From: Pseudomonadota bacterium
Lineage (GTDB): Bacteria > Pseudomonadota > Gammaproteobacteria > Acidiferrobacterales > Acidiferrobacteraceae
Length of the DNA stretch: 64,000 nucleotides
NCBI GenBank assembly: GCA_021785035.1
Contig: JAJYGP010000025.1
Location: 220,351 to 284,350 of the forward strand
Reading direction: 5' to 3'
Part shown: positions 1 through 64,000 of the stretch, one piece after another
How the letters are laid out: every line of letters begins with the position of its first letter
How positions within the stretch are numbered: the stretch's first letter is position 1
The notes under the pieces: model-generated
What the model was told of the DNA's origin: nothing
The model's database searches: none
Seen by the model: the letters and a program-made list of their open reading frames with translations, nothing else
Program-made: the position numbers and the translations under genes

Positions 1-57
1 CTTCTCGCGGACCTGGCCCCGCGCGGGGTCTTCCGCGCCGCCACACCGATCGCGCAT

Positions 58-1056
58 GTGCTCGTGACCACGATCACGCCATCACTTTTTCTTATCGCCC
101 TCTATACGCGGCTCCTGGAAACCCAATCCGATGCCGTCCTGGGCATTGGGCGCTTTAGTCAGGCGGTTAAGGATATCGCCGTATGGGGCACGCTCCTCGT
201 GGCCTATTTTGAGGTCGGCCAACTGGTTTCGCACTATCTCAATGCTCTGTACGCGGCCATGGCCCATGTCGGGTCGTTGCGTCAGGTGGCTCTGCGTATG
301 GCGGCGTTACTCAGGACGGCAGGGCGTGGTCCAAGTGGCGTCTGGGGGACCATCAAGGAGCTCAATGCCTTCCCGCTGCGCCTGACCACGGTATTGTTTT
401 ACTACGCAACGCTCGTCATGGCGACGTTCCTGGAGGCGCTGTTACGGATCGCCCAGGCGATCGGATATGAAGTCGCTTTCCTCTATGGCCTCATTGCCAT
501 TCCCTTGACCCTCAGTCGAACCTTATCGCTGTTACGCGGGTTCGCAAAGCTCATGGGATTCTTCGTCCTTTGGCCGGTCGTTCAAGCGCTTTTGCTCGCG
601 GTCTTTTCGCCGATCTTTACTCGTGCGGTGGCGGATCTTCAGACAATCCTGGGCCCCAGCGATTATATGGTTGTGTACGCGCACATGCTTTTTACAATCC
701 TAAATCTCATTCTTTGTGCGGTCTTGCTGGCCGCGCCCTACGTTACGGCAAGCCTTGTCGAAAACGCAGGTGCCGCAAGCCCCCTTATGAGCCCGTACTT
801 CGGGGCCCTGACGTCCACTGGCGCGTCGCTTGCTGCCGGAGTGGGCCTAGGCACTGCGTACTTGGCGCGCCCCTTACTTGAGGAAGATGAGCGTGAGCTT
901 GAGTCGGTTGCGCCACGACCGGTTGGCACCTTCCATGTGCCGAGAGATCCGGACTATTGGCCGCTTTCAGCCGATGCCACGGTGCCCCTTACCAATTACT
1001 TGGATCCACGGTTTGACGGTCCGCTCAAGAAGGAGGATAGCCATGACGGCCCTTGA
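58..1056 (+). CDS. Polytopic membrane protein, possibly VirB6/TrbL-like T4SS inner-membrane component (frame open to the left window edge, start uncertain)
   Basis: Many hydrophobic segments; first gene of an overlapping operon followed by VirB8/9/10-like ORFs; no stop upstream to base 1. Confidence 0.45.
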   Translation: MLVTTITPSLFLIALYTRLLETQSDAVLGIGRFSQAVKDIAVWGTLLVAYFEVGQLVSHYLNALYAAMAHVGSLRQVALRMAALLRTAGRGPSGVWGTIKELNAFPLRLTTVLFYYATLVMATFLEALLRIAQAIGYEVAFLYGLIAIPLTLSRTLSLLRGFAKLMGFFVLWPVVQALLLAVFSPIFTRAVADLQTILGPSDYMVVYAHMLFTILNLILCAVLLAAPYVTASLVENAGAASPLMSPYFGALTSTGASLAAGVGLGTAYLARPLLEEDERELESVAPRPVGTFHVPRDPDYWPLSADATVPLTNYLDPRFDGPLKKEDSHDGP

Positions 1057-1669
1057 AACCAATGTTTGGCTGCGCCACGGACCGCAAGGAATGCTCATGC
1101 AGCGCTTGGCGCGCTACGCGATGTTGGGGTGGGTGCTTTTTGCTTGTGCCGCGATCGCCTTTGCTGTTTTGGCGGTCCTCACGGCTTGGCGCACGCCCCC
1201 TATTATTGCCGTGAGTCGCGATGGCGCCTTACTCGGGCATATGCAATGGTTAGGACGCGCACATCGCTCGCGGGCCGAAATCGTAGCGGCCTCAATGCGA
1301 TTTGTGCGGGATTATCTGAGCGTAAACCACAATACCGTGGTTCCAGATTACGTGCAGGCGCTCGATATGATGGCGCCTAGGCTGAGACGAGCGACCGTAA
1401 AGGCCCTACAAAAAACTGCCTATATAGCCAGAGTCCGCAACGCCCATATTCGTTCCTGGGTAAGCTTCGATAAAGGCCGTAAAAGGCCGCGTGTAGTGAG
1501 CGTGTCTGGAGGCGTCTCGCATGTGCGCCTATCCGGTGTCATTCACTTAATCTTTCCTTCGGGACCGAGCCGGCGTCAGGGCTTCACTGTGATTTTGACT
1601 GTGAGCTCAGTGCCGCGTCGAACGTACGATACCGCAGGACTTGTCATTCGCGATGTCCGGGGCTTGTGA
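1043..1669 (+). CDS. VirB8/TraE-like bitopic inner-membrane protein
   Basis: AGGAGG at 1031 before ATG 1043; single N-terminal TM (MLGWVLFACAAIAFAVLAVLTAW) followed by soluble periplasmic domain; 14-nt overlap with previous ORF. Confidence 0.5.
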   Translation: MTALETNVWLRHGPQGMLMQRLARYAMLGWVLFACAAIAFAVLAVLTAWRTPPIIAVSRDGALLGHMQWLGRAHRSRAEIVAASMRFVRDYLSVNHNTVVPDYVQALDMMAPRLRRATVKALQKTAYIARVRNAHIRSWVSFDKGRKRPRVVSVSGGVSHVRLSGVIHLIFPSGPSRRQGFTVILTVSSVPRRTYDTAGLVIRDVRGL

Positions 1670-2433
1670 TGGCCGCGCTACCGGCAAACATCGCCCCGCT
1701 TGTGCCGCGCGCACGGTACGTGGTATTGCGTCCGTACACATCTATCGGGGTCCTGGTGGTACCCAATCTCGGCCTGCGGCTGATGTTCCCGCAGTCCTAC
1801 GGCGCGCGGCTGACGTTTGCCGTGACGAACCCGCTTTTCAAAGCCACTCGGCTTGGTCCAACGTCTCTGCTCCTGACTGTGGCCCGCGGTCTTTCCCATC
1901 GCTATTGTGGGGACGTTTTTGTGGGTGCCGGTCGCTCGTCTGCGTCTATCCTTGTGTGTACCTCGGGAAGGGCTCAGGACTACGTAAGCGACATTATCTT
2001 CGTCCGTCCGCCCCTTAAGCCCTTGGCTAGACTATCCGCTATTAGGCCACCGCGCCCTCCCGTCTGGAGGAAAGTGTTAGCGAATGTGGCCTTTGGTCAC
2101 AACCCTCATGAGGACATAAAAAAGCGTCAAGTCTTAACGCGCGGAGATCTCTCAAGCACTGTGTCGGTAAGTCGATTTCTGTTCGCAAATCGTCATGCAG
2201 TCCTGGGATTTGCCGTGACCGCGTCACGAAAATCAGCCCTCCTTGTCAGTGACGCGGCCCTATACCGGGGCCGAAAGACGTGGCGCCGGATCCCTGGCGC
2301 CGTCGTCTGTACGGTCGTTCGTGGTGTCCATGAAACCCGCTGCGCTCTTGTTATAGCAAGACCTAAGTCGGCCGTATCGCGCTGGCACCTCGTCGTTATG
2401 CTCGGTTCCGGGGCCACGAGGCTATCGTGGTGA
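1666..2433 (+). CDS. VirB9/TraK-like T4SS component (tentative)
   Basis: Beta-rich predicted protein between VirB8-like and VirB10-like ORFs; start overlaps the previous stop. Confidence 0.4.
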   Translation: MMAALPANIAPLVPRARYVVLRPYTSIGVLVVPNLGLRLMFPQSYGARLTFAVTNPLFKATRLGPTSLLLTVARGLSHRYCGDVFVGAGRSSASILVCTSGRAQDYVSDIIFVRPPLKPLARLSAIRPPRPPVWRKVLANVAFGHNPHEDIKKRQVLTRGDLSSTVSVSRFLFANRHAVLGFAVTASRKSALLVSDAALYRGRKTWRRIPGAVVCTVVRGVHETRCALVIARPKSAVSRWHLVVMLGSGATRLSW

Positions 2434-3167
2434 CTACGATGCCAACCCATACCGCAGCCATCGTACAAAGGCTTGCCCACCGCAGGCCTGATACGCCTTC
2501 AGTATTGGGTCGCATCTTGCGATGGATGCCGAGGCTCGAGAGAAGGCCAGTCCTGGCTTCGGCGCCAATACGGCGTCCTCATCCGACTGTGCGTGCAACA
2601 TCAATCGCGTTCACGATCTACACGCGCCATGCAACGCCGCACGTTTATCTCCCGCCGGCCGCCGGTATTGGCTTGCGTGCCGGAACCTGGATACCGGTTC
2701 GCTTGCGCCACGGTATTGCCGATACCGATCCTGCGCTCGTGGTCTTGCATGTGCTGCGGCCAATTAAAGGACAGATCGGGTCCCTGTCGCCAGGAACGCG
2801 ATTACTCGCGCGGGTGGAGTCAGCTTTTGGGCACAGGCTGGGCTTGTCGGTGTTCCAAGCGGTCACACCGAACAATCAAAGTATTCCCCTTAAAGCTCAG
2901 GTCTTCGACGTGCGCTTCCATTTCGGGTTGCCGGCATTCGTGGTGGGCGGGCGGCGGGCAGCGGTCCTAGTTGCGTTCGGGCGATCGTTTCTTGCGAGCG
3001 CTGACGTAGCTTTTGGCATGATGGGGGCGCAGGGATCGTTGGCATCGGCGGCATTGGGTCGCGCCGGGCAAAGAACGCTTGCCGCTACGATGCCCTCGCG
3101 CTCCACGCGATATGTCCTATATGCGCCGGCCCAAAACGCCTATGTTCAGACCCAGAGCGGATCATGA
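2427..3167 (+). CDS. VirB10/TrbI-like T4SS protein
   Basis: C-terminal segment GTRLLARVESAFGHRLGLSVFQAVTPNNQSIPLKAQVFD resembles the TrbI/VirB10 core pattern; overlaps previous ORF. Confidence 0.5.
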   Translation: MVTTMPTHTAAIVQRLAHRRPDTPSVLGRILRWMPRLERRPVLASAPIRRPHPTVRATSIAFTIYTRHATPHVYLPPAAGIGLRAGTWIPVRLRHGIADTDPALVVLHVLRPIKGQIGSLSPGTRLLARVESAFGHRLGLSVFQAVTPNNQSIPLKAQVFDVRFHFGLPAFVVGGRRAAVLVAFGRSFLASADVAFGMMGAQGSLASAALGRAGQRTLAATMPSRSTRYVLYAPAQNAYVQTQSGS

Positions 3168-3709
3168 TGCGTGCCCTGATCGCGGTCTGTCTGTTCCTTA
3201 TTCCTATCGACGTCCTCGGATGGCAGTTGGCCGTTGGCGGCGGCGTCACCGCCGGCCTCGTTCGTGGCCGTGCGCCTACCGGGACAGCCACCGGCTGGGA
3301 TGTTTTGGCGCAGTGGACTCGCCAGCCGTTCGTTGGGCAGCGCTGGGCCGTCGACCTAGAGGCCGGGCAATTCGCGACCGAAAAAATAAACGGCGGACTT
3401 CTCGAGCGCGGAAGACTCGAAAGTGCGGCAGTGTTGTGGGAGAGACGCGTACCCCTACGCTACGATTTGCGGCCCTGGTTCGGAATCGGAGCCGGTCTTG
3501 ACTACGTTCGTTACGACGATCGTCTGCGTCTCGACTCCCAAGAATATGCGGTAGCGGCCTATTCCGCGACACATGAGACCTCGGCGTGTCTCCAGGCGGC
3601 GATAGTTCTGCCGATCAGCAGATCGTGGTCGGCGTCTTTGGTCGGATCAACGGATTATCCAGGCCATCTTTCGACAATAACCATGACATTTATCTGGAGG
3701 CTATTGTGA
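3164..3709 (+). CDS. Small outer-membrane beta-barrel-like protein
   Basis: Signal peptide (MMRALIAVCLFLIPIDVLGWQ), alternating amphipathic strands; ATGA overlap with previous ORF. Confidence 0.5.
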   Translation: MMRALIAVCLFLIPIDVLGWQLAVGGGVTAGLVRGRAPTGTATGWDVLAQWTRQPFVGQRWAVDLEAGQFATEKINGGLLERGRLESAAVLWERRVPLRYDLRPWFGIGAGLDYVRYDDRLRLDSQEYAVAAYSATHETSACLQAAIVLPISRSWSASLVGSTDYPGHLSTITMTFIWRLL

Positions 3710-5127
3710 CAAAGTTATCACGAGTCTTAGTTCTCTCGATTTATAGTCTTACGCTGTGCGGATGCCAGCTTGGAAATCCCGGCACGCCCACAACCTTGCC
3801 CGCAGGATCGGTTGCCGGGTTCGTGGTTAGTAGTGGCCCCGTCGCCGGCGCCACGGTGACGGTGTACGGCCCAGGTGGCGCGGTCGCCAGCACCAGAACC
3901 GACGACAGCGGTTACTTCGCGGTTTCCCTTCAGGCTCTAAGCGGGACCATGAACGTTTCGGTGAGCGGCGGTTCTTCCCCTGGTGGAGCGACCGGCTCTA
4001 GCGCTCCACCGGGTCCCTTGAACGGAGTATTTTCCTACCAGGAAGGCCATGCCACCGAGATCGCAGTGACCCCGTTTACAACTGCCGCTGCGTCGCTTGC
4101 AAGCTTCTTCGTGACCCAAGGGTTATCCCTAGGGGCTGCGAGCGCAAAGGCAAATGGCGAGTTTACAGATTGGCTTGGCTTTGATGAGGCCAACGTCGTA
4201 CCTATTTTGGAGTCGCAACTCACAACCGCCCAGCCGTTTGACGCGGGAGTGCGTTATGGGCTTGTCATAGCGGCGCTATCCCAATGGGCAAGGTCCCAGG
4301 GTGTGCAGACCCCAGCGACTATTACGACGACCATGGTCTCGGATGTGGCGAATGACGGTGTCTTGAACGGGCAGGGAGCCCAGGGCGCCTTGTTTTTGGG
4401 GTCGGAGCCTTTGAGCCCGGAGGCTTACCGTAATGGTATCGCAAACGCGCTTATTCAGGTCGCTGCGTCGGAGCCAGCGGGAACGCCCGCATCGCTTTCG
4501 GGTCCTAACGCCACGGCCGTTATTGCTTACGCCCGCAGCCTAGCCCAGGGACCGGTCGCGCTGTTTGGAAATGAGACGCCGCCACCCTTCGCCGCAAGTC
4601 CCTTGGCGTTGAACGTACCGGCGTGGCCTACGTGGATCCATGGAAGCTTCCTGGTCTCTGGTTCTGTAATGGATCCGTTTGCCTTGCCGGCGACAGTCAC
4701 GGTCACGGTCGACGGCCAAGCCTACAGTCCGCTGCAAGCGGCTCCCGCGTTTGCGTTTTCCCTCAACACCATGGCACTCACCGACGGCCAACATAGCGTT
4801 GTCATCACAGCCCGCGATGCAGCCGGGCTCGCAGCCTCCGTAAGCCGAACCTTAGGGGTAGACAACAGTCCGCCGCGCGCTTGCCTATTGGTCTATGCAC
4901 CCCTGGTGCCAACCTTTATCGTATCCGGACAGTGGCAAGACATCTCGGGCGTGGTCGCGGCTACTATCAATGGTTTTCCGGCTCAGCTTTCCGGCACTGA
5001 CATATGGTACGGCACGGCGCCCCTCAGTGCGGGCCCGCTTGTCTTGACCTTGACGGATGCGGCCGGAAACGTCAATACCTTTTCGTGGCCGGTCAGTCCC
5101 TTATCAAACCCGGCCCCCTGCCCGTAA
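3706..5127 (+). CDS. Lipoprotein with carboxypeptidase-regulatory-like and Ig-like domains
   Basis: GTG start at 3706 overlapping upstream stop (GTGA); lipobox LTLCGC; VAGATVTVYGPGGAVASTRTDDSGYFAVSL and VTVTVDGQAYSPL...DGQHSVVITARDAAG repeats. Confidence 0.65.
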   Translation: MTKLSRVLVLSIYSLTLCGCQLGNPGTPTTLPAGSVAGFVVSSGPVAGATVTVYGPGGAVASTRTDDSGYFAVSLQALSGTMNVSVSGGSSPGGATGSSAPPGPLNGVFSYQEGHATEIAVTPFTTAAASLASFFVTQGLSLGAASAKANGEFTDWLGFDEANVVPILESQLTTAQPFDAGVRYGLVIAALSQWARSQGVQTPATITTTMVSDVANDGVLNGQGAQGALFLGSEPLSPEAYRNGIANALIQVAASEPAGTPASLSGPNATAVIAYARSLAQGPVALFGNETPPPFAASPLALNVPAWPTWIHGSFLVSGSVMDPFALPATVTVTVDGQAYSPLQAAPAFAFSLNTMALTDGQHSVVITARDAAGLAASVSRTLGVDNSPPRACLLVYAPLVPTFIVSGQWQDISGVVAATINGFPAQLSGTDIWYGTAPLSAGPLVLTLTDAAGNVNTFSWPVSPLSNPAPCP

Positions 5128-5238
5128 CATGGGGCCGCCTGATTGACGTTGGTCAGGAGCTGCGGTAGCGTGGCGCTTAGTCAAGTTCGAACAAGGAAGT
5201 TCGGACGGTAACGCTCTTCGATCAAGGATGAATAAGGT

Positions 5239-6420
5239 ATGGAAACCCTCGCGATTCCGCTGCCGGCCGATCTTCCGGCAGATATCTGCACTGAAATCAC
5301 AAAGCGCGCGTGTTATTGCGATACCTCAATTTTGAAATCCCGGTACCGAGCCGATTCGAATTGCCTCGAAATCGATCTCAGGGGGACTGGCGAGACCAGT
5401 GATATCGCAGCGAAAGTCGGGCTTTTGATCGGCAAGATGCAAGGCGAGCGTTTATCTGTGACTCCCAGAGTCCTTCGTAAACGGATTAGGGTAGGAAATC
5501 GTTTCGTGGCGGGTGCCTACCAACAGTTGACGGCCCGCGGGGATATCTGGGAGTCGGGCCAAGGGGTGACCGGCCGCGGTGGCGTGTTCATGGACCTTCT
5601 CGAGCGGCTTGACCGGCTGCTTGAGCGGGTCGCAGTCGGAAGTTTTGACGCGAAAAGACACGCATACAACGTTCTTCTTCCCAGCGACTGGCTTAAGCGC
5701 GCCGGCTATTTTGGATCGTTTTCTCACTCCGTGACGTTTGCTGTGCATCTCAACGAGAATTATGACGCGATCGAAAAGTTTTCGGCGCGGCATCGCAATG
5801 GAGAAAACCCGACCTTTCAAGATGTAGGCGAGATCGCCGCCCCAGAGCATTGTCTTTCCCCAGCCATTTGCTATCACACTTACGGCGCGCTTATGGGTAA
5901 AGCGCTTCCAGGGAACCTCTCGGTATTCACCGGAGGCGGCCGTTGCTTTCGATACGAGTCTAAAAATCTCGCGGGCCTAGATCGCCTGTGGGAGTTTTCC
6001 ATGCGCGAGATTATCTGGCTTGGCGAACAAGACCGGGTATTGGCGGCGCGAGAGGCGGCTATCGATGTCGGTTGGCAGCTAGTCGAGGCGCTCGATCTCT
6101 CCGCCAGGCTTGAGACGGCTTGCGACCCATTTTTCGCAAGCGATTTTCCGTCTTTGCGGTTCTTTCAGCTTGCGAACGATTTGAAATATGAGCTCAAGGT
6201 GGATATAGAGCGAGATCGTTCCATAGCCTGCGCGTCGTTTAATTATCACGAACGCTTTTTTGGTGCTCGTTTCGGCATTCAGACCGCCGGCCGGGAGGTA
6301 GCTCACACGGTCTGCGCGGCCTTTGGACTTGAGCGCCTCCTGTATGCTTGCTGTTGTCAGCATGGCCTAGAGCGGGCCGCCGAACTTATAGAGACGGCCG
6401 CCGGACAATGGGGAGCGTGA
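5239..6420 (+). CDS. Amino acid--[acyl-carrier-protein] ligase-like class II aaRS homologue
   Basis: Catalytic-core-only SerRS-like protein: EHCLSPAICYHTYGALMGKALPG...VFTGGGRCFRYES...RLWEFSMREIIWLG; no tRNA-binding domain. Confidence 0.75.
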   Translation: METLAIPLPADLPADICTEITKRACYCDTSILKSRYRADSNCLEIDLRGTGETSDIAAKVGLLIGKMQGERLSVTPRVLRKRIRVGNRFVAGAYQQLTARGDIWESGQGVTGRGGVFMDLLERLDRLLERVAVGSFDAKRHAYNVLLPSDWLKRAGYFGSFSHSVTFAVHLNENYDAIEKFSARHRNGENPTFQDVGEIAAPEHCLSPAICYHTYGALMGKALPGNLSVFTGGGRCFRYESKNLAGLDRLWEFSMREIIWLGEQDRVLAAREAAIDVGWQLVEALDLSARLETACDPFFASDFPSLRFFQLANDLKYELKVDIERDRSIACASFNYHERFFGARFGIQTAGREVAHTVCAAFGLERLLYACCCQHGLERAAELIETAAGQWGA

Positions 6421-6493
6421 GTCAATCGGGGTTTGTCCCTGAACTACACGATAGGAGATAGCGTGTGTTGGCTACGGCCTTCCCGCCGGTATT

Positions 6494-7498
6494 ATGAAGA
6501 TTGAGTCGATCGAGCTTTTTAACGAGATTGTTAATCCCGATTTGGATCAGGTGAGCGCCCTCATGAGGGCCAATTGGCAGCCGCCGTGCTGGCTGTATGA
6601 ACCGGATCTTTTGGCCATGCATCTTCATAGGCCGACGGGAGACCCGACCATGGCGGTCGGGCTTCAAAGTCAAAGCGGCAAGCTCGCCGCGTATTTGGCC
6701 TTTGTTCCACTCCGGTTACGACTCTATGGGTCGACATATAAGGCGGTGTTTGCCAGCTTTTTCACTGTGTCTGGCGAGTTTAGGCGGCATAGACTGAGTG
6801 ATCGCCAGCAGCTGTTGATGGTCGACCGGGCGCGGGCTCGCGGTTACGATCTTTACGTTGCGGTCACCGTGGCCGGTACGCCGGCCAATCAGACCGTGTC
6901 GCGGGCGTTTGCGGCACGCGGCCTGCCGGTAAAGGCCGTTCGAAATTTTCGATATTTGGCGGGTGCCGCGGCCATTGTCTCGAGTCGCATCAATCGTGAT
7001 CCGGGTATGACCATTCGCTCCTACGAAAAAAAGGATGAGACGCAGGCTTTCGAGTTGTTGTCGCAAGCCGGTGCTATGGCGACTATCGCCAAGGTCGTCG
7101 AGCACGAGGATGTCGATTTCATGCTGCGCACGCGGCCGCGTATTGTCACCTACGTCTATGAAGATGATGGACGGGTTCTGGCCCTTTTGAATATCGCATT
7201 TTTGCCGGTGGTTTCGGGGCATGTAGGCATGAATGCCTATGTTGAGAATATTGCCCTGGGAAGCTTACCGGTCGCCACGAGAGAGCGATTCGTCGAAGCG
7301 GTTATGCATAGAATTTTGGGCGAGGGGGTGGAGGCGGTCATGGTGCCCGACACCGGCTATTGCGACCCGCAGCCGTTTCGGCGTCTCGGTTTTCGCGCGG
7401 CCCCCAGGAAGCTGCGCTTGTTGCTGGCGCCGCTGCGCGCGGGTGTACTAGCCGAGGTGCCAGACGCAATCGATTCCTTTTGTCTCGATGTTTTTTAG
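6494..7498 (+). CDS. GNAT-like acetyltransferase/hypothetical protein
   Basis: 334 aa with GNAT-like pattern (AAYLAFVPLRLRLYGSTYKAVFASFFTVSGEFRRHRLSDRQQLLMVDRARARGYDLYVAV). Confidence 0.5.
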   Translation: MKIESIELFNEIVNPDLDQVSALMRANWQPPCWLYEPDLLAMHLHRPTGDPTMAVGLQSQSGKLAAYLAFVPLRLRLYGSTYKAVFASFFTVSGEFRRHRLSDRQQLLMVDRARARGYDLYVAVTVAGTPANQTVSRAFAARGLPVKAVRNFRYLAGAAAIVSSRINRDPGMTIRSYEKKDETQAFELLSQAGAMATIAKVVEHEDVDFMLRTRPRIVTYVYEDDGRVLALLNIAFLPVVSGHVGMNAYVENIALGSLPVATRERFVEAVMHRILGEGVEAVMVPDTGYCDPQPFRRLGFRAAPRKLRLLLAPLRAGVLAEVPDAIDSFCLDVF

Positions 7499-7500
7499 AT

Positions 7501-8091
7501 ATGCGCAAAAAATTGAAGGAAGGGGTACGCTGTGTGCTCATGCTGTCGGGAGCCGTGCTGGCGTTCCCGTTTGTCGCTTTGACCAAGCTTGATCGCTGGG
7601 TTGACGAACGAGACGCCCTCTTTATCTTGAGTGCTCAGGCGCTTGCCGGACTGCCCGGGGTCATCGGAAACGCGGCCCGGGCGGCCTACTACGAACGGAC
7701 GCTCGCGCTTTTTGAGAAGGGGGCGGTCATCAGCTTCGGTAGTTATTTTTCGAAGCGCGGCGCGCGCGTCTTCGCTCATGCCGGGATCGGCGCCTATTGT
7801 ATTATTGGTCTTGCCGATGTGGGCACCCATGCCCGGATAGCAAGTCGCGTGTCGATTACCTCGGGCTTACACTACCATGGCGGGGCAGGAGGCTTAAGCG
7901 ATAAGGATTGCGTGGAAAGGGTGTCGATCGGCGCCTATGCCTGGATCGGGGAGGGTGCCGTGATCGGGGCCGACATCGGCGCCCATAGTATTGTCGGCAT
8001 GGGTTCGGTCGTAGTCCAAGCGGTTCCCGAGGGGGTCACAGTCCTCGGGAATCCGGCGCGCCGGATTCCCCCGATAGCGCACTCCGCTTAG
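7501..8091 (+). CDS. Left-handed beta-helix (hexapeptide) acyltransferase with N-terminal hydrophobic segment
   Basis: Hexapeptide repeats IGAYCIIGLADVGTHARIASRVSI...IGAYAWIGEGAVIGADIGAHSIVGMGSVV; ends VLGNPARRI as in WbbJ/CysE-type enzymes. Confidence 0.75.
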   Translation: MRKKLKEGVRCVLMLSGAVLAFPFVALTKLDRWVDERDALFILSAQALAGLPGVIGNAARAAYYERTLALFEKGAVISFGSYFSKRGARVFAHAGIGAYCIIGLADVGTHARIASRVSITSGLHYHGGAGGLSDKDCVERVSIGAYAWIGEGAVIGADIGAHSIVGMGSVVVQAVPEGVTVLGNPARRIPPIAHSA

Positions 8092-8957
8092 GCAGGCTCG
8101 GGAAGTTGGAGCACGCCTTTCATGGTATCAAGCGCCTTTTTCTCTATCTGCCGAATGCGTTCGGCGGACACCCCGTACTCCTCGGCGAGTTCGTGCAGCG
8201 TTGGCTTCTCGGTAGCAAGCCACCGTCTGCGGATAATGTCGCGGCTGCGATCGTCGAGAGACACCAGAGCGGAGCGCAGTAAGTCTTGTTGCGTGGTCTC
8301 GGCATCGGCATGGGTCAGCAGGGTTTCGGGGTTGTAGCGCATGTCTTGAAGATAGCCGGCGGGAGACGCCCGGAACTCCTCGTCGTCGGTGTCGTCTTGC
8401 GCGTCGAAGGGGATGTCGGCGCTGGCCATGCGCGACTCCATCTCCTTGACCGTCTCGGTGGGCACATCGAGGTCGGCTGCCAGTCCTTCGATCTCGCTTT
8501 CGTTCATCCAGCCGATACGCGCCCGCGACTGACGCAGATTGAAGAAGAGTTTGCGCTGCGCCTTGGTCGTGGCCACCTTCACGATGCGCCAATTGCGCAG
8601 GATGTAATCGTAGATCTCGGCGCGAATCCAGTGGATAGCGAACGAGACGAGGCGAACCCCGTGCGCTGGGTCAAAATGCTTGACCGCCTTCATAAGCCCG
8701 ATATTACCCTCTTGTATGAGGTCCGCTTGCGGTAGGCCATAGCCAGCAAAGGCCCGGGCTACGCGAATGACGTAACGGAGTTGGGACAAGACAAGTTGGC
8801 GCGCCGCCTCGAGATTGTCGTGCTCGCGGTACTCAATGGCCAGCAGACGCTCCTGTTCGGCATCCAGGACGGGTGCCGCGTGGGCGAGCCGCATATAATG
8901 GGAAAGCCCGCCCTCGGCGCGCAGATTCACAGCAACTGGCAAGGTGTGTGTCGTCAT
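8088..8957 (-). CDS. rpoH: RNA polymerase heat-shock sigma factor sigma-32
   Basis: Sigma-70 regions 2-4, KAQRKLFFNLR RpoH box, C-terminal HTH; downstream of ftsYEX. Confidence 0.95.
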   Translation of the reverse strand: MTTHTLPVAVNLRAEGGLSHYMRLAHAAPVLDAEQERLLAIEYREHDNLEAARQLVLSQLRYVIRVARAFAGYGLPQADLIQEGNIGLMKAVKHFDPAHGVRLVSFAIHWIRAEIYDYILRNWRIVKVATTKAQRKLFFNLRQSRARIGWMNESEIEGLAADLDVPTETVKEMESRMASADIPFDAQDDTDDEEFRASPAGYLQDMRYNPETLLTHADAETTQQDLLRSALVSLDDRSRDIIRRRWLATEKPTLHELAEEYGVSAERIRQIEKKALDTMKGVLQLPEPA

Positions 8958-8993
8958 CTTCTTACCCCTCGACTGTCCATATCGAATGCCATT

Positions 8994-9020
8994 TTAGCAT
9001 TCTCGTCGTGAGAGTGCTAA
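8994..9020 (-). promoter_or_regulatory. CIRCE element (HrcA operator) upstream of rpoH
   Basis: Minus strand TTAGCACTC-TCACGACGA-GAATGCTAA; matches TTAGCACTC-N9-GAGTGCTAA with one mismatch; 36 bp upstream of rpoH ATG. Confidence 0.9.
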
Positions 9021-9061
9021 TCCTTCTAAAAGTTCCCGATCTTCTCCAGGAGCGGGGCTGT

Positions 9062-9955
9062 TTACTGAACGCTTTGGCGCAGTTGGCGCCCAACCGCCCA
9101 CCGCGCCCCGATCCAGCCCAGGATGGTCCCTATGACAACAAGTTTAAGGGCATCCCCTCCCCCTATCCCTGTAAGTGAGTACTTGCTCGCGTAAAGATGA
9201 GCGAGGTTGTGGACGGGGTCATGCAGGAGGAGTAAGGAGAGCTCCAAAAGGATGAGGGCGCAGACGCCCCCTAGGCCCCCGAGGAGTGCCCCGGTGTACA
9301 GGAAAGGCCGGCGGATAAAGGCGTCCGTGCCCCCCACGAGGCGGATCACGTCGATCTCGGTCGCACGATTTACCACCGCGACCCGGGTCGTGTTCCCTAA
9401 AATAAGAATCAGCGCAAATCCCAGGAGAGCGCCCAGGATCATCACCAGCCGATGTCCTAAGGCAAGTGCTGCGTCTAGCCGTTCGAGCCAAGCGAGGTTC
9501 GACTGAACGTGAGCGACGCCGGCCTCGGTTCTGAGGGCTGCCACAAGCGCTGTGAGGGCCTGGGGGCTACTCGGTGTGCGGATGACGACGACACCTGGAA
9601 GCGGGTTCTCGTGGAGGGCGGTGAGCGTACGGCCGAACCCCGATTGCTGCTCAAACTCCCGTAACCCTTGTCGCGGAGAGATGTAGCGGACCGATTGGAC
9701 CCCGGGAAGTCGTCTCATCGCGGCCACGGCCGCTTGACCAGATGCCCCGCGGTGGAGATAGACCGAAAGCGCACCGCCCCGATCCCAGCTATGACTTAGT
9801 TGTTTCAGGTTCAAAAGTCCGACATAAAGTCCGGCCGGTAGGGCAAGGGTCACGCCGATCATAGCGATGGTCAGAAAGGATGCGCCCGGATGGCGTATGA
9901 GGTCTCCGAGGGTTGCCAGGAACACCTGGATGTGGCGAGCGAAATAGGCTTTCAT
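9062..9955 (-). CDS. ftsX: Cell division ABC transporter permease FtsX
   Basis: FtsX topology and order ftsY-ftsE-ftsX-rpoH. Confidence 0.93.
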   Translation of the reverse strand: MKAYFARHIQVFLATLGDLIRHPGASFLTIAMIGVTLALPAGLYVGLLNLKQLSHSWDRGGALSVYLHRGASGQAAVAAMRRLPGVQSVRYISPRQGLREFEQQSGFGRTLTALHENPLPGVVVIRTPSSPQALTALVAALRTEAGVAHVQSNLAWLERLDAALALGHRLVMILGALLGFALILILGNTTRVAVVNRATEIDVIRLVGGTDAFIRRPFLYTGALLGGLGGVCALILLELSLLLLHDPVHNLAHLYASKYSLTGIGGGDALKLVVIGTILGWIGARWAVGRQLRQSVQ

Positions 9956-10611
9956 GTCGAAGCCACCATATGCCCACGGCCCAAAGCGATCACCCGTTTT
10001 TGGAGGCGTTCGATGTGACGGGTTTCGTGGGTCGCAATCAAGACCGTTACCCCATGGTCGTTGAAGTCCTTGAAGAGATCTATGATTTCGTCGGACATGG
10101 CCGCGTCGAGGTTGCCTGTCGGCTCGTCGGCGATCAAAAGCACCGGGCGATGGGTAATGGCCCGGGCAATTCCGACCCGTTGTTGTTCGCCGCCCGAAAG
10201 CGTCAACGGGTAGCCGCGCGCACGCGCCAAAAGCCCGACTTTGTCGAGGGCTGCCTGCACCCGTTTACGAACTTCGTCGCCGGTGATGCCGGCGACCACG
10301 AGCGGCAAGGCGACATTGTCGAAGACCGTGCGGTCATTCAAAAGTTTGTTGTCCTGAAACACGACTCCGATCTCGCGCCGAAAATAGGGTACGCGCCTAG
10401 GGCTGAGGCGTCCGAGGTTGTGGCCGTTGACCAGGATTTGGCCGCGGGTGGGTCGTTCCATAAGGCTTATGAGCTTTAAAAGCGTACTCTTGCCGGCGCC
10501 GGAATGTCCTGTGAGAAAGACGAGTTCCCCTTTGTCGACTGCAAAGCTGACGTCGCTCAAGGCCTCGTTGCCACCGGGGTAGCGCTTAAAGATGTGGTTC
10601 AGTTCGATCAT
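9952..10611 (-). CDS. ftsE: Cell division ATP-binding protein FtsE
   Basis: Walker A GHSGAGKST, signature LSGGEQQRVGIARA, Walker B LLIADEPTGNLD. Confidence 0.95.
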   Translation of the reverse strand: MIELNHIFKRYPGGNEALSDVSFAVDKGELVFLTGHSGAGKSTLLKLISLMERPTRGQILVNGHNLGRLSPRRVPYFRREIGVVFQDNKLLNDRTVFDNVALPLVVAGITGDEVRKRVQAALDKVGLLARARGYPLTLSGGEQQRVGIARAITHRPVLLIADEPTGNLDAAMSDEIIDLFKDFNDHGVTVLIATHETRHIERLQKRVIALGRGHMVAST

Positions 10612-10616
10612 GGAGG

Positions 10617-11576
10617 CTAGGCTTCCGCAGGTAATACGGCGTCGACAAAGCCCCGGGCCTCGAATGGCCGCAGGTCTTCCGCGCTTTCTCCGACACCGAC
10701 GAAGTAGATGGGAAGTGCAAAACGTTTGGCCAAGGCGAAGACCACTCCGCCCTTCGCGGTCCCGTCAAGCTTGGTGAGACAAAGCCCGGTGATGCCCACA
10801 ACTTTATGGAAATGTTCCAGCTGCGCGATGGCGTTCTGCCCGATGCTCGCGTCCAATACCAACAAAGTTTCGTGGGGTGCGGTGGGGTCGACGCGACCAA
10901 GAACCCGCTTAATTTTGCCAAGCTCGTCCATAAGCCCGGCTTGGGTATGGAGCCGCCCGGCGCTATCGATGAGAAGGATGTCGCTCCCGCGCGCTTTGGC
11001 CGCCGCCAAGGCGTCGTGGGCTACGGCCGCGGCATCGGCGCCACGCGGCTGGCTGATAAGGCCTACCCCCGTGCGCCGCGCCCACTCGCCCAGTTGTTCT
11101 ATGGCCGCCGCGCGAAAGGTGTCCCCAGCCGCGAGCAGAACCGAATGCCCCTCGGTAACAAAGCGCGCCGCCATTTTGCCGATTGTTGTGGTTTTCCCGG
11201 CGCCGTTGATCCCGACTGCCAGTATGACCTGAGGCTTAGGTCCTGTCGGCCAAGGGCGTTCGCAGGGCTTTACGATATCGTACAGGATGCCCCGCAAGGC
11301 CCCGTAAACCGCATCCGAGTCGCTGAGTTCTTTGCGGGATATCCGTCGGGTGATCTCGGACATGACCGCCGAGGCCGTATCTAGGCCAAGATCGGCGGTT
11401 ATGAGGGCGGTTTCGAGCTCTTCTAGAAGTACCGCGTCCAGCGCCCGTTTACGCCCTAACAGCTGACCTACGTTCTGGCCGAGAGCATGGCGGGTGGAAG
11501 CGAGCCGCTCATTGAGACGCGCCAAAACACCGGGTTTCTCGCTCTTGTCGCCGGACGACTTACGGAAGAGCGCCAT
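10617..11576 (-). CDS. ftsY: Signal recognition particle receptor FtsY
   Basis: NG-domain: GINGAGKTTTIGK, DTFRAAA, DSAGRL, TKLDGTAKGG. Confidence 0.95.
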   Translation of the reverse strand: MALFRKSSGDKSEKPGVLARLNERLASTRHALGQNVGQLLGRKRALDAVLLEELETALITADLGLDTASAVMSEITRRISRKELSDSDAVYGALRGILYDIVKPCERPWPTGPKPQVILAVGINGAGKTTTIGKMAARFVTEGHSVLLAAGDTFRAAAIEQLGEWARRTGVGLISQPRGADAAAVAHDALAAAKARGSDILLIDSAGRLHTQAGLMDELGKIKRVLGRVDPTAPHETLLVLDASIGQNAIAQLEHFHKVVGITGLCLTKLDGTAKGGVVFALAKRFALPIYFVGVGESAEDLRPFEARGFVDAVLPAEA

Positions 11577-11582
11577 GAACCC

Positions 11583-12332
<750 letters not shown>

Positions 12333-12336
<4 letters not shown>

Positions 12337-12911
12337 TGCGACTCCTTATGTAAGGTGGCAAGACCAAACCGCACTTTTCCCGCGCATCCTTGCCGGTGCC
12401 AACGAAGATCCGGGGGCAGCTCCCAAGCCGTGCCTGCAGCGGTTTCGACATAGATCATGCCCGCCGGCGTCAGAATGCCGCGCTCTTGCACAAGGGTCAA
12501 GGCCGCCGCCAAGAGTTCGGTTTCAAAAGGCGGGTCCAGGAACACAATATCGAAAGCTGCAGGCGGTGTCGCTGCCAAAAAGTCCAAAGCATCTTCAGCC
12601 ACAACGGTGGCGGTCCTCGCGTCTAAGAGGTGCGCCGTCTGGCGCAGGGCGGCCTGAGCGGCGCGATCCTTCTCGACCAAGACCGCGGTGGCCGCGCCTC
12701 GCGAGAGGGCCTCGAAGCCGAGCGCGCCCGAGCCGGCAAAAAGATCGAGACAACGGGCCTCGGGAAGGGAAGGGGCGAGCCAATTAAAGACCGTTTCCCG
12801 CACCCGGTCGGGGGTCGGCCGCAGCCCTTCGCGGGCCGGAAACGAGAGGTGGCGGCTACGCCAAAGACCTCCTATAAGGCGCACTCTTTGCGTGTTAGTT
12901 GGGGCCGACAT
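12333..12911 (-). CDS. rsmD: 16S rRNA (guanine966-N2)-methyltransferase
   Basis: RIIGG-like start, [39 protein letters not shown]; adjacent to coaD. Confidence 0.93.
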
Positions 12912-14244
12912 AGTCCTGAACCTCGAGGTTCGGAGCGGGGGTTTGGGCAAGGAATCGGGCCGCGAGCGCCTGGTAGATGGGTTCCCGGCAAATCAATTGG
13001 GCCGTCAAGGCGGCAAGCCAGGCGGTGGCCATGAGCGGGAAGAGCAGGGTATTGTTGGCCGTCATTTCCATGACAATAACGAAAGCCGTGATCGGAGTTT
13101 GCACGACGCCACTCAGGTAGCTCACCATACCCAAGATGATGGCAGCTTGTGTGGGCTCCTGGCTCAGGAGGTGGCCGACATCCGCCCCGATTCCGGCGCC
13201 TGTGGCCAGAGCCGGGGCAAAAAGACCGCCGGGTATCCCACTCAAATAGGAGAGCAGGCTCGCCAACCACTTGCCAAGTGGGAAAAACCACGAGAAGCGG
13301 GCTGTACCGAGAACCAAGGCGCGCGCCTCGGGGTAGCCGGTGCCAAAAGTGCTCCCCCCCAAAAGCATCCCAATGATCGCTATGGCAAGACCAAACGCCA
13401 GAGCGAGGCGGTAGGGGTGACGTTTAAGGACTTCTTGCAGACGTTCGCTCAGATCAAGAACGATGCGGCTAAAAACGCCTCCCGCCAGCCCACCGATCAC
13501 ACCGATCACGGGAACCAGCAGCCATTGGCGCGGCGCGAGCGTCGCCTGCGTGATGCCAAAATAGGTGTAGTTCCCCTCTATGGCGACCGCCGTAAGCCCG
13601 GCGATCAGGATCGTAATGATGATGGTGCCGCTCGCGTGTTCATCAAAGCCGCGGGCCAGTTCCTCGATCGCAAACATGATCCCGGCTATGGGGGTATTGA
13701 AGGCCGCGGCGATACCAGCTGCGCCCCCGGCAAGAATAAGGGCTCGCTCGAGCTGTGGTCGTTTAATGCCGGCGATCCGTCCGGCCGCGGCCGTAAAGGC
13801 AGCGCCCACATGGACAGTGGGCCCTTCCCGACCGATAGAAGCGCCGACAAAAAGGCCAAGCGTCGTTAACAAAATTTTCCCGACCGCTATCCGTACCGAC
13901 AAGAGGCGCGTCTGCGCGTCACTGGCTTGCGGGTCGAGCGTTGCGATCACCTGGGGGATGCCGCTCCCTTGGGCACCCGGGAAAAACCGCCGCGTCAGCC
14001 ACAAAGACAGCCCGATACCCCCTGGGGTCAAGAACAACGGCGCCCACGGCCAGCGCCCGTAGATCATGCCAAAGCTGTAATTTGCGAGGTTGCCGAGCTC
14101 GGTCAAGGTCACGGCTGCGAGACCAACGAGGACCGCTCCGCCCCAAAACACCAAACGCAAAGTCCAGTGTCGGCGATACAAAAGGCCCAAGAAACGCCGC
14201 CGGGGCGACCGCCAAGAGCGCCCCGGTTGGCGATGGATACGCAT
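12895..14244 (-). CDS. ClC-type chloride channel/antiporter
   Basis: GSGIPQVIA, GREGPTVHVGA, GIPGGLFAPALATGAGIG motifs. Confidence 0.93.
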   Translation of the reverse strand: MRIHRQPGRSWRSPRRRFLGLLYRRHWTLRLVFWGGAVLVGLAAVTLTELGNLANYSFGMIYGRWPWAPLFLTPGGIGLSLWLTRRFFPGAQGSGIPQVIATLDPQASDAQTRLLSVRIAVGKILLTTLGLFVGASIGREGPTVHVGAAFTAAAGRIAGIKRPQLERALILAGGAAGIAAAFNTPIAGIMFAIEELARGFDEHASGTIIITILIAGLTAVAIEGNYTYFGITQATLAPRQWLLVPVIGVIGGLAGGVFSRIVLDLSERLQEVLKRHPYRLALAFGLAIAIIGMLLGGSTFGTGYPEARALVLGTARFSWFFPLGKWLASLLSYLSGIPGGLFAPALATGAGIGADVGHLLSQEPTQAAIILGMVSYLSGVVQTPITAFVIVMEMTANNTLLFPLMATAWLAALTAQLICREPIYQALAARFLAQTPAPNLEVQDYVGPN

Positions 14245-14247
14245 ACC

Positions 14248-16176
14248 CTAGGGGGCCTGGGTCAGCGCTGTGCGGATCCGACTAAACGAGGCGTGTGCCG
14301 CCCTGTGTTGTTCGTCGATCTCTTCCAATACCTGCTTTAATTCGGCCATCCGCGCCTCCAAGGTGTCGCTCGCTTGGTGGATGCGCTTGATGCTCTCAAG
14401 GCGTCGACGTAACTGGGCCTGGTGCTCGCGCACCTGAGACTCCATCGGCGCCATCATGTCGCGCAGCCAATCATCGGCATCGCGGTTGATACTGACGAAG
14501 ATCGCCCGGACCTTGCTGACCGCCGACTCGAAAAAGCTGCGGACAACGGTCTTTTGTTCGGTCATGATCAGCGACAGGCCTTTCACAAACTGCTCGTGTT
14601 TTTCCTGCAGACGCTTAATTTCCCGGGTGTAGCGCATGACCGAGAATGAGGCCGGTTTGATGTTAGCAAGTCCGTGCTCCTCTTGAAATTTACGGTGCAT
14701 GCCGTCTATCAAGGTCTTGATCTGTTGCGCGTCTTGCGTCAATTGCTCTATGTGTGACCCGGAATAGGCAAAGAACTCTTGCATGGCCGTTTTAAGCCCG
14801 CCCGTGGTCAGGCTCGTTTCCATGTTTTTCTTGGTTTCCGCGATCATCGCATCGAGCTGGCGCAGACTGATTTTTGTGTAAAGAGCCGAGCTTTGCTCGG
14901 CAAAGATGGTGCGCGTGGCATGAAAGCGCTGGAGGCTTTTGTCGAACTCCGTTTTGTCGCGCCGCACCTTTTCCATCATATGTTCGATGACGTCCATGTT
15001 TTTGCCATTCAGCGTGCTGAGCTCGCCCCAGTGTTCGCGAAGCCCCTGCAACCTTTGCGTGATAACCCGCTCTATGCAGGCCTGGACCTCGTTAAATTCC
15101 GCAGACACGGTCTCTGCCACCAGCCCGCCTTTGCTGGGAAGCAGTTCTTCGGCTAAGGCTTTCTCCAGGACCCTAATTCCACTGCGGTCCTCGAGCAAGG
15201 CATCGTTACGGACCTTGGCTGTTAAAGCCTTCTGTGCCGAGACCGGGTAGATGCGGTTTTCCGCGACCCCCAGGTAGCGGGCGGTTTCGGTGACTTGCCG
15301 CGCTATTTCGCGTTCGACATCCTGTTTATTTTTGAGCTCGTCCCACAAGCCGTCGACCTTGTTTAACACCACAAGACGCCCCTTGTGGCTCCCGGCGATA
15401 TGTTCCCGCCATACCGAGATCTCGGATTGAGTGACTCCGGTGTCGGCCGCCAGTACGAACAGGACGGCGTGGGCGTTGGGGAGCGTGTTTAACGTCAGCT
15501 CCGGTTCGGCCCCAAGCGCGTTCAGGCCCGGGGTATCAAGAATCACCAACCCGTCTTTTAGAAGCGGATGCGGAAAGTTGATGAGCGCGTAGCGCCATTT
15601 AGGGATCTCAACTTTACCGTCACCACCCACGGTGGCCCCGGCCTGGGCTACGTCGTTTGTGACGGCAAGCCCCAGGGCCCGCGCTCGTTCGGCGTCGACG
15701 ATCTGGGTTTCGGCGATATGTTTTAGGGCCTCGGCCATGGTAGCGGGGGCCGAAAGGTCTAAGGGTATGGTCTTCCACTCGTCAGGAAAACCCTTGAACT
15801 CGGCGATGGTGCCGCCATTTTCGCGAGTTTCTATGGGAAGGAGCTTGACGCTCGGCGGCTTGTCGCTGTCATACAAGATCTCGGTCGGGCACATCGTGGT
15901 GCGCCCCGCGCTCGAGGGAAGGATTCGTTGTCCCTGTTCGCCAAAAAATATGGCATTGATCAGTTCCGACTTGCCGCGCGAAAACTCCGCCACGAACGCC
16001 AGATACAGTTTGTCGTCGTGGAGCGCGTTCAGCATGCGGTCGAGGTGCGCCTCGCTTTGGGGCTGGCTTAGGCCTTGGTCGGCAAGCCATGTGCGTAACT
16101 CGCGGGTCGCATTACCCAGGTTTGCGCGCCATAAACCATAGGCCTCAAAGCGGGCTTCGATCGCGGTGTGGCTCAT
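14248..16176 (-). CDS. Dynamin-family large GTPase
   Basis: P-loop-like FSRGKSELINAIFFGEQGQRILPSSAGRTTMCPTEI, DTPGLNAL, NKVDGL, long coiled-coil C-terminus. Confidence 0.85.
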   Translation of the reverse strand: MSHTAIEARFEAYGLWRANLGNATRELRTWLADQGLSQPQSEAHLDRMLNALHDDKLYLAFVAEFSRGKSELINAIFFGEQGQRILPSSAGRTTMCPTEILYDSDKPPSVKLLPIETRENGGTIAEFKGFPDEWKTIPLDLSAPATMAEALKHIAETQIVDAERARALGLAVTNDVAQAGATVGGDGKVEIPKWRYALINFPHPLLKDGLVILDTPGLNALGAEPELTLNTLPNAHAVLFVLAADTGVTQSEISVWREHIAGSHKGRLVVLNKVDGLWDELKNKQDVEREIARQVTETARYLGVAENRIYPVSAQKALTAKVRNDALLEDRSGIRVLEKALAEELLPSKGGLVAETVSAEFNEVQACIERVITQRLQGLREHWGELSTLNGKNMDVIEHMMEKVRRDKTEFDKSLQRFHATRTIFAEQSSALYTKISLRQLDAMIAETKKNMETSLTTGGLKTAMQEFFAYSGSHIEQLTQDAQQIKTLIDGMHRKFQEEHGLANIKPASFSVMRYTREIKRLQEKHEQFVKGLSLIMTEQKTVVRSFFESAVSKVRAIFVSINRDADDWLRDMMAPMESQVREHQAQLRRRLESIKRIHQASDTLEARMAELKQVLEEIDEQHRAAHASFSRIRTALTQAP

Positions 16177-16228
16177 AGCGCTTCCCTCAGTATCTAATGG
16201 TTCTTCGCATAGTATAGGCCAAATCGCG

Positions 16229-17041
16229 CTATCGTTGACAATGAGGGCAATAATAGCTGCTGCGGGTGAGATGGCTGAGGCGCACGATCTGGGTGCCGCA
16301 GCCCAGGCAAGGGTCGCCGGCACGCCCGTAGACCTGGAGTTGTTGCTGAAAGTACCCGGGGCGCCCATCGCTCCCGGAGAAGTCTTTTAGAGTTGTCCCC
16401 CCAACCGCGATCGCCCGGTTTAAAACCGCGACAATGGCCGCGGCCAGGGTATCGTAGCGGGTCCGGCTTATGCGCCCGGCGGCCCGCCCGGGGTGGATGC
16501 CGGCGCTAAAAAGTGCTTCATTGGCGTAGATATTGCCGATGCCGGCGACGATCTGGCCGTTCAGCAGAAAATCCCGAATCGCGATACGCCGGCCTCGTGC
16601 CCGGTGGTAAAGATAGGCGCCGCTAAACTCAGGCTCGAGCGGTTCCGGTCCGAGATGCCTGAGGAGCGGGTGATGGGGCCGGTCTTCGGTGTAAAGGAGC
16701 GCCCCGAAGCGCCGGGGATCGCGCATGCGCAAGCACTGGCCCCCCGTGACCACGATATCGAAGGGGTCCCAGGGCCCAGGTGGTTTACGGGTCGCTACCA
16801 TCTGGAGGCTCCCCGACATCCCGAGATGGATGATGAGCGAGCCTTCCCCAAGGTCCAAAAGAAGATATTTACCGCGCCGGTCGATTCGGGCGATGGTGCG
16901 GCCAGGAAGCAGGGTCTCGAGCTGTGGGGCGATGGGCCACCGGAGGCGGCGATCGCGCACCACGAGGGCTATAATGCGGGTCCCGCACAAAAGCGGTACC
17001 AGACCCCGGCGGGTGGTCTCGACCTCAGGGAGTTCTGGCAT
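16229..17041 (-). CDS. mutM: Formamidopyrimidine-DNA glycosylase
   Basis: MPELPEVETTRRGL; C-terminal zinc finger CLGCGTQIVRLSHLTRSSYYCPHCQR. Confidence 0.97.
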   Translation of the reverse strand: MPELPEVETTRRGLVPLLCGTRIIALVVRDRRLRWPIAPQLETLLPGRTIARIDRRGKYLLLDLGEGSLIIHLGMSGSLQMVATRKPPGPWDPFDIVVTGGQCLRMRDPRRFGALLYTEDRPHHPLLRHLGPEPLEPEFSGAYLYHRARGRRIAIRDFLLNGQIVAGIGNIYANEALFSAGIHPGRAAGRISRTRYDTLAAAIVAVLNRAIAVGGTTLKDFSGSDGRPGYFQQQLQVYGRAGDPCLGCGTQIVRLSHLTRSSYYCPHCQR

Positions 17042-17900
17042 CCGGGCCGAGATGCAAAAGACGCTGGCCGATCTCCTCGGGAAAGTGATACGCGAGCCCC
17101 TGGTCTTGTCGCGCCAGGACGAGCTCTGGTTGGGTCGCAAGAATATCGAAGGTTAAGGCCCGCAGGCGCCCCGGTTTCTTGGCCCCTTGGGTCCGGTAAC
17201 GAATGACGATTCGCCCGAGCGCCGTTTGTCCGTGGTAGCGGGTCACAGAGAGGGCCCGGGCATAACGCCATTCTTCCACGAAGGTGTTGATCCGATCGTT
17301 TGAGATCCGAGCAATCTTCGGTATCGCTCGCCAAATTCCGCGTTTTCTCACGATTGCGAAATGCGGCAGGATAAAGCCGACCGGATGGATTTTGGCGCTC
17401 AGAAGCTTGGTGCTTAAAAAGCTATCGGGACTCAGGCGTCGCGGGTGAATGGCGGCGGCGGGTACGAGCGAAATCATGTTATTCACAAGGACGTAGCGCA
17501 GGTCGCCGAACGGACGGCGCCGACCGATCAAGACCCGCTGCTTATTGAAGGTGAGGACCGCTTGCGGAGGCGCCAATCCAAACCCGGCGAGCCGACCCTG
17601 GGGGGCCGCGAAGCGACCGCGTGTGCGCGCCTGCACGAGATCAGTCAAGGCCTCGACCCGAAATTTGGCGGCTCGCGCCTTCAGGGGCTTGAGTAGGAAC
17701 CAACGCGCGCCCACGCGCTTTAAGAGGATGGTCGGCTGGCCTTTGCGTTGGATCTCGATGGTCGCCACATCGGCGGTTTTTATGACTGCGAGCTGGGGCA
17801 CCGGGGTGTGCGTGGCCACCTCGGGCCTGTGCCATAGGAAGAACCCGAGACCGAGAGCGACACACAGCAGGAGGCCGTTGATAAACCATCGGTTCGTCAT
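17025..17900 (-). CDS. DUF4340 domain-containing protein
   Basis: Upstream neighbour of Gld-type ABC exporter genes; N-terminal TM; WFLLKPLKARAAKFRVEALTDL. Confidence 0.75.
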   Translation of the reverse strand: MTNRWFINGLLLCVALGLGFFLWHRPEVATHTPVPQLAVIKTADVATIEIQRKGQPTILLKRVGARWFLLKPLKARAAKFRVEALTDLVQARTRGRFAAPQGRLAGFGLAPPQAVLTFNKQRVLIGRRRPFGDLRYVLVNNMISLVPAAAIHPRRLSPDSFLSTKLLSAKIHPVGFILPHFAIVRKRGIWRAIPKIARISNDRINTFVEEWRYARALSVTRYHGQTALGRIVIRYRTQGAKKPGRLRALTFDILATQPELVLARQDQGLAYHFPEEIGQRLLHLGPDARTP

Positions 17901-17902
17901 CG

Positions 17903-19240
17903 CTATAGGCGCCGCCTTCGCCACCAAGCCATTACCCCTCCGCCTAAAAACAGGAGGGGTAGGACCAACAGAAAGCCATACGCTATGACGTCTTCCTCGC
18001 CGCCTGTCAGCGCCAAGGTGAGATCGGGTGAGACGCGATTGGGAAGGTTTATGAAGGTATCGTCATGCGCAAGCCAATTGGCAAGGTTCATGGCAAGTGC
18101 CAAGTTGCCGCCTTCGCCGATAAAACTGTTAGAGGCGAAGTCGCTATCGCCGACGATCACAACCCGCTGCGTATGGGGGCCGCGCGCCCGTTCTAAGGCG
18201 AGGCCGAGGGTAAGCGAGCCTGGCACAACCCCCGGTGGGGGCTGGACTAGGCCTGCCAGCGGCCGACGCTGTTCCCAAGCTGTCCGATCGGTACGCAGGA
18301 TGGGGAGCGCTTTGATTCCCTTTACCGGAGTGACCATCAAGGCCGTGGCGGTCGGGAACACCGTGACCAAATGCATGCCCCGTACCGGCCCCACCGCGGG
18401 GTAGCGGTCGATCGCAATAAAGTCGGGATTGGTTCCGGTCAAGAGGCTTGAGGTTGGATCTACAACAAATCCGTGCCGGATCGTGACACCAAGGCCTCGT
18501 GCAAGCCCCGTCAAGCCCTCAGCATGATGGGGCTCAAGCAGCCATAGCAGTTCGCCCCCTTGGTGCACATAAGCCTTTAAGGTCGCGATTTCCCCGGCCA
18601 AAAATGGCGTGCGCGGATCGGCGATGACGAGCACCCCGGTTTTTGACGGAAGGGGTTGGGCGGACCCAAGATTAAAAGACGCGACCTGGAATCCGCGCGC
18701 CTTCAGCTGTTTGGCCCACAAGGACAGGCCCAATACGCCGGTATTTGTCTCTGTGCGCTCACCATTGCCGGTGAGGAAGGTGATGTGTCGCAGGCCGGTG
18801 CGCTCAAGCCGTGCCAGAAGATTGGTGATCCCGGTTTCAGTCGGGCTTAGCACTACGGCTGACCGCTTCCCGTAATGGATCTGGAGTTCGCCGTTGAAGG
18901 TGATCCCGGTGCGCCGGACGAGCGCCGGATGTTTGTCGGGGTTGATAAAAACGAGTCGTATGTGGCCGTCGACGCGCTGATATTTGGCGATCAAGGCCTG
19001 GATGTCGTGACGCAATGTGGGCCCGTGGGCAAAGGCGTCGATGGTGACAGGTCGCCGCAGGGCCTTGACGATGCCGACGCTCGGGGCTGTGAGGCTGTTG
19101 CGCCCGGTCGCGGTCCAGTCGGCCACGTAGCGATAGATGTGGGCGGCATACAGCACAAGGCCGGCCACAACGAGCCACAACACCAAGAAGCTTCCCTGGC
19201 TACCGAGTCTACTGAGTCGGTCTCCTTTCATGTTAGGCAC
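17903..19240 (-). CDS. GldG-family auxiliary ABC transporter protein
   Basis: N-terminal TM, ADPRTPFLAGEIATLKAYVHQGGELLWLLEP, C-terminal TM; in operon with ABC-2 permease and ATPase. Confidence 0.85.
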   Translation of the reverse strand: MPNMKGDRLSRLGSQGSFLVLWLVVAGLVLYAAHIYRYVADWTATGRNSLTAPSVGIVKALRRPVTIDAFAHGPTLRHDIQALIAKYQRVDGHIRLVFINPDKHPALVRRTGITFNGELQIHYGKRSAVVLSPTETGITNLLARLERTGLRHITFLTGNGERTETNTGVLGLSLWAKQLKARGFQVASFNLGSAQPLPSKTGVLVIADPRTPFLAGEIATLKAYVHQGGELLWLLEPHHAEGLTGLARGLGVTIRHGFVVDPTSSLLTGTNPDFIAIDRYPAVGPVRGMHLVTVFPTATALMVTPVKGIKALPILRTDRTAWEQRRPLAGLVQPPPGVVPGSLTLGLALERARGPHTQRVVIVGDSDFASNSFIGEGGNLALAMNLANWLAHDDTFINLPNRVSPDLTLALTGGEEDVIAYGFLLVLPLLFLGGGVMAWWRRRRL

Positions 19241-19985
19241 CTAGCCGCTCCGCGTCGAGCCTTCGGATACTAAATAGCAGGCAGGTCACCGACAGCACGA
19301 CGTAATAGGCCACGTTGGATGTGTTAAAAAGCCCGCGCAGAAATGGCTCGTAATGATTGACGATCGACAAATACGCCACGATCTGACCGCCGTCGCCCCG
19401 CCCATGACCTGCGTAGTCGATGATCCAGAGCAGAAACAGTATACCAAGGGTCCCCATCGCGGCGACCGCCGGATATTTGGTAAGTGTCGATACTAGCAGC
19501 CCTATGGCCGCTAAAGTTGCAGACAACAGCGAAAGTCCGAGGACGCCACACAAGAACATCCCCCAATCGATATGACCACCCATGAGGAGAGACAAGGGCA
19601 TGGCGAGACTGAGGGCCACGATGAGAAAGAAAAACATCAGGATTCCAAGATACTTGCCCAGCACAATCTCGGTCATCGAAAGCGGTGCCGAATAGAGAAG
19701 TGTGAGGGTCTTGTTGTGGCGCTCGTCGGCGACCAATCGCATGGTGGCAAGCGGCGTAATGAAGAGCAGAAAAACCCCGGCGTTACCCAGCAAGGGCGCT
19801 ACCACCAGGGTCGTAAGCCCCGGAGGATTGGGGAGGGTCACGAGACGTGCTTGTATCATCAAAAACAGGTTGACGTGGCCCAGGAAAAGGCGCGCCAGGA
19901 TGATTTGGATGATGCCGAGAATGACAAAGGCCAGCGGCGATAGGAACAGGCTGCGAAATTCTCGCCAGGCTATGGTTCGGATCAT
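19233..19985 (-). CDS. ABC-2 type transporter permease
   Basis: Six-TM ABC-2 pattern: WREFRSLFLSPLAFVILGI, RLVADERHNKTLTLLYSAPLSMTEIVLGKYLG. Confidence 0.88.
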   Translation of the reverse strand: MIRTIAWREFRSLFLSPLAFVILGIIQIILARLFLGHVNLFLMIQARLVTLPNPPGLTTLVVAPLLGNAGVFLLFITPLATMRLVADERHNKTLTLLYSAPLSMTEIVLGKYLGILMFFFLIVALSLAMPLSLLMGGHIDWGMFLCGVLGLSLLSATLAAIGLLVSTLTKYPAVAAMGTLGILFLLWIIDYAGHGRGDGGQIVAYLSIVNHYEPFLRGLFNTSNVAYYVVLSVTCLLFSIRRLDAERLGA

Positions 19986-20923
19986 GAGGTGGGTTCGCCT
20001 TCGCCGGTGAGCTCAACAAAAATGTTTTCGAGCGACGAGTGCTCTGGGTTGATCTCACAGAGCCCCCATCCTTGCTCCATGGAGAGCTTTACGAGGGCAT
20101 CCGTCGGATCGGTGTCGGGTTCGTGCAAAAGCCGCACCCGGTTTTCCTCGACGACCGTGACCCCGCGCACGCCTGGAACACCCGAGATCAACGCTATGTC
20201 GGGGCTGCGACGAAACGCGGCAATCAAGGCTTGCGATTGGACCCGGCGCATAAGGTCATGGATGCTCTCGTTGAGCAGCAGCCGACCTTTGTTGATGATC
20301 TGGACGCGGTCGCAGCTCGCCTGGACCTCCGACAGGATGTGTGTCGAAAGGATAACCGCGTGGTTTTGTCCGAGTTCGCGGATCAGGCTGCGCACCTCGC
20401 GAATCTGTATGGGGTCTAGGCCGACCGTGGGCTCGTCTAGGATAATCACGGGTGGCTCATGGATGATCGCTTGCGCGAGCCCGACGCGTTGTTGGTAACC
20501 CTTGGAGAGGTTGGCGGTCACGCGGCCGCCGACTTCGCTCAGGCCGCAACGACCCTTGGCCCGTTCGCGTGCTATGCGGCGCTGGCGGCGCGGAATGCGG
20601 TGGAGTGCGGCGCAATAGTCGAGGTATTCGTCGACCGTCAGTTCCCGGTATAGCGGCGGGTGCTCGGGTAGGTAGCCAAGGGCCGCCTTGGCGGCTTGGG
20701 GCTCGGTCCGCATGTTGTGACCGGCGATCAAGACGCGGCCGGATGAGGGCGCGATATTGCCGCTCAGCATATGCATGGTCGTAGTCTTGCCGGCGCCGTT
20801 GGGGCCCAGAAACCCCAGCACCTCGCCGCGCCGGATCATAAAGCTGACGTCCGCCACGGCAGCGGTTTTTCCGTAGAAACGGGTAATGGTTTCGGTTTCG
20901 ACGAGGACCTCAGAATAGGTCAT
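19982..20923 (-). CDS. ABC transporter ATP-binding protein
   Basis: GPNGAGKTTTMHMLSG, LSKGYQQRVGLAQAIIHEPPVIILDEPTVGLDP. Confidence 0.93.
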   Translation of the reverse strand: MTYSEVLVETETITRFYGKTAAVADVSFMIRRGEVLGFLGPNGAGKTTTMHMLSGNIAPSSGRVLIAGHNMRTEPQAAKAALGYLPEHPPLYRELTVDEYLDYCAALHRIPRRQRRIARERAKGRCGLSEVGGRVTANLSKGYQQRVGLAQAIIHEPPVIILDEPTVGLDPIQIREVRSLIRELGQNHAVILSTHILSEVQASCDRVQIINKGRLLLNESIHDLMRRVQSQALIAAFRRSPDIALISGVPGVRGVTVVEENRVRLLHEPDTDPTDALVKLSMEQGWGLCEINPEHSSLENIFVELTGEGEPTS

Positions 20924-21119
20924 ACTGCGGGCGTACCGGTCCTGATCTTCATAGCGGGCATTAAAGGCCGGGTCCGACTTTTTGTCAACGCACAGATCCG
21001 AGACCGTCGATTTCGCGGGTTCATGAGCGTGCTCGGGGAGGGACACTGCTCGGGTCGCTACTCCGCATAATGTTCGGCTCTTAGGCGATGCGGCAATACG
21101 CCGCTGTTAAACCGACCGG

Positions 21120-21535
21120 ATGAATAGCGGCGATTACATAGACCTCTGGCAGGCTCGCGACGGGCCAAGCTGGCGCTTCGACCGGGTGCCCTGACTGAAC
21201 TCATGGCCGAGGCCAGTCGCGCCCGGGGTCTGCTCATGGGCCGTATGCCCATGAGGGCAGGGCGCTGCGTGGTCAGACGAGTTTGGCTGTGCTTACCAAA
21301 GACGTGCATTTGTGGTTTGTGACCGTGCACCCGTGCGATGACGGCGACGGTCGTTGCCATCGGGGTTTGCTGTTGACGTGAGCTGATGGCGGCCCGCAGC
21401 GCTTCTCCTAGGTCAGTGGGCCGCCATAGTCACGTGTTCACCAGACACGGCATGGCGCGATATCAACGATCTCCAAAAGCGCGACCTCGACCGAACGCTG
21501 CTGCGGGCCGGCGCAGTACCCGCTATGAACTGAAC
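21120..21535 (+). pseudogene. Fic family protein (DUF4172 N-terminal type), decayed remnant
   Basis: Across frames: YIDLWQARDGPSWRFDR / GALTELMAEASRARGLLMGRM, then HLWFVTVHPCDDGDGR (Fic core HPFxxGNGR), then SPDTAWRDINDLQKRDL and GGRSTRYELN; frameshifts and internal deletions. Confidence 0.8.
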
Positions 21536-22067
21536 AACCCGCCACAGTAGCCTGGCCTTGTAAACGACCGCCAAGATCCGCGCCTTGCGGTTCGAGAAGA
21601 CACAAGAGGTCTGAAGGGCGTCATACGCACCCACGAGCTCCAGCAGGTTATTGGCCGCTTTCGTTTCATGATCCTGCTTCATGCGCGGCGCCCACCGTGC
21701 TTGCGCTCGCGTTACGCGGTCATCGCCGATTGGCGGGCGGCCAGGGCGTACCGCCCCTCCCTTCCTTCTCGATCTCGCCCACTTTGCGGGACAGGGCCGT
21801 CTCATCATGGACTCAATGGATGTCGTCTGACCGCCGATTCTCGCGGCGACGAGCATCAATGCCTTCCCTGTGGGCTGACGAGTCTCGAGCGGACACGGCT
21901 TGCCCGCAATGCTCGATATGCGGCACAGGATGATGGAAGCCCGTCATGAGCTGAGCGCGCACCTAAGTCAGGAGTGACATCGGTTTACATTCAAAACGAC
22001 TAGCGATCACCACCGCTCTTTCGCAAAGCGCGGCTTTTAGCGACAATGGTCGCCTCTTGTCCTTAGG

Positions 22068-23090
22068 GTGCGGCCTTTGAAAGTACGGATCGAGCCAAGC
22101 GGCCACGAGTTTGAGGCCAATCCGGGGGAGACCCTTCTTGAGGCGGCTTTACGGGAGGGTTTTCACCTGCCGTACAGTTGCCGTAACGGGGCCTGTGGTA
22201 CCTGTAAGGGTCGGGTCGTTTCGGGCTTGATCGACCATAAGGCCTATGAGCCGAAGGCCTTGAGCGCCGCGGATCGAGCCGCTGGCAAGGCACTCTTTTG
22301 TCGCGCGGTCCCGATGGAGCCCGTGGTCATCGAGGCCCGCGAGATCGGAGTGGCGAAGGATATCATCATCAAGACCCTCCCTTGCCGAGTGGCGCGCCTC
22401 GAAAAGTTGGCGCCGGACGTCATGCGGCTTTTGCTGAAGCTTCCGCAAAATGAGCGACTCCAGTTCCTGGCTGGGCAATACATAGATATCCTTTTGAAGG
22501 ATGGCCGCCGCCGAGGGTTTTCCTTGGCCAATGCCCCGAGCGACGACGAGTTTTTGGAGCTGCATGTGCGCCACGTCCCAGGCGGGCTTTTTTCCGGTCA
22601 TGTCTTTGAGGCGATGAAGGAGCGGGCGCTCTTGCGTTTCGAGGGGCCGCTCGGGACGTTTTTTCTGCGCGAGGACTCGACTGCGCCCGTGATTCTCATG
22701 GCCGGTGGTACCGGGTTTGCGCCCATGAAGGCGATCCTCGAGCAGGCGTTCCATGGCGAATCCCAGCGGCCCTTACATCTCTATTGGGGGGCGCGCACGC
22801 GTCAGGATTTATATCTTCACGATCTCGCCCTCGCATGGGCCCGGCGTCATCCGCATTTTCTCTACACCCCAGTCCTATCCCAGGCTTCGGCCTCGGACGA
22901 ATGGGCGGGCCGCACGGGCTATGTGCACGAGGCCGTGGCCTCGGACGTCCGGGATCTTTCGGCTTACGAGGTGTATGCGAGCGGCCCGCCGCAGATGATC
23001 GAGGCCGCCCGAGACCTGTTCCCAAGGCAAGGCCTGCGTGAAGAGTCTTTTTATTATGACGCCTTCAACTACGCCAAGGATCCTGAATAG
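22068..23090 (+). CDS. CDP-6-deoxy-delta-3,4-glucoseen reductase-like 2Fe-2S flavin reductase
   Basis: CRNGACGTCKG ferredoxin motif, RGFSLANAPSD FAD domain, GGTGFAPMKAI NAD domain. Confidence 0.88.
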   Translation: MRPLKVRIEPSGHEFEANPGETLLEAALREGFHLPYSCRNGACGTCKGRVVSGLIDHKAYEPKALSAADRAAGKALFCRAVPMEPVVIEAREIGVAKDIIIKTLPCRVARLEKLAPDVMRLLLKLPQNERLQFLAGQYIDILLKDGRRRGFSLANAPSDDEFLELHVRHVPGGLFSGHVFEAMKERALLRFEGPLGTFFLREDSTAPVILMAGGTGFAPMKAILEQAFHGESQRPLHLYWGARTRQDLYLHDLALAWARRHPHFLYTPVLSQASASDEWAGRTGYVHEAVASDVRDLSAYEVYASGPPQMIEAARDLFPRQGLREESFYYDAFNYAKDPE

Positions 23091-23093
23091 TCG

Positions 23094-24011
23094 ATGAGCG
23101 ACGCCCACGGTCATGATCACCACGTAGGCGCCGAAGGCCGGGGCCTATGGGTGTCTCTGGGCCTGACTTTGTTGTTCGCGCTGATCGAGGCCGGGGCGGG
23201 ATTCTTCGCCCATTCCCTGGCACTCTTGAGCGACGCCGGCCATATGTTTTCGGATACCTTGGCCTTGGCGCTTTCCCTCTTTGCGGCCTGGATGGCGAGA
23301 CGGCCTCCGTCGGCGCGTCACTCCTATGGTCTTGTCCGCAGCGAAATCATCGCCGCGTTTGTGAATGGCCTCGTTTTGCTTGCCGTGGTGACGGCCATCG
23401 TGGTCGCGGCCATCGAACGTCTTCAACACCCCGAGCCGGTGGCAGGCGGTACGGTGATGATCGTGGCGGCTTTGGGGATCGTTATGAACGGAGCGGTAGT
23501 CTACGCCTTGAGCCAGGAGCAGCGGACCCTCAATACCCGAAGCGCGATTCTGCATGTCTTGGGCGATCTCCTCGGATCGGGGGCGGCCGTGATCGCAGGC
23601 GCCGTCATCTTCTTTACCGGATGGTTGCCCATCGACCCCATTCTCTCGCTGGTGATCTGCGGTTTGATCCTGTACTCGACGATTCAGCTTTTGCGTGAGA
23701 CGCTCAATGTGTTGATGGAAGGGGTTCCGAAGCATCTCGATTTGCGTGCTGTCGGACGCGCGCTAGCCGAGGTTTCCGGCGTGATTGCGGTGCACGACCT
23801 GCATATCTGGGCGGTATCGTCCGGCACGCTCGCGCTCTCGGCCCATATCGTGGTCGACGATATCGCCCACTGGAACGCCCTGCTGGAGGCCCTACAAGGG
23901 CTTTTGCGCGAGCGCTTCGATATCGACCATGTCACCTTGCAGCCGGAGTTGTGGGATGTGTCGGCGGCTCGTGGCCGACCGGTCATCCTCATCCACCAGC
24001 GCGGCGCGTAA
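23094..24011 (+). CDS. CDF family cation efflux protein
   Basis: HALALLSDAGHMFSD-type motif (HSLALLSDAGHMFSDTLALALSLFAAWMA), HDLHIWAVSSG. Confidence 0.93.
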   Translation: MSDAHGHDHHVGAEGRGLWVSLGLTLLFALIEAGAGFFAHSLALLSDAGHMFSDTLALALSLFAAWMARRPPSARHSYGLVRSEIIAAFVNGLVLLAVVTAIVVAAIERLQHPEPVAGGTVMIVAALGIVMNGAVVYALSQEQRTLNTRSAILHVLGDLLGSGAAVIAGAVIFFTGWLPIDPILSLVICGLILYSTIQLLRETLNVLMEGVPKHLDLRAVGRALAEVSGVIAVHDLHIWAVSSGTLALSAHIVVDDIAHWNALLEALQGLLRERFDIDHVTLQPELWDVSAARGRPVILIHQRGA

Positions 24012-24109
24012 AGGTCCCAAGGCGGGCGGTCGCCCCTCGACCACGCGAGGGGACCCAAGGATGCGCACTATCCGAGGTTTAGCCCCCCTACCCGTTTTGT
24101 GAGTCGCCT

Positions 24110-25327
24110 CTAAAACGGCAAGAGCGCGGTATCGGGGCGGTGGTCGTTGCGGTTTTTCTGGTACTCTAATCCGCGCCGGTAGTATTCACGGGCCCGCTCC
24201 TCGTCTCCTAAGCGCTCCATCGTCTGGGCCAATTCCGCATAGGTATCGCTGGTCGGGTTTTGGCGCGCGCAACGCTCGGCGTATTCGCGGGCCTTGCCGG
24301 GGAGATTGGCCCCGAGCGCTAACTTGGTAAGGCACAGGAGCAGACTGCCGTTTTCCGGGGAGGTTTTGAGCCAAGTCTCGGCCTGCGAAAGCAGGCGTAG
24401 CGAGTCTGGCCCTTGGGGCAGCTCGCTGTAGGCCGAAAAGAGGTCCTCGGCCGGCTGGTGACGTAAGGCGGCCACTAAAAGCTGTTCGGCCTCGACGGCC
24501 GCGCCACGGCGGATGAGGCTGCGGGCGTAGACCGCAACCAGTGCGGGGTGTTGACGGCGGTTTTTGGGAACGGCATGCCAGGCGCTCTCGGCATCGTTTT
24601 CCGGATGGGTTGTCGCGAGCATAAGCAACTGGCGATGGGCTTCAAGCTCGAGTTCGTCGATCGCGGCGGCGTCCATGGCCTTATAGCGGCGCAATTCCGG
24701 TGCGAGATGGGCGACTACGGTCCAGTCACGCAAGCCCCGCGCCCTTTGGGTCAGGAAACGCAACACGGTGCGGTTGCCGGGGTGGGCGATCCTTAACGCG
24801 CTTAAGGTGGCAAGGCTCCGCTCGTATTCCCGGGTTGCCTCGAAGAGGTGGGCTTGCAGGAGCCCCGTGGCGAGTGTCAAGCCGGGTGCGGCTTGGGCCA
24901 CGGTCAGGTACTCGTCCCGGCGCTCGTACTGACCTTGTCCTTGCGCGGCGCAGGCCGCGGCGAGGTAATGGATGCCCGGCACATCCTCCGCCTTGAGGTC
25001 GCTGACAAGGTCGCGTTCGGCGCCGGCATGGTCGCCCTCGAGAAGCTTGGTTAAGCCCGTATGTAGGGCCTGTTGAAGATGACGGATCCGGCGGTCGAGA
25101 CGCCAGCGGCCGACATCGCGTGGGATATGCAAAAGCCGCCACACGACGTGCAAGGCAAAATAGAGGAACCCGACGGTCGCCAACAAGAGCAGCACAAAGA
25201 GCGTGAGCGGCATTTCAAGGCTCCACGGGCTGCGCTCGATAAGCACGTAGCCTGGGTTGTGGAGGGCCGCGAGCGTCAGTACGACCGTAAGGAACAGCAG
25301 GATGAGGATTGTGGAAAGCGTCTTCAT
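24110..25327 (-). CDS. hemY: HemY-like TPR membrane protein
   Basis: Last gene of hemCDXY; N-terminal TMs then TPRs. Confidence 0.9.
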   Translation of the reverse strand: MKTLSTILILLFLTVVLTLAALHNPGYVLIERSPWSLEMPLTLFVLLLLATVGFLYFALHVVWRLLHIPRDVGRWRLDRRIRHLQQALHTGLTKLLEGDHAGAERDLVSDLKAEDVPGIHYLAAACAAQGQGQYERRDEYLTVAQAAPGLTLATGLLQAHLFEATREYERSLATLSALRIAHPGNRTVLRFLTQRARGLRDWTVVAHLAPELRRYKAMDAAAIDELELEAHRQLLMLATTHPENDAESAWHAVPKNRRQHPALVAVYARSLIRRGAAVEAEQLLVAALRHQPAEDLFSAYSELPQGPDSLRLLSQAETWLKTSPENGSLLLCLTKLALGANLPGKAREYAERCARQNPTSDTYAELAQTMERLGDEERAREYYRRGLEYQKNRNDHRPDTALLPF

Positions 25328-26328
25328 GAGGTCTTCTGCGCCAATTGCCGTAAAAGATGCAAAGACCTCGAGATATCCGGCCACGCCAGGGTCGTGGCGC
25401 GGGTTTGCAGGGTCTGCAGTTTCGCGCCGACCGCCCGCACGCCCGGGGCGTCCTTATCGAAGTAGCGATTGATCCAGCGCTGGGCCGTCAGCAGGTTGGC
25501 GCGCATGACGGCGGTGTGGTGTTCTAGAAGCGCCAATTCCGCGGCATACAGCCGCAGTTGCAGGTTCTGGCGCAGGTAGTAGGCGCGTTTGGGCGCTAGC
25601 AGGGCCGGTTGCCGAATGATCTGCTTGTGGAACTGTATAAGGCTCGTAAAGTCGCGCCACAGGCCATGGGCAAGACGCCGCCAGAAGGGCAGTTTGACGG
25701 CGCGCACGGGGGCTTTCGGGGGGTGGGCCCGAAAGTCGGCGGGTACGGCAAGTGGCAACGTCGGGACCGCGCGCGCCAGCGCCACGAGCTCCAAGGCCAT
25801 GGTCGAGATGTGTTGCTTATCCGCGGCCCGCAGCCTAAGGATCTCTTGAACGATGGCCAAGCGCACTGGAAGCAGGCGCGGGCTATTTTGGCGGCGGATC
25901 TCGCGTTCAGCTTGATGCAGCGCCAGAAGCGCCAGCGGCACGTTGTGTTCGAAGCGCAGCTGGTCGTTTGCGATCAAAAGCAAGTCTTGGGCGGCACGTA
26001 GCCGCCAGCGCCGCTGTGCGCCGCGCCCCCCGTGGACTGCTTTCACGTGGCGCGCCAGCGCCTTTATAGCCTGTTGAGTCTGGAGATCGGTCCGGTTTAA
26101 GCCAGCCACGGAGAGGCTTAAGGCGTTTATCGCCTGGTTTTGGGATTGCAGTCTTTGACCGACATTGAGACCCAGAATATGGGCTTGGTAGGACAAAGCG
26201 TACCAAAGGTATCCAAGGCCCATGAGCGCTACCAGCGACAACAGGAGGGCGAGTCCACCCGCGACCGAACGCGTGCGGTGTGGCAAAGGGGCAATCGGTA
26301 CGGCCTGGTTAGTGTGAGTGTCGACCAT
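25324..26328 (-). CDS. hemX: HemX-like uroporphyrinogen-III C-methyltransferase family protein
   Basis: N-terminal TM plus coiled coil; between hemD and hemY. Confidence 0.88.
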   Translation of the reverse strand: MVDTHTNQAVPIAPLPHRTRSVAGGLALLLSLVALMGLGYLWYALSYQAHILGLNVGQRLQSQNQAINALSLSVAGLNRTDLQTQQAIKALARHVKAVHGGRGAQRRWRLRAAQDLLLIANDQLRFEHNVPLALLALHQAEREIRRQNSPRLLPVRLAIVQEILRLRAADKQHISTMALELVALARAVPTLPLAVPADFRAHPPKAPVRAVKLPFWRRLAHGLWRDFTSLIQFHKQIIRQPALLAPKRAYYLRQNLQLRLYAAELALLEHHTAVMRANLLTAQRWINRYFDKDAPGVRAVGAKLQTLQTRATTLAWPDISRSLHLLRQLAQKTS

Positions 26329-26354
26329 CTGGGTAACCTTTTCTCATGACAGAA

Positions 26355-27137
26355 TTATAGGGGGCTTTTCGTACGCCATGTCAGTAGTGCCGCCACCAGC
26401 GCCTCATCGTCAGCCCCCTCTGCTACGATGATAGGCCCTTCGAGCCCCAAGGCTAGACAAGCGTCCTTTAAGCGCACACTTACAACGATGAGCGTGGTCT
26501 TGGTGAGCCACCGCTGGCCGACCTGTCCTAGTACGTCATACAGGTGGTGCAGGCCTTCGACGCTTGTGAGCGTGATGGCATCTAGGCCTTGGCGGGCCCA
26601 TTGGCGCAGCAGCATCGAGACGTCGGCCGTGGGAGCCCCGCGGCGGTAACACTCCGCGTATTGGACATGGGCCCCGCGCGCCTCTAGTGTGTCGCCTAAT
26701 AGCTCCCGCCCCCCTTCTCCTCGGAAGATAATAAACTGAAGCCCGGCCACATTCTGCATGGGGTCAAGAGAGAGTAGTGATTCACTATCGAAACGGCCAG
26801 TCGGCACCAGGACATCGGTGAAGCCGAGCCGTTTCAATTCCCGCGCGCTGCCACGTCCGATACCGGCGATTCTAACCCCGGGGGGCCAATCGAGGTTCAT
26901 GCTACGGAGCATATTCAGGGCTCGGGACACGGCGTTTGGGCTGATAAAAACCGCCCAATCATAGTGCGCAAGCCGCCCCATCAAAGACTTGAGGGCCGTG
27001 GTGTCGCGCGGCTCAAGGATCTCGATCGCGGCGAAATGGATAGGAGTTGCACCGAGTGCCGTGAGCTTATCCATCAGCCCCTGTGCCTGGCCTTGTGGCC
27101 GCGTGACCAGGATCTTGAGCCCGGCAAGCGGCGTCAC
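26355..27137 (-). CDS. hemD: Uroporphyrinogen-III synthase
   Basis: LVTRPQGQA start, FISPNAV, TSVEGL; overlaps hemC. Confidence 0.92.
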   Translation of the reverse strand: MTPLAGLKILVTRPQGQAQGLMDKLTALGATPIHFAAIEILEPRDTTALKSLMGRLAHYDWAVFISPNAVSRALNMLRSMNLDWPPGVRIAGIGRGSARELKRLGFTDVLVPTGRFDSESLLSLDPMQNVAGLQFIIFRGEGGRELLGDTLEARGAHVQYAECYRRGAPTADVSMLLRQWARQGLDAITLTSVEGLHHLYDVLGQVGQRWLTKTTLIVVSVRLKDACLALGLEGPIIVAEGADDEALVAALLTWRTKSPL

Positions 27138-28066
27138 GGGGCGGCCTTCAGTAGCCGGTCGATGATGGCCATGGCGCCCTGGGTGCGAAGCCGCTCAGCC
27201 ACAGTCGCGGCAAGTTCCTGGGCTGCTGCGACCGGGCCTGTGGCGGCGGCCTTGATCAGGCGGCTGCCGTTCGTCTCGCCGACGAGTCCGCGAATCGTGA
27301 TCTGGGCCTCGGCCACCATCGCGAAGGCAGCGATTGGCAGACGGCAGCCGCCGGCAAGGGCTGCGGTCACGACACGTTCGGCCTGCACGCAGAGGGCCGT
27401 CTCAGGGTGGTTTAAGGGCGCTATGAGGGCCTGCGTGTCCTGGTCGTCGGCGCGACACTCGATTCCGATGGCCCCCTGAGCGGCCGCCGGGAGGCTCACC
27501 TCGATCGGAAGATAGCCTGCGATGCGGTCCGCGAAGCCCAGGCGTTTCAGGCCGGCCGCTGCAAGTACGATGGCCGCGAACTCTCCGGCGTCAAGCCGGG
27601 CTAGGCGGCTATTGACGTTGCCGCGGAGGTTTTCGATGACCAGATCCGGACGGCTGTGAAGGATTTGGCTCGCCCGCCGTAGGCTGGCAGTCCCGATCCG
27701 GCTTCCGAACGGTAAATCCTCGAGGGTTTGGGCGCTTAAGGGGCTTACAAGGGCGTCTCGAGGGTCTTCTCTTGCCAATATGGCCCCGATCGTTAAACCC
27801 TCCGGTAATTGTGCTACGACATCTTTCATGGAATGAATGGCGATGTCGATACGTCTCTCACAGAGACCCTGCTCCAATTCCTTTGTGAACAGGGCCTTGC
27901 CGCCCGCCGCGATGAGGGGCGCGCTTAAGAGCCGGTCGCCTTCCGTGGTCATGGCGATCGTTTCGACCGTAAGGTGGGGATGTAGAGCAAGAAGTTGGTC
28001 GCGCACATAGGCGGCTTGCCATAAAGCGAGTGCGCTCTTGCGAGTCCCGAGATGCAGCGTCGTCAA
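27134..28066 (-). CDS. hemC: Hydroxymethylbilane synthase
   Basis: LGTRKSALALWQA, HSMKDV, RIGTASLRR, LRGNVNSRLARLD. Confidence 0.97.
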   Translation of the reverse strand: MTTLHLGTRKSALALWQAAYVRDQLLALHPHLTVETIAMTTEGDRLLSAPLIAAGGKALFTKELEQGLCERRIDIAIHSMKDVVAQLPEGLTIGAILAREDPRDALVSPLSAQTLEDLPFGSRIGTASLRRASQILHSRPDLVIENLRGNVNSRLARLDAGEFAAIVLAAAGLKRLGFADRIAGYLPIEVSLPAAAQGAIGIECRADDQDTQALIAPLNHPETALCVQAERVVTAALAGGCRLPIAAFAMVAEAQITIRGLVGETNGSRLIKAAATGPVAAAQELAATVAERLRTQGAMAIIDRLLKAAP

Positions 28067-28078
28067 GGAGAGCCTAAA

Positions 28079-28582
28079 ATGGTGAGGTCAGAAGGGTGTC
28101 ATCGTAAGAGGTCAGCGGCGCTTACGCAAATCCTCAGTCTCGCGCTCATCCTGACCTGGTCCAGCCTCGCGGTCGCTTCCGCTATCCCGCGGGCGGTGAA
28201 TCTTAAGGCGCTAGCACGAGTGGCCGAAGCGCATCATGCGCCTATCGCACTGCTTTTTTGGTCTCCGGGATGCCGCTATTGTGCCGTGGTCGAGCGCGAT
28301 TTCTTGCAGCCAGCGACCACAGATCCAAGGTTTCGTCATGTCATCTTTCGGCGCATTGATATTAAAAGTAGCAAGGTCCTACGGGATTTCGCCGGACGTG
28401 CCACCACCGAGGCCCGGTTTGCAAAACGCCTAGGTGTTACACTCGTTCCGGATATTCGTTTCTATAACGCTCAAGGACAGAAGGTCGCTCCAGAGATGTT
28501 GGGGCTTTCCACGCCTTCGTTTTACGCGTCCTATCTCGACGCGGCTTTGCGGCGGGCCCAAAACCTATGCCAAAGATCATAA
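28079..28582 (+). CDS. Secreted thioredoxin-fold protein (SoxW-like)
   Basis: Signal peptide; FWSPGCRYCAVVERDFL with CxxC; cis-Pro region VTLVPDIRFY. Confidence 0.8.
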   Translation: MVRSEGCHRKRSAALTQILSLALILTWSSLAVASAIPRAVNLKALARVAEAHHAPIALLFWSPGCRYCAVVERDFLQPATTDPRFRHVIFRRIDIKSSKVLRDFAGRATTEARFAKRLGVTLVPDIRFYNAQGQKVAPEMLGLSTPSFYASYLDAALRRAQNLCQRS

Positions 28583-28623
28583 GAAAACGATATGCATAAA
28601 AACCACAAGAGGAGTAGCCTGAT

Positions 28624-29073
28624 ATGAGATATAAAACGATTCACCAGCGGTTTGTTCTGGCGTTTTCGGCCCTGTTGTTCTTGACGTTTGCAGCCCCCAG
28701 TTACGCCTATTCGCAAACTCATGCCTTCGCGACTCACCATGTCGTGTTTCAGATCAGTAATGGCAGTGCGCCGATGCAGGAGTTAGTGTTGGCCAATGCC
28801 GCCAATGTTTTGAAGTATTTCGGACCCGACAAGGTCCAGTTGGAGATCGTGGCTTTTGGGCCGGGTCTGCGCCTCCTCCTCAAAAACAACGTGCACGCCA
28901 AGATGATTCAGAGTCTGCACGCCGAGGGAGTCGAGTTCGCCGCTTGCCATAATACGATGATGAAGCTGCATTTGACGAAAGCGGATTTAAATCCGGTGGC
29001 CCACGTCGTTCCGGGGGGCGTGATCGAAATCATGCGTCGGGAGAGCGAGGGCTGGAATTACATCCGTCCGTAG
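28624..29073 (+). CDS. Periplasmic DsrE-family protein
   Basis: Signal peptide; HHVVFQISNG...VLANAANVLKYFGPDKVQLEIVAFGPGLRLLL...GVEFAACHNTM. Confidence 0.8.
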   Translation: MRYKTIHQRFVLAFSALLFLTFAAPSYAYSQTHAFATHHVVFQISNGSAPMQELVLANAANVLKYFGPDKVQLEIVAFGPGLRLLLKNNVHAKMIQSLHAEGVEFAACHNTMMKLHLTKADLNPVAHVVPGGVIEIMRRESEGWNYIRP

Positions 29074-29146
29074 ATTGCTCGCGCTGAGATACAAGATTAA
29101 AGTGCAGTACAATAAAGAAAAAAGTGAGTCTATCTAGGAGGAGTTC

Positions 29147-30574
29147 ATGAAAAATAAGTCGCTCGTCGCGGCCGCGGTGGCCGCTGTGTGTTTGGGGGGG
29201 GTGGCCCACGCCACCAATTGGTTCCAACTGCAGGGGACGGAGCCAAGCGGCGTCGCCGCTCCATTCCACCTCTTTGGGTTTATCCAACCGACTTACGAGG
29301 ATGCGGGCGGTTCGGCCGTCACCGGTCTTGTGGGTGCGGGCGCGCCTTTTAACGGCGCCGTTCCTAAGTTCAATGAGGTCGCCCCCCAGGATACCTCGGC
29401 TAGCAGCTTTAATATGTTAAGGGCCCGTATCGCGGTGCGCGGCACGGTGACGCCGATCAGCAACCAGATCGATTACTTCATCATGGCCGAGTTCGGCAAT
29501 AACGGCTATACCACCACGGGAGGCTCCAGTGGTTCGACCCCGCGCCTGACGGATGCGTCCGTGACCTTCAACCAAATCCCAGGCGCACGCGTGCGTGTGG
29601 GCCTTTTTAAGACCCCGGGTCCCGAAGAGGTGCTGCAAGGCATCCCGGATTTTGATTACGTCAATTTCACGAACGTAAGCCAGCAGTTGATCCTGAATCA
29701 ATTCGTGGGTTCGGCCTTGGCGGTTCCGGAGGCGGGCGGCGCCTATGCGGTGCAATCGGCCCCCATCACGGCCGGGCGTGATCAGGGTATCCAGGTCTTC
29801 GACTGGTTCAATAACGGTCCCTGGCAGTTCGCGTATGCGGCCATGATCGGTAACGGCTCGCCGCTTTACGCCAATGCCACAACCAATAGTTCCGACTACT
29901 ATGGGCGCCTGCAAGAGTCCTATATCTTTAATCACAGCAAAGGCCCGCATCAGGCCGGTATCACGGCCTGGGTCTGGGAGCATTTGGGGCATCAAACCCT
30001 GAATGTAGATGGTCCGGTCGGCGGTGGATTTACCCAGCAAAACTACACCTATAGGCGCGATGGTATCGGGGCCCAGTATCGCAGCGGCTTTATGACACCG
30101 GGCGCTGTGCGGGTGACCGGAGAGGTGATGCGGGGTAGCGGTTGGATCCTCTCCCAGGCGCCGTTTTCAAGCGCTGCGGCGGGTTATACCGGTGCGCAAC
30201 CCGTGTGCAGCGTGAGCGCAGGGGCCAACCCTTTGTGCACGGAGACCTTGTATCCGGGCGCCAACAACCAGGCCGCGGGCGGTTATATCGAGACCGGGGT
30301 CTTTGTGACCAAGCATTGGGATCTTGAGGCCCGTTACGACCAGTACAATCGCTTGACTAATAATCCGGGGCTTGAGCGCATCTTTAAGACGACGACGCTC
30401 GGCGTTCAGTATTACATATCGCCCATGGCGCGCGTCACATTCAATTATGCGATCAACCGCATCGATATCCCCCATTTGTCGTCAGTGGGCCCGGCGGCGG
30501 CGCAAAGCAACGCCTCAGCGGTGGCGGGCGCGCGGGATAATGTGATCTCCCTGCAAACGACGTTGATGTTTTGA
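29147..30574 (+). CDS. Outer-membrane porin (OprP/phosphate-selective-like)
   Basis: Signal peptide, barrel pattern, terminal aromatic LMF; RBS AGGAGG upstream. Confidence 0.8.
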   Translation: MKNKSLVAAAVAAVCLGGVAHATNWFQLQGTEPSGVAAPFHLFGFIQPTYEDAGGSAVTGLVGAGAPFNGAVPKFNEVAPQDTSASSFNMLRARIAVRGTVTPISNQIDYFIMAEFGNNGYTTTGGSSGSTPRLTDASVTFNQIPGARVRVGLFKTPGPEEVLQGIPDFDYVNFTNVSQQLILNQFVGSALAVPEAGGAYAVQSAPITAGRDQGIQVFDWFNNGPWQFAYAAMIGNGSPLYANATTNSSDYYGRLQESYIFNHSKGPHQAGITAWVWEHLGHQTLNVDGPVGGGFTQQNYTYRRDGIGAQYRSGFMTPGAVRVTGEVMRGSGWILSQAPFSSAAAGYTGAQPVCSVSAGANPLCTETLYPGANNQAAGGYIETGVFVTKHWDLEARYDQYNRLTNNPGLERIFKTTTLGVQYYISPMARVTFNYAINRIDIPHLSSVGPAAAQSNASAVAGARDNVISLQTTLMF

Positions 30575-30591
30575 CCTCCAGGAGGGTGCAA

Positions 30592-31104
30592 GTGAAAAAA
30601 GGAAGATTATGGGGGGCGCTAGGCCTTCTGGCAGTGAGTGTCCCGGCGTTGGCGGTCCAGGGAGCGGCGCACTGGCATACCATCCACGTCCAGATCCCGG
30701 TCCGCTTGAAGCGGGCCAAGGTGGTCTTCAATATGGACCACCCGGTCTTTGTTCCGCATACCCGGGAGCCCGTGGGCCTGTCTCAGTTGCGCATGATGTG
30801 GGCGAAGTTTCATCGCGACCACACCCGCTGGAAGATCGATGCGGTCTTTCAGGGAGCGGACGGTTATATGCTCTTGAATAACAAGGCCTATGACCGGTTT
30901 ATGCACGTCCGCACCGGGAACCCGTATCGGGGGCAGATAGAAAGTTTGTTCCATAAAGGCATCGATATCGAGGAGTGCGGCGTCACTATGCGTGCCCATC
31001 ACTGGGGCAATAAGCAGCTCTTGCCCAACGTGAAGGTGAACGCCGGCGCCGTCGCTCGCATCATTTATCTCGAGCAACACGGTTATATCGAGGTTAATCC
31101 TTAA
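30592..31104 (+). CDS. Periplasmic DsrE-like protein (second copy, diverged)
   Basis: Signal peptide (LWGALGLLAVSVPALA); KAKVVFNMDHPVF...GIDIEECGVTMRAHHWGNKQLLPNVKVNAGAVARIIYLEQHGY. Confidence 0.65.
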   Translation: MKKGRLWGALGLLAVSVPALAVQGAAHWHTIHVQIPVRLKRAKVVFNMDHPVFVPHTREPVGLSQLRMMWAKFHRDHTRWKIDAVFQGADGYMLLNNKAYDRFMHVRTGNPYRGQIESLFHKGIDIEECGVTMRAHHWGNKQLLPNVKVNAGAVARIIYLEQHGYIEVNP

Positions 31105-31898
31105 CGGATACGGTAACGCGGTATCCCGTCTTGGGTAAGGGTCTGGGCGAGAGTCGGTACGATCTCGCCCAGTCTTTTTTTGAGGCCAAAAGGGGGATTT
31201 AAGATCACTAAGCCTGAGCCATTTAGCCGGCTTCGCACGTCGGCCGGCCACGTGAGAAGCTCGACTACCAGATGTTCTCCCAATTGCGACACAACCGTTA
31301 TCAGACGATCGGCATCCCGCCTATCTTTGATCGGGTACCAAATCAGATAGACCCCTTGTCGAAAACGCAGAAGGGCAGTTTTAAGACCCTCCAAAAGTGC
31401 GCTGCGCTCGGTCACCTGCTCGTAAGGAGGGTCTATCAGAATGAGGCCGCGGTGTTCGGGTGGCGGCAGTAGGGCTTTTAAGGCATGGTAACCGTCTCCG
31501 AGAAAGATCTGGGTGTGTTCAGAGCGCAAGGCCTGCTGAAGGGCGGCATGCGCCTGCGGCGCTTGTTCCACGGCGACCAAGCGGTCGCCGTTGCGTAAAA
31601 AATGGCTGGCGATCAGAGGCGAGCCCGGGTAATTGCGCAGACGCGCCCCGTTATGCTGGCCCACGGCGCTCATGTAGGGTGCCAAAAGCGGCCATTCCTC
31701 TCGGCGTGGCCAGAGTCGCATGATGCCGTCTGCGGCCTCGCCATCGGCCTGTAAACGATACAGACCTTCGCCCGCATGGGTATCGAGAACGAAGAGTGGT
31801 TTGGGTTTTTGGCCGAGGCATGTCAGCGTTTCTATGAGCACAACATGTTTAAGCACATCGGCTGCCGAGCCCGCATGAAACGCATGCTGGTAGTTCAC
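31101..31898 (-). CDS. rlmJ: 23S rRNA (adenine2030-N6)-methyltransferase
   Basis: MNYQHAFHAGSAADVLKHVVL; LIDPPYE. Confidence 0.95.
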   Translation of the reverse strand: MNYQHAFHAGSAADVLKHVVLIETLTCLGQKPKPLFVLDTHAGEGLYRLQADGEAADGIMRLWPRREEWPLLAPYMSAVGQHNGARLRNYPGSPLIASHFLRNGDRLVAVEQAPQAHAALQQALRSEHTQIFLGDGYHALKALLPPPEHRGLILIDPPYEQVTERSALLEGLKTALLRFRQGVYLIWYPIKDRRDADRLITVVSQLGEHLVVELLTWPADVRSRLNGSGLVILNPPFGLKKRLGEIVPTLAQTLTQDGIPRYRIR

Positions 31899-32245
31899 GT
31901 GTAATCCGAGTACTTGCGGGAGCTCCCGCGTACCTTATCGGCGGGATATTTCACGCCGTTCTTCTCAATCTTATCCCAAGCTGCCTTTTCCAGATCGATA
32001 CCGAGCCGGTCTGCAAATCGGATGAGATACAAAAGAACGTCCGCGGCTTCCTCGCTGATCGCCTGGTGTTGCTGAGCGGATAAGTGGCGGCTCTCCTCTT
32101 CGCTCAGCCATTGAAGGGGCTCTACAAGCTCGCCGGCCTCCACAATGAGGGCCATAGCCAGGTTCTTCGGGGAGTGGAACTGCTCCCAGTCGCGCTCTTT
32201 GGCAAACTCGGCCAGGCGTTTTTTAAGATCGTCAAGACAACTCAT
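31895..32245 (-). CDS. MazG-like nucleotide pyrophosphohydrolase
   Basis: FHSPKNLAMALIVEAGELVEPLQWLSEEES...EEAADVLLYLIRFADRLGIDL. Confidence 0.93.
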   Translation of the reverse strand: MSCLDDLKKRLAEFAKERDWEQFHSPKNLAMALIVEAGELVEPLQWLSEEESRHLSAQQHQAISEEAADVLLYLIRFADRLGIDLEKAAWDKIEKNGVKYPADKVRGSSRKYSDYT

Positions 32246-32599
32246 AGGTCTCCTGCCCCGTGCCAAGCGCAGCACGCGGTATAAAAGGGGCTTGCCGTTT
32301 TGACCCCTAGTCTACCGAATTTTCAACCATCCGTCTGGTCGGCGATGTCGTGGTCTTTCATTTCAGACGACTTCAGTCCTTGAGGGCGGGGTTCAAGATG
32401 CCGCAACTGTGATGCAAACGAACAAGATTTTCCGGCGCGCAGCACACAAAGTCCTGGTCAGGCTCGCACTGTTCTTAACGACCAAAACGCGCAAGACGCA
32501 AAAGCCCGCTGCAGGCGGTGTAAAACGCCGTCCGATGCAAGCGGCTGTGCTCACCGCATGTGCCTCGCGTGTGTGTCCAACTGACTCGGGGCCGCCACT

Positions 32600-32880
32600 T
32601 GGTCATGGTTCCGTCGGTCGGGGCGCCACGGTGCATGGCCTAGCAGATGTTCGGCGCCGCCCCGATCGGTGGCCGTGATGAGCGGTGAGATCGACACGTA
32701 TTCCATGAGGCGGTAACCGGGCCGTCTCCAAACGGGTGGTCATGCATCGGCATACCGTGCAACAAGATAACGTAAGTTGGCGAATAAATAGATGGCTTGC
32801 TGTTGGTTGCGTTGACGAAGGCGCAAAGCCGCCGAAGCCTCTTGGCCCGTTATGCCGCTGGCTTCGAGGTTTAGGAACCA
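32600..32880 (-). pseudogene. Fic family protein (different subfamily), decayed remnant
   Basis: Minus strand across frames: RLRRLCAFVNATNS...MHDHPFGDG (Fic core) then GYRLMEYVSISPLI, with the NGR-containing segment deleted. Confidence 0.7.
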
Positions 32881-32978
32881 AAACGACTGCTACGAAATCA
32901 ACTCCCCAGACCGCGTTGTTTTTTAGTTGCGTGACACATCACACGGTTCGCTTACAAGTTATTGACAAAGCCTTGTTG

Positions 32979-33776
32979 TCACAAAGACAGCTGATGAATT
33001 TGTTTCCAAACAATATAAACTCCCACAATGGCGATCACGACGACAAAAATTGCATTGAGAGTGCCCTTTTTTGTTTTGTCTAAATAGCCCGCTAAAATCG
33101 ACCCAAAATAACCGCTGACAATGCCCCCGGTCAGCAATATAAGCACAAGCCACCAATTGACAAGGCCAGATATCGCGTAGCTTGCCGCACCGGTCCCCGC
33201 GAAGATCGTAATAGCGGCAAGCGACGAGCCAATGGCATCGATAATGGATAAGCCGTTGGCCCATATAAGACTGGGAACTATTAAAAACCCTCCGCCTACC
33301 CCGAAAAATCCTGAAAGTGCGCCGACGCCGAATCCCGATCCTAAAGACGCCGATACGCGCCTGATGCCGCTATTCAAGGACACGGAGGGAACTTTCTGCC
33401 GGTTTCTCCACATCTGGTACGCGATCCAAAGCATCAGCAAACCAAACAGAAACAACAGGTCTTGACCGTTCATCAGTTTCCCGAGATCAGCGCCCACCAA
33501 CGCCCCAAAAACGCCAGCCACGGTAAAAAACGTTATGGCGCGCCATCGGACATGGTCGCACCGGGCGTGCGTGTAGCAATTGGTCAAGGCGTTGATTGTG
33601 ACCACGGCGGCCGTGGTACCCACCGCTACGTGGACATTGTTTATGCCCACGAGATAGACGAGAAGCGGCACGGCCAATATCCCCGCTCCACTACCGATCA
33701 GGCCCAACGTAAAACCGATTAAAGTGCCCGATACAACACCAAGAATCAGCTGGTGAGTTGTCAATGCCATGATCAT
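32979..33776 (-). CDS. TauE/SafE family sulfite exporter-like permease
   Basis: GFTLGLIGSGAGILAVPLLVY...SGFFGVGGGFLIVPSLIW. Confidence 0.92.
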   Translation of the reverse strand: MIMALTTHQLILGVVSGTLIGFTLGLIGSGAGILAVPLLVYLVGINNVHVAVGTTAAVVTINALTNCYTHARCDHVRWRAITFFTVAGVFGALVGADLGKLMNGQDLLFLFGLLMLWIAYQMWRNRQKVPSVSLNSGIRRVSASLGSGFGVGALSGFFGVGGGFLIVPSLIWANGLSIIDAIGSSLAAITIFAGTGAASYAISGLVNWWLVLILLTGGIVSGYFGSILAGYLDKTKKGTLNAIFVVVIAIVGVYIVWKQIHQLSL

Positions 33777-33990
33777 GGGAGTGCCTCGCTGGTGACGCTA
33801 CCTTAAGAGCCACGGAAACCCGGCGCATAATGGTTTTACTTAACCGTATTCCGCGTTGTTTTACCTGAAGGGTAGGCTCGCCACGCCGCCACCAGTCGCT
33901 TGTGTCAATCACGGCGTGGCCGAGTGAGGGAAACGGCAGCGCGGGCGCATGCGACTGTTTCTGAGCCATGTTTCGCACTTACCCTGACCG

Positions 33991-36378
33991 TCAAGTAAAA
34001 GTTATGAACATCGCCGACGTCCAAACCTTGGCATCGTCCACCTGGCGAGCAAATAGGTACACAGGCCGAAAACCATGCGGTCCATTTTCGGGAGATATGG
34101 AGATTTCCCCGGATATATCACGTGGTGTTGGTGTTTCACTCATGCGCTCTAGAGAAACGAACATGTCGATGCCAGGTAAATCCTTACGCACACGACCCTT
34201 TTCAAGCAGTTCCTGCCCAGAAATATCCCAGGCCACAGACGGGCAATGAACAAAAGGATTGCTTTTAAGGGGGTCTCCAAGCTTCACGTATCCGTCTATC
34301 GAACAGGAGATGTGAAAGGTCGCGTTTTGCAAGTTTGAAATATCCATTTCAATCGCGTCCGCGTCGCCGTAGGTGTCGCTTTTAAAGCCGATTCCTGTAG
34401 CGCTTTCTCGCCAGCACGTCTCCTCGATATGCTCAAACCCGCGCGGAGTGAAACCGTTTATGACGCCATTGTGTATAGTGACAAGGCCTTTCCAGTCAGC
34501 GCTTCTGTAACGGTCCTTTACGCGCGCACCGCCCCAGCGTAGTCGAATTTTCCGTGACGAGTAGCCAAGCTCCTTTTGAAGGTCTCGTTGCCATATAGGG
34601 CCCGTATGATCATAGGCGACAAGTTCGTCCCAACCGCAATCACCGAGAAAACGATAGGTGATGTTGGCAGGCCCCTTATGGTTGAACTCATCTCCCTGAA
34701 TATATTGACCACAGCGTGCCAGCCCCACGGTCCGCTCGCCCGTCGTGGCAAACGTATGCCGTGCCCGCAAAGCCTTGGCCACTTCTACGCGGTTGAGGGC
34801 TGAGGCCAATACGCCCGAAATCCCGCCTTTGGTGCCGAATACGGCGGTCCCTGGAACCCCGCCGCCGCATCGACCACGATGCTCGTCACCCGCCATCGAA
34901 GCGCCCAATTTGTAGCCCCGTTCCATCGCCTCCTGATAAAGCCAACCAAAATGTCCCCACGACGATCCGATCTCGATGAGGCGTTCCAGCGCGGGGTAGT
35001 GCCAATCAAGAATGCAACGACGACCGCCTACATGGGGAATGAGAAGGTGACCCTCTGGATCTTTAGCATAGGCGGCCCAAAGTTCCTCCAGCGGCCACGC
35101 CCCTGGCTGAACTTGGGTGGTGGCGCCCATGTCCTCGTTCCACTCAAACGAACGAACATGCTCCCCGGTCAACAGATAGGGAAACTCCGGCGTCTGTCCA
35201 TGAAGAAATACGACGTTATGATCGCCACCGGCACAAGAGCTCCCGCACCACTCAGTGCCGGGAAATGCGATGAACACATCGTCTTTGTTGATGGCGTGGA
35301 TAAGTTCAACGGTCCGGTCCCATTTGGCTTTAGTAATATTGAAGTCGTTATGGGAGAACGCAAGGATGTCAAGTCCCGATACGTCGCGGCCGTACGTAAG
35401 ATTGTAAGTGGTGCTGTTTGTTCCAATGGTGTCTTCTGAGTGGACGTGAAGGTCGCAATAGTACATGCGCGGTGCGTAAAAACTTTTGTCCACGGTTATG
35501 TAAAACGTCTTTTCCGGAACCCGGGGATAATCTTTTAACCGCGCCGTCACGACAAGCTCGCCCGCTTTGTGCGTGGGTAAATCATCGATAATAAGAATGG
35601 CCCAACCGCTGGCTGCTAAAAGCGCCTGATTTTCGTACACCAGAACGCCGTCAAGTGTAGCGCTAATGATGACCCGCTCCGGCCGATTCCAGCATGTATT
35701 ACCCCACGCGTCTTCCGCCCGTACCCGCAACAAGCAGTGCTCCCCTAACCGCACAACGCGCGACGCAGCGACAACAAGCTGCGCGGGCTCCCCTGGCACA
35801 ACCTGTATGACAATGTCGTTTGGTACTGTGGCGGCACGTGAAGTGCCTAAAGGATCAACGTAACAGCGAATACGAAAGTTCTGTTCAACAAATGTCTGTA
35901 CACGCGTCCCGGGACCACCGTGGCGCCGGTCTCCAAGCCTTACGATAATGTGATCGCCAGCCTTAAGATAGCCATCTATTGTGTCGACAATGACGGCTTT
36001 CTGAAACGGACGCTCATGGCCCTTTTGGTCAAAACGCACCTTGAGACTTTGGACAGTTGCCGGGCTTTGACCGGAAACTAAGGGGCCCGCTTGATATTCA
36101 GCGGAGATATAGTTGGCGCCTTTGGGGTCTACAACCTGAAACAGAGCCCAATCCGAGTAGAAACGAAAGGTGGCCTTAAACCAGGAACCGTCGGCCATTC
36201 CGGATGCGCCAAGTTCGTAATCAAGAATTATCTCCTGCCAGGAGCCCGCGACAATACTGTCGACATTGCATGTCACGTTCCCCAAAAATGGCATATCCTT
36301 GGTCTGAGCGTATAGCCCTTGGGGTGCCGTGTAGGCGCCTAACAGGGCCTTGAGCTCACTTTCGGTTTTTTTCTTCAT
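33991..36378 (-). CDS. DUF3604 / PHP-fold metal-dependent hydrolase-like protein
   Basis: YYCDLHVHSEDT (DxHxH), FPGTEWCGSS, AGDEHRGRCG, VEVAKALRARHTFATTGERT. Confidence 0.8.
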   Translation of the reverse strand: MKKKTESELKALLGAYTAPQGLYAQTKDMPFLGNVTCNVDSIVAGSWQEIILDYELGASGMADGSWFKATFRFYSDWALFQVVDPKGANYISAEYQAGPLVSGQSPATVQSLKVRFDQKGHERPFQKAVIVDTIDGYLKAGDHIIVRLGDRRHGGPGTRVQTFVEQNFRIRCYVDPLGTSRAATVPNDIVIQVVPGEPAQLVVAASRVVRLGEHCLLRVRAEDAWGNTCWNRPERVIISATLDGVLVYENQALLAASGWAILIIDDLPTHKAGELVVTARLKDYPRVPEKTFYITVDKSFYAPRMYYCDLHVHSEDTIGTNSTTYNLTYGRDVSGLDILAFSHNDFNITKAKWDRTVELIHAINKDDVFIAFPGTEWCGSSCAGGDHNVVFLHGQTPEFPYLLTGEHVRSFEWNEDMGATTQVQPGAWPLEELWAAYAKDPEGHLLIPHVGGRRCILDWHYPALERLIEIGSSWGHFGWLYQEAMERGYKLGASMAGDEHRGRCGGGVPGTAVFGTKGGISGVLASALNRVEVAKALRARHTFATTGERTVGLARCGQYIQGDEFNHKGPANITYRFLGDCGWDELVAYDHTGPIWQRDLQKELGYSSRKIRLRWGGARVKDRYRSADWKGLVTIHNGVINGFTPRGFEHIEETCWRESATGIGFKSDTYGDADAIEMDISNLQNATFHISCSIDGYVKLGDPLKSNPFVHCPSVAWDISGQELLEKGRVRKDLPGIDMFVSLERMSETPTPRDISGEISISPENGPHGFRPVYLFARQVDDAKVWTSAMFITFT

Positions 36379-36527
36379 AAGCCGCTCCTGTGTGCCGTGC
36401 ACTGTGAGAACGTGCTTATGATGATATACGGAACGAGAGAGGTCAGAATGTCGCGTGGCTGACAAATGCCCAATCATGTTGGAAATAGAGATTGCCTCGA
36501 CAAAAATACGGAATAAAGGTGTCGATC

Positions 36528-36809
36528 ATGAACACGGAACGATTGGTGACCTGTCGTAAGCGAAGTTATGTGCAAAACCTCAAAGATCCGGGTGTCGCGA
36601 AGCAAGCGCATGGGCCTAGGTTCGCGGGCTGGACCGGAAAAGTCCGATTGGAAAAAAAATACTTACAAATAGTCCGGATTTTACTAGGCCGCGAAATGAC
36701 GCAGCGCAGTGACCCAGCGGCCGATGAAGAAGTACGCTGGTCGCATACCGGACTCACCCGGCCACTGTGGGCGTGGCACCTTCGTTTACTTGATGACGGC
36801 AGGAGGTGA
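36528..36809 (+). CDS. Small hypothetical protein upstream of crp-like gene
   Basis: 93-aa ORF ending 4 nt before the Crp-like start; no recognised domain. Confidence 0.35.
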   Translation: MNTERLVTCRKRSYVQNLKDPGVAKQAHGPRFAGWTGKVRLEKKYLQIVRILLGREMTQRSDPAADEEVRWSHTGLTRPLWAWHLRLLDDGRR

Positions 36810-36812
36810 AGA

Positions 36813-37514
36813 ATGCTTCGCCATGACAGCACGAACCTTGTCAGCCATGACCCGCTGTTGACGGTACCTTCGAGCGTTTTGGAGCAGCTTGATAAGGGCG
36901 ACCTTCAAAATCTATTGGCGATTGGGAAAACTCGACAATACCCAAAAGGTGGGTATATTTTTTCCGCCGGCGATTCAAGTGACAGCGTGTATGTTCTACA
37001 AAGCGGTCAGATCAAGGTGTTTCAGATAACCGCCGAAGGCCGCCACGTTATTCTATGGTTTTGTTTTTGTGGTGAGGTGTTCGGTTTGGCAGAGGCAGTA
37101 TACGGTGGTGGACGGGTATTGAGCGCGCAGGCTTGCGAAGATTGTACTGTCTTGTGCGTGCCTCGGAAGGAGTTCAATGCCTATACGGAAACGCATGGAC
37201 GGGCCGCTTTGGTCATGATGCGCGTACTGGCCTGCCGCGCACGAGTGTTGGGCGACATGCTTGTGAATCTCGTTAACGATGATGTCAATACCCGTATTAC
37301 CAAACTGATATTGCGGTTAAGTGCCTGTTACGGGATTCGAACTGGAAATGAGGTGCACCTCAATATACGTATGACCCATCAGGAGATCGCCGACATGGTG
37401 GGAAGTAGTCGGCAGACCGTCACGAAAATTCTTGGGCAGTTACAGTGTAACGGGTTGCTTAGCATCCGCAATCACCGGATTCGTATTCACGGTCCAGAGC
37501 TTATGTCAGAGTGA
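36813..37514 (+). CDS. Crp/Fnr family transcriptional regulator
   Basis: cNMP-binding fold and HTH MTHQEIADMVGSSRQTVTKILGQL; RBS AGGAGGTG. Confidence 0.93.
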   Translation: MLRHDSTNLVSHDPLLTVPSSVLEQLDKGDLQNLLAIGKTRQYPKGGYIFSAGDSSDSVYVLQSGQIKVFQITAEGRHVILWFCFCGEVFGLAEAVYGGGRVLSAQACEDCTVLCVPRKEFNAYTETHGRAALVMMRVLACRARVLGDMLVNLVNDDVNTRITKLILRLSACYGIRTGNEVHLNIRMTHQEIADMVGSSRQTVTKILGQLQCNGLLSIRNHRIRIHGPELMSE

Positions 37515-38032
37515 CGAAACAGCGCCTAAGTTTTTGTCGGCGACTTGATGAGAACAAAACAAAGACGAGACAGACTGTTTGTAATCGCCGTGATAAGCGG
37601 GAATCGCTTTGTTTTGATCAAGAGCGGCCTTTAGTGATTTCTCGTGCTCTAGAATTCGGCCGCCGTTTCGTCGGTGTCACCTAGGTCGACCGCGAACTCG
37701 ACACGACACCTGGGAATACGAGAAAAACGACTTAAAGCGCTTCACTTCCTTGAGCAAGGTGGTCAGGGGGCGGCTTGATTGTCGGTTAAAATGACGGCGG
37801 GGATGTTCGGCCCCCGGGGCGCCGGCGACAGTGGCAGGCGCGAGTCGTCGGCTGTCCCAGTGAGGTTACGCAGCTCGGGTCACAGGGGACTTTCCGAGCG
37901 ACTTGTCGGAGTCGATTTGCATATAGTCAGTTTTTTTGTGACCAAGCGGCGAGACGAATGGATCATGATCCAGCCCGCGACTTAGGTCGCTTTTGAATTG
38001 CTTGAGACTTGAAATCATTGAGGTTTTGAATC

Positions 38033-38527
38033 ATGTTCAAGACGAAAATACCACCACCGCTCTACGCGCTCGCCACGGCCTTGCTTGTTTATGCAGTTCA
38101 CCGCTTTCTGTCGGTTCCCATGGGTTTTCCTGTGGCAGTTGGGGGGTGGATGATCGCGTCGGTGGGCCTTATTCTGATTGCTTGGGCAGGGATGACGTTT
38201 CGACGGGCCCACACAACGATCAATCCCACCGTCCCATCGAGGGCCAGCCGGTTGGTGACCGAGGGGCCCTTCCGGTTCACGAGAAACCCTATGTATCTGG
38301 GTCTTGCTTTAATGCTCACCGGATGGGCGCTTTGGCTCAACAACTGGGTGGGGTTATTGGGCACACCGCTGTTTGTGGGGATGGTGACGATCCTGCAAAT
38401 TTCTTCAGAGGAGCAAGCCCTTCGGTCGCGCTTCGGGGAGGACTATATCAGTTACCAGCGGCGTGTCCATCGATGGTTCGGTCCGGTTAAAGCTGTCTTG
38501 CCGCGGCTGAATTCCAAGCGCAAGTAA
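38033..38527 (+). CDS. Isoprenylcysteine carboxyl methyltransferase-family membrane protein
   Basis: GPFRFTRNPMYLGLALMLTGWAL and EEQALRSRFGEDYISYQRRVHRW. Confidence 0.9.
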   Translation: MFKTKIPPPLYALATALLVYAVHRFLSVPMGFPVAVGGWMIASVGLILIAWAGMTFRRAHTTINPTVPSRASRLVTEGPFRFTRNPMYLGLALMLTGWALWLNNWVGLLGTPLFVGMVTILQISSEEQALRSRFGEDYISYQRRVHRWFGPVKAVLPRLNSKRK

Positions 38528-38675
38528 GCGCGGCTAATAGCCGCTTGGCTAGCCGCGATGCCCGCTTGGGCCACGGTCCACCGAGAGCTACACTCTAAAG
38601 GCGTTATTCTCAGGCCAAGTAGGAGGGTACGAGGAGACCCATCCGCCTCGGTACGAAAAAGGAGGCGTTTATACC

Positions 38676-38852
38676 ATTTCCGAGAACCAGCTTGCCACAG
38701 GGCAGGACCAGACGAAAAGCGAGGTCGCTCGCGCACTATTGCGTCGACATATCGCGGTACGTGAGATGAAAGAAACCCGAAACAAGCTTCGTCCTTCTGC
38801 CGAGGTCACAGGTTATCTAACTGACGAGGACTTTTTCCGAGACATCTCTTAA
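38676..38852 (+). pseudogene. Ribbon-helix-helix antitoxin C-terminal remnant
   Basis: In-frame TISENQLATGQDQTKSEVARALLRRHIAVREMKETRNKLRPSAEVTGYLTDEDFFRDIS*; no start codon/N-terminus. Confidence 0.7.
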
Positions 38853-39255
38853 GGATTGTCCTCGACACCAATGCGCTCGCCAGCGGATGGGTGGGCCGCG
38901 CACGGTGTCATGATCTGCTTGACGCATTCTTATTGGACATATCGCGCTGCTCGGCGTCCCGGTGCATGAAAAGCTATTTAGAAGGCGGACCGCGAAATTT
39001 CCTGTTCCGGCACAGTGGTGACGCCAGATAGAGACTGCGCGAGATGCGCTTCAGCGGACACCTTCCGTGACCACGCCACTCGCTATCCCATCTCCGACCT
39101 TGACGATGCCCCCAATTCTGGCTTATGTGCTCGCTGCCCGGGCCGACATCTTTGTCACCGGTGATAAAGCGCTGCTTGGCATCCGCAAGATAGACGATAT
39201 GCCTATTGTGTCGCCGAGGCGGTTACGGTGGATACTTTCCAGTATAGGCGGATAG
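38852..39255 (+). pseudogene. PIN-domain toxin remnant (frameshifted)
   Basis: RIVLDTNALASGWVGRARCHDLLDAFLL (start codon lost, TTA) then in another frame VTTPLAIPSPTL...AYVLAARADIFVTGDKALLGI...PIVSPRRL. Confidence 0.75.
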
Positions 39256-39702
39256 CTAAAACTTTCCACGGCTCAGATGATGCCGCTTGGACCAGGCGCT
39301 GACACCGACCGGGGTGCCCGTGCCTTTAACCTATGCCATCCCCGATTCTGCCATCATTTATCAGGAGTTGAAGTGCAAGGGCGCGACCCCCGCGGCTAAT
39401 GAGCATGGGATGGGGTTTGCCCTCAAAAGTGTTCACGATCATGCGAGACGGGACGTCATCCTTCTGGCGAGGGGGGCTTATGGGTGTCGTCTCTTACGTC
39501 ACGCCGTTTTTGCCAAGTAAGCGGCAACCGCGCGGCTTGGGGGCGTCATAGTGGCGGGTGTTTTGAGGTTTGGTGCTCTCGGGGCGGCGATATCGGCTAA
39601 TATGGCGGGGTTTTGGGGAACTTAGGCGGCCTCGGGAGGTCTTTCGGCTGTGAGCCTGGGGGTGTGACCCGAACATCCCCGAACGTACGAGAGGAAGCAA
39701 CC

Positions 39703-40098
39703 ATGGATTATCAACAGGCAGAAAACCAACTGGCGGTGGTACAGCAGCAAACCCAAGCGAGCCTCCAAAAGCTTCAAGCGCTGGCCCAGAAGCTCACGGC
39801 CGCGGCCCCGGATCCGACCACCGGGCGTGAATGGGCCATGGATCTGCGGGAAGTGGCGCTGGCTGTACAGACCCAGGCCCAGAACAGCACGACGCTGGCC
39901 CAGCAAATGGCCGAGTACATCCGTCGTCTCGAAAGCGATGTAGCGACCCATCCAAGCCCCACGGTCCAACCCACGGGTTGGGCGAATCAGCCCCAGGCCG
40001 GTGGCGGGTTCTTAAGTTCCTTGACGAGCGGGCTCGGCATGGGCGCCGGCTTTGCGGTGGCGGACGACCTCGTGGGCGACCTATTTAACATGTTTTAG
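39703..40098 (+). CDS. Small hypothetical protein with coiled coil and Gly-rich C-terminus
   Basis: GAGGAAGCAACC RBS before [30 protein letters not shown]...[32 protein letters not shown]; tail overlaps argH stop. Confidence 0.7.
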
Positions 40099-41493
40099 CT
40101 GGGCCAGCCGTTCGTGGCCGCGGGCGACCGCGGCTCGAACCTGGCGGGGTGCCGTGCCCCCGAGATGATCGCGGGCTGCGAGCGATCCTTCCAGGGTCAG
40201 CACCGGGAAAATATCCTCCGCTATGAGAGGCGAACACGCTTTAAGGTCGGCCAGAGCGAGAGCCGAAAGGTCGACCTTTTGCTCGATGGCGAGCCGTACC
40301 GCCCGCCCGGCGGCCTCGTGAGCATCACGAAACGGCAGGCCCCGGCGCACGAGATAATCGGCAAGGTCGGTCGCTGTGGGATAGCCGCGGGTCGCCTCGA
40401 GCCGCATGCGATCCCTATGAAAGGTGGTGGTCGGCAGGAGCTCGGCAAGCGCGCGGAGTGAATCCTTTAGGGTGTCTAAAGTGTCAAAAAGCGGTTCTTT
40501 GTCTTCCTGGTTGTCTTTGTTGTAGGCCAAGGGTTGGCCTTTCATGAGGACCAAGAGGGCGGCCAAATGACCTATCACCCGGGCACTCTTGCCGCGCAAG
40601 AGCTCCGGGACGTCCGGGTTTTTCTTTTGCGGCATGATCGAGGATCCGGTGCAAAAGCCATCGGCAAGTTCGATGAAGCCAAACTGAGGCGTCGACCAGA
40701 GGACGAGTTCCTCGGCCATGCGCGACAAATGGACCATAACCAGGGCGGAGGCCGCGGTAAATTCGATTACGAAATCGCGATCGGAGACGGCATCGAGTGA
40801 GTTTTCCGCAGGGCACGAAAACCCAAGGGTACGGGCCACCATGTCCCGATCTATGGGAAAGCTTGTTCCAGCGAGAGCGCCGGCCCCGAGCGGCAGGACA
40901 TTGACGCGCTTACGGGCGTCTAGGAGGCGTTCTTGGTCGCGCAGGCTCATCTCAAACCAGGCGAGGATATGGTGGCCTAGGGTCACTGGTTGGGCGACCT
41001 GGAGGTGCGTGAAGCCGGGCATGATGGTGTCGGCCTCGCGCTCGGCGATCAATAAAAAGACCTGACCGAGCGCCTGGAGTTGGTCCAGAAGGGCGTCTAT
41101 GCCGTCACGCAGATAGAGACGCACCGTGGTGGCGACCTGATCGTTACGAGAGCGTGCGGTGTGGAGCTTTTTCCCGACCTCCCCAACGTGCTCAATGAGC
41201 GCCGCCTCGATATTCATATGGACATCTTCGCGTTCTATGGACCACGAGAAGCGGCCTTCGTCTATATCCTTTTCGACGGCAGCAAGTCCGGATACGATGG
41301 TAGCGGCCTCGTCTTGGCTTATGATGCCGACTGCGCCGAGCATGGTGGCATGGGCCTTCGAGCCCGCGATGTCGTGGCGATAGAGTCTATGGTCGAAGCT
41401 CACGGAGGCGGTAAAGGTCTCCACGAAGGCATCGGTCGGCTGGGTAAAGCGGCCTTTCCAGGCCTTCTCGGACGGGGGCATACGGCTTCTCAT
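40081..41493 (-). CDS. argH: Argininosuccinate lyase
   Basis: WKGRF start, [32 protein letters not shown]. Confidence 0.97.
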
Positions 41494-41692
41494 ATCCAAA
41501 GGGCCCTTATAGTAACGAACCCGACGGGCCACGTTAAGCGCCGAGGGCCGTTTTGCCATTTATCCGTTGGGGGGAGCCGATCATCGGTCTTGGATTGAGA
41601 CCCTACCGTCCGTCCACTAGAGTAGATCTCGTTGTTCCTGGGCCGGACTCTCCTTATGCACCCCCACCCCGAAATACCGGCCCAGGTTGCCG

Positions 41693-41725
41693 GTCCCCCG
41701 AGGAAAGACTCGGGGGACGCTTTTT
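41693..41725 (+). terminator. Strong intrinsic terminator in the argH/algZ-like intergenic region
   Basis: GTCCCCCGAG-GAAAGA-CTCGGGGGAC followed by GCTTTTT (10-bp perfect stem). Confidence 0.8.
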
Positions 41726-41781
41726 CCTGGTAGTCTAGAAGGACCTCCCGTCTCGGCGGGCCTCTACCTTTAAGACTTAAG

Positions 41782-42867
41782 GTGGCAATGAAGGATCAGA
41801 CTAGCTACTTTCTGCCCGACTTCGGTTCCCTAGCAATAGCTGCCAAGATTCTCCTCTTGGCGGAGGCCATTGCGGTCATATTTACGATCGGCCTCAATAA
41901 CCATGTCGGGCCTAAGGTCGTCAAAGACTTCGTGTTTTTGTCCACCTACACCCTCACTATCGCCGTGGCAAGCCTCTTTCTCATGCGGATCGCCAATCGC
42001 GGTCTGCGCAAACTGTCGGTGATCGTGGGATCGCTCACGGTGATTGCGCTTATGCAGATTGCGATCGTGGTCGTCACGGAGCTCATGATCTTGGCTCTTT
42101 ATAAGCTGCAGCTGATCCCCAGCCGTTGGCCCGATTGGCAAATGGCCGTGCTTGCCCATAGTCTTCTGATCGGCACAATCGTGATGTTGCTCGCTTTACG
42201 GCATTTGTTTGTCTCACATAACGCGCAAATAGACGCCAAAATGGAGCAGGAGGCCCGCATTCAGGCCTTGCAGTCGCGGATTCGCCCTCACTTTTTATTT
42301 AACAGTATGAACAGCATAGCGAGCCTTACAAGAAGCGATCCGCCACGCGCCGAGGCCGCCCTCCAGGACCTCGCCGATCTTTTTCGGGTGCTGTTGGCAG
42401 ACGCCCGCAAGCTCGTCCCGATATCGGCTGAGCAAGAGATATCGCGCCAATATCTTGAGATTGAGAAGCTCCGTCTTGGGGATCGTTTACAGGTGAACTG
42501 GACTGTGAGTAATGTCCCGCGCAATGCCCTTATTCCCACCCTCACCTTGCAACCGCTCCTCGAGAACGCCATATACCATGGCATAGAGCCGCGATTCGGG
42601 GGCGGGGTTGTGAAGGTCGAGCTATGGGGCGACAACGCCGGCACGCTCAATATCTTGATCAGTAATCCGGTTCCTGAAGTCCGCAAGCATGCCCACGGAC
42701 GGGGCAATAAAATCGCCATGGACAACATTCGTCAGCGCTTGTCTTCACATTTCTTTGAAGCAGCCACTTTGCAGACGTTCGAGGAAGGCGACCAGTACCA
42801 TGTCAAAATTAAAATGCCTATTGTCAAAAATCAGGGGGATCGATACCTAGCGGAGACATCACGATGA
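41782..42867 (+). CDS. LytS/AlgZ-type sensor histidine kinase
   Basis: QSRIRPHFLFNSMNSIASL His_kinase domain; LQPLLENAIYHGIEP; adjacent LytTR regulator. Confidence 0.9.
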   Translation: MAMKDQTSYFLPDFGSLAIAAKILLLAEAIAVIFTIGLNNHVGPKVVKDFVFLSTYTLTIAVASLFLMRIANRGLRKLSVIVGSLTVIALMQIAIVVVTELMILALYKLQLIPSRWPDWQMAVLAHSLLIGTIVMLLALRHLFVSHNAQIDAKMEQEARIQALQSRIRPHFLFNSMNSIASLTRSDPPRAEAALQDLADLFRVLLADARKLVPISAEQEISRQYLEIEKLRLGDRLQVNWTVSNVPRNALIPTLTLQPLLENAIYHGIEPRFGGGVVKVELWGDNAGTLNILISNPVPEVRKHAHGRGNKIAMDNIRQRLSSHFFEAATLQTFEEGDQYHVKIKMPIVKNQGDRYLAETSR

Positions 42868-42905
42868 GAGAGACGGGCGTGTCAGGCGAGCAGAGGAGGG
42901 AACCT

Positions 42906-43637
42906 ATGAAGGTTTTGATTGTGGACGATGAGAAATTGGCGCGCGACCGGCTCCGGGAACTGGTTGGGGAGATTGGCGAGCACACGGTGGTGGGCGAAGC
43001 CATGAACGGCAGTGAGGCCATAGAACAAACGGAGAGACTGAACCCGGACGTCTTGCTCATGGACATACGCATGCCCGGCATGGACGGGCTTGAGGCGGCC
43101 ATGCACCTCATGGGATTGGATGCGCCCCCGGGCGTCATCTTTACGACCGCCTACGACCAGCACGCTCTGGATGCGTTTGAGGTGAACGCGGTCGATTATC
43201 TCCTGAAGCCTATTCGCAAGGACCGTCTGGCGAAGGCCTTGAGTAAGGCCGGCAAGCTGACTTTGCAGCAGCTTCAGGATTTTAACCAAGCGCAAGATAC
43301 CCCAGTGGTGCGCACCCATCTCAGCGTGCATCTACGGGGAAATATTCGCCTCGTGCCGGTACAGGACGTACTCTACTTTTTAGCCGACAACAAGTATGTG
43401 ACGGTCAGAACTGCGAGCGAAGAACATTTGATCGAGGACTCGCTTGTAAACTTGGAGCGCGAATTCGGCGAAAGCTTTTTACGGATTCACAGAAACGCCC
43501 TGGTCGCGACGCCTTATATCAGCGGCATCGAGAAGGACGGTAGCGGCACCTGGCATGTGACTTTGAAAGGCCTCGAAAAGCGTCTTGCCGTGAGCCGCCG
43601 CCACGCCGCTGCGGTGCGGAGATGGGCACGCCGCTGA
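42906..43637 (+). CDS. AlgR-type LytTR response regulator
   Basis: Receiver MKVLIVDDEKLARDRL...LLMDIRMPGMDG; C-terminal LytTR domain FLADNKYVTVRT...RIHRNALVA. Confidence 0.93.
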   Translation: MKVLIVDDEKLARDRLRELVGEIGEHTVVGEAMNGSEAIEQTERLNPDVLLMDIRMPGMDGLEAAMHLMGLDAPPGVIFTTAYDQHALDAFEVNAVDYLLKPIRKDRLAKALSKAGKLTLQQLQDFNQAQDTPVVRTHLSVHLRGNIRLVPVQDVLYFLADNKYVTVRTASEEHLIEDSLVNLEREFGESFLRIHRNALVATPYISGIEKDGSGTWHVTLKGLEKRLAVSRRHAAAVRRWARR

Positions 43638-43640
43638 CTG

Positions 43641-44153
43641 TTACATGCGCCATAAGGCCGCGAGAGGTTGATCGAGGGCCCCGGGGGGAAGTGGCAGCTG
43701 ACGGTGGCGGATGTCGTCGAGAGTTTCGGCAATCCGCGCAAAGTCGTGCTGGAGCCGCCAATAAACCCGAGCCTGTCCACTGTTTTTTTCGAAGTCGGCG
43801 GTTTGACCAAAGGCTGTGCGTCCATGATCGGCGTAGTAAGACAACTGTCCGCGGGCCTTTAAGCGGTCCCGGAAAAAACCGCTCATAAAAAGCGTGTATT
43901 CGGCTAAGTGGCGGACGATGATCATTTCATAGCCACGACTGTCTTCTTGGGCGGCCCGTTGTTCCGTTAAAAATTGCACCAGCGTGGTGAGAGGACGTTG
44001 TTCGCTGTCGTTGAGAGGGTAGAGGGCATCCGTGCGCGCAAAGCGCGTCAGTAGGTCGCTCACGTAGGCGACGGTGGCGGGCTCGGCCATCCCAGCGCGC
44101 TTGAAGCCATGCTGAATATGGCGATGAAAGAACTGGTAGAGAGTCGGCGTCAT
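43641..44153 (-). CDS. Conserved hypothetical protein
   Basis: 170 aa, MTPTLYQFFHRHIQHGFKRAGMAEPATVAYVSDLLTRFA; converges on algR-like gene. Confidence 0.75.
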   Translation of the reverse strand: MTPTLYQFFHRHIQHGFKRAGMAEPATVAYVSDLLTRFARTDALYPLNDSEQRPLTTLVQFLTEQRAAQEDSRGYEMIIVRHLAEYTLFMSGFFRDRLKARGQLSYYADHGRTAFGQTADFEKNSGQARVYWRLQHDFARIAETLDDIRHRQLPLPPGALDQPLAALWRM

Positions 44154-44391
44154 GATGGTCTCCTCACGCGGTCCCAATTTTATTATAGTGAACGGGAAGC
44201 GAAGCGAAAGGGGCAATCGTCGCTTAGGTCTCGTTCTTTTCCGCGCGTCTCTCGTGGGGCGGGTGGCGTGCCCCGTACTCTTCCTTCAGCCTTGGCCCAC
44301 AGACCGCGACCGGACTAGAGATGCGCCGGGCACCTTTTCGGGGGCTAGCTCTGGCCTCCGTGGAGCGGAGGTGGGCGGCCCCTGGCGAGAA

Positions 44392-44419
44392 TTGACAGGG
44401 GGGGCGGCAAATGTATGAT
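44392..44419 (+). promoter_or_regulatory. Sigma70 promoter of purT
   Basis: TTGACA-N16-TATGAT, ends 33 nt before purT ATG. Confidence 0.8.
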
Positions 44420-44451
44420 GCCCCTCAATCTTGGGCCCCGTGGGAATTTGC

Positions 44452-45660
44452 ATGACGACTTTAGGTACACCGCTTACGCGGGATGCTGTGCGCCTGCTGC
44501 TGCTTGGAAGCGGCGAACTAGGTAAGGAAGTGGCCATAGAGGCGCAACGTCTAGGGGTTGAGGTGGTGGCGGTCGATCGCTACGCCGATGCTCCGGCGCA
44601 TCAAGTGGCACACCGTTCCTATGTTATCGATATGCGCGACCCGACCGCTGTGCGGCGCCTTATCAAGAAGGAGCGCCCCAATTTTGTGGTGCCGGAGTTG
44701 GAGGCTATTGCCACCGAGACCTTGATGGAGATCGAAAGCGAGGGCTTAGCCGAGGTGATTCCTACGGCCCGCGGGGCCTTCCTTACGATGAACCGCGAGG
44801 GTATACGGAGATTGGCGGCTGAGGAACTGAAGGTGCCGACCTCGCGTTACGCGTTCGCAGGCAGTCTGGAGGAATTGCAGGCGGCGGCGACCAGTATCGG
44901 GTTTCCCTGCGTAGTGAAGCCGGTCATGTCTTCGTCCGGGAAAGGCCAGTCGTTCGTATCCGGGGAGGCGGAGCTTTTGGCGGCTTGGCAGGAGGCCGAG
45001 AAGAAGAGCCGCGTGGTCATGCCGCGTGTCATCGTCGAATCCTTTATAGAGTTCCAGTTCGAAATCACCCTCCTTACAGTGCGCGCGCGTTCCGCAGATG
45101 GAGGCGTCGAGACCCATTTTTGTGAACCGATAGGGCATCGCCAAGAACGCGGCGACTACGTGGAGAGCTGGCAACCGCAACCCTTGAGCGAGAAGGCCCT
45201 TTGTCGGGCGCGGGAGATTGCGGAGCGGGTGACGACAGCCCTCGGGGGTCGCGGAATCTTTGGGTGCGAGTTTTTTGTGAGCGAGGATGAGGTCTGGTTT
45301 TCGGAGGTCAGTCCGCGTCCGCATGATACCGGCCTTGTGACGCTTGCCACCCAATACCAAAGCGAATTCGAGTTGCATGTGCGCGCGATTCTCGGACTGC
45401 CGGTTTCGACCGTTCTGCAGCAACCTGGAGCGAGCGCTGTGATCTATGGGGGCCGGGACGCCCATGGTGTGCGGTTTGCCAAGGTGGCTGAGGCCTTATC
45501 CGTACCGGGCACCAAATTGCGGCTCTTTGGTAAGCCTGAGAGCTTTACCTATCGGCGCATGGGGGTGGCGCTCGCGGTCGCAAGCGATGTCGATACCGCT
45601 CGCAAGCGCGCCCGCGAATGCGCACAGACGGTCGAGGTCCTAGGTCCGAGCGAGGCCTGA
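44452..45660 (+). CDS. purT: Formate-dependent phosphoribosylglycinamide formyltransferase
   Basis: [30 protein letters not shown]-grasp; [13 protein letters not shown]. Confidence 0.96.
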
Positions 45661-46170
45661 TTACATACCGAGCCCGATACCAAAGCCAAACGTCCAGTGG
45701 GAGCGCGGACGACGTCGATAGAAACGCCAGATGTGGGTTTCGAGAATGCGGACCTGTGGGTAGATGTAGGGTGCTTGCCCTATGAGCCCGGTCCTGGTGC
45801 CAGCGACGAGGCCGACTACGGTGACCAGTCGGCCTTGGGCAAATACGGCGGGGTCGAGGTAGCCGGGTGCTAGGGCCTGAAATCGTCCCCAGGAGGAGCG
45901 TTGTAGACGCGGGCGTCCACGCCGGTTGAGCGGGTAGGCCAGGATAGTCAGCGTGCTGTGCACGGGTCCTACGTTATCACCGATCACCATGCCGCCCCAG
46001 CGTATGCGCGCCTCGCGGGTCGCTCGCGGGTGGGCGAGTACGTCCTGAGGCGTAAGGTGCGCTTCCACATGACGAGCGCGCGGTTGGGGGTGCACGGCGC
46101 AGCCGTTCAGCGTGAGCAGAAGGACTGTGATGAACGTGGCCGAGCGGGTGGCACGAGCGAAACGAGGCAT
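45661..46170 (-). CDS. Slp-family outer-membrane lipoprotein (copy 1)
   Basis: Lipobox LTLNGC; RIRWGGMV...PGYLDPAVFAQGRLVTVVGLVAGTRTGLIGQAPYIYPQV. Confidence 0.88.
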   Translation of the reverse strand: MPRFARATRSATFITVLLLTLNGCAVHPQPRARHVEAHLTPQDVLAHPRATREARIRWGGMVIGDNVGPVHSTLTILAYPLNRRGRPRLQRSSWGRFQALAPGYLDPAVFAQGRLVTVVGLVAGTRTGLIGQAPYIYPQVRILETHIWRFYRRRPRSHWTFGFGIGLGM

Positions 46171-46193
46171 ATGGTAGTCCTCCGAAGGATGCG

Positions 46194-46739
46194 CTAGGGT
46201 CCGAAGCCCGGTCCGTCGTCGTCATCATTCCAGCCCCACCCGAAGCCGGGCCCAAAACCGATGCCCCAACCCCAGGGCCAGGCGCTACCATAGCCATAAC
46301 GCCTCACCGGACGCGGCCGCCATAGGTAGGTCGAGAGGGTCCGAACGACCGGGAAATTATATAAATAGTTTCCTATCGGGTCTTTTTCGTAGCCCGAGAA
46401 GACGCCGACCACGGTGACCTTGCGGCCCGGCGCATAGACGTCAGGATCCAAAAACCCGGGGACCCGCGCCAAGAACCGGCCGCCGCTTCCGGAGGTGCGG
46501 CGCGGCCTTCCATCGTGACGCAGAGGCTTGGCGATGATCTGCACCCAGGTCGCTTTCGGCGTATTGCTGACTTTGGCTATCACTCCGCCCCACCGTACAC
46601 GCAGGCCAATTGGGACCAGATGGGCGCGGGCGCCCATGACGGTGGCGCGCGAGATATGGGGTTGGCGCAATTCTTGGGGTATTCGACTCGCGCATCCGCC
46701 GAGTAGGAGAAGGTTCACCACTAGCCAAAGTCTCTTCAT
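46194..46739 (-). CDS. Slp-family outer-membrane lipoprotein (copy 2)
   Basis: Lipobox LLLGGC; RVRWGGVI...PGFLDPDVYAPGRKVTVVGVFSGYEKDPIGNYLYNFPVV; Gly/Trp/Asp-rich tail. Confidence 0.88.
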   Translation of the reverse strand: MKRLWLVVNLLLLGGCASRIPQELRQPHISRATVMGARAHLVPIGLRVRWGGVIAKVSNTPKATWVQIIAKPLRHDGRPRRTSGSGGRFLARVPGFLDPDVYAPGRKVTVVGVFSGYEKDPIGNYLYNFPVVRTLSTYLWRPRPVRRYGYGSAWPWGWGIGFGPGFGWGWNDDDDGPGFGP

Positions 46740-46874
46740 GGCTTTGTTTCCTCCATTGTCAAGCAAGATCATAAGGCCCGGGCGGTTTCTTTGCTAGGGC
46801 CAGCGGCGCTCGGCGATAGCGGGTGATGCCGCGTTGTATGCGCTGCCCTCTCTAGTCTGGCACAATGGGGCACC

Positions 46875-46902
46875 CTTGAAGCCAGCAGCTATGGCCCCAT
46901 TA
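46875..46902 (+). promoter_or_regulatory. Sigma32-type promoter of lon
   Basis: CTTGAA-N14-CCCCATTA, 36 bp before lon ATG. Confidence 0.8.
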
Positions 46903-46938
46903 AAAGCCCGTCCCTCAGAGTAAGAATACGGCGATCTC

Positions 46939-49329
46939 ATGACAAGAAGCGAACCTGAAGCGGCGCAAGCCCCCGATAACGTGTCCGGCAGCGCCCTGGC
47001 GCGGGCCGGGGACGTTCTGCCGACGACCGTCCATGTCCTCCCTATCACCAATCGCCCGTTTTTCCCAGCCCAAGCCGTCCCGCTGGTCTTGGAGCGTGAG
47101 CCCTGGCTTAGGACGGTGGAGTTGGCTATGGGGACTCCGCACAAGATTGTGGGCCTCGTGCTCGTTCGCAAGGATAAGGCCGCTGAGGTGGTTAGCCAGG
47201 ATTTCTACACCATGGGGACCGCCTGCCGGATCCACAAGGTGGTACAGAATGGCGATACGCTACAGGTATTCGTCGAAGGCCTGCAGCGATTCCGGATCGA
47301 GCAATGGTTGAGCGAGGACCGGCCGTTTGTGGTCCGGGCGCGGTATTTCCTTGAGACGGAGGTCCGCGAGACGCACGATTCCAAGGCCTACTCGGTGGCC
47401 ATTATCAACACCATAAAGGAGCTTTTGCCGCTCAATCCGCTGTACGGCGAGGAGCTCAAGTTTTTTTTGACGCGCTTTGGTCCAGACGAGCCCTCGCGGC
47501 TCGGTGATTTCGCGGCGAGCCTGACCACCGCCAGCAAGGAGGAATTACAGGACGTCTTGAAGACGACCGATCTCGAGCCGCGCCTAGAAAAGGTGCTGTT
47601 GCTGTTAAAGAAGGAAGTCGAGATAGCCAAGACCCAAGTCCGCATCAGCGAGCGCGTCGAAGAGAAGATCAACGAACAGCAACGCCAGTTTTTTTTGCGT
47701 GAGCAACTGAAGGCCATCCAAAAGGAATTGGGTATCAATAAAGACGATAGGACCGCAGAAATAGAGATGTTTCAGGCGCGTCTGGAGCCGCTCGTTCTGC
47801 CCCCCAATGCCGCTAAGCGGGTCGACGAAGAGCTCCAGAAGATGGCGGTGCTCGAGATGGGTTCTCCCGAGTACGCCGTGACTAGGAATTATCTTGACTG
47901 GCTCACGCTTTTGCCTTGGGGCCAATATTCGAGCGATAAGATCGATCTCAAGCAGGCGCGTGCAGTGCTCGACCGGGACCATGACGGCCTAGACGACGTG
48001 AAGGACCGGATCATCGAGTTCCTGGCGGTGGGAGCCATGAAGGGCGAGGTGACGGGCTCGATCCTACTTTTGGTGGGCCCCCCCGGCGTCGGAAAGACCT
48101 CGATCGGTCGCTCTATCGCTACCGCGCTCGGCCGCAAGTTCTACCGTTTCTCGGTTGGGGGCATGCGTGACGAGGCTGAGATCAAGGGTCACAGGCGCAC
48201 CTACATAGGAGCGATGCCGGGCAAGTTCATACAAGCCATCCGTGAGGTCGGAGTCGCGAATCCGATCATCATGCTAGACGAGATCGATAAGATCGGGTCC
48301 TCGTTCCAGGGCAATCCCGCCTCGGCGTTACTCGAGGTGCTGGATCCCGAGCAGAATGTGGACTTTTTGGATCATTACGTTGATCTGCGGTTTGATCTTT
48401 CAAAGGTGTTGTTCGTGTGCACGGCCAACCAGCTCGATACCATACCGCGTCCGCTGCTAGATCGGATGGAGGTGATTCGTCTAGCCGGCTACATCACGAG
48501 CGAGAAGCTTGCCATCGCGAAGCACCATCTTCTACCAAAGCAGATGCGTAAGGTCGGACTAAAGCGCGGGCAATTGCGGATCGAGGATCAAGCCATCCGA
48601 GAGATCATCGAGGGCTATGCGCGCGAGGCCGGGGTTCGCAATCTTGAAAAGAAGCTTGGGTCGATCGCGCGCAAGGCGGTCGTTGCCATGATCAACGGGA
48701 AGGAGCCGCCTATTAAGGTCGGGCCGCGCAATCTCGAGGCCTATCTCGATCGCCCGGTCTTCCAGCCGATCAAGCCTCTACGTGGCATAGGCGTTATGAC
48801 CGGCTTGGCGTGGACGCCTATGGGGGGCGCGATACTCGATATCGAGGCGACCCGCGTCCATCGGGCCAGTCGAAGCTTTAAATTGACGGGCCAGCTGGGC
48901 GATGTCATGCGCGAATCGGCGGAGATTGCCTATAGCTATGTGTCGTCACACTGTAAGCAGTACTCTTGTCCCGAGGATTTTTTTGATAAAGCCTCTTTGC
49001 ATTTGCATGTCCCCGCGGGGGCCATCCCGAAGGACGGTCCGAGCGCCGGCATCACGATTGCGAGCGCACTTTTGTCGCTCGCTCGGGGCAAGCGCGTCGC
49101 GCGCTCCTTGGCCATGACGGGCGAGATTACCCTTACGGGCTATGTGTTGCCGGTCGGGGGTATTCGCGAAAAGATCATTGCCGCGCGCCGTGTCCGTATT
49201 CCGGAGATCATCTTGCCGGATTCTAACCGCAACGATTTTGAGGAGTTGCCGGATAATGTCCGCAAGGGCCTTGTGGTCCATTATGTGAAGCACTACCGTG
49301 ATGTGGCGGCGTTGATTTTTCCAGACTAA
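46939..49329 (+). CDS. lon: ATP-dependent protease Lon
   Basis: LON N-terminal domain, GPPGVGKTSIGRSIA, KDGPSAGITIA catalytic Ser motif. Confidence 0.97.
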   Translation: MTRSEPEAAQAPDNVSGSALARAGDVLPTTVHVLPITNRPFFPAQAVPLVLEREPWLRTVELAMGTPHKIVGLVLVRKDKAAEVVSQDFYTMGTACRIHKVVQNGDTLQVFVEGLQRFRIEQWLSEDRPFVVRARYFLETEVRETHDSKAYSVAIINTIKELLPLNPLYGEELKFFLTRFGPDEPSRLGDFAASLTTASKEELQDVLKTTDLEPRLEKVLLLLKKEVEIAKTQVRISERVEEKINEQQRQFFLREQLKAIQKELGINKDDRTAEIEMFQARLEPLVLPPNAAKRVDEELQKMAVLEMGSPEYAVTRNYLDWLTLLPWGQYSSDKIDLKQARAVLDRDHDGLDDVKDRIIEFLAVGAMKGEVTGSILLLVGPPGVGKTSIGRSIATALGRKFYRFSVGGMRDEAEIKGHRRTYIGAMPGKFIQAIREVGVANPIIMLDEIDKIGSSFQGNPASALLEVLDPEQNVDFLDHYVDLRFDLSKVLFVCTANQLDTIPRPLLDRMEVIRLAGYITSEKLAIAKHHLLPKQMRKVGLKRGQLRIEDQAIREIIEGYAREAGVRNLEKKLGSIARKAVVAMINGKEPPIKVGPRNLEAYLDRPVFQPIKPLRGIGVMTGLAWTPMGGAILDIEATRVHRASRSFKLTGQLGDVMRESAEIAYSYVSSHCKQYSCPEDFFDKASLHLHVPAGAIPKDGPSAGITIASALLSLARGKRVARSLAMTGEITLTGYVLPVGGIREKIIAARRVRIPEIILPDSNRNDFEELPDNVRKGLVVHYVKHYRDVAALIFPD

Positions 49330-49595
49330 GGGATCGCCTGGGCCATAAAGCCGATTTTCGGTGTTTCGGGTGTCGGTATGAGGAGAGCGATCTCGCGGTC
49401 GGCCGGAGGCGGCGCCCAAGCGCTTATTTCCGCTTGTTTCGCTGAAACAATTGCCGCTTCATTGGAAGCGCCTGGGTCGAAGAGAGCAAGACCCCGCGTT
49501 GCAGTTTTTGTTACCACGACGAGATTGCGCTTTTGGCGGATGACGTCACTCTCGTCGAGCGTCCCAAGTCCGCGTAACGAGGGGTTATCGTTCAT
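49326..49595 (-). CDS. Small hypothetical protein
   Basis: ORF between lon and cyaY; no recognised domain. Confidence 0.35.
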   Translation of the reverse strand: MNDNPSLRGLGTLDESDVIRQKRNLVVVTKTATRGLALFDPGASNEAAIVSAKQAEISAWAPPPADREIALLIPTPETPKIGFMAQAIP

Positions 49596-49620
49596 AGGCA
49601 AGACGAGGCGTGGGAATAAT

Positions 49621-49947
49621 TTAACGGAGACGAACCGGCATCTTGAGTTGTTGTCCGGCGAAGTGCTCGAGGTCTGCGATCAGTTCTTGGTCGCCGGCCC
49701 GGATCCAGCGTTTATGGGCTGGGTCGTATTGGTAGTGAAAACCACCGCTCCGGGCCGCCACCCATATCTGTTTCAGGGGCCGCTGCTTGTTGATGATGAT
49801 GCGCGAGCCGTCCGGAAACTCCAGCGTCAATATCTCGTCTTCGGTTTCGAATTCGATCTCGGCCCCGCTGGCCTCGATGGCCTGCTCGATGCGCGTGAGC
49901 GTCTCATGGGCGAGGCTCTCGTATTCTGCTTCTGTGAGCATAGACAC
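49621..49947 (-). CDS. cyaY: Frataxin-like iron-sulfur assembly protein CyaY
   Basis: EYESLAHETLTRIEQAIE...ILTLEFPDGSRIIINKQRPLKQIWVAARSGGFHYQYD. Confidence 0.95.
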   Translation of the reverse strand: MSMLTEAEYESLAHETLTRIEQAIEASGAEIEFETEDEILTLEFPDGSRIIINKQRPLKQIWVAARSGGFHYQYDPAHKRWIRAGDQELIADLEHFAGQQLKMPVRLR

Positions 49948-50178
49948 CCCTTCCTATGTCGTAAGAGAACAACCGTTCGTCTGCCGTCGAAAAAATGCGA
50001 GACCGACTTTGCGTTCCGGGTTGCTGTGGGCTGACCCTTAAAGGGGGCCATCCTAGCGGGCTTGCCGCCAAAGGACCAGCCCAAAAGGCGCCTCGTTCCC
50101 GCCGGACGCCCGGTTTGCCTCTGGCCCGGGAAACCCCCGCTCTTGAGTCGACAGCCTTTTACCCTCTATTCTTGGCAC

Positions 50179-51258
50179 ATGACAAAAAAAGTTCTGGTTT
50201 TGGGTGGCTACGGCACGTGCGGTCGGCGGATTGCGGAAATCCTGGCGCAGGATCCCGCCGTGGAGTGCGTCATAGGGGGCCGGGACGTGCGCCGGGGTCA
50301 GGCGGCGGCCTCTCAAGTCGGGGTCGAGTTTGTGGTTGTCGAGGCCCAACGGGCGGCGTCGCTCAATGCCGCCCTGGATGGGGTGTTCGCGGTCGTGAAT
50401 ACCTGCGGGCCCTTCCATTGGCGCGATTATACCGTGGCCGAGCGCTGCGCGCGTCGGGGCGTATATTATGTCGACATGGCCGACGACAGGTCTTATATCT
50501 TGGGGATCCGCGATCTTTCCCAACGGGCCGTCGAGGGGGGCGTGGCCCTGGTGTCGGGCGCGGGGTCGGCATTGACGTTTTCTTCGGTGCTGGCTGAGGC
50601 CGTGGCGCCGGCCTTCGATGTGATCGAGCGCATCGATATTGCGATGCTCTCTGGGAATCGCAATCCACAAGGACCTGCGAGTATACGGTCCTTGCTTGCG
50701 ACCCAGGGGCAGGCCGTGCGGATATGCGAGCGCGGCCGTTGGCGCGAGGCGCCGGGCTTTAGTCGCGCTCGCGCGATCGATCTGCCGGTGCCGTTTGGGC
50801 GATGCCGCCTCTATGCGCGGGATGCGCCGGAGGTCGAGATTTTGAGTGCGCGCTATGGCGCGGCGGTCACGTATCGGACCGGGTTTGAGCTACCGCTTTT
50901 AAATCGGGGCCATGCGTGGCTTGGATCTCTGAATCGTTGGGGACTTATTCGTGACATGGGGCGTCTTGCCGGGGTTTTGCAGGTGGCGCAGAAGGGGTTA
51001 CGGAGTTTTGGGCAGGCGGCTTTCGGTCTGACTGTGGTGATGACCGGTCAATCCGGGGGTCGCTCGGTGGCGCGAACCGCAAGCTTTGTGGCGCGTGAAG
51101 ACGGACTGTCTTTTCGCTGCATTCCGGCGGTCGGACTCGTCCGGAAGTGGATAGCCGGTGACGCCGAGCCGGGTGCGTTTCCCTGCGCGGGCCTCTTGAC
51201 GCTTCAAGACCTGGCTTACGATTTGAAGAGGCGCGACGTCGTGTTGCAGCTTTCATGA
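50179..51258 (+). CDS. Saccharopine dehydrogenase-family NAD(P)-binding protein
   Basis: VLVLGGYGTCGRRIAEILAQDPAVECVIGGRDV; TCGPFHWRDYTVAERCARRGVYYVDMAD. Confidence 0.85.
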   Translation: MTKKVLVLGGYGTCGRRIAEILAQDPAVECVIGGRDVRRGQAAASQVGVEFVVVEAQRAASLNAALDGVFAVVNTCGPFHWRDYTVAERCARRGVYYVDMADDRSYILGIRDLSQRAVEGGVALVSGAGSALTFSSVLAEAVAPAFDVIERIDIAMLSGNRNPQGPASIRSLLATQGQAVRICERGRWREAPGFSRARAIDLPVPFGRCRLYARDAPEVEILSARYGAAVTYRTGFELPLLNRGHAWLGSLNRWGLIRDMGRLAGVLQVAQKGLRSFGQAAFGLTVVMTGQSGGRSVARTASFVAREDGLSFRCIPAVGLVRKWIAGDAEPGAFPCAGLLTLQDLAYDLKRRDVVLQLS

Positions 51259-51377
51259 GGCGGCGCCTAGCCGTTTTGGTGATTCTGACCGTAGTCCTGG
51301 GGGGGTGCGGGAAACAGGGTCCTCTCTATCTCCCGACCCATAAGACCCCTCCACCGCTTTCGGTGTCGAAAGGATGA
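51255..51377 (+). CDS. lptM: LptM/YifL-type small lipoprotein (below the ORF-track length cut-off)
   Basis: 40-aa ORF MRRRLAVLVILTVVLGGCGKQGPLYLPTHKTPPPLSVSKG*; GCGKQGPLYLP signature; immediately upstream of lysA, both junctions overlap. Confidence 0.9.
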   Translation: MRRRLAVLVILTVVLGGCGKQGPLYLPTHKTPPPLSVSKG

Positions 51378-52630
51378 CGAATTTCGCCTATCGGGACGAC
51401 CGGCTCTTTGTCGAGGGGGTCGCAGTGGCCGAGATCGCGGCGACCGTCGGCTCGCCTTGCTATATCTATAGCAAACACACGCTGTATTCGGCCTTTAGGT
51501 CGTTTCGCGACGCCTTGGGCCCCGAGGAGGGGCTTATTTGCTACGCGGTCAAGGCCAACGGCAATTTGGCTCTGCTCTCGGCGTTGGCCGGCCTTGGTGC
51601 CGGCTTTGATATCGTGTCGCAAGGAGAGCTTGAGCGGGTGGTGGCGGCGGGAGGGGACGCGTCGCGCGTCGTATTTTCGGGGGTCGGGAAGACCGAAGCC
51701 GAGATGCGCCGCGCCCTGGCGCTGGGAATCCATTGTTTCAATGTTGAGTCGCTGCCGGAACTTGTGCGTCTGAACGCCATAGCCGAGGCTATGGGCCTTA
51801 AGGCCCCGGTGTCCTTGCGCGTCAACCCGGACGTCGACGCCCGCACTCATCCGTATATTGCCACCGGACTTAAGGAGAACAAGTTTGGTCTGCCGATCGC
51901 GGAGGCCGTCGCCCTCTATCGCAAGGCCGCGTCTTTTCGGGGCCTGCGTTTCGTCGGCGTGGATTGCCATATCGGTTCGCAATTGACGGACCTGCGTCCG
52001 TTCGCCGATGCCCTGGATCGGGTCTTGCCGGAAGTGCGCCGGCTACGGGAGGCCGGCATGGATCTCGAGCACATCGATGTCGGTGGGGGTCTCGGTATTT
52101 GTTATCAAGACGAAACCCCGCCCAGTGTTCAGGCCTATGTTGGCCTGATCAAGGAGCGGCTCGCGGCCCACGGCTTAGGGGCAATGAACATACTGCTGGA
52201 ACCAGGGCGCGCGCTCGTGGCGGCAAGCGGGATTTTGGTGACCGGCATTGAATATGTGAAGGAGACCCCGGACAAGCGGTTTGCGATCGTCGATGCCGGC
52301 ATGAACGATTTGATCAGGCCGGCCTTGTATGGGGCTTGGCAACGTATCGTTCCGGTTCGTAAAAGGCCAGATCAAGAGCTTTTGTATGATGTTGTGGGCC
52401 CAGTGTGCGAAAGCGCCGACGTCTTGGGGCGAGGACGGAGTTTAGCCGTCAAGGCCGGAGATTTTCTGGCGATTTGTGATGCCGGGGCGTACGGGTTTTC
52501 TATGAGTAGCCAATACAACGCGCGTCCGCGTCCGCCCGAAGTCTTGGTCGATGGCGAGCGGTTTCATGTCATCCGCGACCGTGAGACCTATGAGGATCTG
52601 ATGCGCGGAGAACATATCCCCCGTTCTTAG
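51374..52630 (+). CDS. lysA: Diaminopimelate decarboxylase
   Basis: YAVKANGNLALLSALAGLGAGFDIVSQGEL; PLP fold III; CESADVLG. Confidence 0.97.
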   Translation: MTNFAYRDDRLFVEGVAVAEIAATVGSPCYIYSKHTLYSAFRSFRDALGPEEGLICYAVKANGNLALLSALAGLGAGFDIVSQGELERVVAAGGDASRVVFSGVGKTEAEMRRALALGIHCFNVESLPELVRLNAIAEAMGLKAPVSLRVNPDVDARTHPYIATGLKENKFGLPIAEAVALYRKAASFRGLRFVGVDCHIGSQLTDLRPFADALDRVLPEVRRLREAGMDLEHIDVGGGLGICYQDETPPSVQAYVGLIKERLAAHGLGAMNILLEPGRALVAASGILVTGIEYVKETPDKRFAIVDAGMNDLIRPALYGAWQRIVPVRKRPDQELLYDVVGPVCESADVLGRGRSLAVKAGDFLAICDAGAYGFSMSSQYNARPRPPEVLVDGERFHVIRDRETYEDLMRGEHIPRS

Positions 52631-52638
52631 GACGACGC

Positions 52639-53484
52639 ATGACCAGAGCCCTACCGCCGAAGCTTGTTTTTACCAAGATGCAGGGTCTGGGGAACGACTT
52701 TGTCGTGTTAAACGGCATAAGTCAGGTTCTTGACCTGACACCGGAACAGGTGCGTTGGATAGCCGATCGCCGTTTCGGGATCGGCTGCGATCAGGTTTTG
52801 ATCGTGGAAGCGAGCACCGAACACGGGGTCGATTTCCGGTACCGTATTTATAATGCTGACGGGGCTGAGGTTCAGCAGTGTGGTAATGGCGCGCGGTGTT
52901 TTGCTCGCTATGTACGCGATGAGGGTTTAGTGTCTAAGGACGTCATAACCGTGCGGACACAAGGCGGCCTCATCACCTTGCGTGTACTGGAAAACGGCGA
53001 TGTCCTTGTGAACATGGGGATCGTGCGTCTCAACCCGAGCGACGTGCCCTTTATCGCAACGGAACAAGCGCTTGTCTATAGTTTGGATGTGGGGGGGCGC
53101 AGCGTGGACGTTACGGTCCTGTCGGTTGGTAATCCCCACGCAGTACAGGTAGTCGAGGACGTCGAGAGTGCCTTGGTGTTAGCCGAAGGACCACTTATCG
53201 AGCGTCACGAACGTTTTCCGGAAGGGGTGAACGCGGGTTTTATGCAGATCGTCGATCGGCGTACGATCCGTCTCAGGGTGTATGAGCGTGGTGCCGGAGA
53301 GACCTTGGCCTGCGGGACCGGGGCCTGCGCGGCGGTGGCGGCGGGAAGGCTGAGAGGTCTCCTGGACGATACGGTGGAGGTTCATCTCCGTGGCGGCTGC
53401 CTGACGGTGAGTTGGGAGGGGCGCGGGCCGATCTGGATGCAAGGGCCGGCCGCGCGGGTGTACGACGGGCGTTTGAGTCAGTAG
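52639..53484 (+). CDS. dapF: Diaminopimelate epimerase
   Basis: FTKMQGLGNDFVVLNG; QQCGNGARCFARYV; ERGAGETLACGTGACA. Confidence 0.97.
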   Translation: MTRALPPKLVFTKMQGLGNDFVVLNGISQVLDLTPEQVRWIADRRFGIGCDQVLIVEASTEHGVDFRYRIYNADGAEVQQCGNGARCFARYVRDEGLVSKDVITVRTQGGLITLRVLENGDVLVNMGIVRLNPSDVPFIATEQALVYSLDVGGRSVDVTVLSVGNPHAVQVVEDVESALVLAEGPLIERHERFPEGVNAGFMQIVDRRTIRLRVYERGAGETLACGTGACAAVAAGRLRGLLDDTVEVHLRGGCLTVSWEGRGPIWMQGPAARVYDGRLSQ

Positions 53485-53494
53485 GGATGGGGCT

Positions 53495-54181
53495 ATGAAG
53501 CAACCAAATGAAGAGCTCTCCTGGGAAGACGCGGTGGCCCGTTATCTCCGCGATAATCCCGACTACTTTCAGCGCCACGAAGATCTTTTGGAGATGTTGC
53601 AGATTCCCCACGCGGGCCGTAACGGGGCCTCGTCCCTATTAGAGAGACAGGTGGCCTTGCTGCGGGCGCGAATCACAGCCAAGGATCGGGAGCGGCAAGG
53701 GTTTTTGGGGGTGGCGCGCGATAACGACGCCCTAGCCGAAAAGCTGCACCGACTGGCTGTGGCCTTAATCGACGCCTTAACGCTCGACGATGTATTTGGG
53801 TGCGTTTACGATCTCGGGCGCCATGAGTTGCAACTCGATGTCGTCGTCATAGTCTTGGGGGTAGACGGCGGTCCGCTCGGGGGTCGCCCCGAGTTCGTGG
53901 CCCCCGACGACCAACGCCTTCGTTTGGCCTTGACGCTGACCCATGACAGGCCTCTGTGCGGACCTAAGCCGGTGTTGGGGGAGGCGCGTGGTTTATTGGG
54001 TGCGCAGGAGTCCGAGATCGGCTCTGTGGCCCTTGTGCCCTTGCGCGATCCCGCCCGTAGCGGGGTTTTGCTCTTAGGGAGCCATGATCCCCAGCGTTTC
54101 CCGGTTGGGGTCGGCACCGTTTACTTGAGCCGGTTGGGCGAGCTTTTGATGCGTGCTGCCGCCCGCCAATTGAACCGCTAA
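53495..54181 (+). CDS. DUF484 family protein
   Basis: VARYLRDNPDYFQRHEDLLEMLQIPH; between dapF and xerC. Confidence 0.92.
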   Translation: MKQPNEELSWEDAVARYLRDNPDYFQRHEDLLEMLQIPHAGRNGASSLLERQVALLRARITAKDRERQGFLGVARDNDALAEKLHRLAVALIDALTLDDVFGCVYDLGRHELQLDVVVIVLGVDGGPLGGRPEFVAPDDQRLRLALTLTHDRPLCGPKPVLGEARGLLGAQESEIGSVALVPLRDPARSGVLLLGSHDPQRFPVGVGTVYLSRLGELLMRAAARQLNR

Positions 54182-54193
54182 GGGGCGTATCAC

Positions 54194-55084
54194 ATGGGTG
54201 CTTGTGCGTGGTCTCAGGCGATAGAAGACTGTATCGCAAGGCTCCGGTTCGAGCGCCGTTATTCGTCCCATACGCTCAGCGCGTATCGGATCGATCTCGA
54301 GCGCCTAGCAGCCTACGCCGTGTCCGAGTCCTGTCTTGTGCTCGAAGAGATGACGCCGGACATGGCCCGGCGCTTTGTCTCGACATTGCATCGCAGCGGG
54401 CACCAAGGCCGAAGTATTGCACGATCCTTAGCCGCGGCCCGCACTCTGTATCGGGAACTCGGGCTCGCGACCAACCCATTTCGCGGCATCAAGGCCCCGC
54501 GTTCCCCCAAGCGCTTGCCGACCGATCTCAGCGTCGATCAACTGCAGGGTCTTTTGCGCGACCAACCGACCACCCCACTCGAGATACGGGACCTAGCGCT
54601 GGTGGAGCTTTTATATGGGGCGGGCCTACGTCTGTCCGAGCTTGTTGGTCTCCGTCTCACCGAGCTTGATTTGGCCGAGGGTTTGGTGCGCGTAACCGGC
54701 AAGGGTAAGCGCGAGCGGCTTGTCCCTATCGGACGGGCCGCTTCGGCCGCGCTGAAGGCATGGCTCCCTTTGCGCTCGGAAGGGGACCCTTTGGGTCCAG
54801 TCTTTACCGGGCGTGGCGGCCGTCCCCTGGGGGCCCGCGCCATCCAAAAGCGGCTCGCCGTCTTCGCAAGAAACCGCGGCCTCCCCGTTCCGCTGCACCC
54901 GCATATGCTGCGGCATTCATTTGCCAGCCACATTCTCCAGTCGAGCCAAGATTTGCGGGCGGTTCAGGAGTTACTTGGGCATGCTCATTTGACCACGACC
55001 CAGATCTACACCCATCTCGATTTCCAGCAGCTCGCTCGCGTCTACGATACCGCCCACCCCCGCGCGCGCCGCAAACCGCGTTAA
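54194..55084 (+). CDS. xerC: Tyrosine recombinase XerC
   Basis: LYGAGLRLSELVGL, HPHMLRHSFASHIL, LGHAHLTTTQIYTHLDF. Confidence 0.95.
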   Translation: MGACAWSQAIEDCIARLRFERRYSSHTLSAYRIDLERLAAYAVSESCLVLEEMTPDMARRFVSTLHRSGHQGRSIARSLAAARTLYRELGLATNPFRGIKAPRSPKRLPTDLSVDQLQGLLRDQPTTPLEIRDLALVELLYGAGLRLSELVGLRLTELDLAEGLVRVTGKGKRERLVPIGRAASAALKAWLPLRSEGDPLGPVFTGRGGRPLGARAIQKRLAVFARNRGLPVPLHPHMLRHSFASHILQSSQDLRAVQELLGHAHLTTTQIYTHLDFQQLARVYDTAHPRARRKPR

Positions 55085-55369
55085 AGATCGCGCCCCGTGC
55101 TTCGGTAGCAACACCTCTCTCAGGGGCTGTGCCTGACAACAAGAGGCATCTCGCGCTGGTTTGGACCGTTCCTTAAGGCGTGCGGCCCCGTCGGCTGCTT
55201 AGGCTCATGGGCGCAAGCGGACTCAAGATTCACCACGGCATTGCGCGTTCCCTGCTCAAGCGGCACCGCCGAAACCAAGGGTGTGGCCTGGCTTGATCTC
55301 TCGTCCAAGGCTTGTCTTTACCGATTCGCGTCACCACATTACGGTTTGGAGCCATATGAGGGGGCGCGG

Positions 55370-55912
55370 TTGGAACAATTTCACGGAACTACCATTCTGT
55401 CCGTCCGACGCAACGGCGCAGTCGTCATCGGCGGCGATGGGCAAGTCACCATGGGTCATACCATCATGAAGGCCAACGCCCGCAAGGTGCGCAGATTATA
55501 CAAGGACAATATTGTGGCTGGTTTCGCCGGCGGAACGGCCGATGCCTTCACCTTGTTCGAGCGTTTTGAGGCCAAACTCGAAAAGCATCAGGGCCATCTG
55601 ACGCGGGCGGCGGTGGAATTAGCCAAAGATTGGCGCACTGATCGGCTTCTGCGGCGCTTGGAGGCCCTGCTTGCAGTAGCTGACAAAACAGCGTCTTTGA
55701 TCCTTACCGGCAATGGCGACGTCATTGAGCCGGAGGAAGGCCTGATCGCGATTGGCTCGGGGGGGCCTTATGCCCAGGCCGCGGCCCGCGCCCTTTTGGC
55801 CCATACTTCATTGTCGGCGCGCGAGGTGGTCGAGAAATCGCTCCATATCGCCGGCGATATTTGCCTTTACACCAACCACAATCTCTGCATTGAAGAGCTG
55901 GGGACGCCCTGA
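55370..55912 (+). CDS. hslV: ATP-dependent protease subunit HslV (predicted TTG start)
   Basis: (L)[45 protein letters not shown] at 55370 aligns with the canonical N-terminus. Confidence 0.93.
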
Positions 55913-57255
55913 TGTCGGATATGACGCCGCGGGAAATCGTACAAGAACTCGACAAACATATCGTCGGCCAGGGGGCGGCCAAGCGCGCGGTCGCGATCGC
56001 GCTGCGTAATCGTTGGCGGCGAGCGCAGGTTCAAGACTTGGATTTACGCAGCGAAATCACGCCCAAAAACATTCTCATGATCGGTCCGACAGGTTGCGGC
56101 AAGACCGAGATCGCGCGCCGCCTTGCGCGGCTTGCCCAGGCCCCGTTTTTGAAGGTCGAGGCGACCAAGTTCACCGAGGTCGGTTATGTGGGTCGGGATG
56201 TGGACTCGATCGTTCGCGACCTCGTCGAAATCGCGGTCAAGATGATACGGTCCCAAGAGGTCGAACGTGTGCGTAACCAGGCCGAGGACGCTGCCGAGGA
56301 ACGAGTGCTCGATGTGTTGGTCCCGCGGGCACGCGACAGCGCCTACACGATGGGCCGGTCGGACGCGGACCACGAGGGCGGAGCGGCCCGACAACGCTTT
56401 CGCCAGAGATTACGAGCCGGCGAGTTGAATGAAACGGAGATCGAGATCGAGCTTCATCCGGTCCCCGCCGGCATTGAGATCTTTGCGCCTCCGGGCATGG
56501 AGGAGATGACAAGCCAACTCCAAGGGATGTTCCAGAATCTCGGCAACAAGCACCCCAAGCTCCGCAAGGTTCGGGTGCGCGAAGCTATGAAGTTACTGAC
56601 GGAAGAGGAGGCTGCGCGCTTAGTCAACGAGGAGGACCTTAAGGCCCGGGCGGTCGACCGCGTCGAGCAGCACGGCATTGTCTTTATCGACGAGATCGAT
56701 AAGATCGTGGGTCGTTCCGAAAGTCAGGGTCCACAAGTCTCCCGGGAAGGCGTCCAGCGGGATTTGTTGCCGCTTGTCGAGGGGTCGACGGTATCGACCA
56801 AATATGGAATGGTGCGCACCGATCATATTCTTTTTATCGCCTCCGGCGCCTTTCATGTGGCGCGGCCGTCCGATTTGATCCCCGAACTGCAGGGTCGTCT
56901 CCCCATTCGGGTGGAGCTCGACGCCCTCACCGCCGACGATTTCGAGCACATACTCAAAGACACTCATGCCTCATTGACCGTCCAATATGCGGCGCTTTTG
57001 GCAACCGAAGGGTTCGTGCTCAGCTTTACGCCGGATGGCATACGGCGCATTGCGGAGCTTGCCTTTCAGGTCAACGAGCGGACCGAAAATATTGGCGCCC
57101 GAAGGCTCCATACCGTCATGGAGCGCCTTCTGGAGACCCTTTCATACGAAGCCCCGGACAAGAGCGGGGCTTCGCTGTCGGTTGATGGGGCTTATGTCGA
57201 TAAGCACCTCGAGGCCTTGGTTGGTAACGAAGACCTGGCCCGCTATATCCTCTAG
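55912..57255 (+). CDS. hslU: ATP-dependent protease ATPase subunit HslU
   Basis: [49 protein letters not shown]. Confidence 0.97.
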
Positions 57256-57292
57256 GTTCGCCCGCGCGCGGCCTTCAAGGCGCTTGGTAAAA

Positions 57293-59683
57293 TCAGGCCG
57301 CGATGTTCCCTTTGGGGGTCCTGTCGTCGTGTAGTAGGGGGACCTTTATTAGGTCGAGCAGCACGATATAGGCGAAGGTAAATGCCAGCAGTGCGCCTAT
57401 GTACGACCACGGTATAGGGGCCATTAAGACCCCAAAGTGCGCGAACAGCGAGATCAGTACGATATCGGATCCACTGGCGATCAAAAGATATTTACCGGGT
57501 CGCGAGGACCAAAAGTATGAGCGTTCGCGCACCAGAAACACGTTGGCGAGTCCCGAGAAGACAAGACCCAAAAAGCTCAAGGTCTGGAGGTTCGCGATCG
57601 GCAGTGCCAGCACATCTTTGCCGACCAGAAAGACCGCGAATATATAGACAAGCCAAGCGATCGCGATAATGACCGCAGTCTTTATGAGGACCCTGACGTT
57701 CCAGATGTCCGGTTGCGGCGAGACACGTACGTTGTCGTTCGCGATCGACATCGTCACAAAGTCATTGGCAAACAGCAGCAACAACACCAAAAGCGGCGTT
57801 ACGACAAACTGCCGAAAGACGATGAGCCCGATGCTCAGAAAGACCGCGACCTGGATCGTCTTGACGATCTTGTTCAGTGTATATGTCAAAAGTCGCTGGT
57901 AGACCCGTCGCCCGGTTTTTACCGCTTCCACGACACCTTTGAGCCCCGAATCCGTCAGCACCATGCTGGCGGCGGCCTTGGCCACATCCGTCGCCGTCGA
58001 TACCGCGATCCCGACCTCTGCCTGCTTTAAGGCCGGCGCGTCGTTTACGCCGTCACCTGTCATGCCGACCGTGTGGCCGATGTTCTGGAACGTCTGAACG
58101 AGCCGGTATTTATCTTCGGGGTAAACCCCCGCATACACGTCGCAGATGGTACCGGCCGCGATTTCCTCACGTCCCCCCATCCGGACGCTTTCCATGCCCA
58201 GTTCGGCGGCCACCACGCGGGCGGTGGCCAGACTGTCGCCGGTGACCATGCGCACCCGGACCCCAAGCTTTCTAAGCTCCGCTATGATGGCGCGGGCCTC
58301 CGGCCGCGGCGGATCCGCCAAGGCCAGAAGTCCCTGGAACCGCAACTGTCCATCGGGCCCCGCAGCGACTCCAAGAACCCGTGCCCCGCTCGCCGCAAGG
58401 TCGGAAATCGCTGATTCCCAAAACGATCCCTCGACCCCAGCCAATTTGGCGACCACATGGGGTGCGCCCTTTATCGCGCGCCACGGCGCGCCTTCATGCA
58501 TAAACGTGGCTTCGGATCGCTTTGTGCTCGGATCGAAAGGCACAAAACTCGTTTTTTCCGGGAGCTTTACGCCCTTTTCTTTCAGGCTTTCGAGGATCGC
58601 CTTATCGAGCGGGTCTTGGGTGCGTTCGTCGGAGGCAAGCCCTCCCATGAAAACAAGATCCGCGTCTTCTATGCCGTCGGCTGACTGGATCGCCGACAGT
58701 GTCAGTTCGTTTAAGGTTAAAGTCCCGGTCTTGTCGCTACAGAGCTCGTTCATCGCCGCCGATTCCTCGATGGCGGCCAGTCGCGTCAGCAGCACGCCTT
58801 TGCTCGAAAGATCGAGCGAGGCGACAGCACTCGTCAGCGTAAAGGTAGCGGTCAAGGCCACCGGCACCGACGCCACGAGCAAAATAAGCGCAAATGGCAT
58901 CACCTGCATCAGGTTGAGGTGGGTCGTGACGGCGTAGACCAGGATCGCGACCACCAAGGCCGCGTCCATCATAAGAAGGTAGCGCACGATCGACATCACG
59001 AGCGCCTCGGCGTGCCCTCGGCTTCCGGCCCCGCGCATGAGCTCGGCGGTCTTTCCGAAGTAGCTATGGCTGCCGGTTGCCGTAATCGTCCCGCTCGCCT
59101 CCCCCCGGCGCAAAACCGATCCCGAATAGACGGTATCCCCGGGCTCGCGTTCGACCGGAACCGACTCGCCGGTCAGTGCGGATTGGTCGACCAGTACTTG
59201 ACCTTCGACCAAGGTAAGGTCGGCTGGAGCGAAATCGCCGACCCGTAAATGCACGTAATCGCCCGGCACGAGCTCGGCCGATGGGATCTGGATCCAGGCC
59301 CCATCGCGCAGTACCCGGGCCATGATTTGCAACTTATTACGAAGCATATTGAGCGCGTTCTGGGCCTTTTGTTGATGCATGAAGCCAAGAACCGCGTTAA
59401 AGAGTAGCAGAAAGGCGATGATGGTGGCCTCGATGCGGTTCCCCAAAATCAGCTCCAGCACTAAGGTTGCTTCCAGCATCCAGGGAACCGGCCCCCATAA
59501 TTTCTTGAAAAATAGTCGAAAGGGGTTGGGCTTATCTTCACGGATGATATTGGGCCCGAATTCGGCAAGAGCCTTTGCGACCTCCGCTTGGCTTAAGCCC
59601 TTGGGCCGTTGTTGCCCAGCCGCGTTTTCTTGTGCTTGGCTTTCCATCGCTGTCCCCTTCGGATCGGTCTGTTGTGTCATCAC
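57293..59683 (-). CDS. Plasma-membrane proton-efflux P-type (P3A) ATPase
   Basis: CSDKTGTLTLNELTL, MTGDGVNDAPALKQAEVGIAVSTATDVAKAAASMVLT. Confidence 0.93.
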   Translation of the reverse strand: MMTQQTDPKGTAMESQAQENAAGQQRPKGLSQAEVAKALAEFGPNIIREDKPNPFRLFFKKLWGPVPWMLEATLVLELILGNRIEATIIAFLLLFNAVLGFMHQQKAQNALNMLRNKLQIMARVLRDGAWIQIPSAELVPGDYVHLRVGDFAPADLTLVEGQVLVDQSALTGESVPVEREPGDTVYSGSVLRRGEASGTITATGSHSYFGKTAELMRGAGSRGHAEALVMSIVRYLLMMDAALVVAILVYAVTTHLNLMQVMPFALILLVASVPVALTATFTLTSAVASLDLSSKGVLLTRLAAIEESAAMNELCSDKTGTLTLNELTLSAIQSADGIEDADLVFMGGLASDERTQDPLDKAILESLKEKGVKLPEKTSFVPFDPSTKRSEATFMHEGAPWRAIKGAPHVVAKLAGVEGSFWESAISDLAASGARVLGVAAGPDGQLRFQGLLALADPPRPEARAIIAELRKLGVRVRMVTGDSLATARVVAAELGMESVRMGGREEIAAGTICDVYAGVYPEDKYRLVQTFQNIGHTVGMTGDGVNDAPALKQAEVGIAVSTATDVAKAAASMVLTDSGLKGVVEAVKTGRRVYQRLLTYTLNKIVKTIQVAVFLSIGLIVFRQFVVTPLLVLLLLFANDFVTMSIANDNVRVSPQPDIWNVRVLIKTAVIIAIAWLVYIFAVFLVGKDVLALPIANLQTLSFLGLVFSGLANVFLVRERSYFWSSRPGKYLLIASGSDIVLISLFAHFGVLMAPIPWSYIGALLAFTFAYIVLLDLIKVPLLHDDRTPKGNIAA

Positions 59684-59698
59684 GGGCTATCGCAAGGC

Positions 59699-60193
59699 CT
59701 AGCGGCGTGGCTTCAGGTCGGTCTTCGCTCCTTCCTGGCCGAATTTTCTGTCGAATGTTTCCTTCAAAACCGCCTTATGTACGTCGCCGATGCTAAGGAT
59801 TCCTACAAGCCGCTTGCCGACCGCGACCGGGATACGACGGATTTTATGCGCGATCATGACCGCGACCGCGCGTAGGATCGGGTCGTCAGGGCCGACGGTA
59901 AAGACATGTTGCGTCATAAATTCCGAGACGCGCGCGTCCAATACGTCATGGAATTCCTTTTCGAGATCGTCAAATGCTACGGATTGGGAAATCTGAATGG
60001 CGTCGTCGATCTTTGGGTACATGGCGCGGAGGACATCTTTCTCGGATACGACTCCGACGATAGTGCCGTCATCCGTCACCACCGGGAGGCCGCTTATGTG
60101 ATAAAAGCCGAGCAAGGTAGCAACGTCGCGAATGGCGCTGCTGGGCTTGACCGTCTTTACCTTCGTGGTCATGACATCTTTTACCATCATGGC
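59699..60193 (-). CDS. CBS-domain protein
   Basis: Two CBS repeats: MMVKDVMTTKVKTVKPSSAIRDVATLL and VSEFMTQHVFTVGPDDPILRAVAVM. Confidence 0.9.
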   Translation of the reverse strand, partial: AMMVKDVMTTKVKTVKPSSAIRDVATLLGFYHISGLPVVTDDGTIVGVVSEKDVLRAMYPKIDDAIQISQSVAFDDLEKEFHDVLDARVSEFMTQHVFTVGPDDPILRAVAVMIAHKIRRIPVAVGKRLVGILSIGDVHKAVLKETFDRKFGQEGAKTDLKPRR

Positions 60194-60834
60194 GTTATCT
60201 CCGATCGCCGATTGGGTCGGCGCAAGGTGGATGAGCAAAAATCAAAATGTGTTTATAAGTCTCCCATTATATTTAGCGGCCGGTTTTATCACCGTATAAA
60301 ACGAGCGAATGACAGAGCGCTATTATGCAACGGTTGGTTTCCCGACTATAGGACGAGACGTCTTTCATCGCAAGTTGTGACTGCGTACTAAGGCCACGAT
60401 ACGCGGGTAAGGATGCCTATAAGACCCGGGTCAAATCGAAGTGATGGCCGTTGTCGTCATGTGAAAGATAGTGAAGAACTAAAGATATATAGAAGTATTG
60501 ATGGATATCAAAGCGACGAGTCCGGAGCGGGCGACGCTTATGAAAGCTGGGGCGCGGCCTTACTTTGGGCGCGAGCTGCGTCACTTGAGTATCACTGCGC
60601 CCACGTCTATGGGCAAAACCGTTTGGCGGAAGATGGCGGCTATGGCGCAGCTGGGAAGGCGGCGCGCTGCCCGGCGCAGCCATGAAGCGGACGGCATGGG
60701 TTCGGCACCGGGGCCTTTGGGCGGTCATGGGTCCGCGTCCGGGGTCGGCAGTTCGGGACGTGGAGATCGCAACGGCGCGTTCGAGAACCGTTCGGGGTGC
60801 TTAGCGATATGCCGATAAAAAGACTTGTTTTCCG

Positions 60835-60862
60835 CTTGAAAAATTGTCTTTGGCCCCCAAAT
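60835..60862 (+). promoter_or_regulatory. Sigma32-type promoter of hsp20 gene
   Basis: CTTGAA-N14-CCCCAAAT upstream of Hsp20 ORF; same spacing as at lon. Confidence 0.8.
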
Positions 60863-60920
60863 ATTGCCCATGCCGGGGAAGCTTCCCGGGGAACCTGAGG
60901 AGACTAAGGAGGTGGTTACT

Positions 60921-61370
60921 ATGACTGCATTAATGCAAAGCCCGAGTAATTCCGGATGGACTCTTGTAAACGATGAGCTGGATAATTTGCTTGAGGGGTT
61001 TTTCCGGCCGCTACGCCGCCGCCCTGAAGGGGCGCCATCAACCGGGGCCGTGCCCGCCATGGATGTGACGGAGCGCGAGAATGAGTATCTGATTCGGATG
61101 GACATGCCCGGTGTGAGCCGTGAGGACATAGATATCACTTTGGCGGATGGTGTGCTCACCGTCTGTGGCGAAGTGAAGCGCCAGCACGAAGATAAGGCGG
61201 GGGACCGGCTCATCCGTGAAGAGCGGTGCTACGGTAAGTTGTCGCGGAGCGTACGTTTGGGTTCACATATCAACGAAAAGCAGGTGGCCGCGAATTACAA
61301 AGACGGGGTTCTTGAGCTTACCTTGCCGAAGGCCGAAGAGGTAAAACCGAAGAAGATCACCGTCTCTTAA
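60921..61370 (+). CDS. Hsp20/alpha-crystallin small heat-shock protein
   Basis: PAMDVTERENEYLIRMDMPGVSREDIDITLADGVLTVCGE...YKDGVLELTLPKAEEVKPKKI. Confidence 0.95.
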   Translation: MTALMQSPSNSGWTLVNDELDNLLEGFFRPLRRRPEGAPSTGAVPAMDVTERENEYLIRMDMPGVSREDIDITLADGVLTVCGEVKRQHEDKAGDRLIREERCYGKLSRSVRLGSHINEKQVAANYKDGVLELTLPKAEEVKPKKITVS

Positions 61371-61391
61371 AAAAGTCCGGTGGCGCTTACA

Positions 61392-61415
61392 GGGCCCCTT
61401 TCCCGGGGCCCTTTT
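61392..61415 (+). terminator. Intrinsic terminator downstream of hsp20
   Basis: GGGCCCC-TTTCCC-GGGGCCC-TTTT. Confidence 0.8.
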
Positions 61416-61557
61416 GCGCGGACAAAGACAGGGGCACCCTTGGTTTTCCCGTGGGGTCTCGGGCATCCTTGCCTCTAGGCCTTGTCGTGCCGCGCTCAAA
61501 GTGGCTAAAGAGGCTGACTTCGGAACGGAAATCGGGTAATTTGGATGCCGATCCTAG

Positions 61558-62451
<894 letters not shown>

Positions 62452-62461
62452 GAGAGCTTTT

Positions 62462-62725
62462 ATGGATCAGTCGGCGATAGACCGGTTTTTCGTCCAAACA
62501 CCTTTGCTTGCCTCGTTATGTACACAAAATGGTTGGCCGGACAGCGATTCGCTCAAGGTCGAGGTATTGGAGCGGACCGTGGCCGGGGTTGTATGCGCGG
62601 TGTCCTTTGATGAGATTTTGGTGGAGGGCGCGGGATGCGTCGCTGGACGTGTGCCGTGTTGGGGGCGATTTCGTCTCGATGTGGACCCCGCAGGTCAGGT
62701 GGTGCATGCCGAGCGCGATTCATAG
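62462..62725 (+). CDS. Small conserved hypothetical protein between argB and slmA
   Basis: 87-aa ORF in a tight operon. Confidence 0.6.
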   Translation: MDQSAIDRFFVQTPLLASLCTQNGWPDSDSLKVEVLERTVAGVVCAVSFDEILVEGAGCVAGRVPCWGRFRLDVDPAGQVVHAERDS

Positions 62726-62727
62726 TC

Positions 62728-63324
62728 ATGGCCCGTCCACGCCGCGGGGAGCGTCGCCAAGAGATACTAGAGACCCTGGCCCGGCTTCTTGAGGAAACCC
62801 CGGGGGCTCCTATCACCACCGCCCAACTCGCTGCGGCGGTCGGGGTTTCCGAGGCTGCGTTATATCGCCACTTTCCGAGCAAGGCACGGATGTTCGACGG
62901 GCTTTTCGACTTTGTCGAGGAGACCGTTTTTTCGCGTATCAACCGGATCACCGCCGAGGACTTAGCGACACCGGCCAAAGTCGGCCAAGTGCTCCAGCTC
63001 TGGTTGGTTTTCGCCGATAAGAATCATGGTCTAGCTCATCTTCTCCAAGGGAGCGTCCTGGCCGGAGAAAACGAGCGTCTGCGCGAGCGCTTGACGCAGT
63101 TCTATGAGCGCTTTGAGACCCATCTTCGCTTACTGTTACGCGAGGCCCCCTTGCGGCCGGGGATGCCGACGCCGCTGATATGTGCTCAGCTGCTCTTGGC
63201 CGTAGTCGATGGCCGCGTAGCCCAAGCGGTTCGAACCCGCTTTCGCGCATCACCCCTCGTCGACTGGGATCAGCAGTGGGCGGTCTTGCAGGCCGCGCTT
63301 TTCGGGGACAAAAGCGCCGCTTAA
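62728..63324 (+). CDS. slmA: Nucleoid occlusion factor SlmA
   Basis: TetR-like HTH: RRQEILETLARLLEETPGAPITTAQLAAAVGVSEAALYRHFPSKARMFDGLFDFVEETVFSRI. Confidence 0.93.
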   Translation: MARPRRGERRQEILETLARLLEETPGAPITTAQLAAAVGVSEAALYRHFPSKARMFDGLFDFVEETVFSRINRITAEDLATPAKVGQVLQLWLVFADKNHGLAHLLQGSVLAGENERLRERLTQFYERFETHLRLLLREAPLRPGMPTPLICAQLLLAVVDGRVAQAVRTRFRASPLVDWDQQWAVLQAALFGDKSAA

Positions 63325-63370
63325 GCCTTGCTGTCCGCCGGCATGCTTTTGTGCAAGCGGCTTTAGAGGC

Positions 63371-63580
63371 TTATTCCTCCTCGTCTCGTTCGATAAATCC
63401 GGAGAAGCGGCTCTCATGGCCATCGGCGGTCTTGTCTTGGTACAAAAAGGCGGGTTCACGTTTGTCAAAGGTCCGGAAAAACGCATTCCAGGAGACGGCC
63501 TCCAGGGAATCCCGATGGCCCTAATCCTGGAAATCAATGCGCACAAGCCCTCTGTCGTGTTCATCAGAGGTGGACTTCAC
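63371..63580 (-). pseudogene. Decayed small conserved protein
   Basis: Minus strand: KSTSDEHDRGLVRIDFQD* then GHRDSLEAVSWNAFFRTFDKREPAFLYQDKTADGHESRFSGFIERDEEE*; in-frame stop and truncated N-terminus. Confidence 0.55.
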
Positions 63581-63669
63581 GTGCGCAGGTCGCTGTCCGC
63601 AGTGCCCGGCCTACGACCGGATCTTTTCGTGATCCGAAGTGGTCTTTCCTTGCAAGACAGAATCTCCTA

Positions 63670-63830
63670 TCCGTTGATAACGACGCCCCCGTTCGGATGC
63701 AGAACCTGACCCGTCATACACGACGAATCCCGAGACGCAAGAAAACGTAGCAGGGCGCGACCTCGGCGGGTTGGCCGGGTCGCTTAAGCAAAACCTCTTG
63801 CCCCAAATGAGCCACGCCTTCGCTACCGGT
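63670..63830 (-). pseudogene. Short-chain dehydrogenase/reductase C-terminal remnant
   Basis: Minus strand: GVAHLGQEVLLKRPGQPAEVAPCYVFL / (frameshift) ASRDSSCMTGQVLHPNGGVVIN. Confidence 0.75.
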
Positions 63831-64000
63831 GGTGGAAGAAATGATATGAGGCACCTAGTTCTGTCCGACGACCCTTGATATTAGACTGAAGTTCCCCCGA
63901 AAATTTCTCTCTTAAAACGATAAAACCTGAACAAAATGAAGCGGTAAGAGCGTATTTGGCCTCTTTTTATGTGTCATAATGTAGCCATGTAAATGGCAAT

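Follow-up and report, generated by a model that had tools for sequence, protein, structure and literature searches.

Operon structure and assignment of the genes

The window, a stretch of 64,000 nucleotides of Acidiferrobacteraceae DNA, begins with six ORFs, and all of their overlaps described by a first-pass annotation (1056/1043, 1669/1666, 2433/2427, 3167/3164, and 3709/3706) are present. These ORFs form the right half of a ten-gene operon of a type IV secretion system (T4SS) with the order VirB2-VirB3-VirB4-VirB5-VirB6-VirB8-VirB9-VirB10-barrel-Ig lipoprotein (Table 1). All nine junctions overlap, by 4, 10, 11, 4, 14, 4, 7, 4, and 4 nt, and the gene order is kept in 17 genomes of the family; in this count, the right part of the operon in G001 is cut by a contig end, and VirB3 of G014 gave no tblastn match although the expected position is occupied by an ORF. 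This arrangement of ten overlapping genes is not due to chance. It is true that the window contains no ATPase gene, as noted earlier; the VirB4 gene stops some 640 bases short of the window's left edge. The absence of any T4SS ATPase, named by the first-pass annotation as evidence against a T4SS, thus does not apply.

Table 1. Genes of the operon and of the second locus. Plain positions refer to the window; L001 positions are converted by window position = L001 position − 12351.
Feature	Position	Strand	Evidence and remarks
VirB2 pilin	L001:8838-9140 (upstream, outside window)		PF04956, E = 4e-6
VirB3-like protein	L001:9137-9406 (upstream, outside window)		position and hydropathy
VirB4/TraC ATPase	L001:9397-11715 (upstream, outside window)		TIGR02746, E = 1.9e-17
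VirB5-like protein	L001:11705-12328 (upstream, outside window)		position and hydropathy
VirB6-like polytopic inner-membrane protein	1..1056	+	360 aa; start 27 bases left of window (L001:12325)
VirB8-like bitopic protein	1043..1669	+	PF04335, E = 0.1; single TM helix
VirB9/TraK-like outer-membrane-complex protein	1666..2433	+	fold match
VirB10/TrbI-like protein	2427..3167	+	PF03743, E = 0.001
8-stranded outer-membrane beta-barrel	3164..3709	+	predicted fold
Large lipoprotein with carboxypeptidase-regulatory-like and Big_13 Ig-like domains	3706..5127	+	PF13620, PF19077, lipobox
VirD4/TrwB-like coupling protein (second locus)	G000:C98:36327-37979		PF10412, E = 1.1e-9

The operon is a strongly diverged T4SS, as the first-pass annotation had proposed. 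The assignments of VirB4, VirB2, and VirB10 are supported by profile matches. VirB4 matched the TraC profile over residues 371-679 with 62 bits, compared to a TraC cut-off of 567 bits, and had no match in Pfam. Because this VirB4 is too diverged, a search of its own genome with PF03135 (CagE_TrbE_VirB) gave no match either, despite its presence. In almost all relatives the P-loop reads A-x-T-G-x-G-K-G-V and thereby ends in GKG without the usual Ser/Thr, so that it deviates from the canonical Walker A motif (GxxxxGKS/T), while Walker B is retained; among distant relatives, L104 reads GKS and L103 GKD. The VirB2 match (E = 4.2e-6) lies slightly under the gathering score. For VirB10, the homologue on a Tenderia plasmid matched PF03743 more strongly (E = 5e-7) than the window protein, and the VirB10 profile matched CagY (E = 7e-4).

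The VirB9 assignment, which the earlier annotation had also made, is supported by an AlphaFold2 model (pLDDT 88; homologues in alignment A2), for which the top Foldseek matches were F TraK (E = 9e-10), Xanthomonas citri VirB9 (1.6e-9), and R388 TrwF (4e-9). The two proteins VirB9 and VirB10 were analyzed for leaders: in this family of genomes VirB9 has no clear signal peptide, and VirB10 has neither a recognisable signal peptide nor, by hydropathy, an N-terminal TM helix. The VirB8 assignment is weak, as the best E-value for PF04335 among the homologues was 0.015 and only two of 15 members matched; the topology with one TM helix (residues 28-46) fits VirB8. Searching PDB sequences with profiles of VirB4, VirB8, and VirB9 yielded nothing useful, and for VirB8 no match at all. 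The putative VirB6 had no Pfam match and was placed by position and hydropathy only: it has several hydrophobic segments, lies between the VirB5-like gene and VirB8, and has homologues in all related loci. Likewise, VirB3 and VirB5 are named by hydropathy, size, and position, their family searches being without matches. No VirB11 ATPase is encoded in the operon or its flanks.

The last two genes, for which the first-pass descriptions as a barrel and an Ig-like lipoprotein hold, extend the set. The AlphaFold2 model of the barrel (pLDDT 89) has eight long strands, and its Foldseek matches to Ail/OmpX/OmpA/OmpW support a predicted OmpA/OmpW-like fold; a further match was porin III of Dot/Icm (9nh2, E = 1e-4). 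Barrel homologues occur in most related T4SS loci including that of Tenderia (alignment A5). The Ig lipoprotein carries the lipobox L-T-L-C-G-C near its start and matched PF13620 (E = 2e-6) and PF19077 (E = 3e-6). Counterparts are located at the same last position of the operon across the family and also beside the Tenderia and L104 systems.

Chromosomal site and conservation

VirB4 was found in all 14 genomes of the acid-loving genus Acidiferrobacter and in three of four other members of the family. Nearly all VirB4-bearing genomes have bioF-bioH-bioC upstream and rpoH downstream of the operon where the stretch reaches that far, and a location with bioC on one side and rpoH on the other was confirmed for the 14 congeners and, wherever it could be seen, for a sister genus. 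In four order-level relatives searched for this neighbourhood, rpoH is present without bioC beside it. The dN/dS ratios were 0.065 and 0.097 for VirB4 and 0.04-0.29 for all operon genes, and no VirB4 match contained a stop codon. The operon belongs to the Acidiferrobacter chromosome as a fixed component passed on by vertical descent. The idea of a remnant integrative conjugative element, put forward in the first-pass annotation with att sites and island boundaries as features to look for, is contradicted by this syntenic site under purifying selection, at which we found no direct repeats of at least 16 bases, no tRNA, no integrase among the neighbouring genes, and a GC content equal to that of the flanks without any boundary.

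Relatives outside the family

A homologous operon including the barrel and the large Ig lipoprotein is present on plasmid CP013100 (106.9 kb) of Candidatus Tenderia electrophaga, with VirB4 being 47% identical and all genes annotated as 'hypothetical'. There, the pore lies together with its own coupling protein, which is of another type and encoded directly upstream. MOB-suite called this plasmid MOBP and assigned no MPF type. Relatives of the operon also occur on other chromosomes, and on some contigs ParB-like and coupling-protein genes precede the pore genes. In the literature we found no description of such a system in Acidiferrobacter or Tenderia.

A second locus with coupling protein and relaxase

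The coupling protein and the relaxase that the first-pass annotation missed in the window are encoded elsewhere on the chromosome, at a second fixed locus. All 14 genomes of the genus and the sister genome G014 have the coupling protein, whose Walker A motif is the canonical GGIGSGKT. The same 15 genomes each contain exactly one MobA/MobL relaxase (PF03389, E = 2.6e-32), whose gene is adjacent to and divergent from that of the coupling protein. The catalytic Tyr and the His triad are intact in the 14 correctly extracted relaxase sequences, and no relaxase match contains a stop. For G010 the profile match itself is intact and a wrong sequence was extracted for the tree, so that the tree of the relaxases, like the correlations drawn from it, gives no more than an indication. 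The dN/dS ratios are 0.15 for the coupling protein and 0.18 for the relaxase, which diverges fastest, with about 42-44% identity between clades.

Distances of VirB4 and the coupling protein correlate with r = 0.94 and their trees match, while the relaxase correlates with VirB4 at 0.63 with the mis-extracted sequence included. Coupling protein and relaxase accompany the T4SS in 15 of the 17 T4SS-bearing genomes of the family, and G015, which has no VirB4, lacks them as well. In G016 (94% complete) and G017 (80% complete), the T4SS operon is kept, and neither a coupling protein nor a MobA/MobL relaxase was found; in G059 and G062, the T4SS is present without a coupling-protein match over the cut-off. 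The Acidiferrobacter coupling protein shares 23% identity with that of the plasmid relatives and belongs to a different type, so that the two loci are paired on the basis of co-inheritance. In the related genus g7, a coupling protein of the Tenderia type is also encoded at a separate locus, and in its genome G030, which has no VirB4, it is broken into frame-shifted pieces.

No oriT was identified in the intergenic region between relaxase and coupling protein. A conserved intergenic stretch considered for this role can be explained by start sites and a promoter. The Acidiferrobacter genomes searched contain no PF03432 relaxases. A PF12696 search of the genome carrying the window also detected, on contigs C2 and C49, two coupling proteins with stronger matches, which probably belong to mobile elements.

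Comparison with known systems

The operon shares with R388 (VirB/Trw, MPF_T) the order VirB2-3-4-5-6-8-9-10 according to the R388 annotation, the VirB2 pilin family, and a VirB9 with a fold close to TrwF. It differs by lacking a lipoprotein of VirB7 size and VirB11, by the additional barrel and Ig lipoprotein, and by encoding its relaxase and coupling protein elsewhere. To the F-type systems (MPF_F) it is linked by VirB4, which scores as TraC, and by VirB9 with F TraK as best fold match; however, the VirB4 score is far under the TraC cut-off, the gene order is unlike that of the operon, and the operon has no F-specific gene (TraW, TraU, TrbC, TraN, TraF, TraH, and others listed for F). Profiles of VirB4, VirB8, VirB9, and VirB10 matched none of the F or R388 proteins significantly, and the proteins of the operon likewise showed no significant similarity to those of R388.

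As a working analogy for the proposed function we used the gonococcal genetic island, which like Acidiferrobacter combines a chromosomal T4SS with a relaxase and a coupling protein. This island secretes chromosomal ssDNA; it is a variable island at dif, belongs to MPF_F, and its relatives are mostly MOBH (PMC4207684), whereas the Acidiferrobacter system is genus-wide, syntenic, split over two loci, and equipped with a MobA/MobL relaxase. Ig-like Big-domain proteins encoded in the transfer regions of IncHI, IncA/C, and IncP2 plasmids bind flagella and conjugative pili and promote conjugation (PMC8730810); they are exported to the medium, whereas the protein described here is a predicted lipoprotein whose gene closes the pore operon. 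In Patescibacteria, T4SSs are spread across the lineage, mostly as one VirB4 clade and not scattered on mobile elements (PMC12102498), but their core T4SS is a monoderm-like relative of MPF_FATA without most outer-membrane components.

Proposed function and alternatives

The best explanation, which we consider somewhat better than an even chance, is a diverged T4SS subtype fixed in the chromosome at two loci and translocating, as we infer for the substrate, relaxase-bound chromosomal ssDNA. The relaxase would nick chromosomal DNA at an oriT, and the coupling protein would hand the relaxase-ssDNA complex to the inner-membrane part formed by VirB4, VirB6, and VirB8. The complex would then exit through the VirB9/VirB10 channel, aided by the VirB2 pilus, while outer-membrane anchoring and mating-pair contact may be provided by the OmpA-like barrel together with the Ig lipoprotein on the surface, in place of VirB7 and adhesins. 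As an inherited trait of the lineage, cells would donate chromosomal DNA to their neighbours in an Hfr-like manner, or release ssDNA.

In weighing this proposed DNA-translocating system, we counted in its favour the T4SS profiles and folds, the fixed locus, the constraint, the co-inherited coupling protein and relaxase, the correlated distances of VirB4 and coupling protein, the lack of both partners in G015, the split layout in g7 with the broken coupling protein of G030, and the plasmid relative with a coupling protein. Counted against it were the four genomes without a coupling protein (G016, G017, G059, and G062), the different coupling-protein type, the fast-diverging relaxase, and also the missing oriT, VirB9 and VirB10 without a clear signal peptide, and the VirB4 P-loop without Ser/Thr.

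Chromosomal, vertically kept T4SSs are often protein exporters, and this system might secrete effectors or toxins against neighbours, or surface proteins, for example the Ig lipoprotein that it encodes. The coupling protein would then recruit proteins as substrates, and the relaxase would have a different task. A large surface-type lipoprotein at the end of the operon and the persistence of the T4SS in the four genomes without a coupling protein would agree with such a role, but no effector-like gene lies beside the operon and a relaxase with intact active-site motifs adjoins the coupling protein in 15 genomes, which makes protein export unlikely. To a similarly low degree we would credit two unrelated loci, in which the T4SS has a role of its own and coupling protein and relaxase are an old mobilisation module retained for a different reason or serving other T4SSs in the cell. 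The separate positions, the T4SS-only state of G016 and G017, and the coupling-protein type unlike that beside the plasmid relatives speak for this. It is opposed by the joint presence in 15 of 17 T4SS-bearing genomes of the family, by G015 lacking both, and by the same split layout in g7 with a broken coupling protein where VirB4 is missing; the matching trees also oppose it, yet general vertical inheritance alone would give the same result.

DNA uptake by a core T4SS scaffold, as in Helicobacter ComB, is quite improbable. ComB is a core chromosomal scaffold without a nearby coupling protein, which resembles the operon and would fit the relatives lacking a coupling protein; Acidiferrobacter, however, co-conserves two proteins of export, the coupling protein and the relaxase. 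That the operon is what remains of an integrative conjugative element, or one in decay, could be argued from the plasmid-borne relatives and from the contigs on which the pore genes are preceded by ParB-like and coupling-protein genes, but the family-wide synteny, the intact and constrained genes (dN/dS as above), and the flank-like GC without integrase, repeats, or tRNA leave this reading with hardly any probability.

Significance for Acidiferrobacter

The pore is best read as a new T4SS subtype, which escaped MPF typing by MOB-suite in the one plasmid carrying it and was left as 'hypothetical' by annotators. Its unusual features are a barrel and an Ig lipoprotein linked to a T4SS and an ATPase P-loop without Ser/Thr. 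Relaxase, coupling protein, and pore usually occur together on self-moving elements. Throughout the genus Acidiferrobacter, all three are inherited together from two fixed sites of the chromosome, constrained, and without a surrounding element, and the two fixed loci suggest that mating-type DNA transfer is an inherited trait of the cell and not a property of a mobile element. Tentatively, and with rather less confidence than in the mechanism above, conjugation may be a housekeeping trait here, the new Gram-negative T4SS subtype (with its GKG-type VirB4, its barrel, and its surface Ig lipoprotein) and the relaxase and coupling protein of the second locus providing a programmed donation of chromosomal DNA from cell to cell in acidic habitats. 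If DNA is moved by this system, gene exchange would be a selected trait of the host.

Gene content and classification of the operon

The first-pass annotation had described six overlapping ORFs as resembling a divergent type IV secretion system (T4SS) scaffold, with no ATPase gene in the window. These ORFs and their overlaps are present in the window, whose left edge cuts into the first one. Extending the analysis 12 kb to the left on this contig revealed four more operon genes, including VirB4. All nine gene junctions of the operon overlap by 4–14 nt each, and 111 nt separate its end from the next downstream gene.

Features of the T4SS operon and related loci (L001, window extended to the left, window position = L001 position − 12351; G000, the window's own genome; L093 and L142, fetched loci)
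Feature	Location	Evidence
VirB2 pilin	left of window	PF04956, E=4e-6
VirB3-like membrane protein, 89 aa	left of window	size, hydropathy, position
VirB4/TraC ATPase	L001:9397-11715, left of window	TIGR02746, E=1.9e-17
VirB5-like secreted protein	left of window	size, hydropathy, position
VirB9 and VirB10	window 1666-3167	
Amino-acid:[acyl-carrier-protein] ligase-like protein	within 5239-8091	PRK07080, E=1.8e-43
GNAT/NMT-like acyltransferase	within 5239-8091	
Hexapeptide-repeat transferase	within 5239-8091	
Stretch after relaxase gene	L093:11294-15535	
Further coupling protein	G000:C2:1604-2755	
Further coupling protein	G000:C49:13945-15039	
Frame-shifted coupling-protein gene	L142 (G030:C119:5244-6785)	

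The T4SS roles proposed earlier held for VirB10 (profiles), VirB9 (predicted fold), the barrel and the lipoprotein; for VirB8 sequence support was weak, and the VirB3, VirB5 and VirB6 assignments rest on size, hydropathy and position. VirB10 matched TrbI with E=0.001 in the window protein and 5e-7 in a relative, and its profile also matched CagY. VirB9 gave no match at the sequence level, while its predicted structure (pLDDT 88) matched F TraK, X. citri VirB9 and R388 TrwF at E of about 1e-9, with a TM score of 0.75 (normalised by target) for the TrwF N-terminal domain. The barrel was confidently modelled as an OmpA/OmpW-like fold of eight strands. Its structure matches include Legionella Dot/Icm porin III, a precedent for small barrels beside T4SSs. 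The lipoprotein has a lipobox and two recognised domains, one carboxypeptidase-regulatory-like and the other Big_13.

Two features are unusual. In almost all of the subfamily the VirB4 P-loop reads A-x-T-G-x-G-K-G-V instead of GxxxxGKS/T, without Ser/Thr after GK; Walker B is intact in these GKG-type proteins. Also, VirB9 and VirB10 of the Acidiferrobacteraceae start with the mature domain and lack a clear leader or signal peptide, which homologues from a Tenderia plasmid and other outside sources do carry.

By several defining parts the operon is a T4SS. It matches none of the systems compared here, which cover part of the eight described MPF classes (PMC12102498), and it may represent a ninth. 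Gene order is like that of MPF_T, but VirB7 and VirB11 are absent; VirB4 is nearest to TraC of the F system, yet far below the TraC cut-off, and F-specific genes are absent.

Chromosomal setting

The remnant ICE reading was not borne out, as the operon occupies a core locus: nearly all genomes whose fetched stretch extends far enough have bioF-bioH-bioC to its left and rpoH to its right (in G014, another family member, rpoH alone was found). Searches at the locus detected neither direct repeats of ≥16 bases nor a tRNA or GC step. dN/dS was low, with 0.065 for VirB4 versus 0.085 for the adjoining bioC, and 0.04–0.29 across all operon genes. VirB4 is present in 14/14 genomes of the genus, probably Acidiferrobacter, and in three of four other family genomes.

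Directly 3′ of the operon (5239-8091) lies a three-gene cassette encoding the ligase-like protein, the acyltransferase and the hexapeptide-repeat transferase of the table. Most congeners keep it between T4SS and rpoH, but no sign of it was seen in G012, G013 or the sister genus; no accompanying carrier-protein gene was noticed.

Coupling protein and relaxase

VirD4-like and relaxase genes were both found in the own genome, but on contig C98. One of the three TraG-D_C matches in this genome is a 552-aa TrwB/VirD4-like protein on C98 (PF10412, E=1e-9), found in all congeners (66–86% identity) and in G014. A MobA/MobL relaxase gene (PF03389, E=2.6e-32) lies divergently beside it, in single copy and adjoining the coupling-protein gene in 15 genomes; in correctly extracted sequences the motif-I tyrosine and the H-x7-H-x-H triad are kept. 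In the family member G015, VirB4, coupling protein and relaxase are all absent. The VirB4 and coupling-protein trees branch in closely matching order (distance correlation r=0.94). This shows co-inheritance; by itself it does not show interaction, because general vertical inheritance would give the same pattern.

In the own genome, the relaxase gene is followed by 4.2 kb for which most of the compared congeners have no counterpart; in them, the next conserved gene lies only a few hundred bases away or less. Two more coupling proteins, of canonical TraD/TrwB type and on small contigs (C2, C49), probably derive from mobile elements.

Relatives outside the genus

VirB4 of this kind occurred in only 8/369 genomes of a class-wide sample. 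Among 72,556 plasmids, a single one, belonging to Candidatus Tenderia electrophaga, carries a close relative. There, ParB-like and coupling-protein genes precede the operon, which closes with the same barrel and an Ig lipoprotein of 960 aa. All of these bear the annotation 'hypothetical'; the plasmid was typed as MOBP, with MPF type none. In g7, a related genus of the same order, a Tenderia-type coupling protein (47% identical) has its own chromosomal locus apart from the T4SS, with the same flanking genes in two genomes. The gene is intact in the two g7 genomes with VirB4 and in frame-shifted pieces in G030, a g7 genome without a VirB4 match, which supports the view that the split loci function together. 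In two other genomes (G059, G062) housekeeping genes surround the T4SS set, and no coupling protein scored above the cut-off.

Proposed function

The strongest points against a transfer function are that the family members G016 and G017 retain the pore alone, and that the coupling protein is of a different type. Relaxase-ssDNA transfer via coupling protein and VirB pore appears the likeliest mode of action. The coupling protein would deliver relaxase-bound chromosomal ssDNA, the presumed substrate, from a putative oriT to the reduced VirB pore, with which it may interact. Barrel and Ig lipoprotein would provide outer-membrane anchoring and contact, by analogy with the Ig-like proteins of IncHI and IncA/C conjugation (PMC8730810). 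The outcome would resemble the secretion of chromosomal DNA by the gonococcal island (PMC4207684).
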